A stretch of 64,000 bases of DNA, taken from Planctomycetota bacterium. Lineage in GTDB: Bacteria; Planctomycetota; Planctomycetia; Pirellulales; Pirellulaceae. The position numbers and the translations under genes were made by a program. Location of the stretch: the NCBI GenBank assembly GCA_026692865.1, contig JAPLNI010000028.1, positions 186,001 through 250,000 on the forward strand, read 5' to 3'. The notes beneath the pieces were generated by a model that made no database searches, was not told where the DNA came from, and worked only from the letters and a program-made list of their open reading frames with translations. Shown piece by piece: positions 1 to 64,000 of the stretch; the stretch's first letter is position 1; every line of letters starts with the position of its first letter.

Positions 1-2
1 GG

Positions 3-506
3 ACTAAGAACGTTGGAATGATGAAGATTCAGGATGGGGCGCTTCGAATTAGTGAGCTCGCTTCCGATAAGCATGTCGGAGCATTCCGCAAAGCGTTGCC
101 CATCCAAGACATGGCTATTCAAATCGACTTTATGCTCGACGGAGCAAAGACATTCAATGTTGGCTTCGACCCAGTTGCTGGCGAACTGAAAAAGAAAGGT
201 CACCTCTACAGCGTTGTGATTAACAGTGATCGTTGGTCCATTTCCGAGAGCAATGACAAAGCCAATCCCGAATCGAAAGCGATTTTACATGCGAAAGGAA
301 CTATTCAATTGAATCCGGGTAAATGGTACACGCTGATGATTGAGAACAAGGGAGAAAACGTGGTGGCAACGATCGCAGGACAAGGGGCTTTGAAGGCAAA
401 GGCGAACGACTTCAAGGTGAAAAAGCCTGGACTAATAGTTCGAGCAGGCGGCCCTGATACGGCCGGTGTGCTTATTGATAATATTCAAGTCTTTGAGTTG
501 GAGTGA
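3..506 (+). CDS. 3' part of a lectin/LamG-like domain protein (partial)
   Basis: The reading frame is open to the left edge of the window, so this is the C-terminal part of a longer protein; the ATG codons at 18 and 21 are probably internal. The visible ~165 residues alternate short beta-strand-like stretches and include phrases such as GKWYTLMIENKGENVVA and a closing VLIDNIQVFELE. That is the pattern of concanavalin-A-like jelly-roll domains (LamG/DUF1080 type) found in secreted planctomycete proteins that bind or cut sugars. No catalytic residue can be named. Its last 35 bases overlap the 3' end of the convergent PAP2 gene. Confidence 0.6.
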   Translation, partial: TKNVGMMKIQDGALRISELASDKHVGAFRKALPIQDMAIQIDFMLDGAKTFNVGFDPVAGELKKKGHLYSVVINSDRWSISESNDKANPESKAILHAKGTIQLNPGKWYTLMIENKGENVVATIAGQGALKAKANDFKVKKPGLIVRAGGPDTAGVLIDNIQVFELE

Positions 507-1149
507 ATCGCCATAGGTATGCGATAATTAATGCGATTCCTGCTCCAGCCAGACAATCTGATGGATAGTGGGCACCGGAATAAACCCGCTGCCAAATCGC
601 CATGAGTGCAAGCGTCGCAAACAACCATTTGCCACGCGGGTAAATCATCGTCAGTGCAATCGCAAGGGCCACGGTCGTTGCGGAGTGCCCCGATGGGAAA
701 GATAACTCGGCGGATCTTCTGCCGATTCCTGTAAAAGCGGGAAGCCATGTGGAGTATATGTCTATTATCTCGACACCCGAATTCGGACGTAGTCGAGGCA
801 AAAAATACTTAGCAATGTTTGCAAGAACTCCGACCACCAAAACGTAGGCGGCTACGTTCCAGAGTCTCTTTCGATTGTTGATGTCAACACATAGCAAAAC
901 TAAAAAAATGGTGATAACGCCGCTGCCGTGAGCGAACGCCTCGGAGAGCTGGATTGTCTTTTCTAAATCGCCCGAGAAGTTTTTTTGTCGTGCCCAAATT
1001 GATGCTTGGAGGTCTAACTGCCGAAGCGATGGAATGGCTGAAACCGATACGACGGCGAACATACCAAGAAAAGCACCCGCCAGCATCCGCTTGTCGCGAG
1101 GGTTGCGAATCGAAGTTGATGTTGATTCAGAATTGATAAGATTCATCAC
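472..1149 (-). CDS. PAP2-family membrane phosphatase
   Basis: A 225-residue integral membrane protein of the type 2 phosphatidic acid phosphatase (PAP2) superfamily, which removes phosphate from lipid phosphates such as phosphatidate or undecaprenyl pyrophosphate. All three family motifs are present: KYFLPRLRPN at about 114-123, SFPSGHS at 150-156 with the catalytic His, and RVYSGAHYPSD at 188-198. About five hydrophobic segments surround them. Start is ATG at 1149, with a second ATG directly after it. The 3' end overlaps the preceding convergent gene by 35 bases. The substrate cannot be told from sequence. Confidence 0.88.
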   Translation of the reverse strand: MMNLINSESTSTSIRNPRDKRMLAGAFLGMFAVVSVSAIPSLRQLDLQASIWARQKNFSGDLEKTIQLSEAFAHGSGVITIFLVLLCVDINNRKRLWNVAAYVLVVGVLANIAKYFLPRLRPNSGVEIIDIYSTWLPAFTGIGRRSAELSFPSGHSATTVALAIALTMIYPRGKWLFATLALMAIWQRVYSGAHYPSDCLAGAGIALIIAYLWRFTPTQRLEYYQ

Positions 1150-1158
1150 AGGCTGGTT

Positions 1159-1590
1159 CTAGGAAATGTCTTCGATTTGAAAAGTTTCTTGATACAACGC
1201 ATCGAAGAAATCAGGAACGCTTCCAAGAACATCTAGTCCGCCCAGCAACTCTGATTCATGCATCCAGTGGACTTCGGATACTTCGTCAGGGAATGGAACG
1301 GGCACATCCGAGACACTGCGAGTCAAATGCATCCACTCCAGTTTTGTTCCCCAACGCGTCACCGACGACCACAAATGTCGATGAACAACGACAGGCAGAT
1401 GAAGCTCTTCCATCATTTCGCGAACAATGGCTTGCTCGAACGATTCGCCCGGCTCGATGTGTCCACCTGGGAAGCAGAGCAATCCCGGCGCGCGAACCTT
1501 CATCGAGCGTCGAATGACTAGATACAAACCACCTTCTCGGATCACACCAACCACTCCATGCTTCGTGGTTGAAACGGTATGATTGTTCAT
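1159..1590 (-). CDS. Nudix hydrolase
   Basis: A 143-residue single-domain Nudix protein, a family that hydrolyses nucleoside diphosphates linked to another moiety. The Nudix box lies at residues 43-65: GHIEPGE is followed seven residues later by REMMEEL, keeping all metal-binding Glu residues. The usual Gly near the end of the box is His (EELHL). It lies 9 bases upstream of the PAP2 gene on the same strand, so the two may be co-transcribed. Its start is only 35 bases from the divergent CCA-enzyme start, leaving a very small shared promoter space. The substrate is unknown. Confidence 0.88.
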   Translation of the reverse strand: MNNHTVSTTKHGVVGVIREGGLYLVIRRSMKVRAPGLLCFPGGHIEPGESFEQAIVREMMEELHLPVVVHRHLWSSVTRWGTKLEWMHLTRSVSDVPVPFPDEVSEVHWMHESELLGGLDVLGSVPDFFDALYQETFQIEDIS

Positions 1591-1625
1591 TGAGGAAACT
1601 TCCCGATACTTGCTTGAATAGCCCT

Positions 1626-3026
1626 ATGAATTCGACGCCAAACCCCTCAAACAACTTGCCAAACGAACTGCAGGTTGTTGACTCGTCTCGCAGTGTTGAA
1701 TCGTCTCGCAGCCAAGCGAAACTCCTGCGAGAGTACGCGATTGAGGTCGTCCGCGTCCTAACGAGTCGCAATTATATCGCTTATTTTGCCGGCGGCTGTG
1801 TTCGAGACGAGATAATGGGGGAGACTCCCTCTGACTATGACGTGGCAACCAACGCGACTCCGGAGCAAGTTCAGCAAATCTTCGGCAAACAGAGAAGCCT
1901 GATGATTGGCGACGCGTTTGGTGTTGTCTGCGTCCACCAACGCCGCAGCGGGCAATCTCTTCAAGTCGAGGTGGCTACCTTTCGTAGCGACGGTTCCTAC
2001 ATCGACGGACGGCGGCCCGACTCGGTTGTTTTCACTAGTCCTGAGCTTGATGCCCAAAGACGAGACTTCACGATTAATGGGGTTTTCTATGATCCAATCA
2101 TCGAAAAAACGATTGATTTCGTTCAAGGCCAAGAGGATATCGCTTCGAGAATCATTCGGGCAATCGGCGATCCATTTCATCGATTCGCTGAGGATCGTCT
2201 GAGACTATTACGGGCGGTTCGATTCACTTCGCGTTTCGGATTTTCGCTCGACCAGGCGACTTGGCAAGCGATCTGTGCCATGGCCGATCGAATTGTCGAA
2301 GTCAGCCCTGAACGCATCGCAACCGAGATGCGGAAAATGCTGTCATTTCGCAGTGGTCGCCGTCAAGCGGTTGAATTGCTTCACCAATCGGGACTTCTTC
2401 GTGCGATCTTGCACGAAGCGGCTGCAGTTCTCGATCGGTCGGACGCGATTCGACTTCAGTCGCTTTCTCGAATCGAACGGCTTCCGACTAACAATTGGAT
2501 CGTCGCTTTGGTCGCTTTACTTTGGGACGATCTTCAAAGCAACAAAATCGAAGCGGCTTCTTTTTCTAATACTATCAAGGATCGGTGGCGGCTCTCGAAC
2601 GAAGAAGAACTTGAGTTCCGTTTTGTAGTAACTGCTCAGCAATGGCTTCTTCGAACTGACAATGCGCCGTGGTCGCAAGTGCAACCGCTGCTGCTTTCGC
2701 CGCACATCGAATCGGCGATTTGCTTGACTGACCTTTTACTGAATGAATCTGAAAGCGATGAGTCAGCAGTGAAACTGGCTATCGATCATCTTCGCAAAAC
2801 GCTCTCGCAAGAAATTGCAATTTGGAATCCGGCGCCACTGATCGATGGTCGACTGCTGATTGAGCTGAAAGTTCCAATCGGCCCAGAGTATGCGAAGCTT
2901 ATCAGGCTGGGGCGTGTGGCCCAATTAGATGGACTGATCCATAACGACCAAGATGCTCGTCAATGGTTGCAGACAACCCTAACGAACAAGTTGCCTCTTG
3001 TTCCTGACGATTCTGACATCGACTGA
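1626..3026 (+). CDS. CCA tRNA nucleotidyltransferase / poly(A) polymerase family protein
   Basis: A class II nucleotidyltransferase that adds nucleotides to RNA 3' ends. From the ATG at 1626 it has 466 residues. The catalytic head contains GGCVRD at 56-61, the metal-binding Asp pair in SDYDVAT (Asp70 and Asp72), and RRDFTINGVFYD at 145-156, followed by the alpha-helical RNA-binding part with RLLRAVRF. The family includes CCA-adding enzymes and bacterial poly(A) polymerases, which sequence alone separates poorly. An in-frame TTG at 1569 would add 19 residues but would run into the divergent Nudix gene, so 1626 is preferred. The C-terminal ~180 residues are less conserved. Confidence 0.87.
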   Translation: MNSTPNPSNNLPNELQVVDSSRSVESSRSQAKLLREYAIEVVRVLTSRNYIAYFAGGCVRDEIMGETPSDYDVATNATPEQVQQIFGKQRSLMIGDAFGVVCVHQRRSGQSLQVEVATFRSDGSYIDGRRPDSVVFTSPELDAQRRDFTINGVFYDPIIEKTIDFVQGQEDIASRIIRAIGDPFHRFAEDRLRLLRAVRFTSRFGFSLDQATWQAICAMADRIVEVSPERIATEMRKMLSFRSGRRQAVELLHQSGLLRAILHEAAAVLDRSDAIRLQSLSRIERLPTNNWIVALVALLWDDLQSNKIEAASFSNTIKDRWRLSNEEELEFRFVVTAQQWLLRTDNAPWSQVQPLLLSPHIESAICLTDLLLNESESDESAVKLAIDHLRKTLSQEIAIWNPAPLIDGRLLIELKVPIGPEYAKLIRLGRVAQLDGLIHNDQDARQWLQTTLTNKLPLVPDDSDID

Positions 3027-3145
3027 TTATTGCACAAGAATCGACACTCAGGGATCGACTACGAATTCAAAAAAATCGACTATAGTAAAATCAATAACGC
3101 TACCAAATTTCTTTCGCATACGTCAGATGTTTAATCGCCCGCGTG

Positions 3146-3691
3146 TTACCAACATCGTCTAGCTATCGCGTGCCATTCGGATTGCACGATCCGTTGGACC
3201 ATCGACATCGACCCGTCTAAACTTGATGCTGCTTTTGTTAAGTTCGCACATGTGTCTACAAACGCATTGAACTGAAACTCACTCGATGAAATCAACTTCA
3301 GTTTCAGTGCAAGCTCCATATGACTCGGATCATCGAGCGATTGAATGATCTCACCGCCAATTGCCTCAAGCAACGACTCGTCTCGGACTTGGCGAATCCA
3401 GTATTTCGAGTTCCAGTAGTCCCCTTCCAGTCGGTGTACGATTGCATGGAGAAATGCGGCTGTCCCGCGTTTCCCATCCTGGACAATATCGTGAGCTCGA
3501 TCGATCAAGCCGAGTCTTAGCCATAGCACAGCTTCGGTTTCGCTTCCAACAAGGTCAGGATGCTGCATGAGTAGATCACGCAAACTGCCTTCGAATACTG
3601 ATTTCTCGACAGCAACGATGGGCCAATCCGTATTGATTGACGCAAGCCATGCTTGAACACTTGGCTTGACTTGTTGAATCTTTGTTTTCAT
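3146..3691 (-). CDS. Conserved hypothetical protein
   Basis: A 181-residue soluble protein of unknown function, mostly helical by composition. The most distinctive segment, at about 77-103, reads GTAAFLHAIVHRLEGDYWNS and then a short aromatic-rich stretch (KYWIRQV), and could be a binding site. No signal peptide or membrane segment is visible. Its ATG overlaps the stop codon of the upstream gamma-glutamylcyclotransferase gene (TAATG at 3689-3693), so the two are very probably translationally coupled and may act together. Confidence 0.65.
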   Translation of the reverse strand: MKTKIQQVKPSVQAWLASINTDWPIVAVEKSVFEGSLRDLLMQHPDLVGSETEAVLWLRLGLIDRAHDIVQDGKRGTAAFLHAIVHRLEGDYWNSKYWIRQVRDESLLEAIGGEIIQSLDDPSHMELALKLKLISSSEFQFNAFVDTCANLTKAASSLDGSMSMVQRIVQSEWHAIARRCW

Positions 3692-4170
3692 TATTCGTCT
3701 TTAAAAGATTGAGGGACTCTCGCTAAGCTATCTGGCCAAGCGGCACATTTGGAAGAACCGAAGGTCGCGTCGGTAACAATCTGACGGCAGTTGGCGAGCC
3801 GATCACGGTTTGCGTATTCATAGACAAAGGCTTGCACGCGGTCACCGCTTTCGAGTGTTACTTCTACGACCGTGCGCAGATATTCGTTATCGTGTCGATC
3901 GAGTTCAAAGCCCTCGACTTGGTCCAGCACTTGAAGTGTCTTTAAAATATGTTCTCGAGCAATTGTCCAGACTTCGCCTATAACGCAGTCATCGGGTGAA
4001 TCGCTCGGGTTCGAAAGTATGACAGCCGGATATGGCCCAAGGTCAAACAGTTTAGCTTGAATACATCCAACACGAACATGGAGCGGCGGATAGGGCCATG
4101 CGCCTTCGCGTAAAAACCCTCGCTTCAACGATCCATAGACAAAGAAAGATTGAATATCCATATGCGACAT
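3691..4170 (-). CDS. Gamma-glutamylcyclotransferase (AIG2-like) family protein
   Basis: A 159-residue protein of the GGCT/AIG2 fold, which makes 5-oxoproline from gamma-glutamyl amines or related compounds. It opens with FFVYGSLKRG (substrate-binding YGSL loop), has the acidic segment LDQVEGFE carrying the expected catalytic Glu, and ends with VQAFVYEYANR, typical of the family. Start is ATG at 4170; an ATG three codons later is equally possible. It is the first gene of a two-gene unit with the hypothetical gene at 3146-3691 and is divergent from mscL. Confidence 0.8.
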   Translation of the reverse strand: MSHMDIQSFFVYGSLKRGFLREGAWPYPPLHVRVGCIQAKLFDLGPYPAVILSNPSDSPDDCVIGEVWTIAREHILKTLQVLDQVEGFELDRHDNEYLRTVVEVTLESGDRVQAFVYEYANRDRLANCRQIVTDATFGSSKCAAWPDSLARVPQSFKDE

Positions 4171-4343
4171 TCTAGTCGAAGAGACCTTTCTTAAAACGGG
4201 GAGAATTGATCTGGCGTTAAGCAGCCAAATTTCCTATAAAATTCGGATTTCGCGTCGAAAGCGTGCTTATCTTTGCACGAAACTCGGCAAACTACCCACC
4301 CCACTTTGTCTACGATAAACGTATTTGATTCGGAGAAAATTTC

Positions 4344-4823
4344 ATGAGTATTGTCAGTGAGTTCAAGGCCTTTGCGATGCGTGGAAATGTGATCGACTTG
4401 GCAGTCGGCGTGGTCATCGGCGGGGCGTTTGGAAAGATCGTCACGTCGCTTGTGGGTGATTTGATCATGCCGCCACTCAACTTATTGACCGCAAAATCGG
4501 GTGTCAACTTTAAGGACCTTTCGTACAAATCCGAGTTTTTGCTTCCTGTGGTGGATAAAGACGGCAAGACGGTCCTGATGGCCGATGGTGTCACTGCGGC
4601 GACTGAAACCAAGGAAGTTCCCATCCTCAATTACGGAAATTTCCTCCAAAACATCGTCGACTTTTTAATCGTTGCAGTAGCGATTTTTTTGGCCGTCCGC
4701 TTAATTAATTCGCTTAAAAAGCCTGCCGAGAATGCTCCACCGCCGGCACCTCCTGAGGATGTCCTGTTGCTGCGAGAGATCCGCGATGCGTTAGCAAAGA
4801 GTACACCTCGACGGATTGAATAG
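4344..4823 (+). CDS. mscL: Large-conductance mechanosensitive channel MscL
   Basis: MscL is the homopentameric inner-membrane channel that opens on osmotic downshock. The N-terminus MSIVSEFKAFAMRGNVIDLA and the first transmembrane helix VGVVIGGAFGKIVTSLV are almost canonical, as are the second helix (NIVDFLIVAVAIFLAVRLIN) and the cytoplasmic helix LLLREIRDALAK. The protein has 159 residues against about 136 in E. coli. The extra length lies mainly in the periplasmic loop (about 52-95: FLLPVVDKDGKT, then VTAATETKEVP). It is a single gene between the divergent cyclotransferase gene and the kinase gene. Confidence 0.96.
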   Translation: MSIVSEFKAFAMRGNVIDLAVGVVIGGAFGKIVTSLVGDLIMPPLNLLTAKSGVNFKDLSYKSEFLLPVVDKDGKTVLMADGVTAATETKEVPILNYGNFLQNIVDFLIVAVAIFLAVRLINSLKKPAENAPPPAPPEDVLLLREIRDALAKSTPRRIE

Positions 4824-4843
4824 AATCCGATTAACGATGTAGC

Positions 4844-4874
4844 TTGACTCAGCCGGACGCTTTCGTCATAGAAT
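4844..4874 (+). promoter_or_regulatory. Possible sigma-70-like promoter for the kinase gene
   Basis: TTGACT at 4844-4849 and TAGAAT at 4869-4874 are separated by 19 bases, slightly longer than the ideal 17. It lies 57 bases upstream of the kinase ATG at 4932. This is a pattern match only. Confidence 0.3.
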
Positions 4875-4931
4875 AGGTGTGTTGCTGGCGTTGATTTTTC
4901 GCCGACAGGTAGCCTGCCAGAGTACCCCTCC

Positions 4932-7028
4932 ATGACGGACCCGGCTGATAAAGACCTTGATTTCTCTATCGCAGATGAGCACATTGCGAAGCGCCCGTCC
5001 AAACCGATCGCACGCGTGCTGGCTGGGAACGTGCCATTTGAGACCTCGTTAAGGTCTGGGGTAGATGCTTCGGAAGTCTCGGAGTCGGACGAGACCGTTC
5101 AGTATCTTGGAAATGTACCCGCAGTTTCCCTTTCAAACCCGGGGCGTGTTGTCGCAGTTGATAGAGAGTCGTCTGTCACAACCCAGCCTCTTCCATATCG
5201 TTTCGGCGATTACATCTTGGACCAAGTTTTGGGACGAGGGGGCATGGGGGTGGTTTACTTGGCGCATCAAGTCAACCTAGATCGTCGTGTTGCGATCAAG
5301 ATGATTCGCTCTGGGTGTTTAGCTGGCGAGAACGAGATTCACCGCTTCTACGCCGAAGCGCGAAGTGCTGCGCGTTTAGATCATGTAAACATCGTAACGG
5401 TACATCAGTGTGGTGAGATCGATGGTCACCATTACTTCAGTATGGACTATATCCCCGGGACCGATCTTGCACGCAGGATCAAAGAAGGCCCAATGTCCGC
5501 GATGGCTGCCGCAAGATACGTCCGCGATATCGCACGGGCCATCGCATACGCGCACTCTCAAGGAATTGTCCACCGCGATCTGAAGCCAGCGAACGTGCTG
5601 ATAAACGAGAAAGATGAAGTCGTCATCACCGATTTTGGTTTAGCAAAAATCATCGACTCCGAAGGGGGTTTGACTCAGAGCGGTGCAGCTTTAGGAACGC
5701 CAAGCTACATGTCTCCCGAGCAAGCCGATGGGGACACGGCCGCTCAAGGTCAGACTACAGACGTTTATTCGATCGGCGCAATTCTGTTCGCATTGCTGAC
5801 CGGCAAACCTCCGTTTCATGGTGCCACTGCCGTTCAAACCATTATGGATGTGATCCATAAGCCGGCCCCGGACACGGTTCTACTTCGTCCTGATGTTCCG
5901 CTGGACTTGGATACGATCGTCGCGAAGTGTCTCGACAAAAAGCCGGCGAATCGCTATCCGACTGCCGAATCGCTTGCTGAAGAACTTAATCGCTTTCTTC
6001 GTGGAGAGCCTATCCACTCGCGTCCCATTTCGTTCATCTATCGTTCGATGCGATGGCTTGCCAATGTGCCATTGATTGCAGCGTTGATCGGGCAGCGAAA
6101 CATCGAAGCGACCGCCGCTCATCGTCGCGTTCAGTATGCAATCATCGCGATGTTTTTTCTGTTCCCGCTTTTGTTGTTTGGGTCCTACTCGTTTCAAAAG
6201 CGCTGGGTTGATCGGCACTTGCCTTCCAAAATGCGAATCGCTGCAGGAGTACCCGAGGGCGTTTATCACCGTGTAGCGACCGAACTAGCAGAGCGGCTTG
6301 ATAAAACGCTTGGTGTTAAATTGGAGATCGAAGATACCGATGGTTCGAACGACAATCTTATGAGGTTGCTCAGCATGCAAGCTGAACTCGCGATGCTGCA
6401 GGCGACATCGGTTCGTAGCGACAAGGTAGCCGTGGTCGCACCGCTTTATTACGAAGCGGTACACGTTGTCGCACGCACTGATCGCAGCATCAACGAGATC
6501 AAGGACTTGGCTGGTCATCGCGTTGCAGTCGGATTAAAAGACTCCGGGACAAATTCCGCCGCGACCTTTGTTCTCGATGCCTACGGAATCGGGAGCGAAT
6601 CTTTTCAGCCCGTCATGGTCGATTGGACAAAGTTAGACTCGGACCCGACAATCGACGCGGCATTTCTCGTCATGAAATCGGGACATCCGCGAATTCGCGC
6701 ATTACTCGAGTCTGAGCAATTCCATCTGCTTCCAATCTCCGATGCGCAGTCACTATCCCTGACCGAGCCGACTTATAAATCACTAGAACTAAACGCGAAA
6801 GACTATGAAGTTTTAGGCGAGAAGCGAATCGAAACTCTCGCGACTACCGCCTTCTTGGCAACGTCCATCAATGCGCCAAGCCGTCTCGTGACCGAATGTT
6901 TGAAGGCCCTATATTCGGCAGAATCTGACTTCGAAGGGCTTATTCCACCAAAAAGAGCCGCGAATTGGGTCGGTCTGCCGTTTCATCCGGCGTCGCGCGC
7001 TTACTACCGAACTATTCTAGAACAGTAG
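4932..7028 (+). CDS. Membrane Ser/Thr protein kinase with C-terminal TAXI-type solute-binding domain
   Basis: A 698-residue protein. After a ~90-residue N-terminal stretch there is a complete Hanks-type kinase domain (about 92-365): glycine loop GRGGMGVVY at 101-109, Lys123 in VAIK, catalytic HRDLKPANVL (Asp216), DFGLA at 234-238 and the SPEQ version of the APE motif. One transmembrane helix follows at about 401-421. The remaining ~270 residues resemble TAXI-family TRAP-transporter binding proteins: RIAAGVPEGVYHRVATELAE, a GSNDNLMRLLSMQAELAM segment, then IKDLAGHRVAVGLKDSGT. That places a ligand-binding module outside the inner membrane and the kinase inside, so it is probably a one-protein sensor. 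No transporter gene is adjacent. Confidence 0.87.
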   Translation: MTDPADKDLDFSIADEHIAKRPSKPIARVLAGNVPFETSLRSGVDASEVSESDETVQYLGNVPAVSLSNPGRVVAVDRESSVTTQPLPYRFGDYILDQVLGRGGMGVVYLAHQVNLDRRVAIKMIRSGCLAGENEIHRFYAEARSAARLDHVNIVTVHQCGEIDGHHYFSMDYIPGTDLARRIKEGPMSAMAAARYVRDIARAIAYAHSQGIVHRDLKPANVLINEKDEVVITDFGLAKIIDSEGGLTQSGAALGTPSYMSPEQADGDTAAQGQTTDVYSIGAILFALLTGKPPFHGATAVQTIMDVIHKPAPDTVLLRPDVPLDLDTIVAKCLDKKPANRYPTAESLAEELNRFLRGEPIHSRPISFIYRSMRWLANVPLIAALIGQRNIEATAAHRRVQYAIIAMFFLFPLLLFGSYSFQKRWVDRHLPSKMRIAAGVPEGVYHRVATELAERLDKTLGVKLEIEDTDGSNDNLMRLLSMQAELAMLQATSVRSDKVAVVAPLYYEAVHVVARTDRSINEIKDLAGHRVAVGLKDSGTNSAATFVLDAYGIGSESFQPVMVDWTKLDSDPTIDAAFLVMKSGHPRIRALLESEQFHLLPISDAQSLSLTEPTYKSLELNAKDYEVLGEKRIETLATTAFLATSINAPSRLVTECLKALYSAESDFEGLIPPKRAANWVGLPFHPASRAYYRTILEQ

Positions 7029-7103
7029 CTGCAAGTCCGTCTCGGGTTGGAAAACGGACAACCGAGCCGATAACGCCAGGCCAATGCCGCCGACTTTCGA
7101 CAT

Positions 7104-7176
7104 ATCAGCCGGCAGGCGTTAGCCTCCGGTTGGCGACTATGCAAGAGAAACCGGACGCTAACGCGTTCCGGCTGAT
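7104..7176. repeat. Imperfect inverted repeat, family A copy 1
   Basis: Two 27-base arms, 7105-7131 and 7149-7175, match as reverse complements at 24 of 27 positions around a 17-base spacer; one more base pair closes at 7104/7176. The core is CCGG-N-GGCTAACGCC-N-CCGGCT. Related sequences occur at 10758-10807, 25811-25850 and 46884-46973. It lies in the 250-base gap between the kinase and transglutaminase-like genes and could form a long RNA hairpin, acting as a terminator or REP-like element. Confidence 0.6.
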
Positions 7177-7278
7177 CGATCAAAAACACCGCAAAACAAC
7201 GCATTACTAAATTATCTAAGCGAGAAAGTCTCCGACGCCAGGCGGCTGATAGAATAGAATTCACACGAGCATTCAACA

Positions 7279-8436
7279 ATGTCTTATCGACTCATGAATA
7301 ATATTTTCCACTTCGTATCTTGTTCATATGCTCTTATCTGCTTGTGTTCAACGCTTGCCTTTGCAGACGACAGCGCGACGGCTGAAAAGCCGATCAAGGA
7401 TTCGCGTTCGAAGAAGATTGTTCTAGAACCTGTTGCAGATGCAAGCACCGAGGTGTGGGCGCATCGCAAGATGAATATGCGTTTTGGGATGGAGTTCCAC
7501 TCGGAAGAGAACTATTGCACTAAGCTCAAAGCCACCGTTCCATTTGCACGAGATTGGCCTGAGCAGACAGTAACTGTGCTTGGTAACCAATTGCCCAACC
7601 AAGCGACCTACGAGTTTCGTGAGTTGAACTCGGGTGCAATTCAGGCTTTGATCAACGTGGACGCACTCGCACCCAATCAGCAACTGGATGTGATCATCAG
7701 TGTGGAAATTGAAAAGGCATTTATCAAGGCACCGAAAGATCCAAGCGTTTTGGTTTATCCTAAGAAAACGTTGAAGGATAAAGAAGTCGCTTGGTATCTC
7801 GGTGATAGTCCATTCATTGAAACGAAATCACGTCAGGTTCGTGACATCGCCGGTGAGATTCGCGACACCAACCCATCTAACGCGTGGGCTCATGTGGAAG
7901 CGATCTACGATTGGGTGCGGACCAACATTGAATATCGCAACGGTCCCATCCGATCGACGAAAGAAGCGTTAAAAGATCGTTATGGTGACTGCGAAGAGAT
8001 GACCGGCGTGTTCGTTGCGTTATGCCGCGCGTCGAATATTCCTGCTCGATGTGTTTGGATCCCAGAGCACTGCTACCCTGAATTTTATCTCGAAGATGCA
8101 AATGGATTTGGGCATTGGTTTCCCGCTCAAGTCGCAGGCGATCGCCAATTCGGTCAAATGAATGAATATCGTCCCATCCTTCAAAAAGGAGACCGCTTCA
8201 AAATCCCCGAACAGACAGGTATGCAACGCTACATCGCAGAAACTTTTAGCTGCAAGCAACGCCCAACCGGCCCGACTGCTCCGAGGATTGTCAGCGTACG
8301 TGACCTTGGAGAGCTGATGTCCGAGCTTGAAAAACTTAAGGCAAGCACCGAGCCTAAAGCAGCCAACGCAGTCAACTCAAGCATGCCAACAAGCGAAGCA
8401 AACGCGAAGGAATCAACCGAAGATTCTCTTAAATAA
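7279..8436 (+). CDS. Secreted transglutaminase-like domain protein
   Basis: A 385-residue protein with an N-terminal signal peptide (hydrophobic run ending CLCSTLAFA, cleavage near residue 29). The transglutaminase-like/papain-fold core runs from about 190 to 285. The candidate catalytic Cys is Cys238 in YGDCEEMTG and the His is His264 in PEHCYPEFYLED, after the ALCRASNIPARCVW segment typical of this superfamily. Bacterial members are mostly proteases or peptide-modifying enzymes rather than cross-linkers. The C-terminal ~60 residues are low-complexity and polar. ATG at 7279 is used; ATG at 7294 is also possible and keeps the signal peptide. Confidence 0.85.
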   Translation: MSYRLMNNIFHFVSCSYALICLCSTLAFADDSATAEKPIKDSRSKKIVLEPVADASTEVWAHRKMNMRFGMEFHSEENYCTKLKATVPFARDWPEQTVTVLGNQLPNQATYEFRELNSGAIQALINVDALAPNQQLDVIISVEIEKAFIKAPKDPSVLVYPKKTLKDKEVAWYLGDSPFIETKSRQVRDIAGEIRDTNPSNAWAHVEAIYDWVRTNIEYRNGPIRSTKEALKDRYGDCEEMTGVFVALCRASNIPARCVWIPEHCYPEFYLEDANGFGHWFPAQVAGDRQFGQMNEYRPILQKGDRFKIPEQTGMQRYIAETFSCKQRPTGPTAPRIVSVRDLGELMSELEKLKASTEPKAANAVNSSMPTSEANAKESTEDSLK

Positions 8437-8617
8437 AGTGGTAGTCTCAATAACACGGCGTTACATCAAGGTTAATTGCGATTGGCTACTCCTTTGGACT
8501 GCTGTGGCTTGGCAGAGCTTTGGGGCGAACGATGTCGCGTAAAGGAAATGCTCGCGTGATGGAGAGTTGCCCGGTTTAAGCAGTCTGATTAAGTTGACTG
8601 CCGATTGACTTGCCAAA

Positions 8618-8635
8618 GCTCCGACAAGTCGGAGC
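8618..8635. terminator. Perfect palindrome between convergent genes
   Basis: GCTCCGAC and GTCGGAGC form an 8-base perfect stem around AA, in the 232-base space between the convergent transglutaminase-like and asnB genes. There is no U-run, so it is only a candidate bidirectional terminator or REP-like unit. Nothing else was seen in this interval. Confidence 0.35.
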
Positions 8636-8668
8636 ACTCCAAATGGATCGCTGTAGCGTTTTGCAGAT

Positions 8669-10564
8669 TTATGTCCAACGTCTTAACCAGAGCTCGAGCA
8701 TCAGCAAATTCCACAGCCGGTAGCCTTCGTTGGTTCGCTCCGATAAGTGAGAATCGATTAGCCGTTTAATAGCTTCGGGCCGGACGTACTCGTGGCAACG
8801 TGTGTCGGTACCTAGCAGCATATTTGCCGTCTTCTCTCGCAATGGGCCGCGGAACCATGATGCGATTGGGATTCCAAAACCCATTTTGGGGCGGTCCCAA
8901 ATTTCGGGTGGTATCAGGTCATAGAAAGCGTCTCTCAGAAGTCGCTTACCACGTCGCCACCGATATTTTAAGTGGGATGGAAGCGAGGCAGCAAACTCAA
9001 CTAGTCGATAGTCTAGAAACGGCTGACGAGCCTCCAGGCTGTTTCCCATCGACGCGATGTCTACTTTCGTCATTAAGTCGCACGGCAAATAAGTCTGCAT
9101 GTCGGCAATCGAGGCTCGCGAAATCAAATCGCGATCTGGCGTTTTATTCCAAGCTTGCTCCAAAAACGAGAACGGATCACAATCCGGCAGCTGCTCGACG
9201 AACGACTCCTGATACATGTCTGAACGCGTCGCCTCGTTAAAAATCTGTAGCCATCGCATGTATCTTCTTGCCGGCGGTTCTCCCAAGGCTTCTCCGAATC
9301 GTTTGACGCGTCGAATAAAAGAGCGACGGTTATTGGATTCTTTCCAGCGTTGCACAATGGAGCTTTGCAAAAGCGGATGCAGCGGCATAAATTTTCGGAC
9401 TTTCTCGCTTAGGTGCAACGCTTTGTAACGCTCATAGCCTGCGAAAAGCTCATCGCCACCATCGCCACTCAATGCGACCGTGACTTGCGTGCGAGTTTGT
9501 TCGCATAGATACCAAGTAGGGACCGCAGAGGAATCACTGAAGGGTTCGTCGAAGTGATAAGCGAGCGTATCCAGAACAGAAAGAGCATCGGGAGTTACTT
9601 CGAATCGACGATGTTCGGTACCGATGTAGGAAGCTACTTTTTGAGCGTAACTTGTTTCGTCAAAATCAGCATCTGAAAACCCGATCGCAAATGTTTTAAT
9701 CGGTGTTTGCAATTGCTTTTGAGCAATCGCAACAATAAGCGACGAATCGATACCGCCTGAAAGAAATGCGCCTAGGGGAACATCGCTCCGAAGTCGCAAA
9801 GACACTGCATCAGTGGCAAGCTCGCGAACTTCCTCAATTGCTTGCGATTTCGTCTTTGCCTCTTCGCGGTTCCAGTCAATCGACCAATAAGACTTGGTTT
9901 GAAAGTCTTCTCCTTTATAAACACCGACATGGCCAGGCGGCATTTTTTTTACCGACTGATAGATTGACCAAGGATGGGGAATGTATTGATACGTAAAATA
10001 CATATCCAACGCAGTTGGGTCTATTTTTCGCGACAGGTTCGGGATTTCGCAGAGCGATTTGAGCTCGCTGGCGAATGCCAGTCGGCCATTCTCTACGGAA
10101 TAGTAGAGTGGTTTCTTTCCCATTCGATCACGAGCTAAAACTAACTGCTGGCGATTGCTATCCCAGATCGCAATAGAAAACATTCCGTTTAGTTTTGTAA
10201 AGCATTCGATCCCCATCTCTTCATATAAATGGACGATCGTTTCGGTGTCGCTCGCGGTCGTGAATTTGTGCCCGGCACCTTCCAGTCGATGCCGTAATTC
10301 ACGATAGTTGTAGATCTCTCCATTGAAGACAATCTGAATCGATCCGTCTTCATTTCCCAGAGGTTGATGACCACCCGCCAAATCGATAATCGAAAGCCTT
10401 CGAAAACCGAGTGCGACTCCCGCTGCCGATTCGCTTCGCGATTGCCAATAAGTCCCTTCATCGTTTGGGCCACGATGAATGAGCGAATCGGTCATCCGTC
10501 GAAGCGTACTTCGATCGATTGCCGTGTCGTCACGATACCAGACAGCTCCTGTTATGCCGCACAT
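8669..10564 (-). CDS. asnB: Asparagine synthase (glutamine-hydrolysing)
   Basis: A 631-residue two-domain amidotransferase that makes asparagine from aspartate, ATP and glutamine. The N-terminal glutaminase begins MCGITGAV, so Cys2 is free to act as nucleophile after Met removal, and contains NGEIYNY at 81-87. The synthetase half has the PP-loop SGGIDSS at about 269-275, VALSGDGGDELFAGYERY, and a conserved end (LVEFAASLP, KMGFGIPI). Size and domain order are those of the long AsnB form common in polysaccharide clusters, but no such cluster is next to it. It is transcribed alone. Confidence 0.94.
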   Translation of the reverse strand: MCGITGAVWYRDDTAIDRSTLRRMTDSLIHRGPNDEGTYWQSRSESAAGVALGFRRLSIIDLAGGHQPLGNEDGSIQIVFNGEIYNYRELRHRLEGAGHKFTTASDTETIVHLYEEMGIECFTKLNGMFSIAIWDSNRQQLVLARDRMGKKPLYYSVENGRLAFASELKSLCEIPNLSRKIDPTALDMYFTYQYIPHPWSIYQSVKKMPPGHVGVYKGEDFQTKSYWSIDWNREEAKTKSQAIEEVRELATDAVSLRLRSDVPLGAFLSGGIDSSLIVAIAQKQLQTPIKTFAIGFSDADFDETSYAQKVASYIGTEHRRFEVTPDALSVLDTLAYHFDEPFSDSSAVPTWYLCEQTRTQVTVALSGDGGDELFAGYERYKALHLSEKVRKFMPLHPLLQSSIVQRWKESNNRRSFIRRVKRFGEALGEPPARRYMRWLQIFNEATRSDMYQESFVEQLPDCDPFSFLEQAWNKTPDRDLISRASIADMQTYLPCDLMTKVDIASMGNSLEARQPFLDYRLVEFAASLPSHLKYRWRRGKRLLRDAFYDLIPPEIWDRPKMGFGIPIASWFRGPLREKTANMLLGTDTRCHEYVRPEAIKRLIDSHLSERTNEGYRLWNLLMLELWLRRWT

Positions 10565-10932
10565 AGTCGCTCCTTAATATATGGAACGCACGTCGATTTG
10601 GCTGAAGTTGTTAAGGCGTTCACGGAGTCGGTAGTGTCTTTCCTTCGCGGAGTGGCTGCATCAGTGATATACTCACAAGTATACCTAGGTTCGATGAAAA
10701 CCACAGTCGCCAGCGGTATGGACGTAGGGTTAGTCAATTATTCAAAATACTGACTGAGTGAGCGCTAGCTCCGGGTTGCTATGAGAAAATCCGGGGCTAG
10801 CGCCCACGGCTAATTGCCCAGCATGAAAAACTGACTTGCCCTGGTTATGGACGAATAGTGTGTACAATAACCACTCTGCTTTGGTGGTTGGCTTGGGTTT
10901 TTAAGATTTCATTTTTGAGGAAGTACTCTTCT
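10565..10932. other. Intergenic region between divergent asnB and lactonase genes
   Basis: 368 bases with no convincing gene. It holds the promoters of two divergent genes, a small perfect palindrome (TATACT-CACA-AGTATA, near 10668-10683) on the asnB side, and the family A repeat at 10758-10807. Confidence 0.5.
10758..10807. repeat. Imperfect inverted repeat, family A copy 2
   Basis: Arms 10758-10776 and 10789-10807 are reverse complements at about 16 of 19 positions with a 12-base spacer; both contain GCGCTAGC or its complement. The sequence directly downstream, ACGGCTAATTGCCCA, recurs exactly in the copy near 25,840. Confidence 0.55.
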
Positions 10933-12144
10933 ATGCAATATGGTTTGCAACTCTCACAAACCGAATTCGCTTCGGCTTTCGGCGTTTCGTTTTGGGTTCG
11001 TTCGGTATTTGGGTTTTTCATAGCCTTCGGTGGGCTGCTTGCAGTCACGTTTGCGGCAGATCCTGCGTCGCCGCCCGGGCAGGACTTTTTTATCGGTGGC
11101 TATGGCAAGGGAATCTATGTATCCAAGTATCATTCAGCAGACGGGTCCATGGATCCCCCAACACTGGCCTGCGAAGTGGTGAATCCTTCTTATCTGTGTC
11201 AGCATCCGAAGATGCCCGTGATTTACGCGGTTCGCGAGATGAATCGCGGGAAAAATTTGCCAGGCCAGTCTACTATCTTCGCCTTTCGCTGGAACGCCGA
11301 GAGTCGGAAGCTTGAGCAGCTTAGCGAGACCGAAATCGATGGCGATGGTCCTTGCTATGTCGCGGTGGACGAAGAAGGCATGTTTGCATTCGTCGCCAAT
11401 TACTCAAGTGGCTCTGCGGTATCTTATGCAATCGGTAGCGATGGAAGCATTAAGAACCAACTCGATCATGTGCAGCATCCAACCATCGAACAAGCGGGCG
11501 TTACGAAGAAGCCGCGTGGACATTGCATCCAGATGGATCCAACAAATCGATGGACTCTAGTAGCCGATCTCGGGTTGGATCGTGTCTTTGTTTATCGATT
11601 TGACGTTGATCATGGAAAGCTGATGCGGAATCCAAGTTATGAAGGTCTTCAAACGAAACCCGGCGCAGGCCCTCGGCAGATCGCCTTTCATCCTAATGGA
11701 AAGTTTCTCTTTGTGATTAACGAGTTGAATTCGACATTGACTGCTGCATCATGGAATGCCGAAACGGGAATGCTGAAAGAGCTCTCAACCGTCCCAACTC
11801 TTCCGGCGGACTTCCAAGAGAAAAACAGCACTGCTGCTGTTCACGTAAGTCGCGATGGTAAAACTGTCTATGGAAGCAATCGCGGGCACGATTCGATCGC
11901 CATCTATCGCTTCGACGATCAATCCGGTGCGTTGAAATTGCTTGGACATCAATCTACCGAAGGAAAAACGCCTCGTGATTTTAAGCTGACTCCCGATGGT
12001 CGCTTCTTACTCGCCGAGAATCAAAACAGCGATTCCATTGTGGCGTTGGCGATCGATGAGAAAACGGGAATGCTGACTCCAACTGGAAAGCGAATCGAAG
12101 TTCCTAAGCCATCGTGCATCGAGTTCTTGAAGACTACCCCGTAG
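10933..12144 (+). CDS. Lactonase family protein (seven-bladed propeller, secreted)
   Basis: From the ATG at 10933, preceded by AGGAAG about 8 bases upstream, the product has 403 residues. It begins with a signal-peptide-like stretch (VFGFFIAFGGLLAVTFA) and then forms a 6-phosphogluconolactonase/YbhE-like beta-propeller: FFIGGYGKGIYVSKY, then GPCYVAVDEEGMFAFVANY, GAGPRQIAFHPNGKFLFVIN and TPRDFKLTPDGRFLLAENQ. A GTG at 10858 would prepend 25 residues and bury the signal peptide, so it is not preferred. With export likely, the substrate is probably an extracytoplasmic sugar lactone rather than the pentose-phosphate intermediate. Confidence 0.87.
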   Translation: MQYGLQLSQTEFASAFGVSFWVRSVFGFFIAFGGLLAVTFAADPASPPGQDFFIGGYGKGIYVSKYHSADGSMDPPTLACEVVNPSYLCQHPKMPVIYAVREMNRGKNLPGQSTIFAFRWNAESRKLEQLSETEIDGDGPCYVAVDEEGMFAFVANYSSGSAVSYAIGSDGSIKNQLDHVQHPTIEQAGVTKKPRGHCIQMDPTNRWTLVADLGLDRVFVYRFDVDHGKLMRNPSYEGLQTKPGAGPRQIAFHPNGKFLFVINELNSTLTAASWNAETGMLKELSTVPTLPADFQEKNSTAAVHVSRDGKTVYGSNRGHDSIAIYRFDDQSGALKLLGHQSTEGKTPRDFKLTPDGRFLLAENQNSDSIVALAIDEKTGMLTPTGKRIEVPKPSCIEFLKTTP

Positions 12145-12224
12145 CAAATGTCGGAAGACATCTGAAGACTTCAGGTTTCGCTTGTATTTCCACCGACTTC
12201 GGAATTCTTACGAATTCCGCTACT
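12141..12224. repeat. Intergenic repeat, family B copy 1
   Basis: The element begins GTAGCAAATGTCGGAAGACA and ends with a perfect hairpin, CGGAATTC-TTAC-GAATTCCG (12200-12219). A first small hairpin is ATGTC-GGAA-GACAT. A related element lies at 54242-54313. The lactonase stop codon TAG (12142-12144) is part of the repeat, so the element abuts or has replaced the gene's original 3' end. Confidence 0.55.
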
Positions 12225-12279
12225 GGATAATTCAATCTCGGCAAAGCATTAAACCTGCGAAAGAACTTTGGGAGTTGTT

Positions 12280-12822
12280 TTGAGCTCATCTAGCGCATCG
12301 TCATCTGAACCAACAGCGTCTGCCGAATTAGATGCGGCTTCACAAATTGAACAAGCCATCAAGATTGCCGTGGGGGCTCATTCCGGGCAACGCGACAAAG
12401 CGGGTGCGGCTTACATCCTTCATGTTCTCCGAGTCATGCTTGCACTGGATGATCCGATCGCGATGCAAGCGGCCGCGCTTCACGACGTTGTCGAAGATAC
12501 ACCTACAACCGTTGAGGATCTATTGCTTGGTGGCGTTGATCCGAGAGCGTGCGAAGCGGTGCGATTGCTCACGCACGACAGTCAGGATTCGCATCCGGTT
12601 CTATACGCTGAATACGTGATACGAATCAGTGCTGACCCGATTGCGAAAGCAGTGAAGCTGTCGGACTTGCACGACAACTATCGTTTAGATCGAGTTGCTA
12701 TGCGATCCTTGCATCAAGCCGCGGATCTTCTTCGGATCCAAAAGTACATCCTGAGTTATCAGTACTTGAGCGATCAGATCGCAGCGGATGAATATCGTTT
12801 GCGAATGAGCTTGCTCGCGTAA
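12280..12822 (+). CDS. HD-domain hydrolase of the SpoT/MESH1-like type
   Basis: A 180-residue single-domain protein resembling the (p)ppGpp hydrolase half of RelA/SpoT. It has AHSGQRDKAGAAYILHVLRV, the HD pair in ALHDVVEDTPTT (about 68-76), and KAVKLSDLHDNYRLDR. There is no synthetase, TGS or ACT domain, so it would be a small alarmone or nucleotide hydrolase. The start is a TTG at 12280, preceded by GGGAG five bases upstream; TTG at 12268 is an alternative. It follows the lactonase on the same strand with the repeat element between them, so it is probably a separate unit. Confidence 0.8.
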   Translation: MSSSSASSSEPTASAELDAASQIEQAIKIAVGAHSGQRDKAGAAYILHVLRVMLALDDPIAMQAAALHDVVEDTPTTVEDLLLGGVDPRACEAVRLLTHDSQDSHPVLYAEYVIRISADPIAKAVKLSDLHDNYRLDRVAMRSLHQAADLLRIQKYILSYQYLSDQIAADEYRLRMSLLA

Positions 12823-13114
12823 TCAATGCCAGCGAAGTTCGCATTGGCTCCGCTGCGACAAAACTTCGTATTGCTCGTTGAAAATCTTCTCGCCAAACGA
12901 CCTGGCAACCCAGGCAGGTTTTAACGATTGCAAAGATTTTGCGCATTAAGCAAAAGTTCCCGATCGATTGTTGCCGATAGACAGGGGTGGATGGAATGAA
13001 CTTTCTGTCTACGCAGAGTTTGCTGACAAATGCCATTCTGAAATTGAGATTGCTATCAAAAGCTGGCTCGATAGTCGGAGTGCGTTCACCCCCACTGAGA
13101 ACGGATGCTTTAAC

Positions 13115-14656
13115 GTGAATCGCTCACTAACCCTACTAGTCGCCTTGGTCGCGATTGCGAGTCAATGGCTCACACTTCCCATTCAGGCAGACGAACCGAC
13201 GCCAGCAAGTCGACAGTCGACTCGCAATGTTGCCAGTCGCGAAGGGAAGTCTTCGCAGGCAGTTGGTTCGGGAGTGAATCGAAGGGCGAGCCAGCAAGTG
13301 GCGGCTCCTAAAAACAACCAGAACCAAGTTAGGCAAGCTTCGGCGACCTCACGACGGCCTTCGGGCAGTGGTGTCGCTCAAGCCAACCACATAATCAGCA
13401 TTCAAAAATCAGATCCGATGATGGACTCTGGCGAATATATCGTCGACGAGGGAAGTCCGATGATCGAAGGTGCTGCTTCGTGCGACTCGTGCGGAGTAGG
13501 AAGCTGCGATGGATCGACTTGCGGATCACCTGCTCGAACCAATTGGGGATATGACTTATGCAATCCAGGCCGAGGTAGCAAACAGCTTGTTCTGTGCTTA
13601 CCGAGCCACGGTTGGGTGCAGATGGACTACCTTATGATGAGGCAGCGAGGAATGAATATTCCGCCACTTTTGACAAGCCAGCCAAATGCCACTGCCGCGC
13701 CGTCGCTCATCTTGGGCAACGAAGATATCATGGACGGACGACTCAACGGAGGGCGGCTTCGATTCGGATGGTGGTTCGCTAACAATCCAAACCTCAGTAT
13801 TGAAGGCGAATATCTTGGAATTGGCAAAAGTGAATTCGCTTTTGAAAGGGCTGCTGTTGGCACGCCGATACTCGCTCGTCCCTTTTTCAATACACAAACA
13901 GGTAACGAAGATGCCCAACTAATCTCCAACACAGGCTTGAGTGGACGTTTCAACGTTACTGGAATTTCCCAGTTCGATGGAGCGGCAGTACGCTTCAAGC
14001 GATTATTATGTTGCAGCAGCGCTTGCGGTTTCTCGCCAATATCCTGCGGACCAGTTCCAACGCAATCGAGAATCGACGCAACACTCGGATGGAGATTCTT
14101 TCAACTCAAAGAAGGTTTGAACATCAGCGAATCGTTAACAGAGACAGGAGCGAATCGCAGCTATCTTATCAATGACTCGTTTGAAACACGTAATCAGTTC
14201 AATGGCGTCGAGTTGGGTGTCCAGTGGCAAGGGCGTCGCGGCTACTGGTCTTGCGATAGCTTGATGCGATTGAGCCTTGGAAACAATCTTCAAACAGTAG
14301 AAATCGATGGGTCGACGTTGATCAACAACCAAACGCCAGCCGGTCCAGCAGGTGGCTTCTTGGCTCAACGATCCAACATTGGAACCTATACTGCCGAGAC
14401 TTTCGCAGTGGTTCCCGAGTTGGGAATAAATCTTGGCTATCAATTGACACCACGTTGGCGAGCCAATGCCGGATACAACTTTATCTACTGGAGCAGCGTA
14501 GCTCGCCCAGGCGACCAAATCGATACAGATTTAAATCCGAACCAGATTCCACCAACTACAACCGGTACAAGTATCATAAATCGACCAAGTTTCACTCTGA
14601 CACAGTCCGACTATTGGATACAGGGCGTCAACTTGGGACTTGAGTACCATTGGTAA
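13115..14656 (+). CDS. BBP7-family outer membrane beta-barrel protein
   Basis: The likely start is GTG at 13115, because it gives a clean signal peptide (NRSLTLLVALVAIASQWLTL, cleavage after IQA) on a 513-residue protein. A Ser/Gln/Asn-rich linker is followed by a Cys cluster (CDSCGVGSCDGSTC, about 123-136) and a beta-barrel region that begins GWVQMDYLMMRQRGMNIPPL and ends GVNLGLEYHW. This layout is that of the planctomycete BBP7 outer membrane proteins. A second Cys-rich patch (CCSSACGFSPISC) lies in the barrel. A longer frame back to 12968 has no signal peptide. Function beyond being an outer membrane barrel is unknown. Confidence 0.85.
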   Translation: MNRSLTLLVALVAIASQWLTLPIQADEPTPASRQSTRNVASREGKSSQAVGSGVNRRASQQVAAPKNNQNQVRQASATSRRPSGSGVAQANHIISIQKSDPMMDSGEYIVDEGSPMIEGAASCDSCGVGSCDGSTCGSPARTNWGYDLCNPGRGSKQLVLCLPSHGWVQMDYLMMRQRGMNIPPLLTSQPNATAAPSLILGNEDIMDGRLNGGRLRFGWWFANNPNLSIEGEYLGIGKSEFAFERAAVGTPILARPFFNTQTGNEDAQLISNTGLSGRFNVTGISQFDGAAVRFKRLLCCSSACGFSPISCGPVPTQSRIDATLGWRFFQLKEGLNISESLTETGANRSYLINDSFETRNQFNGVELGVQWQGRRGYWSCDSLMRLSLGNNLQTVEIDGSTLINNQTPAGPAGGFLAQRSNIGTYTAETFAVVPELGINLGYQLTPRWRANAGYNFIYWSSVARPGDQIDTDLNPNQIPPTTTGTSIINRPSFTLTQSDYWIQGVNLGLEYHW

Positions 14657-14867
14657 ATACGAGTCTCAGTAAACGCGGCGTGTTAATAAAGCGACAAGCC
14701 TGAGGAAAGACCGAATCTCCTTTGGTCTCCAGATCGACGAAAATGTTTAGCTACAGACAGCTAAGTTCAACATCGTCGAGTTTCAAAAAATCAAAATGAG
14801 ACAGCGATATACTGATCCGATTGCTGTTACTACGAATAACGACTGCACACTCTGAAGGATGACGACG

Positions 14868-17800
14868 ATGGCCAATCTGTGGAACCGATTGTTTAGCTCC
14901 CAACTCTTTAGCAACCTTGGTTCTAGCAAGAAGGCACGTCGACGCCTTGGTTCTCACACGCGTCGGGCGTTGCGAATGGAGTCGCTTGAACGCCGCAGCT
15001 TGATGGCAGCTAACGTCACTGGGATTGCCTTCACAGACGTCAACGATAACGGGACGTTAGATGTGTCGGACCCGAGACTCGGTGGTATTACCGTCTCGCT
15101 GTTCCGCGATGGGGGCGACGGCATCTTCAATAACGGTACCGGTGACGATGTTGCTAGCGGTGTAACAGTAACCACAGCCAGTGGTTTGAACCAGGGGCGT
15201 TATTCGTTTAACACCGTTAATACTATCGGTACTTATTTCGTCGTACAAACTACCCCGGTAGGCCAAGTTCAGCGACCGACGCAACGCGTTCAAACAGTTG
15301 TGGTCAACAGTGTTACGGATGCTGTCAATCTTTCGATCGATGATTTTAACTCTCCAACAACGACCTTTGCAGCCGACGCGTCCGGAACCAATCCGAATTT
15401 TAATACGACTACCGGTTTAGGGAACGTCGTGGGTGGGGTTCGCGATCTTTACGCGACAGCGGTTGCGGGAATACTGAACGTTGCGGTCGACGGTGGTGAC
15501 AGTAACGCGCTTGATTTACAGCCAAGTTTGACAGGTGATGGCACTTTCACCATCACTTACGATGGCGATGGAACGAATGCGGCTAACGCACTGGGAACCC
15601 AGCTCGGTACCGGAACCAATAATTTTGATTTAACTCAAGCCGGAACGGCAACTTCGTTCCGATTGCTAGTGAACACAGAAGCTCCTAACTCCACGCTAAC
15701 CTTGCGAGTAAGCGGTGTCGGCGGCACTTCTGTCACAGCTCCAATCGCGATTGTTGACGGTGCTGGGCTTCAAACTTTAAATATTCCGTTTACTTCACTC
15801 GTAGGTACTGCAGACTTAACCCAAATTGGTGCAATTCAATTCGACATCAACCAGGATGATGGTGTCGATACGCAGATCGATAACTTCGGTCTTTTTGGAC
15901 CTATCGTTTTCGAACGAAACATTGCTAACCTGAACCCGATGACAATCGGCAATCAGCTTTTCCTGGATCGCAATAACAACGGTCTCTTGGATGGCACCGA
16001 TTCAGGAATTGGTGGAGTTTCGCTGCGGCTCTATACGGACACGAACGCTAACGGCATTCTCGATCCCGCTGAAGTAACGGCCCAACCGTCACCACCTACG
16101 ACGACATCCGCAACCTCTGGAACAATTGGTCAGTACACCTTTGGCAGTCTTCTACCTGGCAGCTATGTGGTGTTGGTTCCCGACAGTCAATTTCTAGCGG
16201 CAGCTCCATTATTCAATCATTCGGTAAGTCCAATCCCGGGCGCGCCGCCAGCGAATAATGGTAATACGGGTACCGTTTTAACCGGAGTCGGGATTGTTTC
16301 TGCAGTCACGCTGGTCGCGAACTCAGCCCCCGTGAACGACGGAGACTCCGATGCAAACACGAATCTATCAAGAGACTTCGGCTTTGTATCGGCTCCGCTT
16401 TCGATTACGAAGACGGCGAGTCCAACTGCGGTTCGTACTGGTGATTTGATAACTTACACGCTTACTGTAACTAACAATGGTCCTTCTCTATCGACCAGTA
16501 CCGTGATCAGCGATCCATTGCCGACAGGCTTAAGTAACGCATCCGGAACGTATACGATTACGAATCCATCTGCGACTGGTGGAACAGCCTCCGTCGTTAG
16601 TTCAACGGTGACAGCGAACGTTGGCACTCTTGCGGTTGGACAGATCGCTACGGTAACAATTATCGCGACTGTCGGAGCTGGATACACGGGTACGACAGCT
16701 AATACGGCAACCGCCGACAATGCCGAAAGTGCGCCAGTAACTGGCAACAACACGACACCATTAGTTCCAAACATAGACCTGGGTATTACGAAAACGATTG
16801 TCGGCGGCGCTACGACAGTTGGCGTTGGTGGTGCTCTGACCTATCGGCTAACACTGACCAATAGCAGTGCCGTTACCGTAACCAATATTCGCGTCGACGA
16901 TAATCTTCCAGACAACTTCTTACAGGGTACACTTCCAGCGGGTGTAACCACGGGAACAGCACCCGCCGACCTGATTTGGACAATTGCGACCATTGCTCCG
17001 AACGCGACGGCTACCGTTGACATTCCGATAACAGTTCAAAACACGGCAACTGTTGGAGTTGCCACCAATACGGCAACCATTCGGACCGATTTGCTCACAA
17101 ACTTCAACGAGACGGGGCCACTACCGAACATCGCAACGGTTCCGATAACCGTCGAGCCGCGATTCGATCTTCTGGTCACCAAAGATGACGGTCAAACTTC
17201 AGTTACGACTGGGAATTTGATAACCTACTCTTTGGCGGTCAACAATAGCGGACCAAGTGCGGCGACTAACGTTGCTGTCAATGACGTATTGCCTGCACAG
17301 CTTCAGTTCGTATCTGCAAACATTGGTGGCACGGCATTCGGTACAGTCGCTGGGCAAACATTCTCCGGTACGATTCCGACTATTGCTTCGGGAACCACAA
17401 CGACAGTCGCGTTGATTGCTCGAGTCTTAGCTAATGCGACCGGAACATCGATCGCCAATACGGTTACTATTACGCCTGCCAACCCAGCTTTTGAAACAGG
17501 TTCACGGCCTAATACGGCTACTGATACAAATACTCTTGTGCGAGTTGTCACGCTTAACATTGCTAAGACGGGTCCCTCTAACGCTGTTGCAGGTGGGGCC
17601 AACTTCACCTATTCAATCACGGCATTTAACGCTGGATCGGCCGACGCGCCGAACGTACTGTTTTCAGATCCACTTCCAACTGGAATTACCTTTGTCAGCG
17701 GATCATTCGCATTGAATGATGTTACGAACCGAACTGGAACTGTGACTTTCAACTCGACGAACAACCGTCTTGAAGCAAACCTTGGAACTTTGCTTGCCGG

Positions 17801-18767
17801 TGGAAGCGCAACGGTAAACCGTGCATTGATTACTTTGACTGTTAACGCAGCAGCGACAGCCACCGCGGGATCGGTTACCAACACCGGAACTCTGACCAGC
17901 CCCGATAACACTGTTGGCGTGACCAGCTCGGCAAACACAACGGTTGATCGCACATTTGATGTTACAGTCACCAAGACAGTCAACACGACTACGGTTGCAT
18001 CAAGCCAACCTCTGGTTTATACGATTATCGTAACGAACTCCGGACCTTCCACTGCGACTAACGTTGGTGTTTCGGATGTTCTTCCCAGCAACGTTACGTT
18101 TGTATCGGCCACAAGCTCCTCAGGTTCCTTTACGAACAGCAATGGAACAGTTACCGGAACAATTGCCTCTCTATCCAGTGGCAGTCAAGCAACAATCACC
18201 TTAACTGCCACAGTAAACAACAACACACCCAATGCGACTGTGATCACCAACCCAGTTACTGTCACTGCAGCGGGCGAATCAAATACCAATAATAACTCTG
18301 CAAGTGCCTCCGCGACAGTTCTCAACGTCGCAAGCCTTCGAGGTCTTGTTTACAATGACGTCAACAATAATGGCATCTTCGATAGCGGAGATACCGGGAT
18401 TCCGAATGTTGCGATCAGAGTAAGCGGTACTGCTGCAGTAACGAACGCAGTCGTCACCCGAGACACGACGACCAATTCGAATGGAGAGTACGTGTTTATA
18501 GATCTGCCGCTGGGAATCTACACACTCACACAAACGCAACCATCGAACTTTACAAGCGTTGCAACGAATCCTGGAACGATCAATGGAACGGTCACGGGAA
18601 CCGGTGCACCTAACGTAATCTCCAACATCAACCTGACGGCGAATTCGGTCGCAAACAACTTTGGTGAGTCGCTAATCATCAGTAAGCGATTACTGTTGGC
18701 AAGTGCGAACAATGTTGTTGTCGGCACGAACGCTAGTGCACGTTCAACGAACGCGTTCCGCCGGTAG
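14868..18767 (+). CDS. Large secreted surface protein with SdrD-like and DUF11 repeats
   Basis: A 1,299-residue protein. The N-terminus is basic and carries RMESLERRSLMAA, a LEPR-XLL-like motif seen on large exported planctomycete proteins. Three SdrD/Cna-B-like domains follow the motif FxDxNxNGxxD: near the N-terminus, at about 365-440, and at about 1,155-1,225. Between the second and third lie five DUF11 repeats, each starting like ITKTASPTAVRTGDLITYTL and containing TNNGPS and DPLP. The protein is very rich in Thr, Asn and Val with few charged residues. GAAGG at 14854-14858 is well spaced for the ATG at 14868; ATG at 14859 is only one base from it. A role in surface or cell-cell contacts is inferred. 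Confidence 0.87.
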   Translation: MANLWNRLFSSQLFSNLGSSKKARRRLGSHTRRALRMESLERRSLMAANVTGIAFTDVNDNGTLDVSDPRLGGITVSLFRDGGDGIFNNGTGDDVASGVTVTTASGLNQGRYSFNTVNTIGTYFVVQTTPVGQVQRPTQRVQTVVVNSVTDAVNLSIDDFNSPTTTFAADASGTNPNFNTTTGLGNVVGGVRDLYATAVAGILNVAVDGGDSNALDLQPSLTGDGTFTITYDGDGTNAANALGTQLGTGTNNFDLTQAGTATSFRLLVNTEAPNSTLTLRVSGVGGTSVTAPIAIVDGAGLQTLNIPFTSLVGTADLTQIGAIQFDINQDDGVDTQIDNFGLFGPIVFERNIANLNPMTIGNQLFLDRNNNGLLDGTDSGIGGVSLRLYTDTNANGILDPAEVTAQPSPPTTTSATSGTIGQYTFGSLLPGSYVVLVPDSQFLAAAPLFNHSVSPIPGAPPANNGNTGTVLTGVGIVSAVTLVANSAPVNDGDSDANTNLSRDFGFVSAPLSITKTASPTAVRTGDLITYTLTVTNNGPSLSTSTVISDPLPTGLSNASGTYTITNPSATGGTASVVSSTVTANVGTLAVGQIATVTIIATVGAGYTGTTANTATADNAESAPVTGNNTTPLVPNIDLGITKTIVGGATTVGVGGALTYRLTLTNSSAVTVTNIRVDDNLPDNFLQGTLPAGVTTGTAPADLIWTIATIAPNATATVDIPITVQNTATVGVATNTATIRTDLLTNFNETGPLPNIATVPITVEPRFDLLVTKDDGQTSVTTGNLITYSLAVNNSGPSAATNVAVNDVLPAQLQFVSANIGGTAFGTVAGQTFSGTIPTIASGTTTTVALIARVLANATGTSIANTVTITPANPAFETGSRPNTATDTNTLVRVVTLNIAKTGPSNAVAGGANFTYSITAFNAGSADAPNVLFSDPLPTGITFVSGSFALNDVTNRTGTVTFNSTNNRLEANLGTLLAGGSATVNRALITLTVNAAATATAGSVTNTGTLTSPDNTVGVTSSANTTVDRTFDVTVTKTVNTTTVASSQPLVYTIIVTNSGPSTATNVGVSDVLPSNVTFVSATSSSGSFTNSNGTVTGTIASLSSGSQATITLTATVNNNTPNATVITNPVTVTAAGESNTNNNSASASATVLNVASLRGLVYNDVNNNGIFDSGDTGIPNVAIRVSGTAAVTNAVVTRDTTTNSNGEYVFIDLPLGIYTLTQTQPSNFTSVATNPGTINGTVTGTGAPNVISNINLTANSVANNFGESLIISKRLLLASANNVVVGTNASARSTNAFRR

Positions 18768-18943
18768 AGTAGTCCTGCTGAGGGGTGACCGCCCAGGTAC
18801 CAGATGGTAAAAGGCTTTCCGGATCTTTGCGGAGTAAATTCTTCTAAAAGTCCGGATGCCTACGTTACCTAGCAGATATTCTTGATTATGATGCGGTTTG
18901 ACGTGCTTCGTCATTCCCTCTCTCTAACTGAAATCAGCCCGCC

Positions 18944-19189
18944 ATGCATGGTCCCAATACGGTCGAAGACGAGGATTCGCTCGTAGTCGCTCGGAGAACG
19001 GCAATCGGTCTTAGACTACTCGCAGTTTATGGCTCGTGCTATGCGGCATTCATTTTCATCTGCGCTTTCTTTGTGAATCAGTTAGCGACCTGGGAGTGGA
19101 TTGCAATACCGATGTCGATTTGGTTCGGCATGGGGTTGATGTTGGGCGCGATCATTCTCGCATTCCTCTACGGTCGGTTGTGTCGCTGA
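18944..19189 (+). CDS. DUF485 family small membrane protein
   Basis: An 81-residue protein with two transmembrane helices (about 24-46 and 53-77) of the DUF485/YjcH family, which is almost always encoded just before an acetate permease. Its stop overlaps the start of the next gene (TGATG at 19187-19191). It is therefore taken as the accessory subunit, or a co-expressed partner, of the actP product. Confidence 0.88.
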   Translation: MHGPNTVEDEDSLVVARRTAIGLRLLAVYGSCYAAFIFICAFFVNQLATWEWIAIPMSIWFGMGLMLGAIILAFLYGRLCR

Positions 19190-20973
19190 TGATCTACGAA
19201 TCCAATTTTTTGGCGATCTGTGTCTTTGTTTCAATCGTCGCATTAACCCTGGGATTGAGTTTCTATTTAGGTGCCAAAGCAAAATCAAGCGAAGGCTTTT
19301 TTGCTGCTGGAGGAAATATTCCGTGGTTCGTCAATGGAATCGCTTTTGCCGGAGATTATCTTTCCGCAGCATCCTTTCTCGGCATCTGCGGGATGATCGC
19401 ATTTTTTGGTTACGATGGGTTTCTGTATTCGATCGGGTATTTGGCTGGCTGGGTGGTTGCATTGCTTGTCATTGCAGAACCTCTCAAGCGAATGGGGAAG
19501 TACACCTTTGCCGATGCACTCGATAGCCGCTTTGGTTCCAAAGGTATCAAACTAGTTGCATCGTTGAGCACACTTTTGGTAAGCATTTTTTACTTGATCC
19601 CTCAAATGGTGGGTGCTGGTGCGTTAGTTAAACCGCTACTCGGTTTGCCCTACTCAGTAGGCGTGGTCATGGTCGGTGGCATCGTCACTTTAATTGTTTG
19701 CACCGCGGGCATGGTGAGCACAACCTATGTTCAATTCATTAAAGGTGGTTTGCTGGTTGTCTTCTCGTTGATACTCACCGTGATGATTCTCAATCGCGGA
19801 TTAGAAGTCCGAGAACCGATGTCTGCACTCGAGTCGAATCCAGACAACATTTCAGATGTGATGGTTGTTCAGTCTCGAGATGGGGCTCGCTGGATCGATG
19901 GCAAGCCCCAGGGGACTCAGCCGGGAGAGCATGACTTACGCTCGGTTGGACGCGTCGCAGAACTCCCCAAGCAGTACCAGTCTTCGAAGCAGACCGGGCC
20001 CCTCGGACCGCTCGAATATCTGCGAGTTCTCTCACAATCGAAAATCGAAGTATGGACCGAAACGAAAAGCACGGTCGATGGCTTCGCAACGAGAACGTTC
20101 GCCCCGAAAATCGCAGAAGGTCGTGAGTTGTTACAGCCGGGTAACCATCCGACATTCAAAGGTATTCGCGGCGATCGATGGATCGAAAAGCTGGACTTTA
20201 TTTCGCTGATGCTCGCGCTCTTTGGTGGCACAGCATCGCTGCCGCACATCTTGATTCGCTATTATACCGTCAAGGATCAAGCTTCAGCTCGCAAGAGTAC
20301 AATCGTCGGTATTGCCGCGATCGGTTTCTTCTATGTTTTAACCTTATATATAGGTCTCGGTGCGATGGTCAGCGGTGCTCTTGACGTTACCGATCCGAAC
20401 ATGGCAGCTCCACTCCTTGCAAAATCATTTGGATCATGGCTCTTCGCCGCAATATCGGCGATCGCATTTACAACCGTCTTAGGTACGGTCAGCGGATTGA
20501 TCATCGCGTCCAGCGGAACAATTGCCCACGATTTGGTTGGCAGCGTCATGGGGATCGAACTCTCTGGAGATAAGCAAGTTCGCATTGCCAAGATCGCCTC
20601 AGTCGCCGTTGGCGTGATCGCGATCTTGCTCGGACTCCTGTTTGAAGGGATGAACGTCGCATTTTTGGTCGGCTGGGCATTTTGTATTGCCGCCTCTGCC
20701 AATCTCCCTTCGCTGGTGATGCTACTATTCTGGAAAGGCACCACCAAGCAAGGGGTAATCGTCGGAGTGTTGGTCGGTTTGTTCAGTTCGCTCGGGTGGA
20801 TTCTTTTATGTGCAGACACCTATGCGAAGGTCTACGGTCTTCCAGCAAGTGATGCATGGATCCAACTGAGTCAACCAGGACTCTTCACGATTCCACTGGG
20901 CTTCCTGACCGTTTGGATCACCTCACTGGCAACGTCAACATCGAAAACGAACAAGCAAACTGCTTCTGCCTAA
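19189..20973 (+). CDS. actP: Cation/acetate symporter ActP-like (solute:sodium symporter family)
   Basis: From ATG at 19189 it has 594 residues and about 13 transmembrane helices. Family features are FFAAGGNIPWFVNGIAFAGD, YLSAASFLGICGMIAFFGYD and FGGTASLPHILIRYYTVKD. A hydrophilic loop of about 110 residues (roughly 215-330, including DVMVVQSRDGARWIDGKPQG) separates early and late helices; similar loops occur in ActP/MctC-type carriers. It imports acetate or another short monocarboxylate with a cation. It is translationally coupled to the DUF485 gene. The convergent gene after it is only 9 bases away. Confidence 0.9.
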   Translation: MIYESNFLAICVFVSIVALTLGLSFYLGAKAKSSEGFFAAGGNIPWFVNGIAFAGDYLSAASFLGICGMIAFFGYDGFLYSIGYLAGWVVALLVIAEPLKRMGKYTFADALDSRFGSKGIKLVASLSTLLVSIFYLIPQMVGAGALVKPLLGLPYSVGVVMVGGIVTLIVCTAGMVSTTYVQFIKGGLLVVFSLILTVMILNRGLEVREPMSALESNPDNISDVMVVQSRDGARWIDGKPQGTQPGEHDLRSVGRVAELPKQYQSSKQTGPLGPLEYLRVLSQSKIEVWTETKSTVDGFATRTFAPKIAEGRELLQPGNHPTFKGIRGDRWIEKLDFISLMLALFGGTASLPHILIRYYTVKDQASARKSTIVGIAAIGFFYVLTLYIGLGAMVSGALDVTDPNMAAPLLAKSFGSWLFAAISAIAFTTVLGTVSGLIIASSGTIAHDLVGSVMGIELSGDKQVRIAKIASVAVGVIAILLGLLFEGMNVAFLVGWAFCIAASANLPSLVMLLFWKGTTKQGVIVGVLVGLFSSLGWILLCADTYAKVYGLPASDAWIQLSQPGLFTIPLGFLTVWITSLATSTSKTNKQTASA

Positions 20974-20982
20974 TCGGTTGTC

Positions 20983-21510
20983 CTATCCAATCGTGTTCGC
21001 GTTTTTTGAATCGCCCATGTCGCGAACTTGGTCCAGTAGAAGATCGCAGTTATCGCGGAGAGTGACCATTTGGTCCGCGCTCAACTGCTGCCCAATTCGA
21101 CTGGCGAAATGAAGCATCGCGATTCCAATGATCGCCAGGATCGGGACGACGCTCATCCAAGTAGATTGCTTCATCAGCGACACGGCATAGACATAAACCA
21201 TCGCAAAAAACGCGGTGAATGTCAGAGCCATATAGATCACCCAAACAAATGTCCAAACGTCCTGTCTGGGTGCAAAACGGGCATAGATCCGAGTCCCGCA
21301 TCCGCCATCGTGATCAACCAGCAAAGAGAGATTCGGCGACCAGAACCGAATCTCGTCCTTAGGAACGTGCAACTCGGTATACCGTTCGAATGACGAGCTA
21401 ATTGGCTTCCAGAAATCTTGCTTGAGTATCAAGCGGATTCGCCTGTCAGCTTCATCGCGGTCCAGCGGCAAATGAATTTCAAACGTGGGTCGAAGAGCGG
21501 TTAACGGCAA
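20983..21510 (-). CDS. Hypothetical protein with two transmembrane helices
   Basis: A 175-residue protein of unknown function. The first ~85 residues are soluble and mixed alpha/beta (PTFEIHLPLDRDEADRRIR, later LLVDHDGGCGTRIYARFAP). Two transmembrane helices follow at about 88-110 and 118-137, then a helical cytoplasmic tail. It is downstream of the HtrA-like protease gene on the same strand (44-base gap), so co-transcription is plausible. Confidence 0.6.
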   Translation of the reverse strand: MPLTALRPTFEIHLPLDRDEADRRIRLILKQDFWKPISSSFERYTELHVPKDEIRFWSPNLSLLVDHDGGCGTRIYARFAPRQDVWTFVWVIYMALTFTAFFAMVYVYAVSLMKQSTWMSVVPILAIIGIAMLHFASRIGQQLSADQMVTLRDNCDLLLDQVRDMGDSKNANTIG

Positions 21511-21554
21511 GGTAGCACTCTCTCCTCCCGAAAAAATTGCCCCGAAATAATTAC

Positions 21555-22745
21555 TCAGTACACAGCGGGCATCTCAGATAGCGAAATGCTTACCTCGTAA
21601 CGTTGTCCATCACGGAGAATGATTGCTGGGACTGAGCTACCTGTCGGCGTAAGTCCTACGGTCTGAACGAGATGCCCGTCATTATCGATCGAGCTTCCAT
21701 TGAATTCAAGTATCAGATCGCCCGGGCGGATTCCAGCTTGTTCTGCTGGCGATCCCGGCTTGACGGCCTTGACCAGCGCACCCATTGTCTGATTCAAGCC
21801 AATCTGTTTCGCTTTGTTGGAGTCGAACTGATTGTCCATTACCACTCCGAGATAGCCTCTCTGAAGTTGACCGTTGGAGACAAGCTGTTTTGCTACTTGC
21901 GAGACAAGATTGATCGGTATTGAAAATCCAATCCCCTCGTTGCCACCGGAGTTGCTCGCGATTGCGGTGTTGATTCCAATAACCTCACCACGCATGTTCA
22001 GCAGTGGGCCACCGCTATTGCCTGGGTTGATCGCGGTATCCGTTTGAAAAAAATCTTGAATGTCGATAGATCGAGTTCCAAGCTCCAAGTTTCTCCGACC
22101 TTTAGCACTGATGATTCCAGATGTAACGCTATGCGAGAGACCGAAAGGACTTCCGATCGCGAATACTGAGTCACCGATTTCGATCGCTGAGCTATCACCC
22201 AGTCGAGCTGGCAACAGCCCGCGACCAGTCACCTGCAATAGGGCCGTGTCGGTCGATGCATCTGAAAGAACACGCTTCACCGGCAACCTAACTTTGTCGT
22301 TTGTTTCTACTTTAATCGCGTTCATGGCTGCTGAATAAATCACGTGCCGATTCGTCACGACATAGATATCGCCGAGGATCGACATCAAGACGCCCGCACC
22401 GGCTTCTTCAACTCGCTTCGATTCGGCACGACCAATGGCGAGGGAATTTTCTCCCTTGGTCTCCTTGATGGCTTCGATATGCACGATCGATGGCGAGACA
22501 ACTTTTACCACTCTGCGTAGTAGACTCTGCTGCAATTGGAGTCGTTCTACGTCTTCAGCGATTTGAGCAAACTCGGCATCGCGACGATCGATGGCTGCAA
22601 TCTCACTTGGCAAGATAGTCGTTCGGACGGGCTTTCCAAAGTCACGAGGCTGCTGTGCCTCCGACCGACCTACGCAGCAGACGCTTATAATCAGACTCAG
22701 AACGGCGATTCGTCGATAAGTCCATTTTCGCGAAGTGCTACGCAT
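21555..22745 (-). CDS. HtrA/DegP-like serine protease with one PDZ domain
   Basis: A 396-residue exported S1C-type protease. It has a signal peptide (RRIAVLSLIISVCCVGRSEA), a short helical segment rich in Glu, Arg and Gln, then a trypsin-like domain with the full triad: His134 in VVTNRHVIYSA, Asp166 in ASTDTALLQV and Ser244 in INPGNSGGPLLN. One PDZ domain follows (about 285-390) with GYLGVVMDNQ and IRPGDLILEFNGS. Members act in periplasmic protein quality control or in signalling proteolysis. One PDZ and the absence of a transmembrane anchor place it between the DegP and DegS layouts. Confidence 0.93.
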   Translation of the reverse strand: MRSTSRKWTYRRIAVLSLIISVCCVGRSEAQQPRDFGKPVRTTILPSEIAAIDRRDAEFAQIAEDVERLQLQQSLLRRVVKVVSPSIVHIEAIKETKGENSLAIGRAESKRVEEAGAGVLMSILGDIYVVTNRHVIYSAAMNAIKVETNDKVRLPVKRVLSDASTDTALLQVTGRGLLPARLGDSSAIEIGDSVFAIGSPFGLSHSVTSGIISAKGRRNLELGTRSIDIQDFFQTDTAINPGNSGGPLLNMRGEVIGINTAIASNSGGNEGIGFSIPINLVSQVAKQLVSNGQLQRGYLGVVMDNQFDSNKAKQIGLNQTMGALVKAVKPGSPAEQAGIRPGDLILEFNGSSIDNDGHLVQTVGLTPTGSSVPAIILRDGQRYEVSISLSEMPAVY

Positions 22746-23266
22746 GTAAAAAACTCGACGTTGTTCTTAGAGTCAGATTCGTAGTGGCTTTACTCGATGA
22801 CCATTGCTTGGTTGTCCATTAACGGGGACACCGACCCTGCAACTATTCGGTTATATCTCCTATCAAAATTGATATCGCTTGCTATCTGACCTGCTGCAAC
22901 AAGGTTTCGGTTCATGCCGAAGATAAGCCTTATCAATTGCAGTTTTTTTCGCAGTTCAGCTAAAGTATTGTTGTCTGCGCCTCTTTAATTTGTGATACGG
23001 ACTACCATTGCTCGAGAAGAGCGATGGTGATTCTCGTTCGTCGCGAACAAAATGACTCACAGACATTACAATCGACAATCAAATTCGGACTATGCTGATG
23101 AAACCTGAGCCAATGGCGCTAGCGACGGGTACCGATACAGCTACGACCTACCAGATAGCACCCGAGGCAAGCTCCAACGGCTCAGAAAAATGCGCTGATC
23201 ATCCGCTCACATTCGGCCCCTTTCATCGGGCCACAACCAACTACATATGGAAAGCTTAATTAGCTA
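22746..23266. other. Intergenic region with hairpins, between divergent protease and mch genes
   Basis: 521 bases without a convincing gene. Three stem-loops are visible: TTCGG/CCGAA at 22906-22921, GATAA/TTATC at 22922-22934 (followed after a short gap by seven T at 22943-22949), and a 10-base-pair stem with loop GAGAA at 23004-23028 with one T-G wobble. They may belong to a leader or small RNA. Confidence 0.4.
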
Positions 23267-24220
23267 ATGACCGCTTGCACAATCAACCGTCCCGCACAAA
23301 CGCTGTGTCGCGAGGCGGCACAAAATTCGAAAACACTTCGCATTCTTTCTCACGAACTCGATTGCGGAGCTACCGTACTCGATTTTGGTGTGCAATCGCC
23401 CGGAGGAATCGTCGCAGGTCTGCTGCTGTCTCGTGTGTGCATGGCGGATCTCGCTCAGGTAATACTCGCTCCTTGTGATATCAGCATCGGCCCCTATCCA
23501 TTGGTTCAGGTCATTTCCGATGATCCAGTGCGTGCATGCATGGCAGCTCAGTATGCTGGTTGGCCCGTTCAGAAGGATAAGTTCTTCGCGATGGGATCGG
23601 GCCCGATGCGAGCTCGTCGCGGTAAGGAGCATGTCTTAAAAAGTCTTGCTCTCGAAGAACAGGACTCTTTAGCGGTAGGGGTTCTCGAGTGCGATGCGAT
23701 ACCGAGCGATTCTATCTGTGAGATGATCGCTGAGGAGTGCTCGATCGCACCGGTGGACCTCACTCTCTGTGTGGCACCAACACGATCGATCGCGGGGGTC
23801 CTTCAAGTTGTCGCCAGAAGCGTGGAGACAAGTTTGCATAAGCTCTTTGAACTCGGCTTTGATTTGAATCAGATTCATTCTGCACATGGAACCGCTCCGA
23901 CTCCCCCTCCTGCCAAAAGTTTCGCGGAAGGGATCGGGAGAACCAATGACGCGATTCTTTATGGAGGCCGCGTAACACTGTGGGTTCATGCTGACGACGA
24001 ATCCATCGAACGGGTTGCAAGTCGGGTCCCAAGTGGAACGTCGAAGGACTGGGGCAGACCGTTTGCCGAAACATTTAAAGATTACGGTTTCGACTTCTAC
24101 AAAGTAGATCCTGGTCTCTTCAGTCCCGCTCAGATTCAAATCCACAATCTAAAGTCGGGACGCTCATGGTGCTGTGGCGAGCTCCGTCCCGACGTTTTGG
24201 AGAAGTCTTTTCGGTCTTGA
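23267..24220 (+). CDS. mch: Methenyltetrahydromethanopterin cyclohydrolase
   Basis: A 317-residue enzyme of the tetrahydromethanopterin-linked C1 pathway that interconverts 5,10-methenyl- and N5-formyl-H4MPT in the cytoplasm. Recognisable family segments are VLDFGVQSPGGIVAGLLLSRVCM, FFAMGSGPMRARRGKE, the central IHSAHGTAPTPPPAKSFAEG, and GRTNDAILYGG near residue 225. Its length equals that of archaeal and methylotroph enzymes. The pathway is known in planctomycetes and serves formaldehyde oxidation. No other C1 gene is next to it, so the pathway must be scattered in this genome. Confidence 0.92.
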   Translation: MTACTINRPAQTLCREAAQNSKTLRILSHELDCGATVLDFGVQSPGGIVAGLLLSRVCMADLAQVILAPCDISIGPYPLVQVISDDPVRACMAAQYAGWPVQKDKFFAMGSGPMRARRGKEHVLKSLALEEQDSLAVGVLECDAIPSDSICEMIAEECSIAPVDLTLCVAPTRSIAGVLQVVARSVETSLHKLFELGFDLNQIHSAHGTAPTPPPAKSFAEGIGRTNDAILYGGRVTLWVHADDESIERVASRVPSGTSKDWGRPFAETFKDYGFDFYKVDPGLFSPAQIQIHNLKSGRSWCCGELRPDVLEKSFRS

Positions 24221-24276
24221 TCTCTCGTCGACCAGCTGACCGTAGTTCCTTCAAAAAGTGCACTGATCAACACAAG

Positions 24277-24888
24277 CTAGAATTCAACCGCTTCACCGAA
24301 ACCGTTCTGCTCAGGGAGGACGTAGCGAGGACTATGGCGTCGCAGTTGCGGAAGCCGCGCGGGCGACTCAATGAAAGGTTGTCCAAGAAGCAGTTGTTCG
24401 TCAAAACGATAGGTCGAGTAGGGCAAAGGTCGCGGAGTACCACAATTACATCGTTCGAGCTCTTTTGTCAGGTCGAGAAATCGGTCTTCGACAAGTCGGC
24501 GATAAGTCCGCAGCCCATGATCGTTGGCCGCGAATCGATCAACGCAGATGACTTGATTGAGCCGTTGCTGAATGCGTTGATACTCACCGAGCATACCTAA
24601 GATAAGATGACCAGGGGCTCCTTGCTGAATCGCTGCGTAGATGTTGCACGCCGTTTCGTTCTGGGCGGTCGCTAAAAAAGCGATCGGGGTTCTTGGAAAG
24701 AGCCGTTCGGATCGATTTCGCATATCTCGCGTCACATCGCGCAGCGCGATCGCTTCGCCAACGGTCCGCCCCCATGGATTACTTGCGTGAGCCGGTGACA
24801 ATCCGCACAGCGAGGCTCCAATCAACCAAGCGACAACAACTACAGCAAGTGAACTCGAACTCAATCTCCGAAAAGGTAAACTACACAT
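24277..24888 (-). CDS. Hypothetical secreted protein
   Basis: The ATG at 24888 gives a 203-residue protein with a clear signal peptide (LAVVVVAWLIGASLCGLSPA, cleavage after AHA). A longer frame to 25029 would bury it and is not preferred. The mature part is polar and mostly helical, with CVDRFAANDHGLRTYRRLV and a Cys pair in RCNCGTPRPL near the C-terminus. No family was recognised. It is convergent with mch (56-base gap). Confidence 0.6.
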   Translation of the reverse strand: MCSLPFRRLSSSSLAVVVVAWLIGASLCGLSPAHASNPWGRTVGEAIALRDVTRDMRNRSERLFPRTPIAFLATAQNETACNIYAAIQQGAPGHLILGMLGEYQRIQQRLNQVICVDRFAANDHGLRTYRRLVEDRFLDLTKELERCNCGTPRPLPYSTYRFDEQLLLGQPFIESPARLPQLRRHSPRYVLPEQNGFGEAVEF

Positions 24889-25176
24889 AAGACGCGACCC
24901 AAAAGCAACAAGAGACTCAAAGCGCAAATGAAACCGATACGTGACCACCAAACAAATCGAGTGCCACTGCTCGAGAAATATTGCTTGGTAAGGTACGCAG
25001 GCCACATAACACGGGTCGTTTAGCGACAATCAAGCTTTCATGTCGCATTCGATTTGAATTCAGTGTGTCGATTTGAATACAACTGAATCACTCTTGTTGT
25101 AATCGTGTGCCGTTTGCTATGAACTTCTATGGTTAGAGAAGTTTCTCTGCCTTAAATTCTATTTAGGTATCCTCCG

Positions 25177-25578
25177 ATGTTCTCAGCATTCAACACGCTC
25201 TCATTTCGATCCTCGCGGCTTAGAGTCGGAGCAATGTCGTTAATGATCGGATTGGGGACGATGGAAAGTGACCTTCTTGGTCAGTCCGTCTCGGAAGGGG
25301 TGGGAATCGCCGGAACTGACGTGAATACGGCGACAGAGATGCTGGACTTGAACTCGGTCGAGCTCCGCGTGCAGCTGCAAAACGGCCTGCGTGTTTTCCT
25401 TCCCGAGCAGCAAGAGTTTTTGGACCGAGTTCTACTGGCGGTGGACAATGGCCAATTACCAAGGGCGATGGTGAATATGGTCTATGTCTGGTCCCAACGC
25501 CGCAATAAGAAGGTCCCGTTCCCCTACTTTGAGTTCGCGATGAGAACTTTGGCCGAACGTCGCGGCGTAACGCTATAG
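25177..25578 (+). CDS. Hypothetical protein, probably exported
   Basis: A 133-residue protein of unknown function. The N-terminus has a basic stretch and a moderately hydrophobic run (VGAMSLMIGLGTMESDLLGQ) that could be a weak signal peptide. The C-terminal half is conserved-looking and helical: LRVFLPEQQEFLDRVLLAVD, then LPRAMVNMVYVWSQRR, then a hydrophobic and basic end. It is a single gene between two intergenic gaps. Confidence 0.55.
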   Translation: MFSAFNTLSFRSSRLRVGAMSLMIGLGTMESDLLGQSVSEGVGIAGTDVNTATEMLDLNSVELRVQLQNGLRVFLPEQQEFLDRVLLAVDNGQLPRAMVNMVYVWSQRRNKKVPFPYFEFAMRTLAERRGVTL

Positions 25579-26013
25579 ACTTTCACGGTAGGCTTTTGCT
25601 GAGTGTGTCGCCAGGGGTGGGCAGATTTACGAACCGTGCAAATTAGCCGATACCCGATGAGACTTTCTAGCTTAGAAATCCGGCATTTCTGAATTGTCGT
25701 ACTCGATCGGATTGCAGTCGATTCGAGTACGAGTACCATTACATTGAGTTCGAGTACGAACTAACGGAATTGTTAAGGTTGAAAGTCTCCGATAAGCCTG
25801 GTTTCTATGCGGCAACCGGAGCTATCGCTCGACGGCTAATTGCCCAAAGCGAAACAATGATTAGCCCTACGAGAGTCTCTCTGTGGCTGTAGCGTTGTTA
25901 CTCGCTGCACTACACTAAGTTCTGGTTATCCTTGGACTCAGGGTCTCTCCTCCGAAGCGAACTATTGACGTTTGGCTTCCAGGCCCTGCACTGATTTCTC
26001 TGTTGGAGTATGC
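25579..26013. other. Intergenic region with repeats
   Basis: 435 bases without a gene. It contains TTCGAGTACGA twice (25722-25732 and 25749-25759) plus a related ACTCGAT inverted copy near 25,700, and the family A half-element at 25811-25850. Confidence 0.45.
25811..25850. repeat. Family A repeat, half copy
   Basis: AACCGGAGCTATCGCTC followed by ACGGCTAATTGCCCA aligns with the right half of the element at 10758-10820, with 15 consecutive identical bases at its end. No clear inverted partner arm was found beside it, so it looks like a decayed or half copy. Confidence 0.45.
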
Positions 26014-26811
26014 ATGTTGTTTAGCGATCCCGTACGCAGTCCCTATGACTGGGAGTTTTATTTTTTAGGCTTTCCAGTTCGTGTCGCGTGGACCTTTTGG
26101 ATCTTCTCGGCTGTCTTTGGATACGATTGGGCTCGTGGATTAGACGAGTTCTACTTCCAGAACGAACTTGTTACTCCTGGAGTCGGCGTTCTGCTGGCCA
26201 TTTGGATCGGTGTAAGTTTTGTTTCGATCCTAATTCATGAACTCGGGCATACCCTTGCCATGCGATACTATGGGATCAGCTCCCATATTGTGCTTCATCA
26301 CATGGGCGGATTAGCGATTCCCGATGGTGCGGGTGGTTTTCGCCGGTCACGACTGACTCACTGGAACCAAATCGTGATCTCCGCAGCAGGCCCCGCATTG
26401 CAACTACTTCTGGGCTTTAGCGTCGCCGCAATCGCCTTTTTCATTGGTCATCCCATGGGTCAGCTTGATTGGATATTGGGAAGTCTCGGCGTACCATTAC
26501 CGATGTCCGAACCATTTTCCAACGCAGCTTGGACGGGCCTGATCGATGCGGCGATCTTTACGAGCGTCTTTTGGGCACTCTTGAATTTGTTACCAGTCCT
26601 TCCTCTGGATGGTGGACGCATCGTCCAAAGTGCTATCGGATGGTATCAACGTAGCAGCGGATTCGAAGAGGCAACAAAAGTGAGCATCGTCGTCTGTGTT
26701 GCGATCGTCTTCGGAGCTCTTCGAATGCATGAAAGCATGCTCGCGTTTTTCTTCATGGCGATTGGAATCATCAACTTTCAAAACCTTCAAAGCGGAACGC
26801 GCGAACTCTAA
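26014..26811 (+). CDS. Site-2-protease-like M50 family metalloprotease
   Basis: A 265-residue integral membrane protein. The zinc site HELGH lies at 75-79 in a transmembrane helix (FVSILIHELGHTLAMRYYG), and the second metal motif is LPLDGGR at about 196-202, the LDG variant of NPDG. Several hydrophobic helices surround them. Such enzymes cut membrane-embedded substrates, often anti-sigma factors or signal peptides; no substrate is obvious here. The ATG at 26014 is used; a TTG at 25972 would add 14 unlikely residues. There is no PDZ or CBS domain, so it is a short form. Confidence 0.86.
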   Translation: MLFSDPVRSPYDWEFYFLGFPVRVAWTFWIFSAVFGYDWARGLDEFYFQNELVTPGVGVLLAIWIGVSFVSILIHELGHTLAMRYYGISSHIVLHHMGGLAIPDGAGGFRRSRLTHWNQIVISAAGPALQLLLGFSVAAIAFFIGHPMGQLDWILGSLGVPLPMSEPFSNAAWTGLIDAAIFTSVFWALLNLLPVLPLDGGRIVQSAIGWYQRSSGFEEATKVSIVVCVAIVFGALRMHESMLAFFFMAIGIINFQNLQSGTREL

Positions 26812-27417
26812 ATCATTGCAATGGTTGATTCGAAACGCCCATCGGGCACTCATAAGGAAAAAATTCCGAAATTTTTTTCAACTTAGTTCGTGTTCTTTTT
26901 ACACTAAGTGTGCTGCCCATCAAAGGTACACATTCAAGCAGCATCCAAAGAGCATGATTTCGCAAACCAACGTTTGCTTATGATGAAAACCCAATGAATT
27001 TTATGATATTCATCAACAACCATTGTTAATCTAGTTTTACGAGTCACTCTGGCATGATTACCATTTCCGAACATGTCGGCACGTCGAGCTGATCGACACG
27101 GAAATGAACTGTGGAAAAAACGTTAATCTACGGTGGAAAAATTGTCGAAAACATGTTGCATTCATCAGCACGATTCGTACAACTATCTGCATGAATGTAG
27201 TACCTGAAGGTTGATACGTTCAAGACTGTTAACGATGTCGACAAACAGCAGGATGCGAAATGAATTCGAGTCTTGCTACGAGTTGTTATCCGAGACTGGT
27301 TTCGAGGGATCGACTAGAGGGATTTAACTTTGGGTTACCCGCATAGAGGATTGCGAATCACTGCTTCGATTCGAATGTTCTGGGTGACCTTGTTTTCGAA
27401 CATCGGAGGAGAAATCC
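26812..27417. other. Long intergenic region upstream of the histone-like gene
   Basis: 606 bases, visibly AT-rich in its first half, with no convincing gene. It contains GTGGAAAAA twice (near 27,111 and 27,133) and leads to the strong ribosome binding site of the small gene at 27418. A long 5' leader or several promoters are possible. Confidence 0.4.
27405..27411 (+). promoter_or_regulatory. Strong Shine-Dalgarno site deciding a GTG start
   Basis: GGAGGAG lies 6 bases upstream of the GTG at 27418. It is one of the clearest ribosome binding sites in the window and shows that the short Lys/Ala-rich frame is translated on the plus strand. Confidence 0.75.
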
Positions 27418-27588
27418 GTGGCCAAGAAAAAAGCTGGAGCAACTAAGACCGCCGCCGCCCCTAAGAAGGCTGCTACTAAGAAGAAGGCTGCTAAGAAGGC
27501 AGCAAAGAAGGCTGTAAAGAAGACAGCAACTAAGAAGGCTTCCAAGAAGAAGGCTGCTAAGAAGAAGGCTGCTACCAAGGGAGCTTAG
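27418..27588 (+). CDS. Small Lys/Ala-rich histone-H1-like protein
   Basis: A 56-residue protein made almost only of Lys, Ala and Thr. After the start it reads AKKKAGATKTAAAPKKAA and then runs on KKxA units (KKAAKKA, KKTATKK, KKKAAKKK) to the stop at 27586-27588. Such tails match the C-terminal domain of histone H1 and bacterial H1-like proteins, which neutralise DNA charge and compact the nucleoid. There is no hydrophobic or folded part. Lys codons are nearly all AAG, as if selected for expression. The upstream frame has a stop at 27385-27387, so GTG at 27418 is the only start. Confidence 0.8.
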   Translation: MAKKKAGATKTAAAPKKAATKKKAAKKAAKKAVKKTATKKASKKKAAKKKAATKGA

Positions 27589-27700
27589 TCTCACTGGTAC
27601 CGACGCGTTAGTCGCAATCTGCGAGTAACGAAATCCAAAAAATCACACTTCGCCGTGAATTAACTCCTTTAATGGGTCTAATTCAACGGCGATTTGTGTA

Positions 27701-28912
27701 TTATGACCCGGTACTTGCTGCCGCGCGTGCGGTGCCCTGCGGATAGAGATTTGCCGATGCCAGAATGCGTTTTGCGGCTTGTTTAAGTTGCCAAAATCGA
27801 AATTGCGAAAATCCAGCAACCTGGGAAAACAGATGTGGCGGGCGACAGTGAAGCGTTGCGAGCGATACGGCAGCCCCCCCCCAATAGGTTTTGTACTTCT
27901 CGTCGCCACGAAGCGTGTCATAGTAGTGTACGCCACGTTCGATTGCGTTCTGGATCGAAGCAATCATTAAAAGATGCCCTGGTTCAAGCTTCATCGCCGC
28001 CGGGTCTAAACCAGACTGATACATGAAAAGAGTGTCATTTCCTTTGAGGACCAGGTGTGTCGCGACGGTTTTGCCCTCGACTTCACACCAGTCGATCCTC
28101 GCTAAGCCGCGCTTTGACAAGAGTTCTACTGCCTCGGTCAAAAAATTCTCGAAGTTAGCATTAGAAAAACATCCCGGCTGGTCCAGCATGACTCGTCTGG
28201 CTTGATGAAGTCGCTGAAGCTCACTAAGCCTGGTGAGAATGTTGCTGCCTTGATCGGTATTTGTTTGAGTGGATTCAAACCGCGTCGTACTTTGCTGATC
28301 AGTACTCCGCTGATCAGTGCTGTGCCAGCTTACGCTTCCAGATCGCAACTTGGAAACGAGCTTTTTCCCTTTGCGTTTCGCAGAGTCACCGAGACTTCTT
28401 AAGTACTCATCCATGCTATTGGGAAGCTTCAACCGAAAACTGCTTGTGATCGGCTGTAACCAGTTTTGGAATCCCTTGCTTTTTGTACTGCGACAGAACT
28501 CATCTAGCCACGGAGCGTCTGCTTCAACCCCTTCGATGCTGATGCACGCACTTTGGGTTGCCGAATGCTTCTTGCAAAAGCTTGTGAGATACTCTGTGAC
28601 AGCGATCGAAACATCTTGTTCACGACCTTCTTGAGAAAGAATGCGGATGTAATCCGAGCAGACCTCGCCCGAACCCAACGAGCGAATCGCTACGCTCCCG
28701 AATTCTCTCTCCAAGTAGAACGGAGCAATGCCAACAACCTGGCCATCGGTGTCTTGGCACTGAAGCACCATGAGTTGGTTACTCTCCCCGAAAGCTCTCC
28801 ACCACGACAGAAGCCACTCCGGAGAGTGCATCGGATTCTTGCTGGCGAGCATTTGCCAAGCCTCAGCGGCGGCCCAAGCGGAATCGAGTGTGTCTAGACA
28901 GGTAACTTTCAT
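27701..28912 (-). CDS. FemAB/CelD-like GNAT acyltransferase
   Basis: A 403-residue cytoplasmic protein with the double-GNAT layout of the CelD/BcsL family (Acetyltransf_6), often linked to polysaccharide or cell-envelope synthesis. N-terminal part: HSPEWLLSWWRAFGESNQL and VVGIAPFYLE. The C-terminal GNAT domain has VATHLVLKGNDTLFMYQSGL and the family signature YDTLRGDEKYKTYW. A Ser/Thr/Gln-rich insert (about 195-225) interrupts the middle. The acceptor substrate is unknown. It stands alone, convergent with the histone-like gene. Confidence 0.82.
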   Translation of the reverse strand: MKVTCLDTLDSAWAAAEAWQMLASKNPMHSPEWLLSWWRAFGESNQLMVLQCQDTDGQVVGIAPFYLEREFGSVAIRSLGSGEVCSDYIRILSQEGREQDVSIAVTEYLTSFCKKHSATQSACISIEGVEADAPWLDEFCRSTKSKGFQNWLQPITSSFRLKLPNSMDEYLRSLGDSAKRKGKKLVSKLRSGSVSWHSTDQRSTDQQSTTRFESTQTNTDQGSNILTRLSELQRLHQARRVMLDQPGCFSNANFENFLTEAVELLSKRGLARIDWCEVEGKTVATHLVLKGNDTLFMYQSGLDPAAMKLEPGHLLMIASIQNAIERGVHYYDTLRGDEKYKTYWGGAAVSLATLHCRPPHLFSQVAGFSQFRFWQLKQAAKRILASANLYPQGTARAAASTGS

Positions 28913-29131
28913 ACTTGAATCCTAGGACGCACTGGATCGCAAGAATCAGGTGACGTTATATAAAACAGCGATTCTAGAAATACGTTTCTGACGTCAGTTA
29001 GGGTTGAAGCGATTTTTCGGGCCACGCGGCTATGGAGCAGTCGGCGGCCGCACTGCGAAAAGTCGTTTTCGACAAAGCTGAGAAAACTTTTTCCGAGTGA
29101 CCTAACGTGTCAATCGGATCGACGATTGATA

Positions 29132-29157
29132 GCTTGTGGTCGAAAACAACCACAAGC
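29132..29157 (+). promoter_or_regulatory. Hairpin upstream of the 107-residue conserved gene
   Basis: GCTTGTGGT and ACCACAAGC form a perfect 9-base-pair stem with an 8-base loop, ending 54 bases before the ATG at 29212. It could be a leader structure or a terminator for upstream transcription; there is no U-run. The rest of the 299-base gap (28913-29211) shows no gene. Confidence 0.4.
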
Positions 29158-29211
29158 ACGAAATCGGTTCAATCACACTGAAGAAACACGACCTAAGGGA
29201 AAATCAAAGCC

Positions 29212-29535
29212 ATGGCAAAATTCTATGTTCAAAGCGGGACCCTGAAAGCAATTGTCGACAGTGCAGATGCGCAGCGAGCAGCACTCTGGGCGGTTCATCA
29301 AGCGATGCAGCAGATCGCCCCCATCGAAGACTCATCCGGTCACAACCGAGATCGCTCCCATGTCGATTGCTTCTCAACTTCAGCACAGCCGAACTTTATC
29401 TCACTCGGCGATACCATTCTGCTGAGCGAAATTGGCTTTGACCATGACGATCACTTATCGGTCGACACGTTCGAAGCGTTTCGCGAGTGGCACTCGCTCT
29501 GGCATGCGCTCGAAAAGTTAGATTCGCTCATGTAG
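29212..29535 (+). CDS. Conserved hypothetical protein
   Basis: A 107-residue soluble protein of unknown function starting MAKFYVQSGTLKAIVDSADA. It is rich in acidic residues and His towards the end (FDHDDHLSVDTFEAF, then a His- and Trp-containing helix), and contains QRAALWAVHQAMQQI. The amino-acid pattern looks like a genuine folded domain. It is followed 73 bases later by the deacetylase-family gene on the same strand, so they may share a transcript. Confidence 0.65.
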   Translation: MAKFYVQSGTLKAIVDSADAQRAALWAVHQAMQQIAPIEDSSGHNRDRSHVDCFSTSAQPNFISLGDTILLSEIGFDHDDHLSVDTFEAFREWHSLWHALEKLDSLM

Positions 29536-29608
29536 ACTTTGTAAGGATCGTTTTTCTAAGCCGAAGCTGCTGCGACTTTTTGCTTGAATGTGATCTAATA
29601 AACCGATC

Positions 29609-30544
29609 GTGAAACTTTTTTACACCGACCACTTCGATCTTCCACTTCCTGACGGGCATCGATTTCCGATGGCCAAGTATCGACGACTGAGACAATCGGT
29701 CGTCGATAACCCGCTTCATGAGCGTGACATTATGCTGGTCCCTTCTGCAGCGACACCTGAACAACTTTGCTTGGCTCATGATCGGCAGTACGTCCATCGT
29801 GTGTTGGCTGGTAAGCTAACCGATGCGGAGATTAAACGCATTGGCTTTCCGTGGTCAGAAAGAATGGTCGAGCGTTCAAGAAGAAGCAGCGGAGCAACCC
29901 TTGCTGCGGCGAGGGTTGCACTGCGCGAAGGAGTCAGCGCAAACCTAGCCGGCGGCACTCATCACGCGATGCGTGCGACCGGCGAGGGCTACTGCGTCTT
30001 CAACGATGCGGCTGTTGCAATTCGCACTCTAATTCGCGAGCAAGCCATTCGGAACGCCGCTGTTGTCGACTGCGATGTTCATCAAGGAAATGGCACAGCG
30101 GATATTCTTGGAAGCGATCCGAACGTATTCACGTTTTCTATCCACGGAGAAAAAAACTTCCCACTCCGAAAGATGCCAAGCAATCTCGATATTGACCTCC
30201 CTGACGGAACGGGTGACGAAGATTACTTATCAGCACTCGCAACAGGACTTCAAACCACGCTTGCTGCAGGACCTTACGATTTAGTTATCTATCTGGCCGG
30301 TGCCGATCCCTACGAAGGAGACCGTTTGGGCAGATTGAATCTCACCAAAGAAGGGCTTCGCCGGCGAGACGCGTTGGTCTTGGAGACACTGCGTTCGCTC
30401 CAAACGCCGGTAGCGATCGCAATGGCTGGCGGATATGCACCCAACATTCAGGACATCGTCGACATCCATTCAGCCACACTGTTAATCGCGAGCCAGATGC
30501 AACGCGATTGGTCAACTCAAATGAACCCCTCTACAAATTTGTAG
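29609..30544 (+). CDS. Histone deacetylase family protein (AcuC/APAH type)
   Basis: A 311-residue zinc amidohydrolase of the arginase-deacetylase fold. It has the active-site His pair in AGGTHHAMRATGEGYCVFND (His118-His119), zinc ligands Asp156 and His158 in VVDCDVHQGNGT, and Asp243 in LAGADPYEGD, with a closing AMAGGYAPN loop holding the catalytic Tyr. Substrates of bacterial members range from acetylated lysine to acetylpolyamines. The start is GTG at 29609. Its last 14 bases overlap the convergent mutarotase gene. Confidence 0.92.
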   Translation: MKLFYTDHFDLPLPDGHRFPMAKYRRLRQSVVDNPLHERDIMLVPSAATPEQLCLAHDRQYVHRVLAGKLTDAEIKRIGFPWSERMVERSRRSSGATLAAARVALREGVSANLAGGTHHAMRATGEGYCVFNDAAVAIRTLIREQAIRNAAVVDCDVHQGNGTADILGSDPNVFTFSIHGEKNFPLRKMPSNLDIDLPDGTGDEDYLSALATGLQTTLAAGPYDLVIYLAGADPYEGDRLGRLNLTKEGLRRRDALVLETLRSLQTPVAIAMAGGYAPNIQDIVDIHSATLLIASQMQRDWSTQMNPSTNL

Positions 30545-31412
30545 CGGAGACAATGGCTGTCATGGTATTTGTTTGGCCTGGCGAAAGCGAGATTGCGCAT
30601 TCGCCGACATTAGCCGATTCAATACACAACATTTCTTTCCACTCATCATCACCAAAGTCGGGCATCCGAGCACTTTTAGCTATCCACGGATTCCACACGA
30701 TAGTCGAAAGCGAATTTTGCTTTTCGACGACGATGGCTCGATCAAAACCAGGATCACGCAAGATGCACGTTGCAGCAGTATTTTGATAGACGCGATCTAG
30801 CTCCGCTGAAAACCGAATCGCTTTACCCTCAGCGGTTGTCGGTGTCGTACCTCCAACTTTATCGATGTAGTTACTCGACTCGAGCCCTTCGATACTGACA
30901 GCGTGAATGTCGCTTACTGAGAGATACGTGTGGAGAGCTGCTTCAAAACGCTGGCTGTCGCTTGCATCGTCAGGTAGAGAAACTTTCAACTCCATCGTAA
31001 GCTTCTCACCGACCGTTACAGCGAACGTAACTGAAAATCCATCGATAGCAGTCCCCAGACAAACGGTCATACTTTTGTCGGAATTGGAAACAGCCGAAAG
31101 AAAATCCCACGTTCGAATTCTGGCAGACCCATGAGCAGGTGCTTTTGGATCGGATGCATGTGCACCAAACCATGGGAAACAAATTGGCACGCCTCCACGA
31201 ATCGGTTTTGATTCTTCAAAGAGCGACTTGGCACTCATCCAAAGAACCGGCCGCGCCCCTGAAGGCTGATAAGCCGCCACGTGAGCCCCCTGCAAGTAAA
31301 TTTCAGCCGTAGCAAGTGGCGTATCGATCACCGCTTTGACTAAGCCCCCTTCGGTGCTCTCGAATCTTAAACCTTGAACAGAAAACTTTTCTTGTAAGCT
31401 AGTAATCATCAT
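30531..31412 (-). CDS. D-hexose-6-phosphate mutarotase (YeaD-like aldose-1-epimerase)
   Basis: A 293-residue galactose-mutarotase-fold enzyme of the YeaD branch, which interconverts anomers of hexose 6-phosphates. Typical segments are IYLQGAHVAAYQPSGARPVLWMS, SKPIRGGVPICFPWFGAH, AALHTYLSVSDI (catalytic His) and an IVWNPW stretch before a conserved acidic loop, MPDFGDDEWKEMLCIE, which holds the catalytic Glu. Two ATG codons stand at the start. It is divergent from the DUF1559 gene across a long gap. Confidence 0.9.
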   Translation of the reverse strand: MMITSLQEKFSVQGLRFESTEGGLVKAVIDTPLATAEIYLQGAHVAAYQPSGARPVLWMSAKSLFEESKPIRGGVPICFPWFGAHASDPKAPAHGSARIRTWDFLSAVSNSDKSMTVCLGTAIDGFSVTFAVTVGEKLTMELKVSLPDDASDSQRFEAALHTYLSVSDIHAVSIEGLESSNYIDKVGGTTPTTAEGKAIRFSAELDRVYQNTAATCILRDPGFDRAIVVEKQNSLSTIVWNPWIAKSARMPDFGDDEWKEMLCIESANVGECAISLSPGQTNTMTAIVSATNL

Positions 31413-32096
31413 TCGGGAATTCTATGAGTAGTAGGTACCATTAAATCATTCGCACCTGAGTTAGCAGAGTCATTTGATCACCCAGTCGTTCAATCCGAGT
31501 CAAAACTCGCGGTGATGTTTTGACATGAGTATCGAAACTGTCGGAAGCGGCGTGACTATACCAAAATAAAATCGATAGTGCGGTGCATAACTGATCAAGT
31601 AATCGAATCATCACTATATGTTTGGTTTGCTGTTTCAGGGCGTATCAGCTGACGAAACCCGTTACAGAGGTTCGGGCCCGATGACCTTGACCGATTGCGT
31701 TTGTAGGGCTTGGGACTTGGGGACATGCACAAAAGTTGGGCTGAGCCAAGTTGCGGCGTTTGAGTCTGAATAGGGTGTTTGAAACATCACTTCGAATGCA
31801 GGGCAACAACATTGCCCTTTGTGTCCGGAACTCTGCTACCCAACCGAGTTCACTAAATGGTGGTATTAGGACAAACAGTGTCGCCTTCTGAAGCCTGGAC
31901 TTGATCTATCGGTTCTTTGATTTCATTCGTTGGCAACCTAATGCAAGTTACCGGAATGTGCGCCCGGGCAGCACAATATTCAAAAAGTTTCGCAAGAACC
32001 TTAAAAAAAATTGCAACTTCTTTTGCTATTCTTTAGACTCAAGCGAATGCGATTTTGCACTATTTTGACTTGCCTTTCGTTGTATTGGAGTTGGCT
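31413..32096. other. Long intergenic region upstream of the DUF1559 gene
   Basis: 684 bases with no convincing gene. A stem-loop AGGGCAA-CAACA-TTGCCCT (31800-31818) followed by TT is visible, and the last 100 bases are AT-rich with a promoter-like pair. Long leaders are common before such genes. No known RNA family could be recognised. Confidence 0.4.
32011..32039 (+). promoter_or_regulatory. Possible promoter for the DUF1559 gene
   Basis: TTGCAA at 32011-32016 and TAGACT at 32034-32039 are spaced 17 bases apart, directly after a run of A residues. Each box matches the sigma-70 consensus at 4 of 6 positions. It lies 57 bases before the chosen ATG. Confidence 0.3.
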
Positions 32097-33434
32097 ATGA
32101 AGCGTCAATTGAAGAAGGGTTTCACGCTTGTGGAATTGCTGGTGGTCATTGCGATCATCGGGATTTTGGCCGGCTTGCTTTTGCCGGCGATTCAGCAAGC
32201 TCGAGAAGCTGCTCGCCGAATGTCTTGCAGCAGTAATATTCGTCAGTTTGGCATTGCCTTACTGAACTACGAATACACGTACAAGCTTCTTCCCGCATAT
32301 GCAGCTGGTTTTGGATATCCAAACCCACGGTCTGGAATGACCGAAATTGGGTTGGCTCCTCACGTGGCTACATTGCGGTCCAACGGTGACGCCTATCGGA
32401 TGGCCGGAGACTTTTCGGGATTGGTCGGGATGCTTCCGATGATGGAGCAACAATCGCTTTATAACAAGATCGACTCGGGCTTTCGGCAACGAGTGGGTGC
32501 GAGCGCGACCGCAGAGAATTTGGGGCCTTATGGGCAAATCGTTGGAACAACGGAGTGGCGAGCCGTATGGGAGGCGAATTACAGCCCAACACGGACGCAA
32601 ATCGGCTTTTTCCGATGCCCTTCCGATCCGGGAAGAATGAACCCAAGCTCTGCAACAGCGGCTGCAAGAACTAATTATGCCTTCAATATGGGGGACGGAA
32701 TCGTCGGAATCATGAGCACCAGCCTAGACCAAGACAACACACGCGGACCTTTTCCGCGAGCATTCCAGTTATCGTTGGCTTCAGTGACCGATGGCACCTC
32801 CAATACGATCATGTTTGGCGAAATCTCGACGATCAATGGAGGCACCGCGTCGTCCATCGGCGGTAATGGTTCTCCGGCACAGAATCCGCAGATACAAGGT
32901 CGAGCAATTATCGGGATTCCTAATGAGACGGCAGCTGGATTTTCCGGTAGCGGAATCAACCAGGCTTCGGTAAGTGTTTCATTATGCAGGCCAACGACTC
33001 GTGGCGGAACCTACCCAACTCCAAGTACGGGGGCAACTTTGTTTTCGAGCACTGCGGGAATCTCCTGGATGCGTAGCGTACACGGGCGAACAAGCTTCCA
33101 AACAATTATCGGCCCCAACGGAGCATCTTGTATCAATATTGGTTCTGCAACCATTAATCACGATGACCTATCGTCTGCAATACGGACAGCAGGTAGCTAC
33201 CACTTTGGTGGTGCTCACGTCGTGACTTTCGATAACTCGGTCAAGTTTATTCCGAACGAAATTGATACCACTAATACGGCACCGGGTGCTGCGGCGGCTG
33301 ACTACTATGCACCCGGACGACAAAGCGGAACCGGTCAGACCAGGAACTGGAACAGCCCCTCTCCGTTTGGCGTTTGGGGCGCGATGGGAACACGCGGCGC
33401 AGGAGACGATGTCGGTGCAATGCCGGGAGCTTGA
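32097..33434 (+). CDS. DUF1559 family pseudopilin-like protein
   Basis: A 445-residue protein of the large planctomycete DUF1559 family. It starts with a type IV prepilin-like leader (MKRQLKKG before the cleavage site, then FTLVELLVVIAIIGILAGLL), followed by LLPAIQQAREAARRMSCSSN. The C-terminal signature, usually H-x9-DG, appears as HFGGAHVVTFDN, with Asn replacing the Gly. The ATG at 32097 places the leader at the correct distance; a longer frame from 32055 would put 14 residues in front of it. The family is thought to be processed by a prepilin peptidase and exported; its function is unknown. Confidence 0.92.
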   Translation: MKRQLKKGFTLVELLVVIAIIGILAGLLLPAIQQAREAARRMSCSSNIRQFGIALLNYEYTYKLLPAYAAGFGYPNPRSGMTEIGLAPHVATLRSNGDAYRMAGDFSGLVGMLPMMEQQSLYNKIDSGFRQRVGASATAENLGPYGQIVGTTEWRAVWEANYSPTRTQIGFFRCPSDPGRMNPSSATAAARTNYAFNMGDGIVGIMSTSLDQDNTRGPFPRAFQLSLASVTDGTSNTIMFGEISTINGGTASSIGGNGSPAQNPQIQGRAIIGIPNETAAGFSGSGINQASVSVSLCRPTTRGGTYPTPSTGATLFSSTAGISWMRSVHGRTSFQTIIGPNGASCINIGSATINHDDLSSAIRTAGSYHFGGAHVVTFDNSVKFIPNEIDTTNTAPGAAAADYYAPGRQSGTGQTRNWNSPSPFGVWGAMGTRGAGDDVGAMPGA

Positions 33435-33645
33435 TATTTAAGCCTTTTTGTCCATCGAGGCATTATTGCCAGCGATTGCCTAAGTTACGGTAAACTCGTA
33501 GTACGAAGGTTGAAGACTTTTTGAGGTAAGTCGTTTTAGTAATCGTGAGTCCGGTGTATTTGACTTAGCAAGGCCCGGACGATGCACGGAGTAATGGACT
33601 GCTTGTAAGTGCGGATGTTATATTTCGATTCAGAACAGGGAACTG

Positions 33646-35093
33646 ATGAACACCATTCGAACTCGGGAACGACTTTGTCATCAGATGGCTTTCGTTTCCA
33701 CGTTGACTTTGTTTTTCCTCGTACAGCGGGAACCACTGGATGGTCAAGAGCTTCCCGTTCGACGTCTGCAAATGGGCGTGGCCGAAGTCGACATCACACC
33801 CCGACTCGGAACCCCGATGGCGGGTTACTATTCGCCGCGAGGAGCCGATGGAGTGCATGATCCGTTGATGGCCAAAGCGATGGTGCTAAATGACGGCACC
33901 ACAAAACTGGCGTTGGTGTCATTGGACATCATCAAAACCACTCCAAAGATGGTGGGCGACGCGAGAGAATTGATCGCAAGTCGCGCGGGGATACCAGCGG
34001 ATGCCGTATTGATCGCGGCGACTCACTCACACACCGGCCCGATCATCATTAATGATTCAAAACGCGAAAATGACTTTGGAGGCTCTTCGTCGCAGGCGCA
34101 AGAGTTTGCAACGAGACTTCCCGAATGGATCGCACAATCGGTTGAAGCCGCAGCCAAGAGCGTTGAACCGATCGACCTTTCGCTCACCACGGGGCATTGC
34201 AAAGGTGTCGCATTCAATCGCCGCTTTCATTTGAGAAATGGTGCTGTTGGTTGGAATCCAGGTAAACTCAACCCGTTGATCGTACGGGCTGCGGGGCCGG
34301 TCGATGAAGATTTGCCGATTTTGTTGTTCACTAGAATCGATGGAAAGCGCAAAGCGGGTCTTATCAACTACAGCATCCATCTCGACACCGTGGGTGGTAC
34401 CCAAGTATCCGCAGATATCCCAGGCGACCTGGCACGGATATTGAAGGAGACCGTGAATGCCGATTTCTTCTCGCTGTACTTTACGGCATGCTGTGGTGAC
34501 GTGAACCATATCGATGTTAGTCGCGGCGGTGCGCAAAAAGGACATACAGAAGCGGCTCGCATTGCAACGATCCTGGCGGCTTCAACGCTAACATCGCTGG
34601 AGCTTACGAAACCCGTTCAGTCGGTTCGGCTAGCACATCGTTCGCGTCGAATTCAATTGCCAACCTATCGCGTTAGATTGTGGCAGCGCGTGAATTGCTC
34701 GAGCGAAAATCAAAAAACGTCAAACCAACTCCCACTTTTCGAGAAGTCGTTGCGGCTTATCGTGCAATTGATATCGCCGACCATCAACATCAACCGTGGG
34801 AAGTCGAAGTACAGGTTTTCTCGATTGGAAATCAGGCGGCCATTGTTAGCTTACCCGGAGAGATTTTCGTCGAACTTGGCCTGACCATCCGTCAAGGCTC
34901 CCCTTTCCCTCTGACAGCCATCGCGGAACTTGCCAATGGCAGCGTCGGATACATTCCCAACCGAGTTGCCTATCCGCAAGGCGAGTACGAAGTGATCAGC
35001 GCTCGCTGCGCAGAAGGTTCCGGAGAAATGCTGGTAGACGCGGCTCTGGAGATGCTTGATGAACTCTATCAAGACCAGGTAAACAAACAATAA
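33646..35093 (+). pseudogene. Neutral/alkaline ceramidase family protein, broken by a frameshift
   Basis: The first frame (from ATG 33646) gives a secreted-type N-terminus, then MGVAEVDITPRLGTPMAGYY, ATHSHTGP (metal and substrate region) and SLYFTACCGDVNHID, all typical of the ceramidase-like family. After PTYRVRL near 34,680 this frame turns into unrelated sequence and stops at 34884. The family sequence continues in another frame from 34680: VAARELLERK, then SIGNQAAIVSLPGEIFVELG, NGSVGYIPNR, YPQGEYEV and GSGEMLVDAA, ending at 35093. One base is missing around 34678-34681. Either the gene is inactivated or the assembly has an error. Intact length would be about 482 residues. Confidence 0.85.
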
Positions 35094-35380
35094 TGTCGCG
35101 AATTTACGTCAGCGTTCATTTGCGTAATTCGTGGGCAATAGTCTGAACAAGTTTTTGGGAAAACCGCCCGAAACTTCCGACTAACGAGAAATAATCAAGC
35201 AAAAGCTTGCTTTAATCGACTCCCGTCGCTTTGTAATTTCCCGGTGAAATCGGCCTGTACTCAAGAATTTTGGAACTTTTCGGGAGCCTTCTTCATCCGA
35301 ACCCATGACGAGACACACGGAAGGGTCTCAAAATTGGTATCTTCGGAACGGAATCTCACATTTCGAAATCACAATCACGT

Positions 35381-36877
35381 ATGTACACTCCAGACGAAAG
35401 AACCGAAGAATTGCTGAATGGCTATTTGGACGGCTGTTTGTCTGCCTCGGAAGAGCAAGAGGTCCGAGCGTTGCTCGATTCGGATCACTTAGTACGGCAA
35501 CATTTCGATTCGCTGAAAGGTTTGCAATCCGGTTTGCGTCAGATGCTGCAATCCCCGGAAACTCAGCATTCGTACCAATCGAGTGCTCGCCGACGCCAAT
35601 CGACCAAAGACTTGCTGCAGAGCGTGTTAACCGAAGCCGGGAAACGCGTCGCCTCGGACCCCGCTCATGCAGGTGCGACGTGGGCTCGTACGAGCGAAGC
35701 AACTCCCGTAACGACAAATCGAGCAGCCGCTCAAACGACAATTCCACGGAATGACAATCGATGGATCTGGGCTATGGCCGGATTGGCTGCATCTCTGATT
35801 CTCGTTGGTGGCTGGTTGATTCAAAGCCAATTTGTAAACGATTTGGACAACGTGCCGCAGGGACTGATAGCCCAAAGTCATACCAATTCGGATGCGTCAA
35901 GCAACTCTGTTGAAAGTATTCCAGCAGAAGTCAATACTTCTGCACAACCGCGTGACCGAGTCGAATCAATCGCAAACTCAACTCCTGATGCGAATGCTAC
36001 GGGGCCGAACTCTGTCGCAATGAATGTGCTTGGCCAAAGCGATCCAGCGCGGGCTAATCCAGAAACAAAAACGAGTTCGTCTACAATGAATTCATCGGAT
36101 GCGAATTCCTCCATTGCGAATTCCTCAGGAGCCAGCCCACGCGGTCCAACCAGCTCGGGTCGCGAGTCAATCCCCGCACTTCCAAGCAATAGTTTTGTTA
36201 AACCCGACTCTCAACCAACAGCCGAACAAATCGCTGCACTGGAGAACGCCCTCAAGGGTTCTGTAAATCTTTCTTACTTATTGGTTGTGGACATATCGCT
36301 TCAAGACAACGAAGACTCACGAGAGATACTGGATCAAATTCTCACACGATACGATATCCCCTCTGCTGTCGACTTGAATGTCGAAGAGAGAACGCTGAAG
36401 AAGCTGGCCGATTCGCGTTTTATCGCGAGTGGTAAAGTGGTCCTACCTGACGCCAAACCGCGTGCGACTTTGGACAATGCTGAAGACGAACCCAAAGCGG
36501 GACTGATGTTTGTAAAGGCCCGCGGAGAACGGTTGGATGCAGCAATCATTGAGATCATGCAACGAGTCGACACGTTTCCTGAATTCTCGATGGACATGGC
36601 ATTTGATGCACCCGCTCAGGCGCTCGCATCTGAGTTGCAATTCATTCAAGAGGCTTCTCTTCCGAAAAACGCTCCTGTTGCAAAATCGAGTATCGCTTCG
36701 ATGCTTTCTAGCCGGTCCAACGCAGACAATTCTGTCACTCGTTTTCAAGCTCCACAGCGACGTGGACTTCCACTTGCCCCGGAAAAACGATTGAGCGGAA
36801 AAGGCCCTAATGGACTTGGCGCCGAGATGATGAATCCCATCTCTTGTGCGATCTTAATCTTGCGAGAAGCGAAATAA
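35381..36877 (+). CDS. Anti-sigma-factor-like membrane protein
   Basis: A 498-residue protein. The N-terminus (EELLNGYLDGCLSASEEQEV, then RALLDSDHLVRQHFDSL) matches the helical sigma-binding region of ECF anti-sigma factors, without the zinc-binding His/Cys set. One transmembrane helix lies at about 128-147 (IWAMAGLAASLILVGGWLI). A ~130-residue Ser/Asn/Thr-rich linker leads to a folded C-terminal domain of about 200 residues (NLSYLLVVDISLQDNEDSRE, then LMFVKARGERLDAAIIEIMQ). No sigma factor gene lies next to it, so its partner must be elsewhere. Convergent with the GT39 gene, 7-base gap. Confidence 0.65.
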   Translation: MYTPDERTEELLNGYLDGCLSASEEQEVRALLDSDHLVRQHFDSLKGLQSGLRQMLQSPETQHSYQSSARRRQSTKDLLQSVLTEAGKRVASDPAHAGATWARTSEATPVTTNRAAAQTTIPRNDNRWIWAMAGLAASLILVGGWLIQSQFVNDLDNVPQGLIAQSHTNSDASSNSVESIPAEVNTSAQPRDRVESIANSTPDANATGPNSVAMNVLGQSDPARANPETKTSSSTMNSSDANSSIANSSGASPRGPTSSGRESIPALPSNSFVKPDSQPTAEQIAALENALKGSVNLSYLLVVDISLQDNEDSREILDQILTRYDIPSAVDLNVEERTLKKLADSRFIASGKVVLPDAKPRATLDNAEDEPKAGLMFVKARGERLDAAIIEIMQRVDTFPEFSMDMAFDAPAQALASELQFIQEASLPKNAPVAKSSIASMLSSRSNADNSVTRFQAPQRRGLPLAPEKRLSGKGPNGLGAEMMNPISCAILILREAK

Positions 36878-36884
36878 CTGCAGT

Positions 36885-38528
36885 TTACTTGGCTAACTGA
36901 AGCCTCCAAAGCCGAAGATTCCCTGCCTGGTATAAAAGCTCTCTGTTGAACTTGGACTCGCTTGCAGTTGCGATTGTCCATGGTTGGCTCGTTCTGGCTA
37001 AAAGCCAAGCACTTTTCTTCTCGTAATTCATTCGTTCAAAGTTCGCTTCGATTGTCGATTCCCAATGTGACATTGAATTCGCTAACACAGCTATTGGATC
37101 GGGAGCGACTAGACCATTCGCGATTGAAAGCGCTTCGATTGGAAATGCAAAGTATCGTTTTCGCGGTACTGCAGAAGTATCGATAGTCTGCTGGTCCTCG
37201 GTCTCAATCAAAAGTGGAGCTAAGAAAACAACATCATCCGCTTGTTTGTTTTGCTGTAGCACTTCAAAGGCTTTGTCCCAGTCCTCAACGCGTTGCCAGG
37301 CAACCCATTCGCCGCGTCCCCAAAGCGGCCAACTTCCTTGAAGCCATCCTTGAACTCCCATCGTAAGAAGTCCAACTGCGATAATCCATCGAACATTGTT
37401 TAACTTCTTCAGCAGGAGTATCCCCGCAATCCAAATCGCTGGATATGTTCCAATCAAGTAGCGAGAATGGATCAGCGGTGCCCACCCGAAGTAGCAAAGC
37501 GACCAGTGAGCGACCATGCAGATAAATGCGAGCCAAACGACAATCTGCAAAAGCGATGATTCTTCGGTCGCAATCATTCGATCGGACCATCGAAACCTGC
37601 TTGCCAGTCCAACGAATACTGCGGTCATAACAACCCATGCAAACCACGGCGAGATCCGCAAAAGGGTGAAGAGATCTGAGCTACCCGCAAAGTATGCCCA
37701 TTGCGATGATGATTTACTAAGCCATGATAGATGCAAAAGCCCTGGCGTCATTACGAGCGTGAGAACGAATCCTTCGTAGAAAATCAATCGCCTGCTGGTT
37801 ACGTTTCGATAGTGAGCAACCGAACGTAAGAGAAAGCTTGCTGCGACAACAACGATGGCAGTATAATGCAAGTAGAATGCAGCAACACCGTACAACAACC
37901 ATCGCCACGAACTACCAACCGTGGGAGTTGTTTTGGTGATCATCAACCCGCATGCGACGGCAACCCAAACATATGGCCGAGCCTCCGTCGCGTAGAAGCC
38001 CCCAGTCCGGTCGCTCATCAACCACAGTCCACCGACAAAGAAAATCGCTATTAGCCTACCTCGAGCCCCGTTCGAAGTTGACTCAGAACGACACCAGCAC
38101 GATGAGATTTGAATCGACATCAACCAAGCCAAGAGACCCCAACCGATAAGCGAAAATGATCGCAAAATCAGTCCTAAGGAACTCATCGAATCTAGGCCAA
38201 AGATTCGAAGCGGCAATTGAACAACTTCGACATATGCCTTCAACAAGTAGAAGTATAACGGCGATTGATTTCCGGCAGCGGACCGTGTCACAACTTCTTC
38301 CCAATCACCCTGAATTGACCAGAGCGTATGAAGCTCGTCTATCCACAATGGCTCACGTATCGTAACAGCCGACCAAGCAACAATCGAAGCTACAAACACC
38401 AAGCGAATGAAAAGAAGTGAACTTATCAGCACCGGCAAGATCTTTTTCCCGGTCTCTTGTTGGCCGCGTTGCTGATGGTCTTGGACACGACTTAACTGGT
38501 GATTAGACTGTTTGCCGTGCGATTTCAC
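36885..38528 (-). CDS. GT39-like membrane glycosyltransferase
   Basis: A 547-residue polytopic protein with about ten transmembrane helices, like ArnT/PMT-type enzymes that use polyprenyl-phosphate sugars on the periplasmic side. The first loop has the acidic motif WIDELHTLWS expected at the active site and the segment GNQSPLYFYLLKAY. A soluble C-terminal part follows the last helix. The start is uncertain: the frame opens at a GTG at 38528 that overlaps the 3' end of ispH by 26 bases, and the first ~28 residues are very rich in Gln. Possible co-transcription with ispH. Confidence 0.75.
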   Translation of the reverse strand: MKSHGKQSNHQLSRVQDHQQRGQQETGKKILPVLISSLLFIRLVFVASIVAWSAVTIREPLWIDELHTLWSIQGDWEEVVTRSAAGNQSPLYFYLLKAYVEVVQLPLRIFGLDSMSSLGLILRSFSLIGWGLLAWLMSIQISSCWCRSESTSNGARGRLIAIFFVGGLWLMSDRTGGFYATEARPYVWVAVACGLMITKTTPTVGSSWRWLLYGVAAFYLHYTAIVVVAASFLLRSVAHYRNVTSRRLIFYEGFVLTLVMTPGLLHLSWLSKSSSQWAYFAGSSDLFTLLRISPWFAWVVMTAVFVGLASRFRWSDRMIATEESSLLQIVVWLAFICMVAHWSLCYFGWAPLIHSRYLIGTYPAIWIAGILLLKKLNNVRWIIAVGLLTMGVQGWLQGSWPLWGRGEWVAWQRVEDWDKAFEVLQQNKQADDVVFLAPLLIETEDQQTIDTSAVPRKRYFAFPIEALSIANGLVAPDPIAVLANSMSHWESTIEANFERMNYEKKSAWLLARTSQPWTIATASESKFNRELLYQAGNLRLWRLQLAK

Positions 38529-39444
38529 GAAGCGCTTTCGGTAATGGAAAGTGAACTTCCTCTTTCCTCACGATGTCTTCGCGTAACGTCGCAGAGTAAT
38601 GAGACTGTAACCAATGGATTGTGCTTTGGACAACCGATTCCGGGGCGCTTGCTCCCGCAGTGATGAATACTTTTTGATCTTGGAAGAACCACTCTGTCTT
38701 AAGATCATCAGGTCCATCGATCAAGTAAGCCGGCTTTCCAAATTCTTTTGCAAGCTCGCACAGACGTTGACTGTTACTACTGTTTTGGCTTCCGAGAACG
38801 AGTACCAGATCACTTGCTTGGCAAAGTAGCTTAACCGCTTCTTGCCTGTTTTGGGTTGCGTAACATATATCTTCTTTGTGCGGCCCAAGTATCCACGGGA
38901 ATCGCCCCTTGAGTCGAGCGATAATGCGGTTAGCATCATCCACGCTAAGTGTTGTTTGCGTTAGATAAGCAAGTTTGGTGGACTCATCAAAAGACAACTT
39001 GTCGACATCGTTACAATCTTCGACCAGTATGATTGCCTCCGGAGCCTCACCCATGGTTCCGATGACTTCGTCGTGCCCCTCGTGACCGATGAGGACGATA
39101 GTGAAGTGTTCCTTCGCAAACTTGATCGCTTCCAAATGAACCTTAGTCACCAACGGACATGTTGCATCGATCGCAAGGAGCCGGCGGGCCTTGGCTTGGT
39201 TTCGAATGGCAGGCGAAACACCATGGGCAGAAAAGAGAACGGTTGAATCCTTTGGGACTTCGTCGAGCGAGTTAATGAAAACTGCACCGCGATTGCTGAA
39301 CAAATTCACGACATACTGATTGTGAACTATTTCGTGGTACACGTAGATCGGGGGCCCAAAATGCTTCAAAGCCAATTCCAGACTTTCGACCGCCATGTTT
39401 ACACCCGCACAGAAGCCACGGGGCGATGCGAGAACAATTTCCAT
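38503..39444 (-). CDS. ispH: 4-Hydroxy-3-methylbut-2-enyl diphosphate reductase
   Basis: The last enzyme of the MEP pathway, an iron-sulfur protein that makes IPP and DMAPP. At 313 residues it has the three cluster Cys residues: Cys12 (SPRGFCAGVNMAVE), Cys96 (DATCPLVTKVH) and Cys194 (EDICYATQNRQ). The substrate His residues are His41, His74 (SAHGVSP) and His124 with Glu126 (GHEGHDEVIGT). Start is ATG at 39444. It is divergent from the hpnCDE operon, which uses its products, so one small region codes both precursor supply and squalene formation. Confidence 0.96.
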   Translation of the reverse strand: MEIVLASPRGFCAGVNMAVESLELALKHFGPPIYVYHEIVHNQYVVNLFSNRGAVFINSLDEVPKDSTVLFSAHGVSPAIRNQAKARRLLAIDATCPLVTKVHLEAIKFAKEHFTIVLIGHEGHDEVIGTMGEAPEAIILVEDCNDVDKLSFDESTKLAYLTQTTLSVDDANRIIARLKGRFPWILGPHKEDICYATQNRQEAVKLLCQASDLVLVLGSQNSSNSQRLCELAKEFGKPAYLIDGPDDLKTEWFFQDQKVFITAGASAPESVVQSTIHWLQSHYSATLREDIVRKEEVHFPLPKALREIARQTV

Positions 39445-39548
39445 GTAGCGTTTACCTGGGTTTAAAGTGGATCAAATAACGATAGCCCGTGGCTATTTCA
39501 AATTCACCGCTGGCGAGTCCCCGTCGCACTAAATCCGTACGAGAATCG

Positions 39549-40652
39549 ATGAACTCCGACAGCCACGATAGCGAACCGTCGACATCATTGTATGATAGCT
39601 TGCAAGCAGCAAGTCGCAACGCAAGATTCCCGGACTTCAACCATCATCGCATCCCGAAATCGCTAGTGAAAAATCATCCCTATTTAGAAGCCGATTTGGC
39701 CATATTTGGACCTGAATCCCAGGCTTTTGAAGTCATGACGCTTGCCCAAGCCAGCGATTATTGCCGTCGACTTGCAGTTTCTCACTACGAGAATTTTTCG
39801 ATTGCCAGTTGGCTCCTTCCCCGAGCAATTCGTCCTCACTTTCATCATATTTATGCCTACTGCCGCTGGTCGGATGACTTGGCGGATGAATCGCCGAATC
39901 AGACTGAAGCTTTGAAACGACTCGATTGGTGGCAATCGGAACTCGATCGCTGCTTTTCGGGAGAGGCAAGCCATCCGGTATTTGTTGCTTTACAATCTAC
40001 ACTTGCAGAACATCGATTGGATCAGAAACCGTTTAACGATCTGTTGTCTGCCTTTCGTCAAGATCAAGTCGTAAACCGCTATGATACCGATGAACAACTG
40101 AAGGACTACTGTCGACGAAGCGCGAATCCTGTTGGCCGCATTGTCTTGCAATTAGCCAATGTTGACTCCGAACAGTGTTTGGCTTGGAGCGATTCTATTT
40201 GTACAAGCCTTCAGCTTGTTAACTTCGCGCAAGACATGAGTCGCGACGCGGCAATCGATAGGATTTATCTACCACGATCCCGGTGGGCAAGTCACGGAAT
40301 CGACGAAAAGATGATCCTAGATGCCGTAGCAACCGAACCACTTTGCAAGTCGGTTCTGAGCTGGATCGATGATCTCCGATTGGGATTCACTTCCGGATGG
40401 GAGTTGACGAATCACGTTCCTGGTTGGCTCAGTCGTGACATACGACTTTTCGCAAGTGGCGGACTTGCCATCGCCGACGCGATTACTGCCAAGTCCGGTG
40501 ACGTTTGGAGTCAACGGATTGAAGTCAGCAAGTCCTCAAAAGTTTGGTTACTTTTGCGAGCTATGATGACGCGAAAGCCGCCTCGTATAAAACGATTCGG
40601 CAATGTCGCTAATGGAAAACGGATCGTTTCAGGCGGATCGCAATATGCATAA
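39549..40652 (+). CDS. hpnC: Presqualene diphosphate/squalene synthesis protein HpnC
   Basis: A 367-residue trans-isoprenyl diphosphate synthase-like protein. In the HpnCDE route HpnD makes presqualene diphosphate, HpnC hydrolyses it to hydroxysqualene and HpnE reduces that to squalene. The first Asp-rich motif is CRWSDDLADE and the second is NFAQDMSRDAAIDRIYLP. SHYENFSIASWLLPRAIRPH before them is typical of HpnC. ATG at 39549 is used; GTG at 39489 would add 20 residues, and a later start is also possible since the first ~50 residues are not conserved-looking. It overlaps hpnD. Confidence 0.92.
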   Translation: MNSDSHDSEPSTSLYDSLQAASRNARFPDFNHHRIPKSLVKNHPYLEADLAIFGPESQAFEVMTLAQASDYCRRLAVSHYENFSIASWLLPRAIRPHFHHIYAYCRWSDDLADESPNQTEALKRLDWWQSELDRCFSGEASHPVFVALQSTLAEHRLDQKPFNDLLSAFRQDQVVNRYDTDEQLKDYCRRSANPVGRIVLQLANVDSEQCLAWSDSICTSLQLVNFAQDMSRDAAIDRIYLPRSRWASHGIDEKMILDAVATEPLCKSVLSWIDDLRLGFTSGWELTNHVPGWLSRDIRLFASGGLAIADAITAKSGDVWSQRIEVSKSSKVWLLLRAMMTRKPPRIKRFGNVANGKRIVSGGSQYA

Positions 40653-41619
40653 CGCCCTCCAAGTTTCCTATCAGAATTGTGAACGCATTGCACGTACGAG
40701 CGGAAGTAACTTCTATCGCTCGTTCTCATTACTGAGGCCTCAGAAGCGACAAGCCATGCTTGCACTTTATGCCTATGCACGAGTCATCGACGACTTAGGT
40801 GATAGCCCGAAATCGCTTAACACGAAACTTAGTAACAGCGAGCATGGTTTTGATTCTATCTCGCTACACAAATGGATTGATAACCTGGTTAGCAATTCGA
40901 CTAAGAGCAACTGCGTGAATCATCATTCAATACCTGGCGAACTCTCGAAAATTCAATTGGCACTGAATGATGCGGTTGCAAACTTTGATATACCGCTCGA
41001 TCGATTGCACGAAATGGTTGAAGGTGTTGCGATGGATCAGGTAGAGCATGTGCGTATCTTGGATAGTTTTGCATTCGATCGGTACTGCTATCTTGTCGCA
41101 TCGTCGGTCGGGCTGGCCTGTCTGTCGATCTGGCGAGGTGATGTTACTAAATTCAAAGATGCGGCGATTGACTGCGGGTTTGCGTTTCAGCTGACGAATA
41201 TTATTCGCGATGTTGCGGAAGATGCGAAGCAAGATCGCATTTACTTTCCTACCGAGCTACTTGAAAGCAATCAGATTGATCAAGCCGCGTGGATCAATTG
41301 TGCTCCAAACGGAAACTGGGAAGCGATGCTTCGATCGCAGATTGATAGAGCTAAAGCTCTTTACAGCTCGGGTTGGAGAATACATCCTTCGTTGGATAGC
41401 GATGGACAAAGAATGTTTTCACTGATGTGGCATACGTACTATCGTTTGCTTCTAAAAATCGAATCAAATATCGGAAGCATTTGGACTCGTCGGACGCGAC
41501 TCGGGCGACTGGAAAAGCTTCAGCTCTACTTTCAACATGCAATCACTCCGAGTTATTTTCGATTCAATCAAGATGCAACCAATGAAAACGCGTCTGTGCA
41601 AGAGGCTGAGTCGAAATGA
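40645..41619 (+). CDS. hpnD: Presqualene diphosphate synthase HpnD
   Basis: From ATG at 40645 the product has 324 residues and joins two farnesyl diphosphates to presqualene diphosphate. It has [20 protein letters not shown], the first Asp-rich motif [10 protein letters not shown], the helix [11 protein letters not shown], and the second motif [18 protein letters not shown]. The ATG overlaps the hpnC stop (ATGCATAA), a usual coupling arrangement. ATG codons at 40603 and 40612 are alternatives with longer overlap. It overlaps hpnE by 4 bases. Confidence 0.94.
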
Positions 41620-43052
41620 GGCCCGATACAGTCCATCCCAGTCCTTCTGTGATCATCGTCGGTGGTGGGTTGGCAGGGATGTCAGCCGCAATCGGACTGC
41701 AACAAAAAGGATTTCGAGTACGCATACTTGAATCGCGACGACGACTTGGAGGTCGTGTCGGCTCGTTTGAAGACGCCGTCTCTGGGAAGAGCTTGGACTA
41801 CTGCCAGCATGTTGGGATGGCATGCTGTACGAATCTTGTTTGGTTCTTGCGAGAACTAAACATCGATTCATTTTGGAACCGCGAACGAGTACTTCATTTT
41901 TTCTCTTCCACCGGTAAACATCTACCCGTACAAGCTTCAGTACTACCCGCCCCGTTGCACCTGTCAGGACTGCTTCGCCGATGGCCAGGAATCTCTCATC
42001 GTGATCGAGTCCAAATCGCATGGGGACTTTGGAAGCTCATGCGTCAAAAAGCCGTTGAGAGTTTGGACGAACAACTAGCAATCGAATGGCTGCGAAGTAT
42101 CGGTCAACGAGAAGAAGTTATCACTCGATTTTGGTCCACTATTTTGGTAAGTGCACTCGGTGACCAGATAGACCGTGTCACACTTGGAGCCACTCGAAAA
42201 GTCTTGATCGATGGCTTTGCTGCGAATCGCGAAGCGTATAACTTGTTAGTACCAAGACAACCACTGAGCGAAATCATCGGCGAACACGGCGGCCAATCGC
42301 TGGAAGCTCTTGGAATTCAAATTGACTGTGGAGTAACGATTGACTATTGCACGTGGACGGAAGAACGTTGCCAATCAGTTGTGTCACGGGAAGGAACGCA
42401 ATTCACTGCAGATCATTTTGTATTCGCCGTCCCCTGGCATCGAATCTCGCGGTTGATCGAAGAACATTGCGAAGTCGATTCGGTATCCAAACTGCAGTCA
42501 GCCCCCATCACCGGTGTTCATACGTGGTGGGACCGATCATGGCTTGAGCCGCCTCACGCAATTTTGGTTGACCGTTTGTGCCAATGGGTTTTCAAGGAAC
42601 CAATTGAAAGCAAAGCGTTGCACCGAAGTGGCATTGAGCCAGACGCCGATCATAATGAGCATTACTACCAGATTGTGATCAGCGGCTCACGCGATCTACC
42701 AAAAGGCGATTCCAATCGAATTCTCGAATTAGTCGCATCGGACCTGGCAGCGGTTTTTCCGGAAGCTGCACGAGCAAAGCTTCTTAGAGGGCGTGTCGTT
42801 ACCGATCCAAATTCGGTGTTTTCGATATCGCCCGGGCATCAAAAGTCACGGCTTGCGGCGGACCATTTTGCAAGAAACAATCTTTGGCTAGCGGGCGATT
42901 GGACCGATACCCAGTGGCCAGCAACGATGGAGGGCGCAATCCGATCGGGCATGATCGCGGCCAATCGTTTGGGCAATTCTTCGATCAATGCACCATCGCT
43001 TCACGTCTCAGACTTACCTAAAGGTTGGTTGTCGCGATGGCTGATTGCATAG
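41616..43052 (+). CDS. hpnE: Hydroxysqualene dehydroxylase HpnE (FAD-dependent)
   Basis: A 478-residue amine-oxidase/phytoene-desaturase-type flavoprotein. The N-terminal FAD-binding motif is [20 protein letters not shown] and the following acidic strand [13 protein letters not shown]. The C-terminal FAD contact is [20 protein letters not shown]. In the operon with hpnC and hpnD it would reduce hydroxysqualene to squalene for hopanoids, sterols or, in this phylum, C30 carotenoids. It starts at ATGA shared with the hpnD stop, so translation is coupled. Confidence 0.94.
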
Positions 43053-43144
43053 AAAATCGAAGGTTTTTCAAAGCATTCAAATAAGTCGATGCCGATCCGA
43101 GTAGACCATTCTGGAAAAATACATTTCACCGTATCCGACGGTCG

Positions 43145-46000
43145 CTAAACACCGTGTTCAGCGAAGATGGCTTCGAGCCAACGTCGTTCATCTTCCAAAT
43201 CGACAAGAAGCGATTCGTACTGACGGTCTCCGCTATCGGCGACTTCATCAATCGGCAATCTTACAAAGCCCAATAATGATGATTTCTCGACAATATCGAT
43301 CGCTTCCTGATCGATGTTTGATGAAGCGAATGCCTCAAACGATGCAGCAAGCGAATCAACCAACATTTCAACTCTGGCACCAGCGTTTACCATCACGTTT
43401 GGAATCGCTTGAACGTCCATCGCAATGCCGCTGCCGATATCCACGTTTGATTCACTAGCCTGCGCTGCGTCGGTCATGCTACTTACCATCTCCACCGACA
43501 TAAGTTCTTCGACGGCAAAGCTGCGAACACTCAAGAGTTGGTTGTTTACAAAAGTCCGTGCATCGGAGAAACCACGAGCAATTCGCGACCATTGCGTGTC
43601 GTGGTAGCCGGAGAAATCGCTACCGATGAGAATCGAATTACCGTCCGTTGCATAAACAGCGGCGATGTCGCGCCCGCCCGCAGAGGAAACGGCTTCTACG
43701 TTTTCAAAAAAGCGAGTATACGAAAAGAAGTTCGGACCGACGATCGATGCTACGTCGCCGCTTGTGTTGAACGTATCCACCGAAGCCGAATCGTATAGCG
43801 TTGCTGAATCGTTTCCACCCGCGTTGGAATAGGCATAGACCCGTTCGACACCAGAAGCGTAGTTGAAAAAGCGGTCGCCAGACATGCTGGTGAATTGAGG
43901 ACGCACACTCAAGCGGTCATCGGCGACCGAGTCATAAAAATACGCACTGTCTTGACCTGCTTGAGTCGCATCGACGTAGATGCTTTGAACATCATTGACC
44001 TGCAATCGATACCCAGTGCCGGTCAATTCGGCAAAACGAGGTTTTGCCGTTAATGCATCATCACCGTCGGTGCCAACTAAGTACGCCCGATCGAACCCAC
44101 CACCGCCAGTAAACTCAATCTGCTCGGAGTTCGCAATCGACATCTTTATCGAAGTATTCTCGATGGTACCGCGACCAGACGTAAAGTCAACTTTCTCCGA
44201 TGTCGCACCACCGATAACGCGAAGGAGATCATCACCCCCTTGAAGATCGACCTGGATACTGCCGATCAAGCCGGGATTAAAGTTATATGTCTTTCCACCG
44301 ACTTCAATTCGAACACCATTGGATATGTCGATCTGATAACGGTCGGAGTTGCTTGTTCCGAGAATCTGCAGGTCCGATCCATTCCGGACAATTCCAAACT
44401 GCGAAGCGTTCGCGTCGGGCCCGTTGCTACTTTCACCAGGACCTGGAGACGCGTTAGGCGGGTTGAATTGCCACTGCAATTGATAGGGACCAATTTGATC
44501 CGAGTCACTTATCCCGATCGCATAACTTTGACCAGCTACAACGGAAAAACTAGTACCAGATGAACTCGCTGGAGAGCCTGAAAGCGGCGACGACTGACCA
44601 TTGGACCACAAGGTCCAAGATGAATCTTGTAGCCGCGTCGACTCTGAATTTAATGTCACAGTGCCACTACTCTGAGCTGTGAAACGATACATATCGCGCT
44701 CACCAACCGTATTAATCCATCCATCGGTTGTCATTCGATTTTGGAGGGTCAAAGCCGAAGCTGAACTCCAATCATCGCCTGCTTGATCTGCTGGAATCAG
44801 ATTTGCGATCGCACGTCCAAGATTCAGTCGATCGTAGGATGCGTTGGTCGCGCTATCGAACACACTATCGGATGTTTCCATCAACCAATTGTAGATCCCT
44901 GCCGGAGATATCGATGACCATCCAGCCAGTTGCATCGCTTCGCGGACGAGCACAGAAGCTCCCGCGACATACGGTGCGGCCATGCTCGTTCCCGACGATA
45001 GAGCCCAATCGTTAATGACCCCGTCGGTACCAAGAAAGTGATCAGGAACCGTGCTAAGAATCGATCGACCTGGAGCAGCTATTGCGCGATCATGACGTTG
45101 GCTGAAGTCGCTCAACATATCATTTGAATCAACTGACGAAACAGGAATCACCAGCGAACTGGACGCGGGGTAACTAAGACCTGGTATATTATATTGCTTG
45201 AAAGAATTACCGGCGGAGGCAACAACAACGATTCCGTCGTTACGTAGTGCTTGGAGTTCATCTTCTAACGATGCCCAAGCCGGAATCGTGCTTCCATTCC
45301 AAGTTGAACCCAAGGAGAGGTTTACCGTCGTGATTGGAAACTCAAACTTGTTTTTGTTTTGATGAACCCACTGGAGCGCGTTCTCCACCCACGAAAGCTG
45401 ACCTTTACCGGCATCGTCAAAAACTCGCAATGCAACAAGGTCAACACCGGATGCGACTCCGGACCTGGTCGAATCACTGGCTCCGATGATTCCAGCCACG
45501 TGTGTTCCATGATACCCTGCTGGTCGGTCGTCATATGGATTCGAATCTGATTCGGCGAAATCCCATCCACCCACTACTCGATAGCCCGAACCGAAACCTC
45601 CACCCAGGGCGACGTGGTCCCAAGCGATACCGCTATCGATTACCGCTACCGTTTGACCCGTACCGGTCAGTCCAAATCTCTGCTGCGCATCAACCCAACC
45701 TGTTTGTTGATGCGCGGCAGATGCAAGCTGAAAGACATTCGAATTGTCTGCAATGGGTGATGGAAGGTTAGACGTATCATTGGTGAGGACGTGTGACGAT
45801 ATGTTCGTCGAAGAAGGATTCACCGGGACCGGCCCGTAGATCGGAACTTCTCCAATATCTTCTTGCAAATCATAATGCAACATATCGAGCATCGGGATCG
45901 CAGACATGACTAAACGATCTTCGCAACGTTGCAGCGACGGCACGAACTCTCCCCAAGGCGACGGAACGTCCGATTCTTGCTGGAAAAGAGAATGACTCAT
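43145..46000 (-). CDS. Secreted subtilisin-like (S8) protease with C-terminal repeats
   Basis: A 951-residue protein. Near the N-terminus VPSLQRCEDRLVMSAIP is a variant of the LEPR-XLL-type motif of exported planctomycete proteins. The peptidase domain (about 105-400) has the triad Asp122 in AVIDSGIAWDH, His164 in GYHGTHVAG and Ser339 in SSGTSMAAPYVAG. A pre-peptidase C-terminal-like domain follows (about 409-512: DWSSASALT, RDMYRFTAQSSGTVTLNS). From about 590 to 810 five units repeat every 47 residues, with the core DSAxxYDSxxDD and GVERVYAYSNAGG. The last ~140 residues are acidic and hydrophobic. Confidence 0.92.
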   Translation of the reverse strand: MSHSLFQQESDVPSPWGEFVPSLQRCEDRLVMSAIPMLDMLHYDLQEDIGEVPIYGPVPVNPSSTNISSHVLTNDTSNLPSPIADNSNVFQLASAAHQQTGWVDAQQRFGLTGTGQTVAVIDSGIAWDHVALGGGFGSGYRVVGGWDFAESDSNPYDDRPAGYHGTHVAGIIGASDSTRSGVASGVDLVALRVFDDAGKGQLSWVENALQWVHQNKNKFEFPITTVNLSLGSTWNGSTIPAWASLEDELQALRNDGIVVVASAGNSFKQYNIPGLSYPASSSLVIPVSSVDSNDMLSDFSQRHDRAIAAPGRSILSTVPDHFLGTDGVINDWALSSGTSMAAPYVAGASVLVREAMQLAGWSSISPAGIYNWLMETSDSVFDSATNASYDRLNLGRAIANLIPADQAGDDWSSASALTLQNRMTTDGWINTVGERDMYRFTAQSSGTVTLNSESTRLQDSSWTLWSNGQSSPLSGSPASSSGTSFSVVAGQSYAIGISDSDQIGPYQLQWQFNPPNASPGPGESSNGPDANASQFGIVRNGSDLQILGTSNSDRYQIDISNGVRIEVGGKTYNFNPGLIGSIQVDLQGGDDLLRVIGGATSEKVDFTSGRGTIENTSIKMSIANSEQIEFTGGGGFDRAYLVGTDGDDALTAKPRFAELTGTGYRLQVNDVQSIYVDATQAGQDSAYFYDSVADDRLSVRPQFTSMSGDRFFNYASGVERVYAYSNAGGNDSATLYDSASVDTFNTSGDVASIVGPNFFSYTRFFENVEAVSSAGGRDIAAVYATDGNSILIGSDFSGYHDTQWSRIARGFSDARTFVNNQLLSVRSFAVEELMSVEMVSSMTDAAQASESNVDIGSGIAMDVQAIPNVMVNAGARVEMLVDSLAASFEAFASSNIDQEAIDIVEKSSLLGFVRLPIDEVADSGDRQYESLLVDLEDERRWLEAIFAEHGV

Positions 46001-46303
46001 ACCTAGTTTATTTTCGGCGGACTATATGTTTTGAGGGCTGACGCACCATTGAGAACAAGGCAAGGCTAGAACGTGATCCCAGACCCCGCCGACGCCATCG
46101 GAATGCATATTGAGTAAAAACCTAGAATTGTATGACTGAATAATCGATACAACCGCGAAGACTAGGTAAATCGTGAGGGCGGGGACCACATTTTTGTTTT
46201 TACAGGTGGTCACTGGTCGAACTAAATCGTTAACGTGGTCGGCCTTACGGCTAAACCATCTTTAGCGTTTCCGTTCACTGTCCTCTCGCTCGAAGATTCG
46301 ATT
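46001..46303. other. Intergenic region between divergent subtilase and methyltransferase-like genes
   Basis: 303 bases. A 63-codon frame on the minus strand (46022-46213) and a GTG-started extension of the next gene (from 46235) are possible, but neither has supporting protein features. Otherwise nothing was seen. Confidence 0.35.
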
Positions 46304-46834
46304 ATGGCGAAGCTATCTTGGATTCAAAGAACGTACTGGAAGAGCCTTTCAAAACCGGTTCAATTGCGACCGTTGTTTCACTATCTTCTTGACCATCCGA
46401 TCGGTTCTATCCTAGAAATCGGGATGGGAAATGGTAACCGGATCGAGCAGATTCTCTCAATGTTTACCTTGCAGGACGGTAAAACGCAACTTCGCTATGC
46501 GGGTGTCGATTTATTCGAATCCGGCACCCAAGTAGACGATCACATGCGGCTCAAAGATGCGCATCGAATGCTTGCAGAAAGGAACGTAAGGGCTAACTTG
46601 GTTCCGGGAGATGCAACATCTGCACTTAGAAGAATTGTTCATTCGACGTTGCCAAGCGACCTGATTATTGTTGATGAAGGTTGGGGAGAGGATTCGTCAG
46701 TAGGGCAGTCGCTGATCGAATGGCTTCCGAAACTTGTTCATGACAATACGGTTGTCTTTGCAAGAAAGAATCAACAAGAGCCTCTGCAAGTTGTATCGAT
46801 AGTGCCGATTCAAGCAGGGCGCAAGGCTGCCTAG
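46304..46834 (+). CDS. Class I SAM-dependent methyltransferase-like protein
   Basis: From ATG at 46304 the product has 176 residues. SILEIGMGNGNRIEQIL fits motif I (SAM-binding glycine loop), LRYAGVDLFESGTQ fits the motif II acidic strand, and LVPGDATSALRR plus SDLIIVDEGW resemble later strands of a Rossmann-fold methyltransferase. It is shorter than most and lacks an obvious C-terminal substrate domain. A GTG at 46235 would add 23 residues. Substrate unknown. Confidence 0.65.
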   Translation: MAKLSWIQRTYWKSLSKPVQLRPLFHYLLDHPIGSILEIGMGNGNRIEQILSMFTLQDGKTQLRYAGVDLFESGTQVDDHMRLKDAHRMLAERNVRANLVPGDATSALRRIVHSTLPSDLIIVDEGWGEDSSVGQSLIEWLPKLVHDNTVVFARKNQQEPLQVVSIVPIQAGRKAA

Positions 46835-46883
46835 GGGTGCCTACCGCAATGCCAGGTCCGACGACACTGCTGTAGACCAATGT

Positions 46884-46973
46884 ATTGAGCCTCGGGCGCC
46901 AGCCGAGTTCAAACGACTAACCATTCGCTTGAGTAAAAAAGTCCAACATCGTGGCTAGCGCCTGCGGCTCAAT
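46884..46973. repeat. Imperfect inverted repeat, family A copy 4
   Basis: Arms 46884-46904 and 46953-46973 are reverse complements at 18 of 21 positions, with a 48-base spacer. The right arm, GGCTAGCGCCTGCGGCTCAA, is clearly related to the arms at 7105-7175 and 10789-10807. The long spacer suggests two opposed copies flanking other sequence. Confidence 0.55.
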
Positions 46974-47218
46974 AAGACAGCACGCGCATTCTCGAACATG
47001 CGTCGATTGAAATGGTCGCAAGGGAAATTGAATCTTCTGCCGCTGACTTAGAAAAATTTCGAAAACAACTCAAGTCACGATCCGTATGCGTCGATGTTAC
47101 GGAAAGTATCACTCGCTTTTGTGGCAGCCTCGATATTGGTTTGCCATTAGTCGGTTATGAGCTAGTGTTCAATTGTGCCCGTTCTGGCATGGATGCCTAA
47201 GTTTCCGTGTAGCGTCCG

Positions 47219-47238
47219 ATTCGACTGGATAGTCGAAT
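47219..47238. promoter_or_regulatory. Perfect palindrome 33 bases upstream of cpaB
   Basis: ATTCGACT and AGTCGAAT form perfect 8-base arms around GGAT. The position just before the cpaB ATG at 47271 suits a repressor operator or a 5'-leader hairpin of the pilus operon. Confidence 0.4.
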
Positions 47239-47270
47239 TATGGATGCTCTACTAAGGTCATCCAAAATCT

Positions 47271-48359
47271 ATGCGTTCTAAACCAATCGTCCTTTTGGCC
47301 GTTGCTCTCGGCTGCGGTGGGGTGGCGGCGTTTGCTGCGTCACAAGTAGTCCAGGACCGGCCTTCCCAAGCTATCGAGACGGTCGACATCCTTGTAGCCG
47401 CCAACGATATTGCCGTTAACACACGAATTTCACCAGAACGATTTGTTCTAGAAAAATGGCCTCGTGATCGGCTTCCCGTTGGATTCGTTCAGGACCCCAA
47501 GTTAGTGGAAGGCAAATTCACGAACCAGCGTTTGTTTCAGGGCGAACCTCTACTCGAGCGAAAGATCAATACTTCTCGCGAAAGCGTGGCTCAAACGATT
47601 CCTGTCGGCTATCGAGTATTCGATTTCGCTGTTGATAAGGATCGGGGTGCAACGGGTTACATTCAGCCAGGAGATCGCGTTGACGTTCACGGATTCTTCG
47701 ACAAGGGAGGCAAATTGCTTGAAAGCAAGAGCATTCTCGTGATAGAAAACGTTGAAGTTTTCATGGTCGATGGGATTGCAGTGCGAGGTGAAGAGACCGA
47801 AAAGTTAAAGCAAGCTTCGGTGATTCAGCTATTGATACGGTCTAGCCAGTTTGAGGCCTTGAACACGGCAGAAAACCTTGGAAAGCTAAAGTTATCGTTA
47901 ACTCCGCCACAAGCGGATGAAAAGGATAAGGACAAAACCGATAACGGTGAACAGTTCTTAGAATGGGCAAGGTCTGCGGTGGTCGAGGCAGCACCTCCTA
48001 CGACTGTTGCCGTGCCGCAATATGCGATGGAACCAGTCCAAACACGAGCGGCAAAAAAGATGGTTGTCATCTCGCCTGCCGGTACGGAAACTTATGAGTG
48101 GGATCGAGATGGCGACTTACCATTAAAAGTGAGTGGTGACTCCATAGCGAACGCCCAATCGTTCGCAGGGACTTCCAATTCGAGAGCATCTGGCGACACG
48201 CCTTACGATTCGCCTAACCCGCAAAGTTCCTCAACGGGAATGATTTGGGATGGAATGCAATGGACTTGGGGAGGAACGGGATTCAAGCCTACGTATCCGA
48301 GTGCCGATGACGATAATACGGGAAAAGAGAATAATTCGGCGAGCAAATCGACACCGTAG
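47271..48359 (+). CDS. cpaB: Flp/Tad pilus assembly protein CpaB (RcpC)
   Basis: A 362-residue inner-membrane-anchored periplasmic protein of the Tad pilus machine. An N-terminal transmembrane segment (IVLLAVALGCGGVAAFAA) is followed by VDILVAANDIAVNTRISPER and an SAF domain, then the RcpC segment DFAVDKDRGATGYIQPGDRV and VIQLLIRSSQFEALNTAENL. The C-terminal ~110 residues are low-complexity, Ser/Asn/Pro-rich. It is the first gene of cpaB-cpaC-cpaE, all on the plus strand with gaps of 135 and 61 bases. Confidence 0.92.
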   Translation: MRSKPIVLLAVALGCGGVAAFAASQVVQDRPSQAIETVDILVAANDIAVNTRISPERFVLEKWPRDRLPVGFVQDPKLVEGKFTNQRLFQGEPLLERKINTSRESVAQTIPVGYRVFDFAVDKDRGATGYIQPGDRVDVHGFFDKGGKLLESKSILVIENVEVFMVDGIAVRGEETEKLKQASVIQLLIRSSQFEALNTAENLGKLKLSLTPPQADEKDKDKTDNGEQFLEWARSAVVEAAPPTTVAVPQYAMEPVQTRAAKKMVVISPAGTETYEWDRDGDLPLKVSGDSIANAQSFAGTSNSRASGDTPYDSPNPQSSSTGMIWDGMQWTWGGTGFKPTYPSADDDNTGKENNSASKSTP

Positions 48360-48494
48360 TTATTGGCAATCAACACCCTAACTGAATTTCCGAACGGACT
48401 ACAAGAAACGCGGTATTCGTCAACGCCAAGGATGGCTTAGACATTTACCGTTTCCGGATCGGCTAACACGCAGACTCACAAGGACGTGGTTCTA

Positions 48495-50096
48495 ATGTCG
48501 AAATCGAAATGCGTTGCAATCAGCAGGTACATCCCTTGGGCTGTCGTTGTTTTGCTCTCTACTATGCCAAGCCCTTCGGAAACTCACGGGCAGCAAAATG
48601 CGGAGAATCTGTTGCCACCGACGGTAGGCATGTTCGTTGTGACAAAGTCTAATGAACAGCTTCAACTGGTTGTCAACACGTCTCAAATGGTTTCGCTCGG
48701 CGAAGACATCGACCGCGCTGTAGTCGACAATGACGCAGTGCTGGGAGTTCGGCCTATGGGTCGCAAAGAGCTTTTGATTTCTGCAAAAGCGACGGGTATA
48801 GCGAGAGTTGATTTGTATGCACCCAATAATAAGGTTTTCACCGTTCAAGTCGTTGTTCTAGGCGACGCACGCGAGCTTGAAGCGATCTTGCGATCTGAAT
48901 TTCCGATGTCTGCTCTGGTCGTTCGACCTATTCAAAATGCCGTCATTTTAAGCGGTCAAGTCAACGCAGATGAGCACGTTGATCAAGCAGTTGCAATTGC
49001 AGAGCAATATTACCCGACGGTTATTAACCGAATTCAAGTACTTGGTGTGCACACAATTATGTTGCATACAAAGGTAATGGAAGTTTCTAGAACAAAATTG
49101 CGATCTTTGGGTGTCGACTGGGCTCTCGACGGAAGCAACGCATCATTCCAGCAGGCGGTCGCGGGAACGCTCGGTGTGCCTGATCCAACCACTGGAGCCC
49201 GACCTGTCGGTGGCGATAACTTCCGATTCGCTATCTTTGATAACGACACAACATTCATTGCATCGATCAAAGCATTGCAAGAGCGAAATCTGGTGAAAAT
49301 CATGGCCGATCCAACGGTGGTTGCGATCGATGGACGACCGGCTAGCTTCAACTCGGGCGGTGAGTTTCCAATCTTGGTCCCTCAGGGACTTGGACAGGTT
49401 GGCGTTGAGTTTCGCGAGTTCGGAACACGATTAGACTTTGTCGCAAAGGTTCGTGGCGATGGACGCATTTGGTTAGAAGTTCGACCAACAATCAGCGAAA
49501 TCGACGCAGCCCGCTCAGTAACTTTCCAAGGCACGACGGTTCCCGGACTCCGATCGCGATTTGTTGACACGGCTGTCGAGCTACAAGCTGGTCAGACGCT
49601 CGCACTCGCAGGACTTCTTCAATCGCGAACCGAATCTCAATCTTTGGGCATACCAGGGTTGTGTGATTTGCCACTATTTGGAGCCCTGTTCCGAAGCAAC
49701 CGCGAAATTCAAAACGAGGTAGAACTGTTGATAACCGTAACGCCCGACTTTGCTGGAGCGATGGATCCATCTCAAGTTCCTCCAGGCGGTCCTGGTTACA
49801 ACTCACAGAGCCCGTCCGATAAGGAGCTTTATTGGAGAGGTTACATAGAAACTCCAAATCCATGTAACCCATCGATGCCCGGAAGCGGCGGCCCAGGAAG
49901 TTGCGGTCCTGGCGGCTTCAGCGAACCTCAAACTCTTCCATCTCCGGCAGAAATGTATAACAAGTCCGCACCATCATTTCCACCTCAAGGATTTTCGCAA
50001 ACCGGAACCAGGGTTCCGCCAAACGGTGCCGCTCCTGCTGGATACCGAGTTACCTACCAAGGTAGCGCCGGAAGCTTAAAGCAACCGAACCGATAA
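48495..50096 (+). CDS. cpaC: Tad pilus secretin CpaC (RcpA)
   Basis: A 533-residue outer membrane secretin through which the Flp pilus passes. It has a signal peptide (IPWAVVVLLSTMPSPSETHG), a pilus-assembly N-domain (SEQ-like LLISAKATGIARVDLYAP), a BON-like segment (FPMSALVVRPIQNAVILSGQ) and the secretin core with QAGQTLALAGLLQSRTES, GIPGLCDLPLFGALFRS and ELLITVTPDF. The C-terminus is rich in Pro, Gly and Ser. ATG at 48495 follows AAGGA by 10 bases; a GTG at 48486 is three codons upstream. Confidence 0.93.
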   Translation: MSKSKCVAISRYIPWAVVVLLSTMPSPSETHGQQNAENLLPPTVGMFVVTKSNEQLQLVVNTSQMVSLGEDIDRAVVDNDAVLGVRPMGRKELLISAKATGIARVDLYAPNNKVFTVQVVVLGDARELEAILRSEFPMSALVVRPIQNAVILSGQVNADEHVDQAVAIAEQYYPTVINRIQVLGVHTIMLHTKVMEVSRTKLRSLGVDWALDGSNASFQQAVAGTLGVPDPTTGARPVGGDNFRFAIFDNDTTFIASIKALQERNLVKIMADPTVVAIDGRPASFNSGGEFPILVPQGLGQVGVEFREFGTRLDFVAKVRGDGRIWLEVRPTISEIDAARSVTFQGTTVPGLRSRFVDTAVELQAGQTLALAGLLQSRTESQSLGIPGLCDLPLFGALFRSNREIQNEVELLITVTPDFAGAMDPSQVPPGGPGYNSQSPSDKELYWRGYIETPNPCNPSMPGSGGPGSCGPGGFSEPQTLPSPAEMYNKSAPSFPPQGFSQTGTRVPPNGAAPAGYRVTYQGSAGSLKQPNR

Positions 50097-50157
50097 CTTG
50101 CATCCCATTCGTTACTGAGACCTTATTCGGTATTCGCCTTAACAATACAAGTGCATC

Positions 50158-51414
50158 ATGAGCAATGTTATTCGTCTAGCTTTAGTAGATCCTCACGATG
50201 ATTCTCGCGAGTCACTCAAATCAATGTTGATTGGTATGGATATCGTTTGGCTCGAAGCAGAGTGCAGCCGATATGAATTTTTTCAGGATGTTGTTTCGCA
50301 AACCAATCCTGACGTGGGTGTGATCAACCTGGATGGCAACCCCGAAAAAGCCATCGCCTTGATCGAAAGGATCCGCGTTTCTACGCCTGATTGCGTTCTT
50401 CTTGCGTTATCGAAAAACACTGACGGACCAACTATTCTTCGAACCATTCGTGCGGGTGTCTGTGAGTTCCTTACGCTTCCTATCGAAGTGGAGGAAGTTC
50501 ATAGCGCTCTGAACCGAATTCAAGAAGCAAAATTTGGTTCTGGCGACTCTCGTGTTCGAACTTGCAAGATGATCGCCATTGCAGGAGCCACCGGTGGTGT
50601 GGGATGTACATCGATTGCTGTCAACATCGGATGCAACTTGGCAAGCAACCCCGAGAACTCCGTCGCCCTTGTCGATCTTGATCTCGCACTCGGTGATGCC
50701 GATGTGTTCCTAGATTCGATACCCGACTACAGTCTCCTCGATGTGACCGAGAACGTAGCCCGGCTCGACTTTCAACTGCTTCGTAAAAGTCTTACCAAGC
50801 ATTCCTCGGGACTCTACTTGTTGCCCCGACCAGTCCAGTTGCAAGAACTAACGGCGATTAATCCAGAGAGCCTTCGCCGAGTCATAGGTCTTCTTCGTGC
50901 ATCTTTCACGCACGTTGTGATCGATACTTCAAAGTCGTTCAGTGCGGTTGATCTCACGGCAATGGAATTGGTCAACGAAGTCGCGTTGATTGTCCAGCTA
51001 GACCTGCCATGCCTTCGTAACATGGTTCGATTGCTGATGAGCTTTCAAGAGATGGACAACATTCGCGATAAGGTAAAAGTTGTCGTGAATCGGATGGGAC
51101 TTGAGAGTGGCCAAATCAGCTTGAAGAAAGCTCGCGAAACGATAGGACGCGATGTTTTTCATCAAATTCCGAACGATTACCGAACGATGATCGAAATGCG
51201 GAACAACGGTGTACCGTTGATCGAGCAAGCTCCTAAAGCACCGATAACTCAATCGATCATGCAATTGACGGACATGCTTGTTGGAAATGTCACCGAACCA
51301 ATAGAAGCAGATGGCCAACCAAGCAAAGCTAAATCGGTTGCTGGAGCAGCTGGATGGTTGAATTTCTGGCAAGGGAAACCTGGCGCTAAACCCGCAGCAA
51401 AGGCGACAACATAA
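50158..51414 (+). CDS. cpaE: CpaE/TadZ-like pilus-localisation ATPase with pseudo-receiver domain
   Basis: A 418-residue protein of the ParA/MinD superfamily that positions the Tad machine. The N-terminal ~125 residues look like a receiver domain, but the phospho-acceptor position holds Asn57 (PDVGVINLDG). The ATPase part has IAGATGGVGCTSIAVNIGCN (about 141-160), where both Lys of the deviant Walker A motif (KGGxGK[T/S]) are replaced, by Thr145 and Cys150. ALVDLDLALGDADVFLD and IVQLDLPCLRNMVRLL follow. Degenerate versions of both sites are known in the TadZ/CpaE family. The last ~30 residues are Ala/Lys-rich. Confidence 0.9.
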   Translation: MSNVIRLALVDPHDDSRESLKSMLIGMDIVWLEAECSRYEFFQDVVSQTNPDVGVINLDGNPEKAIALIERIRVSTPDCVLLALSKNTDGPTILRTIRAGVCEFLTLPIEVEEVHSALNRIQEAKFGSGDSRVRTCKMIAIAGATGGVGCTSIAVNIGCNLASNPENSVALVDLDLALGDADVFLDSIPDYSLLDVTENVARLDFQLLRKSLTKHSSGLYLLPRPVQLQELTAINPESLRRVIGLLRASFTHVVIDTSKSFSAVDLTAMELVNEVALIVQLDLPCLRNMVRLLMSFQEMDNIRDKVKVVVNRMGLESGQISLKKARETIGRDVFHQIPNDYRTMIEMRNNGVPLIEQAPKAPITQSIMQLTDMLVGNVTEPIEADGQPSKAKSVAGAAGWLNFWQGKPGAKPAAKATT

Positions 51415-51468
51415 TAGATCCCGTTATAATGATTGGTGTAAAACCCGATCCGAGTAACAAGGCTCAAA

Positions 51469-52149
51469 GTGAACTATCTCGCTCATGCGTATCGATTTTT
51501 GGATAATCCCTACTTCGTAGCGGGCGTCGCACTTCCAGACTGGCTAAGTGTCGTCGGAAGGCAATATCGAGCTCGTTCCAACGCTGCAAAAATCGCTTTA
51601 GCTGATCTCCTCCGTCAAGTTGACACTCTTGCAAAAGATGTAGATCGCGCGCTGGTCGGTGATTTTCTAAATGGCGTTATTCAGCATCATGTTGATGACG
51701 ATGCCTTTCACCAGAACGAGACGTTTATCCTGACCAGTGCAAAACTCTCGATTGCACTGCGAGCCATTCATGGTCCCGATAGCTCGATCCGATCGGGATT
51801 TCTCGGGCATATCGTCGTTGAACTTTTGCTAGACGATACGCTTAGCCGATCGGACCAAAACTTGCTTCGAGAGTACTATCGAGTCGTCGATAGTTTAGAT
51901 CGAAAACTGGTTTGTAAAGCTGCGACTCTTGCCGTCGGAAAAGATGTCGTCGGCCTGGACACATGGATTGACCGATTTGTAAAAGAGCGGTTCTTAGAAG
52001 ACTACTCAGATGACCGACGGTTGCTTCGACGACTGAACCAAATCATGAAGCGTGTCGGATTAGAACAGCTAGGAGATGAAACGCTCGCCTGGCTGGCATT
52101 CTGTCGCGAAGAAGTAAACCGCCTTTCGAGCGAACTGTTGCCCAAGTAA
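51469..52149 (+). CDS. AcpH-like (acyl carrier protein phosphodiesterase-like) protein
   Basis: A 226-residue helical protein starting (GTG) MNYLAHAYRFLDNPYFVAGV, which resembles the N-terminus of ACP phosphodiesterases and related HD-like proteins (MNYLAH). DFLNGVIQHHVDDDAFHQNE carries a cluster of His and Asp that could bind metal, and GFLGHIVVELLLDD another His/Asp pair. AcpH removes the phosphopantetheine arm from acyl carrier protein, but the match is distant. It follows cpaE by 54 bases on the same strand and may be co-transcribed by chance. Confidence 0.55.
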   Translation: MNYLAHAYRFLDNPYFVAGVALPDWLSVVGRQYRARSNAAKIALADLLRQVDTLAKDVDRALVGDFLNGVIQHHVDDDAFHQNETFILTSAKLSIALRAIHGPDSSIRSGFLGHIVVELLLDDTLSRSDQNLLREYYRVVDSLDRKLVCKAATLAVGKDVVGLDTWIDRFVKERFLEDYSDDRRLLRRLNQIMKRVGLEQLGDETLAWLAFCREEVNRLSSELLPK

Positions 52150-52162
52150 ATTAGTCTTACGT

Positions 52163-52684
52163 TCAGCGAATAGGTGTTTTGCCAAGTAACCTTCGAAGCA
52201 TTCCAATTTGGCCAGAATGAATCGATTCGTGAAGTGGACAAAACATCAAGGCGCCTAAACGGAGCGGATGAACCGCATAAGGCATGTCGGTAGGCTCGCC
52301 AAGCGAACTGGCCGGCAACGAAGCTGATTCGAGCATCGCTTGCTGGTGAATTTTATCCAGGATATTGAGAAGGTCCTCTGGGAGAACGCCTGTTGCCTCA
52401 GCCGAAACTGCCGACGTTCCGCGACTGAATTTTTTGCGAAGCCAACCCGGCATTAGCTCCAGGTCCCCTTCAGCACGACCTCGCTGCCGAAACAGCATCA
52501 ACCCGTATTCGGCCACAGCCAAATGCCCGACTTGCCACGCAAGATGCGTTGGAATCCCCGCTGGTTGTTCGTACCATGCTTCGAAAGGAATATCCGACAC
52601 CATGGTGAGTGTATACTCTCGGGCAAATCGCATTTGCCCCACCGCTGCGTCGCGCTGGAATAGAATCTCGTTGTCGCTTAACAT
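52163..52684 (-). CDS. DinB-family (four-helix, metal-binding) protein
   Basis: A 173-residue DinB/YfiT-like protein, a superfamily of four-helix bundles that bind a metal by three His. Candidate ligands are in PTHLAWQVGHLAVAEYG and in the C-terminal LHESIHSGQIGMLRRLLG, which closes like most DinB_2 proteins. Members act as thiol-dependent transferases or have unknown roles. It is convergent with the AcpH-like gene (13-base gap). Confidence 0.8.
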   Translation of the reverse strand: MLSDNEILFQRDAAVGQMRFAREYTLTMVSDIPFEAWYEQPAGIPTHLAWQVGHLAVAEYGLMLFRQRGRAEGDLELMPGWLRKKFSRGTSAVSAEATGVLPEDLLNILDKIHQQAMLESASLPASSLGEPTDMPYAVHPLRLGALMFCPLHESIHSGQIGMLRRLLGKTPIR

Positions 52685-52792
52685 GCTTCTTGAAACCTTG
52701 CCGTTGCTTAGGAATCACCCTGTAATGTTTAAAACGTAATCTCTACGCGATTTAAACCCAGTTTGTAACCCCATCGCCCGAATAAACAATCC

Positions 52793-53470
52793 ATGACGGA
52801 ACAATCTCTCAATTCGGAACTGTTGCAATCCACAGTTCATCAATACCCGTGGCTAGGCGAAAGCATCGATCGGCTTCGCGAAGTTGGGCACGACTACTGG
52901 AGTCGCGGATGGTCGCGTGGAACCAGTAGTAACTACAGCGTTGTCTTCGATAGGAATCCCTTCCGGCTTTTGGTTACCGCTTCGGGAAAAGACAAAGGAC
53001 ACCTCGGCAGAAACGATTTTGTTATCGTTGATCAAGATGGTAACTTGACCCCCACAGATCAAGCGAAATCAAGTGCCGAGACACTCTTGCATTGCTCCGC
53101 AGTCCTTCACCAAAACGCAGGAGCCGTTCTTCACACGCATAGTGTTTGGGCGACGATTTTGTCGCAACACTACTCGGCTTTGAAAGGGATTTGGATCGAA
53201 GGATTTGAAATGCTCAAGGGTTTAGAAGGAATCTCCACCCACGAAAGCAAAATTTGGCTACCCATATTCGACAATACGCAAGATATCCCAGCCCTTCGTA
53301 AGGAAGTGGAAGCCTACTGGTTGAAAAATCCTTCCACCCGATGTTGGGGGTACCTGATTCGACAACATGGGATGTATTGCTGGGGATCTGACCTTTCTCA
53401 GGCGATTCGCCATATGGAAGTGCTTGAGTTTTTATTAGAATGTCTAGGTAGAAGGATGAGCGTCTTGTAG
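52793..53470 (+). CDS. mtnB: Methylthioribulose-1-phosphate dehydratase
   Basis: A 225-residue class II aldolase-fold zinc enzyme of the methionine salvage pathway, dehydrating methylthioribulose 1-phosphate. Key segments are WSRGTSSNYSVV, TASGKDKGHLGRNDF, SSAETLLHCS with the catalytic Glu96, the zinc ligands His114 and His116 in AVLHTHSVW, and the closing LIRQHGMYCWGSD with the third His. No other salvage gene lies nearby. The small gene after it begins 32 bases downstream. Confidence 0.93.
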   Translation: MTEQSLNSELLQSTVHQYPWLGESIDRLREVGHDYWSRGWSRGTSSNYSVVFDRNPFRLLVTASGKDKGHLGRNDFVIVDQDGNLTPTDQAKSSAETLLHCSAVLHQNAGAVLHTHSVWATILSQHYSALKGIWIEGFEMLKGLEGISTHESKIWLPIFDNTQDIPALRKEVEAYWLKNPSTRCWGYLIRQHGMYCWGSDLSQAIRHMEVLEFLLECLGRRMSVL

Positions 53471-53502
53471 TTTCGGTAACCCAAATTTAACGGACACCTA
53501 CA

Positions 53503-53754
53503 ATGGAAGTTCAGGATGAGTACGTCGAAATAGCGGGCCAACAACCTAAGCGAGGCCACACTCCTCTTGGGGCCATCTTTCTGTTAGGAACGGTGCTAAT
53601 CTCCGGAGCCTTTGTAGTTTTTGGAAGAGGAATGCTGCAGAGCCATTTTCTTTCACAAGAATTGGAGCAATCCAGAAGGACCGTAGTCGTTGACTACGAT
53701 GGCAATGTAACGAACGAGCCAAGCTTTGAAGCCAGTTCCTTAAGTAATAGATGA
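53503..53754 (+). CDS. Small hypothetical membrane protein
   Basis: An 83-residue protein with one transmembrane helix (about 22-42, GAIFLLGTVLISGAFVVFGR) and a polar C-terminal part (LEQSRRTVVVDYDGNVTNEP). No family recognised. The order of features (short soluble N-terminus, one helix, acidic tail) and the position directly behind mtnB on the same strand make it plausible as a real gene. Confidence 0.5.
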   Translation: MEVQDEYVEIAGQQPKRGHTPLGAIFLLGTVLISGAFVVFGRGMLQSHFLSQELEQSRRTVVVDYDGNVTNEPSFEASSLSNR

Positions 53755-53815
53755 GAATCCACAGCTTTATGCAGGACCTCAACAAGTAAGCCTTTAATCA
53801 GATTAGTGGAATGTA

Positions 53816-54205
53816 ATGCGTGTCGGTGAAGTCGTAAAACTAGCGTACGATCGAAATTATGGATTTATCCGCGCGGATAACTTTCGTGATGATATTTTCT
53901 TCCACTTCTCGACAGTCGTTGGCTCCAATCCAGAACGATGGTTCCTCGGTCAAGAAGTCGAGTTCGATTTGAACGAAGTACGCCGACTGGAACTTGGTGA
54001 GCTGAAGGCAGAAAAAGTACAAGCCGCATCACGCCCGTTATCCCACAAGCTGGATGAGACTCAGCAAGTTGGTATGACCCCAGTACACCATCCTCGCGCG
54101 AAACGACGCAAACCTCTCTGGCGTGAGAAGTCAGCAAATGGCGATCAAGCCCCGACGCCATCCGATGACTCAGACGTGAGCACGAAACCCAGCGAAGCGA
54201 ACTAG
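53816..54205 (+). CDS. Cold-shock-domain protein with a C-terminal tail
   Basis: A 129-residue protein. Residues 1-70 are a cold-shock domain: VGEVVKLAYDRNYGFIRADN carries the RNP1-like YGFI, DIFFHFSTV the RNP2-like motif, and GQEVEFDLNEVRRLELGELK the closing strands. Such domains bind single-stranded RNA or DNA. The C-terminal ~60 residues are basic then acidic and unstructured (RAKRRKPLWREK, then SDDSDVSTKPSE), unlike short CspA-type proteins. Confidence 0.86.
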   Translation: MRVGEVVKLAYDRNYGFIRADNFRDDIFFHFSTVVGSNPERWFLGQEVEFDLNEVRRLELGELKAEKVQAASRPLSHKLDETQQVGMTPVHHPRAKRRKPLWREKSANGDQAPTPSDDSDVSTKPSEAN

Positions 54206-54241
54206 CGCTTCGTTGAGTTAATAAGCGGGACGTCGTACTTC

Positions 54242-54313
54242 GTAGCAGATGTCGTAAGACTTCTGCGTCTTCTAGCTTATCCATAGACATCCGAACTCTT
54301 ACGAATTCGGATA
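54242..54313. repeat. Intergenic repeat, family B copy 2
   Basis: Starts GTAGCAGATGTCGTAAGACT and ends CCGAACTCTTACGAATTCGG, which aligns with the element at 12141-12224 through its whole length apart from a shorter middle. It sits in the gap between the convergent cold-shock and phoB-like genes and may serve as a terminator for both. Confidence 0.55.
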
Positions 54314-54330
54314 ATCTAATATCTAGACTG

Positions 54331-54350
54331 GACCAATCAATTGATCGGTC
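54331..54350. terminator. Near-perfect palindrome between convergent genes
   Basis: GACCAATCAA and TTGATCGGTC are reverse complements at 9 of 10 positions with no spacer. It lies 22 bases past the phoB-like stop codon and could be a terminator stem or a protein-binding site. Confidence 0.3.
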
Positions 54351-54372
54351 TTACAAGAACCCGTCTTGCACT

Positions 54373-55092
54373 CTAAATACTCGACTCTTCTTCACCGTCA
54401 GTAAGGTTCTCTTTGAAGCGATAGCCGACGCCGCGAACAGTTTCGATCACGTCAGCTTTGCCTTCCATCTTGCGCCGAAGAGCACGAATATGGACATCGA
54501 TCGTTCGCTCTAATACTAACGTGTCTTCGCCTAAGGCCGCATCTATCAACTCAGATCGTTCGAAAGCGCGTCCTGGTTGTCGAATCAATGTATCGAGCAG
54601 GCGAAACTCGCTCTTGGTTAGATCCATCAATTCGCCGTGTATCATGACTCGATGACGCATCCGATCAACAACGACTCCCAATCGCGAAACCAAATCGAGT
54701 TGCGGATCTGGTACAGATGATTTGCGTCGCTGCAAAGCTTTTATACGCTCTAATAGAACGCGAATGCTAAATGGCTTTACAACGTAGTCATCTGCACCGA
54801 CGGAAAAGCCAATCAGTTGATCGGACTCTTCGCTCTTGGCCGTCAGCATCAATATCAATACATTCTTCGTATCAGGGTTAGCTCGCAGCCTTTTACAAAC
54901 CTCAATACCGTCAATTACCGGGAGCATGACGTCCAAGAGTATGATGTCCGGTTGCTTGACTTGAGCTTGATTCAATCCATCGCGGCCGTCATGTGCCCTG
55001 GAGACATCATAAGCTGCCTTCTGCATGTTGTACTCAAGGATCTCTGACAAGGAGCGGTCGTCCTCGATGATTAGAACTTTAGTCTTTGCCAT
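54373..55092 (-). CDS. PhoB/OmpR-type response regulator
   Basis: A 239-residue two-domain regulator. The receiver has the acidic pair in IIEDDRSL, phospho-acceptor Asp54 in IILLDVMLP, Thr84 and Lys106 (VVKPF). The C-terminal winged-helix DNA-binding domain has LTKSEFRLLDTLIRQPGRAF and VDVHIRALRRKM, then VRGVGYRF. It follows phoU with a 14-base overlap, which points to phosphate control. No sensor kinase gene is adjacent, so its partner (PhoR-like) must be elsewhere. Confidence 0.9.
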   Translation of the reverse strand: MAKTKVLIIEDDRSLSEILEYNMQKAAYDVSRAHDGRDGLNQAQVKQPDIILLDVMLPVIDGIEVCKRLRANPDTKNVLILMLTAKSEESDQLIGFSVGADDYVVKPFSIRVLLERIKALQRRKSSVPDPQLDLVSRLGVVVDRMRHRVMIHGELMDLTKSEFRLLDTLIRQPGRAFERSELIDAALGEDTLVLERTIDVHIRALRRKMEGKADVIETVRGVGYRFKENLTDGEEESSI

Positions 55093-55765
55093 TCGTAGAT
55101 CGATCTTCTAAGGTTCTTCTGTGCCTGACAATGATCCCGCTGATCATGTACACGACTTCTTCTGCAATATTGGTTGCGTGGTCAGCAATCTGTTCAATGT
55201 GTCGCGATGCGGAGAAGCAATGGAGGACGGTAGAAATGCTCTCTGGATGACGCTTCATGATCTCGACGAGCTGATCGATGACCTTCACGTTCATCGCATC
55301 GACTCTGTCATCAGCACTGATGACTTGGTAAGCGTGATCCATATCTTGGTTCACAAACGCATCCAGACTTTGCCGCACCATGGATGCAGCCATACCCGCC
55401 ATCTGATGCAGATCAACTGGAATATGGAAATCAGGAAATGGGCTCACACTGTGAGCTCGCTGTGCAATGTTACAAGCGAGATCGGCCATTCGCTCCAGGT
55501 CGTTATTGATCTTCATCATGGTGGTCACTCGACGCAGGTCGGCAGCCACCGGTTGGTGTAGAGCGAGCATCTTTAAACACTCCTCTTCAATTCGAACCTC
55601 ATTTTGATCAATATCTTCGTCACGCTCTATCATTTCCAAAGCTAAAGCATCATTGCGTTCAACCAAGGCTTTGACGGCCAAACCGATCATCTCCTCGACC
55701 TGGCCCGAGAGCCGCAGAAGTGAGTGAAAAGCTTCGCTAAGGTCCTGGCTTAAATGACGCGACAT
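55079..55765 (-). CDS. phoU: Phosphate-signalling regulator PhoU
   Basis: From ATG at 55765 the product has 228 residues and the usual two three-helix PhoU repeats, each with the metal-binding E-x3-D motif: NNDLERMADLACNIAQRAHS and RHIEQIADHATNIAEEVVYM. PhoU inhibits the PhoR-PhoB response when phosphate is plentiful and acts with the Pst transporter. The frame continues to 55906 but that extension (Cys-rich, unlike PhoU) is not used. It overlaps the downstream response regulator gene by 14 bases. Confidence 0.92.
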   Translation of the reverse strand: MSRHLSQDLSEAFHSLLRLSGQVEEMIGLAVKALVERNDALALEMIERDEDIDQNEVRIEEECLKMLALHQPVAADLRRVTTMMKINNDLERMADLACNIAQRAHSVSPFPDFHIPVDLHQMAGMAASMVRQSLDAFVNQDMDHAYQVISADDRVDAMNVKVIDQLVEIMKRHPESISTVLHCFSASRHIEQIADHATNIAEEVVYMISGIIVRHRRTLEDRSTNGKD

Positions 55766-55977
55766 GAATGCTCCGAGTGCGCAAAAGGGTTCGTCGATCG
55801 GCAAAAATGGACAACGGAAAGCCAAACACAAGGCTCGCCCGCCGCTACAAATCATTTTGCTCGATCGCCCCCTTGTTTCCAAGGAGCAAATCTTAGCCAT
55901 CTTCAATTAAGAAGCGATGAAGAAATAATGAAGACTAAGTGTGATTTCCTACGATCTCACTGCGATAGAAGCTCTTC

Positions 55978-56367
55978 TTAAGCTTGCAGACGAAGCTTTG
56001 CACGAGCTTGAGATACCGCTCGATCCTTCAGAGCAAATGTCTCAGGCGACGAAGAGACTATCGCCAGGGCCTTTTCAAGGTCCGATGACGCTTGTGCTTT
56101 GTCAATCGACTCTGGCTTTAGCATACGGTCAGTGAGAACATACACGGCTTCTCGTCGAACTTGCACAAACCCGCCGTCGACATAGTGGGAAGTCTCCGAC
56201 GATCCCTGCTTGACCTTCATAATCCCGAAGCCCAACCGACCTACCATCGGCGCGCGGCCAGGCAAAATCCCAATTTCACCGTCGTACAATGGCACTGTGA
56301 GCGAATCTGCCTGGAGGTCTAGCTCAGTCTTCTCAGGAGTGACAACAACACAGCGAATAGTGGCCAT
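55978..56367 (-). CDS. atpC: ATP synthase epsilon subunit
   Basis: A 129-residue F1 epsilon subunit. The N-terminal beta-sandwich (TPEKTELDLQADSLTVPLYD, then GEIGILPGRAPMVGRLGFG) is typical; the C-terminal helical part is short (SSDLEKALAIVSS ... ALKDRAVSQARAKL). The ATG at 56367 is used, since the frame start at 56379 adds only four residues. It is the last gene of the atp cluster and lies 102 bases after atpD, with a stem-loop between them. Confidence 0.93.
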   Translation of the reverse strand: MATIRCVVVTPEKTELDLQADSLTVPLYDGEIGILPGRAPMVGRLGFGIMKVKQGSSETSHYVDGGFVQVRREAVYVLTDRMLKPESIDKAQASSDLEKALAIVSSSPETFALKDRAVSQARAKLRLQA

Positions 56368-56412
56368 AGTAAAAATCAAACAATCAAAAACAAATTATTG
56401 AAACAGTGCTGC

Positions 56413-56469
56413 AAAAGCCTTTGGTTGGGCGAACCAACATCGAAGGCTGACGCCAGAGCAAAGGCTTTT
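56413..56469 (-). promoter_or_regulatory. Stem-loop directly after the atpD stop codon
   Basis: AAAAGCCTTT (56413-56422) and AAAGGCTTTT (56460-56469) are perfect 10-base reverse complements. On the minus-strand RNA they close a 57-base structure that starts right after the atpD stop and contains a small inner hairpin (GTTGG-TTCGC-CCAAC). It could lower atpC expression relative to atpD or stabilise the upstream message. Confidence 0.45.
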
Positions 56470-57933
<1,464 letters not shown>

Positions 57934-58002
57934 TCAGATTGGAAAGAATGAGTTGAATATAAAAGCTTGATAGTTTGTTAAAAGCGGTCGTATAGCCACA
58001 CG

Positions 58003-58914
58003 TTATCCGAGTGCTTCCACGCCACCGATGATTTCCATAATCTCTTGAGTGATTTTCGATTGCCTTGCGCGATTGAAAGTTCGCGAAAGTTGCTTGATGA
58101 TGTCACCAGCGTTTTCGGTAGCGCTCTTCATCGCGATCATTCTCGCAATTTGTTCGCTAACAGCCGCATCGAGGAAGCACTTGAAAACGCGGGCTCGGAA
58201 TGCTGCCGGAACGACTTCTTCAAGGATGCTCTCAGCCGATGGTAAGAACTCGTAATCGTCCTTGAGCTTGGAAGCTCCAGAAGCGACATCGGTTACAGCA
58301 CTAGCATTTACTTTCTTCGAATCGATCGCCAAACTTGAAATCGGTAGAAGTGTTTCGACAACTGCGACTTGCTTGGAGACAGTCAAAAACTTGGTGTAAA
58401 CGACATCCACGCGATCGATTTTTCCGGTGATGAATCTCTCCATCAAATCGTCGGCAATCTTGGCGACTTCATCGAAGGCAGGTGCGTCATCAAACTGAGT
58501 GAATGTCTTCTCAAGGGGAATGCCGCGGAACTTAAGAGCAGATATGCCCCTTTTTCCGCTAACGCTCATTGGTGAGCTACCAATCGTTTCTGCGATCTCG
58601 TTACGACGTTGAAGAGCCAGTCGCAACACCGACCCGTTATAACCTCCGCAAAGACCGCGATTGCTCGTGAGCAAAAGCATCTCAGCAGCTTTCACGGTCT
58701 CACGAGATTGTAAAAGCGGATGCGAGACCTCAGTCCCTGATTTTGCAAGATCCTGAACAATCGCAGTGATTAAATTAGTGTAGTCACTCGCAGCCGATGC
58801 ACGGTCCATCGCCTTCTTGAAGCGAGCGGTCGCGATCAACTCCATCGTTCGCGTAATCTTGCGAATGTTTTTGATGGACTTGCGGCGTTTATCGAGTAAT
58901 CGAATATTGGCCAT
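58003..58914 (-). CDS. atpG: ATP synthase gamma subunit
   Basis: A 303-residue central-stalk subunit. The N-terminal helix (MANIRLLDKRRKSIKNIRKI, then TMELIATARFKKA) and the C-terminal helix (RMIAMKSATENAGDIIKQLS, then FNRARQSKITQEI) form the rotor coiled coil, and the middle has LLTSNRGLCGGYN. Size and motifs are normal. It starts 9 bases after the atpA stop. Confidence 0.96.
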   Translation of the reverse strand: MANIRLLDKRRKSIKNIRKITRTMELIATARFKKAMDRASAASDYTNLITAIVQDLAKSGTEVSHPLLQSRETVKAAEMLLLTSNRGLCGGYNGSVLRLALQRRNEIAETIGSSPMSVSGKRGISALKFRGIPLEKTFTQFDDAPAFDEVAKIADDLMERFITGKIDRVDVVYTKFLTVSKQVAVVETLLPISSLAIDSKKVNASAVTDVASGASKLKDDYEFLPSAESILEEVVPAAFRARVFKCFLDAAVSEQIARMIAMKSATENAGDIIKQLSRTFNRARQSKITQEIMEIIGGVEALG

Positions 58915-58923
58915 GGGTTGAAC

Positions 58924-60432
58924 CTACTTCTTGAATCCAGCCTTGAAAGCCAAAATAGTCGATTTGATTGCTTCTTCCACTTCGGAAGTGAGATCTCCAA
59001 CTTGTGTAATCTTGTCAGCAAGACCCGGAGCGCGGTCCTTGAGGTGATTTTGCAAACCTGCCTCAAAGTCACGTACCTTGTCCACAGGAATGTCATCCAG
59101 GTATCCGCGTGTTGCGGCATACAGGCTGACGATCTGCTCGGCTGCCGACATCGGTTGGTATTGCTGTTGCTTGAGCAATTCCACCATTCGATAACCACGA
59201 TCGAGTTTGGATTGCGTAGCTGGATCAAGTTCGGTACCGAGCTGTGCGAATGCCTCCAACTCACGGAACGAAGCCAAGTCCAATCGCAAACCACCGGCGA
59301 CCTTCTTCATCGCCTTGATCTGTGCTGCACCACCCACGCGAGATACCGAAATACCGACGTTCATCGCCGGACGAATACCAGCGAAGAACAAGTCTGGTTG
59401 CAAGTAAATCTGGCCATCCGTGATCGAAATCACGTTAGTGGGAATGTAAGCCGAAACTTCACCTTCGAGAGTTTCGATGATCGGTAAGCTAGTTAACGAT
59501 CCGCTTCCCAGCTCCTTTGAAAGCTTAGCAGATCGCTCAAGCAATCGACTGTGACAATAGAAAACGTCTCCAGGGAACGCTTCGCGTCCTGGTGGGCGTC
59601 GCATGAGAAGACTCAATTGACGGTAAGCGACTGCTTGCTTACTCAAATCATCATAAACAATCAAAGCGTGTCCGCCGTTGAACATGTAGTGCTCGGCCAT
59701 CGCTGTTCCCGCGTACGGAGCGATGTATTGGAGCGGAGCTGGTGCCGAAGCACCTGCTACGATAACAGTCGTATAATCGAGTGCACCGTGCTTGCGAAGA
59801 GCATCGATAACCAACGCAACCGATGAATCCTTTTGACCGATCGCAACGTAAAAGCACTTCACGCCGGTGTTCTTTTGGTTGATGATCGCATCGAGAGCGA
59901 CTGCTGTCTTACCGGTCTTTCGGTCACCGATGATCAATTCCCGCTGACCGCGACCGATTGGAGTCATCGCATCCACGGCTTTGATACCGGTTTGCATTGG
60001 CTCGTGAACCGGATGACGCTCGGCAACACCTGTCGCAATGATTTCAACAGGTCGCGTTTGGGTGGTGTTAACTGGGCCTTTTCCGTCGAGTGGATTTCCA
60101 AGTGGATCGAGAACTCGACCGAGCACTGCGTCACCGACTGGAACCGACAACAACTTACCGAGCGAGCGAACTTCATCGCCTTCTTTGATCGTCAGATAGT
60201 CGCCGAGAATGATAACCCCAACGGAGTTTTCTTCGAGGTTGAACGCTAGTCCAGTTACTCCCGAAGGGAACTCGACCATCTCACCAGCCATGATGTTCGA
60301 AAGCCCGTAGACCCGAGCGATCCCGTCACCGACTTCAAGAACAGTTCCTACTTCGCGGACATCGACGGTGCTTCCGAATTGCTGGATTTCAGCTTGGATG
60401 ACCGATGCAATTTCGTCTGAGTTAAATTTCAT
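58924..60432 (-). CDS. atpA: ATP synthase alpha subunit
   Basis: A 502-residue F1 alpha subunit with P-loop [69 protein letters not shown] and the C-terminal [17 protein letters not shown]. Ordinary length. It lies 119 bases after the atpH stop; that gap shows only a weak GATGC/GCATC stem. Confidence 0.97.
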
Positions 60433-60551
60433 AATGAGGATGCGTGGCTTTAGGCAATGCCGCCTGTTAAAAGTGAACTGTAAAAAATGAGTTGGCGATG
60501 CTTATCAGGGCATCAAAAATCTGATTTACAAAAAGTTTGTTTTCTTATTCT

Positions 60552-61175
60552 TTAGGAAGCAAGGCTTCCCAAACGATCACGAATTGCTTGCTCGGCCTTT
60601 GCAACCGTAGTGTTTCGCAAGTTCTTCAGTTGCCCATCGACGCTTCCATCGTAGACCACGTCCCCAACACGAATCACCAATCCACCCAAGATGGATGAAT
60701 CGACCTTGTTAGAAACAGACACGGGTGCATTGAACTTCAACGAAAGCGACGTTCGAATGGTTTCCATCGCAACGGCTTCAAGCGGCTCGGCAGTCGTCAG
60801 CAAAATCTGTAGTCGACCCGTAGCAGCATCTCGCATAACTCCGACCGACTTCTCAATCGATCGCAGCATTCCGAGTCGACGACGTCGAGCAACGACTTTC
60901 AAAAAGTTCATCAAAGTCGGTGAGACTCTCGCTCCGAAAATTCGGTCAAGCATCGCAACCTTCGACTCTACATCGATACGTGGGTTTGAAAAAATCGCCT
61001 CCAAGCCTGGTTGCTGATTCAAGACATCAGCTACCACCGTTCGCAATTCATCAACCACTTGGTCGATCGTTCCAACGCTGCCTGCAGCGGCCAGTAACGC
61101 CTTTGCATAAACTTGCCCTACATGCAACGATTCGTCATCGAAGACTGTATCAATTTTGATCATTTCAGCCGTCAT
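60552..61175 (-). CDS. atpH: ATP synthase delta subunit
   Basis: A 207-residue OSCP/delta subunit of the peripheral stalk, longer than the usual ~178 by a short N-terminal extension (MTAEMIKIDTVFDDESLHVG) before the conserved YAKALLAAA. The C-terminal part has the family pattern: PVSVSNKVDSSILGGLVIRV, then GDVVYDGSVDGQLKNLR. It is separated from atpF by only 3 bases. Confidence 0.92.
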   Translation of the reverse strand: MTAEMIKIDTVFDDESLHVGQVYAKALLAAAGSVGTIDQVVDELRTVVADVLNQQPGLEAIFSNPRIDVESKVAMLDRIFGARVSPTLMNFLKVVARRRRLGMLRSIEKSVGVMRDAATGRLQILLTTAEPLEAVAMETIRTSLSLKFNAPVSVSNKVDSSILGGLVIRVGDVVYDGSVDGQLKNLRNTTVAKAEQAIRDRLGSLAS

Positions 61176-61178
61176 AAT

Positions 61179-61898
61179 TTAGTTCCGGTTTGGAAGCTTG
61201 TTGAGAGCTTCATTGATCAAGTATTGATGATCGGTCCCATTCAACTCTCGACCCACAACGCGACGGGCTAGCGAGAACGCGAGATCGGTACTCTTACCGG
61301 CCAAATCAGACAATGCAGCCTGCTTAGCCGATTCAATATCCGACAGAGCGCGGTCTCGTTGACGGGTCGCTTCTTCTTGAGCTGCAGCCAAAATTCGCTG
61401 ACCAGCGGCTTCTGAATCCTTGCGAGCTTGCGTTAACAGGTCCTGAGCTTGAGTCGTTGCCGAAGCGAGCTTGGATTCATATTCCTTAAGCTTTGCTGCG
61501 CCATCTTCAGCCGCTTTCTTCGCCTCCGCAATCTGATTTGCAATGGTTGTCTCGCGTTTGGCAAGCCCCTCGGCGATTGGCTTCCAAGCAACCGCATACA
61601 GAACAGCCAGCAGAAGCCCGAAAACAATTAGCGAGAAGAGAGCTCCGTCAGAACGAAACTCCATCGGGTTGCCTTGCATCGGACCCGCATGATCGTGCGT
61701 TGGATCGTGATGACCGGCCGCCCCATGCGCGTCCCCGTGTACTTCATCTGCTGCGTTTGCAACAACGGCGGCCGCGTTCGTTTTGGCATCTTCTGCGCGA
61801 GCAAAACTCACACAGGAGATTCCGATTAAAGCGACCGAAAGAAGCCAAGCAGAAACAGATCCTGTTCTGCTAGAACCTAATAATGTTCCTAGAGCCAT
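61179..61898 (-). CDS. atpF: ATP synthase b subunit with N-terminal signal-like and His-rich extension
   Basis: A 239-residue peripheral-stalk subunit. It begins with a signal-peptide-like segment (VSAWLLSVALIGISCVSFAR, then AEDAK), followed by a His/Asp/Ala-rich stretch with six His between 54 and 70 (EVHGDAHGAAGHHDPTHDH). The transmembrane helix lies at about 84-106 (LFSLIVFGLLLAVLYAVAWK), then the long Ala/Glu/Lys coiled coil starting AEGLAKRETTIANQIAEAKK. Typical b subunits have ~160 residues, so the N-terminal ~80 residues are extra and would face the periplasm. Confidence 0.9.
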   Translation of the reverse strand: MALGTLLGSSRTGSVSAWLLSVALIGISCVSFARAEDAKTNAAAVVANAADEVHGDAHGAAGHHDPTHDHAGPMQGNPMEFRSDGALFSLIVFGLLLAVLYAVAWKPIAEGLAKRETTIANQIAEAKKAAEDGAAKLKEYESKLASATTQAQDLLTQARKDSEAAGQRILAAAQEEATRQRDRALSDIESAKQAALSDLAGKSTDLAFSLARRVVGRELNGTDHQYLINEALNKLPNRN

Positions 61899-62029
61899 GA
61901 CAATTGTTCTTCAAAGATTGGACGATTGCGAACATTCAATAAAACAATAAACAGAACTTTGTGAGCAACAGGCGATCAAGCTTGTCGACACGAACAGTTT
62001 CCGTTCGCGAGCAGAAGTCGGACAACGGC

Positions 62030-63779
<1,750 letters not shown>

Positions 63780-63787
63780 GCCGCGCT

Positions 63788-64000
63788 CTATCGCTGTCTA
63801 GTATCTTGACTGATGTTACGGATCGATAAGGCGGATTCTAATACGACGAACGGAAAATAACAGCCCAGCAGGCTAGCTGCGAAAGATTTGTCTAGCGGCC
63901 ATTTTGTCGCAGCAGCGCCCAGGATAGCGACCGCAACGACTCCGAACCGCCAAAGAACAGTCAGAATTGGCATCGCCGCAGCATTTTCCCGACCAAACCT
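63788..64000 (-). CDS. C-terminal part of an AtpI-like membrane protein (partial)
   Basis: A frame open to the right edge of the window and ending 8 bases before atpB. The visible ~70 residues hold two hydrophobic segments (ILTVLWRFGVVAVAILGAAA and FAASLLGCYFPFVVLESALS). Its position just ahead of atpB, size and composition fit the ATP synthase I chain (AtpI) or a related small Fo assembly factor. ATG at 63973 could be internal or the true start. Confidence 0.45.
   Translation of the reverse strand, partial: RFGRENAAAMPILTVLWRFGVVAVAILGAAATKWPLDKSFAASLLGCYFPFVVLESALSIRNISQDTRQR

Follow-up and report, generated by a model that had tools for sequence, protein, structure and literature searches.

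A transmembrane Hanks-type kinase with a predicted glutamate-type TAXI sensor domain, conserved in a planctomycete family and putatively rewired in the genus of the window

The window examined here, by which we mean the whole 64,000-nucleotide stretch from positions 186,001 to 250,000 of contig JAPLNI010000028.1 (assembly GCA_026692865.1; Planctomycetota, Pirellulaceae), contains a gene whose product was described in an initial annotation, made from the letters alone, as a complete Hanks kinase joined by one transmembrane helix to a C-terminal domain resembling the TAXI receptors of TRAP transporters (Table 1). This architecture was borne out by profile searches, in which the protein matched the Pfam family Pkinase (E 3.9e-51, residues 96-348) and the C-terminal region matched two TAXI-type models above their cut-offs, the Pfam family NMT1_3 (E 6.6e-24, 85.4 bits vs. 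a cut-off of 27, residues 436-693) and NCBIfam TRAP_TAXI (122.3 bits vs. a cut-off of 84.35). Both motifs that had been cited for the TAXI likeness are present, at residues 435-454 and 528-540. Residues 403-421 are the sole strongly hydrophobic segment, with a mean Kyte-Doolittle value of 2.04 (runner-up 1.16), and the catalytic set is complete, the VAIK, HRDLKPxN, and DFG motifs all being intact; the protein thus has the catalytic Lys, HRD, DFG, transmembrane segment, and domain past the membrane that characterize a Hanks-type receptor kinase. The PknB-type PASTA kinase model NF033483 aligned to the kinase region only (298.8 bits vs. a cut-off of 450) and no PASTA domain was among the Pfam matches, and when a link to PADLOC defence kinases was checked, the 25 matches listed covered the kinase domain.

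Table 1. Features of the kinase-TAXI receptor gene, with positions counted from the first letter of the window
Feature	Position	Strand	Basis or remark
Kinase-TAXI receptor gene	4932..7028	+	ATG to stop, uninterrupted frame, 698 aa
N-terminal segment, residues 1-89	4932..5198	+	lacks the approximately 50-aa N-terminal motif present in 86/94 kinase-TAXI ORFs
Hanks Ser/Thr kinase domain, residues 96-348	5217..5975	+	Pfam Pkinase; K123, E142, HRDLKPAN 214-221, DFG 234-236
Single transmembrane helix, residues 403-421	6138..6194	+	hydrophobicity (Kyte-Doolittle)
Extracytoplasmic TAXI (NMT1_3) sensor domain, residues 430-698	6219..7025	+	Pfam, NCBIfam, and solved-structure matches
Pocket residue Y445 (= VcGluP Y45)	6264..6266	+	profile alignment
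Pocket residue S472 (= VcGluP S75)	6345..6347	+	profile alignment
Pocket residue Q490 (= VcGluP Q93)	6399..6401	+	profile alignment
Shortened loop, residues 491-507, 17 residues	6402..6452	+	alignment vs. TtGluBP (31) and VcGluP (32)
Pocket residue E508 (= VcGluP E125)	6453..6455	+	profile alignment
Pocket residue G539 (= VcGluP G156)	6546..6548	+	profile alignment

The nearest solved relative of the sensor domain is TtGluBP (1us4/1us5), found with a single-sequence query at E 7.2e-16 along with other TAXI proteins, and 1us4 matched a 21-row profile of the sensor family at E 7.8e-37. A two-lobed flytrap fold is predicted for the domain through this profile homology because a structure model of the domain, predicted from two sequences only, had a mean pLDDT of 33.8. 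Two findings that would have spoken against the initial annotation, a C-terminal region without a periplasmic-binding fold and a domain on the cytoplasmic side, were looked at: the region matched a periplasmic-binding family, and the one transmembrane helix separates the domain from the kinase, so that, reading the topology from domain order and hydrophobicity, the kinase would be cytoplasmic and the TAXI domain extracytoplasmic.

The architecture is no local oddity. A TRAP_TAXI search over 199 genomes of the same family gave matches in at least 159, which fall into three sizes (transport-size proteins, proteins of approximately 430-510 aa, and frames of at least 600 aa), and a profile of the kinase-linked sensor matched in at least 116 of the 199 at E<=1e-25 with at most 12 candidates scored per genome. 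When 98 loci, picked mostly for frames of at least 600 aa, were examined with local HMMs, kinase and TAXI domains were found together in at least 94 ORFs from at least 92 of the 199 genomes and at least 23 of the 68 genera, the other four loci (L174, L175, and the contig-edge stretches L191 and L192) being without such an ORF. All 21 members of a first set matched both Pkinase and NMT1_3 in Pfam. A hydrophobic segment (mean Kyte-Doolittle >=1.6) separates the two domains in 94/94 ORFs, the strict Lys/HRDLKPxN/DFG set is retained in 86/94 kinases (seven deviate from HRDLKPxN and one from DFG), and the smallest verified fusion measures 614 aa. In a phylum sample of 392 genomes, at least 70 of which had a match with at most six candidates scored per genome, the 30 loci that were inspected showed a kinase only in the window's own locus and in G038, which belongs to the same family. 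Long TAXI frames from other families (20 loci plus L061, L069, and L071) were without a kinase in 23 of 23 cases; these represent all other-family frames of at least 600 aa among the matches listed, plus one of 575.

A tree was built from 84 TAXI domains, of which 40 were kinase-linked (no more than two for any one genus and paralogue), 12 were drawn from a set of 30 transport-type proteins, 29 were membrane-anchored without a kinase, one was from a channel fusion, and two were from proteins of known structure. All kinase-linked rows fell on one side of a branch with an SH-aLRT support of 95, in a quick search that included one long row and used SH-aLRT as its sole support measure, and this branch points to a single fusion event. 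The neighbours of these rows are seven TM-TAXI-TM proteins, a grouping with a support of just 79, which gives a weak indication that the sensor belongs with the membrane-anchored TAXI proteins and not with the transport-type ones. Two genomes carry divergent second kinase-TAXI paralogues (L172 in G025 and L173 in G153) that have no adjacent ECF sigma factor gene, N-terminal motif, or glutamate pocket, and in G104 (contig C1) the kinase gene is apparently split (L050, L201), the N-terminal motif standing in a separate 166-aa frame approximately 1.5 kb upstream.

Several other TAXI proteins met in these searches merit mention in their own right. Members of a large class of TAXI proteins, among them one in the window's own genome (L034, G000:C47:17192-18166) and most of those at L058-L086, have the domain flanked by transmembrane helices with a cytoplasmic tail of approximately 100 residues (by eye), mostly have a glutamate-type pocket, and may be receptors themselves; Pfam matched only periplasmic-binding-type families in L034, L058, and L073. 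In two ORFs of G282 (L071 568-2478 on C4 and L210 1551-3488 on C3), a TAXI domain is joined to a pentameric ligand-gated ion channel: L071 matched NMT1_3 at 161 bits, Neur_chan_memb at 43.7 bits vs. a cut-off of 28.1, and LGIC_1 at 61.9 bits, below the cut-off, and L210 matched NMT1_3 at 187.9 bits and Neur_chan_memb at 26.6, just below the cut-off. The pocket of L071 has the full YSQEG set, which makes this ORF a candidate for a planctomycete Cys-loop channel gated by glutamate. L227 (1710-3947, G305:C1) combines a TAXI domain (NMT1_3, 75 bits) with a Slo-like RCK domain (39 bits vs. 24) and is possibly a ligand-gated potassium channel, and tandem TAXI domains, with two or more matches per ORF, were found in other planctomycete families (L211, L213, L216, L217, L219, L224, and L225).

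The TAXI solute-binding protein VcGluP binds L-glutamate through Y45, S75, Q93, E125, and G156, together with further main-chain and water contacts; Y, Q, and E hold the amino group and S and G the alpha-carboxylate, and the key determinants are Y45 and Q93, with affinity falling 213-fold in Y45A and 990-fold in Q93A (PMC11574862). In BP0403, which binds glutamate as well, the corresponding Y and Q are likewise key residues (PMC12344293). We took chains 9ibo/8s4j as VcGluP since their numbering, shifted by 29, agrees with the published residue numbers (PMC11574862). By profile alignment, all five residues are present in the window sensor as they are in TtGluBP and VcGluP, and over the 94 kinase-TAXI ORFs they are kept in 91 (Y445), 77 plus 12 with T (S472), 92 (Q490), 87 plus 6 with D (E508), and 91 (G539), with Y-[ST]-Q-[ED]-G complete in 88; the pocket is wholly or partly lost in three (L190, L172, and L173). 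Among the membrane-anchored TAXI proteins without a kinase, YSQEG was found in 18 of 29 and YSQQG in seven; Y-S-Q-E-G also occurs, by eye, in 4ddd, a TAXI protein of unclear ligand. The initial annotation had seen no substrate clue in the adjacent genes, and this stands for the neighbours within the window but not for the protein itself, whose pocket, as aligned, is of the glutamate type and so predicts a ligand class.

The likeness stops short of the side-chain end of the pocket, where VcGluP S40, Y46, H123, and Y200, which make water-mediated contacts to the side-chain carboxylate, are not kept in the window sensor: the counterparts of the first three are V440, H446, and Y506, and that of Y200 is L or V depending on the alignment. 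The recognized side chain may therefore differ, which makes glutamate itself less certain; as the conserved positions are those that contact the amino and alpha-carboxyl groups, the ligand is most safely predicted to be an L-amino acid. The same observation lends some weight to the idea that the receptor binds an anion other than an amino acid, such as 2-oxoglutarate, an aromatic acid, or a short-chain acid. The ligands of the TAXI class are diverse, with 2-oxoglutarate and orthophthalate systems among those listed, and Q93 is found in 54% of a published alignment and is thus no proof of glutamate (PMC11574862). We regard this idea as unlikely, though it deserves to be taken seriously, for the residues kept are the ones that in glutamate binding engage the amino group (Y, Q, and E) and the alpha-carboxylate (S and G), and 30/30 transport-type TAXI proteins from this bacterial family have other residues at the Y, Q, and E positions, showing F-[ST]-N-N-G throughout, with Y, Q, or E in 0/30 (L003-L032, chosen for the best TRAP_TAXI scores and not as a random sample).

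A purely structural or docking role for the TAXI domain, with no functional ligand site and with the signal carried by a protein partner (a TM-TAXI-TM protein, another binding protein, or a component of the envelope), is improbable. Binding proteins are able to relay a signal by way of a partner, as in GlnH-GlnX-PknG (PMC9769921), and the divergent paralogues L172 and L173 keep the architecture despite the loss of the pocket; the five pocket columns, however, are among the best kept of the domain, ranking 7, 9, 11, 19, and 35 of 269, with four of them within the best 19. The loop between Q490 and E508 is 17-18 residues long in 94/94 kinase-TAXI ORFs and 28 in 30/30 transport-type proteins, and a 17-residue loop also occurs in 13/29 membrane-anchored TAXI proteins; its shortening may represent the loss of a part that is superfluous without a transporter. 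A search of the window's own genome (99.42% complete) for the fused TRAP membrane component (TIGR02123) gave no match at E<=0.01, and the data favour the proposal, made at the outset, that the TAXI module has become the sensor of a kinase switch.

In most relatives, the kinase gene has a sigma factor gene as its neighbour. Adjacency was scored on the 90 loci (four shorter ones being excluded) whose upstream sequence spans 700 bases or more or shows an ECF, and an ECF sigma factor gene, identified with a local HMM built from eight of the linked ECFs, lies directly upstream on the same strand in 62 of them at distances of -29 to +320 bases; in G044, a 63rd case, the ECF overlaps a kinase start that was called too early. 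Nine of nine linked ECFs scanned matched Sigma70_ECF, as well as TIGR02984 (Sig-70_plancto1) at E<=0.001, and that of L053 scored 233.7 bits against TIGR02984 (cut-off 183.75). Linked ECFs score 202-373 bits, and a genome without the ECF next to the kinase gene can have it at another place, unlinked copies reaching 303 (G028), 269 (G154), and 247 bits (G104), well clear of the next ECFs of these genomes, which score 170-173. At the level of genomes (ECF at E<=1e-56, at most 15 candidates scored in each of the 199), 89 have both ECF and kinase-TAXI, three the kinase only, 13 the ECF only, and 94 neither (Fisher p 9e-38, ignoring kinship), and a hand count of genera gave 22, 1, 7, and 38, respectively (p 8e-11). 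The ECF is consequently present in 89/92 kinase-TAXI genomes. Two of the three kinase-only genomes are those of the window's genus, and the third, G127, has a fragmentary ECF next to its kinase gene; among the 13 ECF-only genomes, G124 and G138 show pieces of TAXI sequence at contig edges.

For the linked ECFs, a charge switch of the ECF43 kind was weighed and rejected, as the DxxD of sigma region 2.2 is kept in 60/62 (one has ExxD and one is truncated). ECF groups other than ECF43, several of them with planctomycete examples, have a DAED-like motif and may work differently (PMC8999054). Across the neighbourhoods of 20 loci, a PQQ/BamB-like gene, a histidine-kinase-like gene, and an EAL/GGDEF protein each recurred in three to five. 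In the window, an MscL channel gene (4344-4823) lies 108 bases upstream of the receptor gene on the same strand; an osmotic link through glutamate was dropped because MscL was not seen to recur as a neighbour, falling outside every cluster (at least three loci) among the 25 listed for the 20 loci. The window also contains, at 8669-10564, an asparagine-synthase-type amidotransferase whose best NCBIfam model is the XrtA/PEP-CTERM amidotransferase (671 bits vs. a cut-off of 817).

The approximately 50-residue motif that precedes the kinase domain in most of the family has the consensus LDxALAxYLRxxDAGExxDRExFLxxxPExAxxLxELLDAAD. Among the 94 kinases compared, it is missing from both kinases of the window's genus, from G104, G170, and G183 (contig or start problems), from G114, and from the paralogues L172 and L173. 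Weaker matches occur in other kinases (E 5e-7 to 5e-3); in G137 and G186, eight of eight such matches are followed by a kinase, and four of the eight have an ECF within the approximately 1.5 kb examined. A search of the whole of the window's own genome gave zero motif matches at E<=0.01. Likewise, no ECF gene was found within 1000 bases upstream of the window's receptor gene, and with every candidate scored, no ECF at the level of the orthologues was found either in its own genome (best 107 bits) or in G059, a genome of the same genus that is 87% complete (best 155 bits). The joint absence of ECF and motif in this one genus suggests that the motif is a part that serves the ECF partner. G059 holds one weak motif match (25 bits) in an ECF-linked ORF other than the TAXI kinase, directly behind its 155-bit ECF; this second ECF/kinase-type pair of the genus (G059:C479:26293-27061) consists of the ECF followed by a 714-aa frame with the weak motif.

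Given that the window's own genome is without an orthologue-level ECF, the output of the relatives is not transferable to the window copy, and the description of the receptor as a one-component switch in the initial annotation may fit this genus only, most relatives having a co-encoded and co-occurring ECF. Neither genome of the genus having such an ECF and neither of its kinases the N-terminal motif, the window copy might be an orphan that is being lost or is kept for an unrelated role. We consider this quite improbable, as catalytic and pocket residues are intact and comparison with the copy of the same genus at L002 gave dN/dS values of 0.011 for the kinase, 0.072 for the TAXI domain, and 0.17 for the N-terminus; under such purifying selection the window copy is very likely functional. 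An annotation artefact, be it two adjacent genes read as one or a pseudokinase, has next to no likelihood given the single uninterrupted frame, the intact VAIK/HRDLKPxN/DFG motifs of the window copy, and the recurrence of the architecture, and with 94 ORFs in 92 genomes sharing it and a low same-genus dN/dS, a chance or misjoined ORF is ruled out.

The interpretation that we favour, at a probability of roughly 0.6, is a transmembrane receptor kinase for an amino acid, probably glutamate, that has been rewired in the window's genus; within this model, we infer the ligand, the direction of the response, and the substrate of the kinase from comparative sequence data. The C-terminal TAXI flytrap, lying outside the inner membrane, would close around an L-alpha-amino acid, with L-glutamate or a closely related compound (for instance glutamine or pyroglutamate) as the likeliest ligand. 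Closure would be transmitted through the one transmembrane helix and alter how active the Hanks kinase in the cytoplasm is, probably by dimerization and autophosphorylation. In most of the family, the kinase would then act on, or with, the planctomycete ECF sigma factor encoded beside it. Since neither this partner nor the N-terminal motif that goes with it was found in the window's genus, the receptor that was kept there would have to act on other substrates. More tentatively, and with the odds somewhat against it, the family as a whole could be regarded as one of bacterial glutamate receptors in which a flytrap built covalently into a Ser/Thr kinase switches a DAED-keeping ECF by a mechanism other than that of ECF43, with the two uncoupled and the receptor rewired in the window's genus.

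The stimuli of bacterial Ser/Thr kinases have been named as an outstanding question (PMC6069109). The TAXI kinases offer an unusually concrete predicted ligand, which is directly testable on the purified domain because the pocket of the sensor is conserved and structures of related proteins with known ligands have been solved. In most relatives, the output should be readable by a reporter assay since the sigma factor is co-encoded, and the window's genus provides a natural experiment in which the receptor was kept and the partner is gone.

Kinase fusions with ABC-type binding proteins occur in actinomycetes. Among the papers listed by searches of open-licence PMC texts, none was seen from its title or abstract to report a TAXI-kinase fusion, and the terms NMT1, TAXI, and PF16868 are absent from the main text of a paper on Planctomycetota kinases, the supplements of which hold 105 accessory domain groups (PMC11032199). 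The proteins closest to the sensor, TtGluBP (1us4/1us5) and VcGluP (9ibo/8s4j), belong to its family according to the profile search (E 7.8e-37 and 2.4e-27) and share its five pocket residues, but are transport proteins with a Q-E pocket loop of 31 and 32 residues, whereas the window domain is fused behind a kinase and a transmembrane helix and has a loop of 17. BP0403-GltS resembles the window protein in that a TAXI domain with a Y/Q glutamate pocket serves a partner other than TRAP, the GltS symporter, and differs in that it is still engaged in transport, the word "kinase" being absent from the main text of its description (PMC12344293). In the GlnH-GlnX-PknG system of actinobacteria, a binding protein for amino acids outside the cytoplasm has been proposed to govern a Ser/Thr kinase (PMC9769921), as is suggested here, but through three separate proteins, while sensor and kinase form one chain in the window. 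The systems PknS-EcfK and PknT-EcfP (ECF43), in which the sigma factor genes adjoin a Hanks-kinase gene, come near in layout, as PknS, like the TAXI kinases, is a Hanks kinase that spans the membrane, extended at the N-terminus and with its C-terminus in the periplasm; its periplasmic part, however, consists of TPR repeats and not a TAXI domain (PMC13147305), and the DxxD (DAED) motif that the ECFs linked to TAXI kinases keep is absent from the sigma factors of ECF43 (PMC13147305, PMC8999054). In this last respect, the linked ECFs are like the planctomycete groups ECF59, ECF61, ECF62, and ECF217, which have DAED or a similar motif and have been proposed to be regulated by Ser/Thr protein kinases (PMC8999054).
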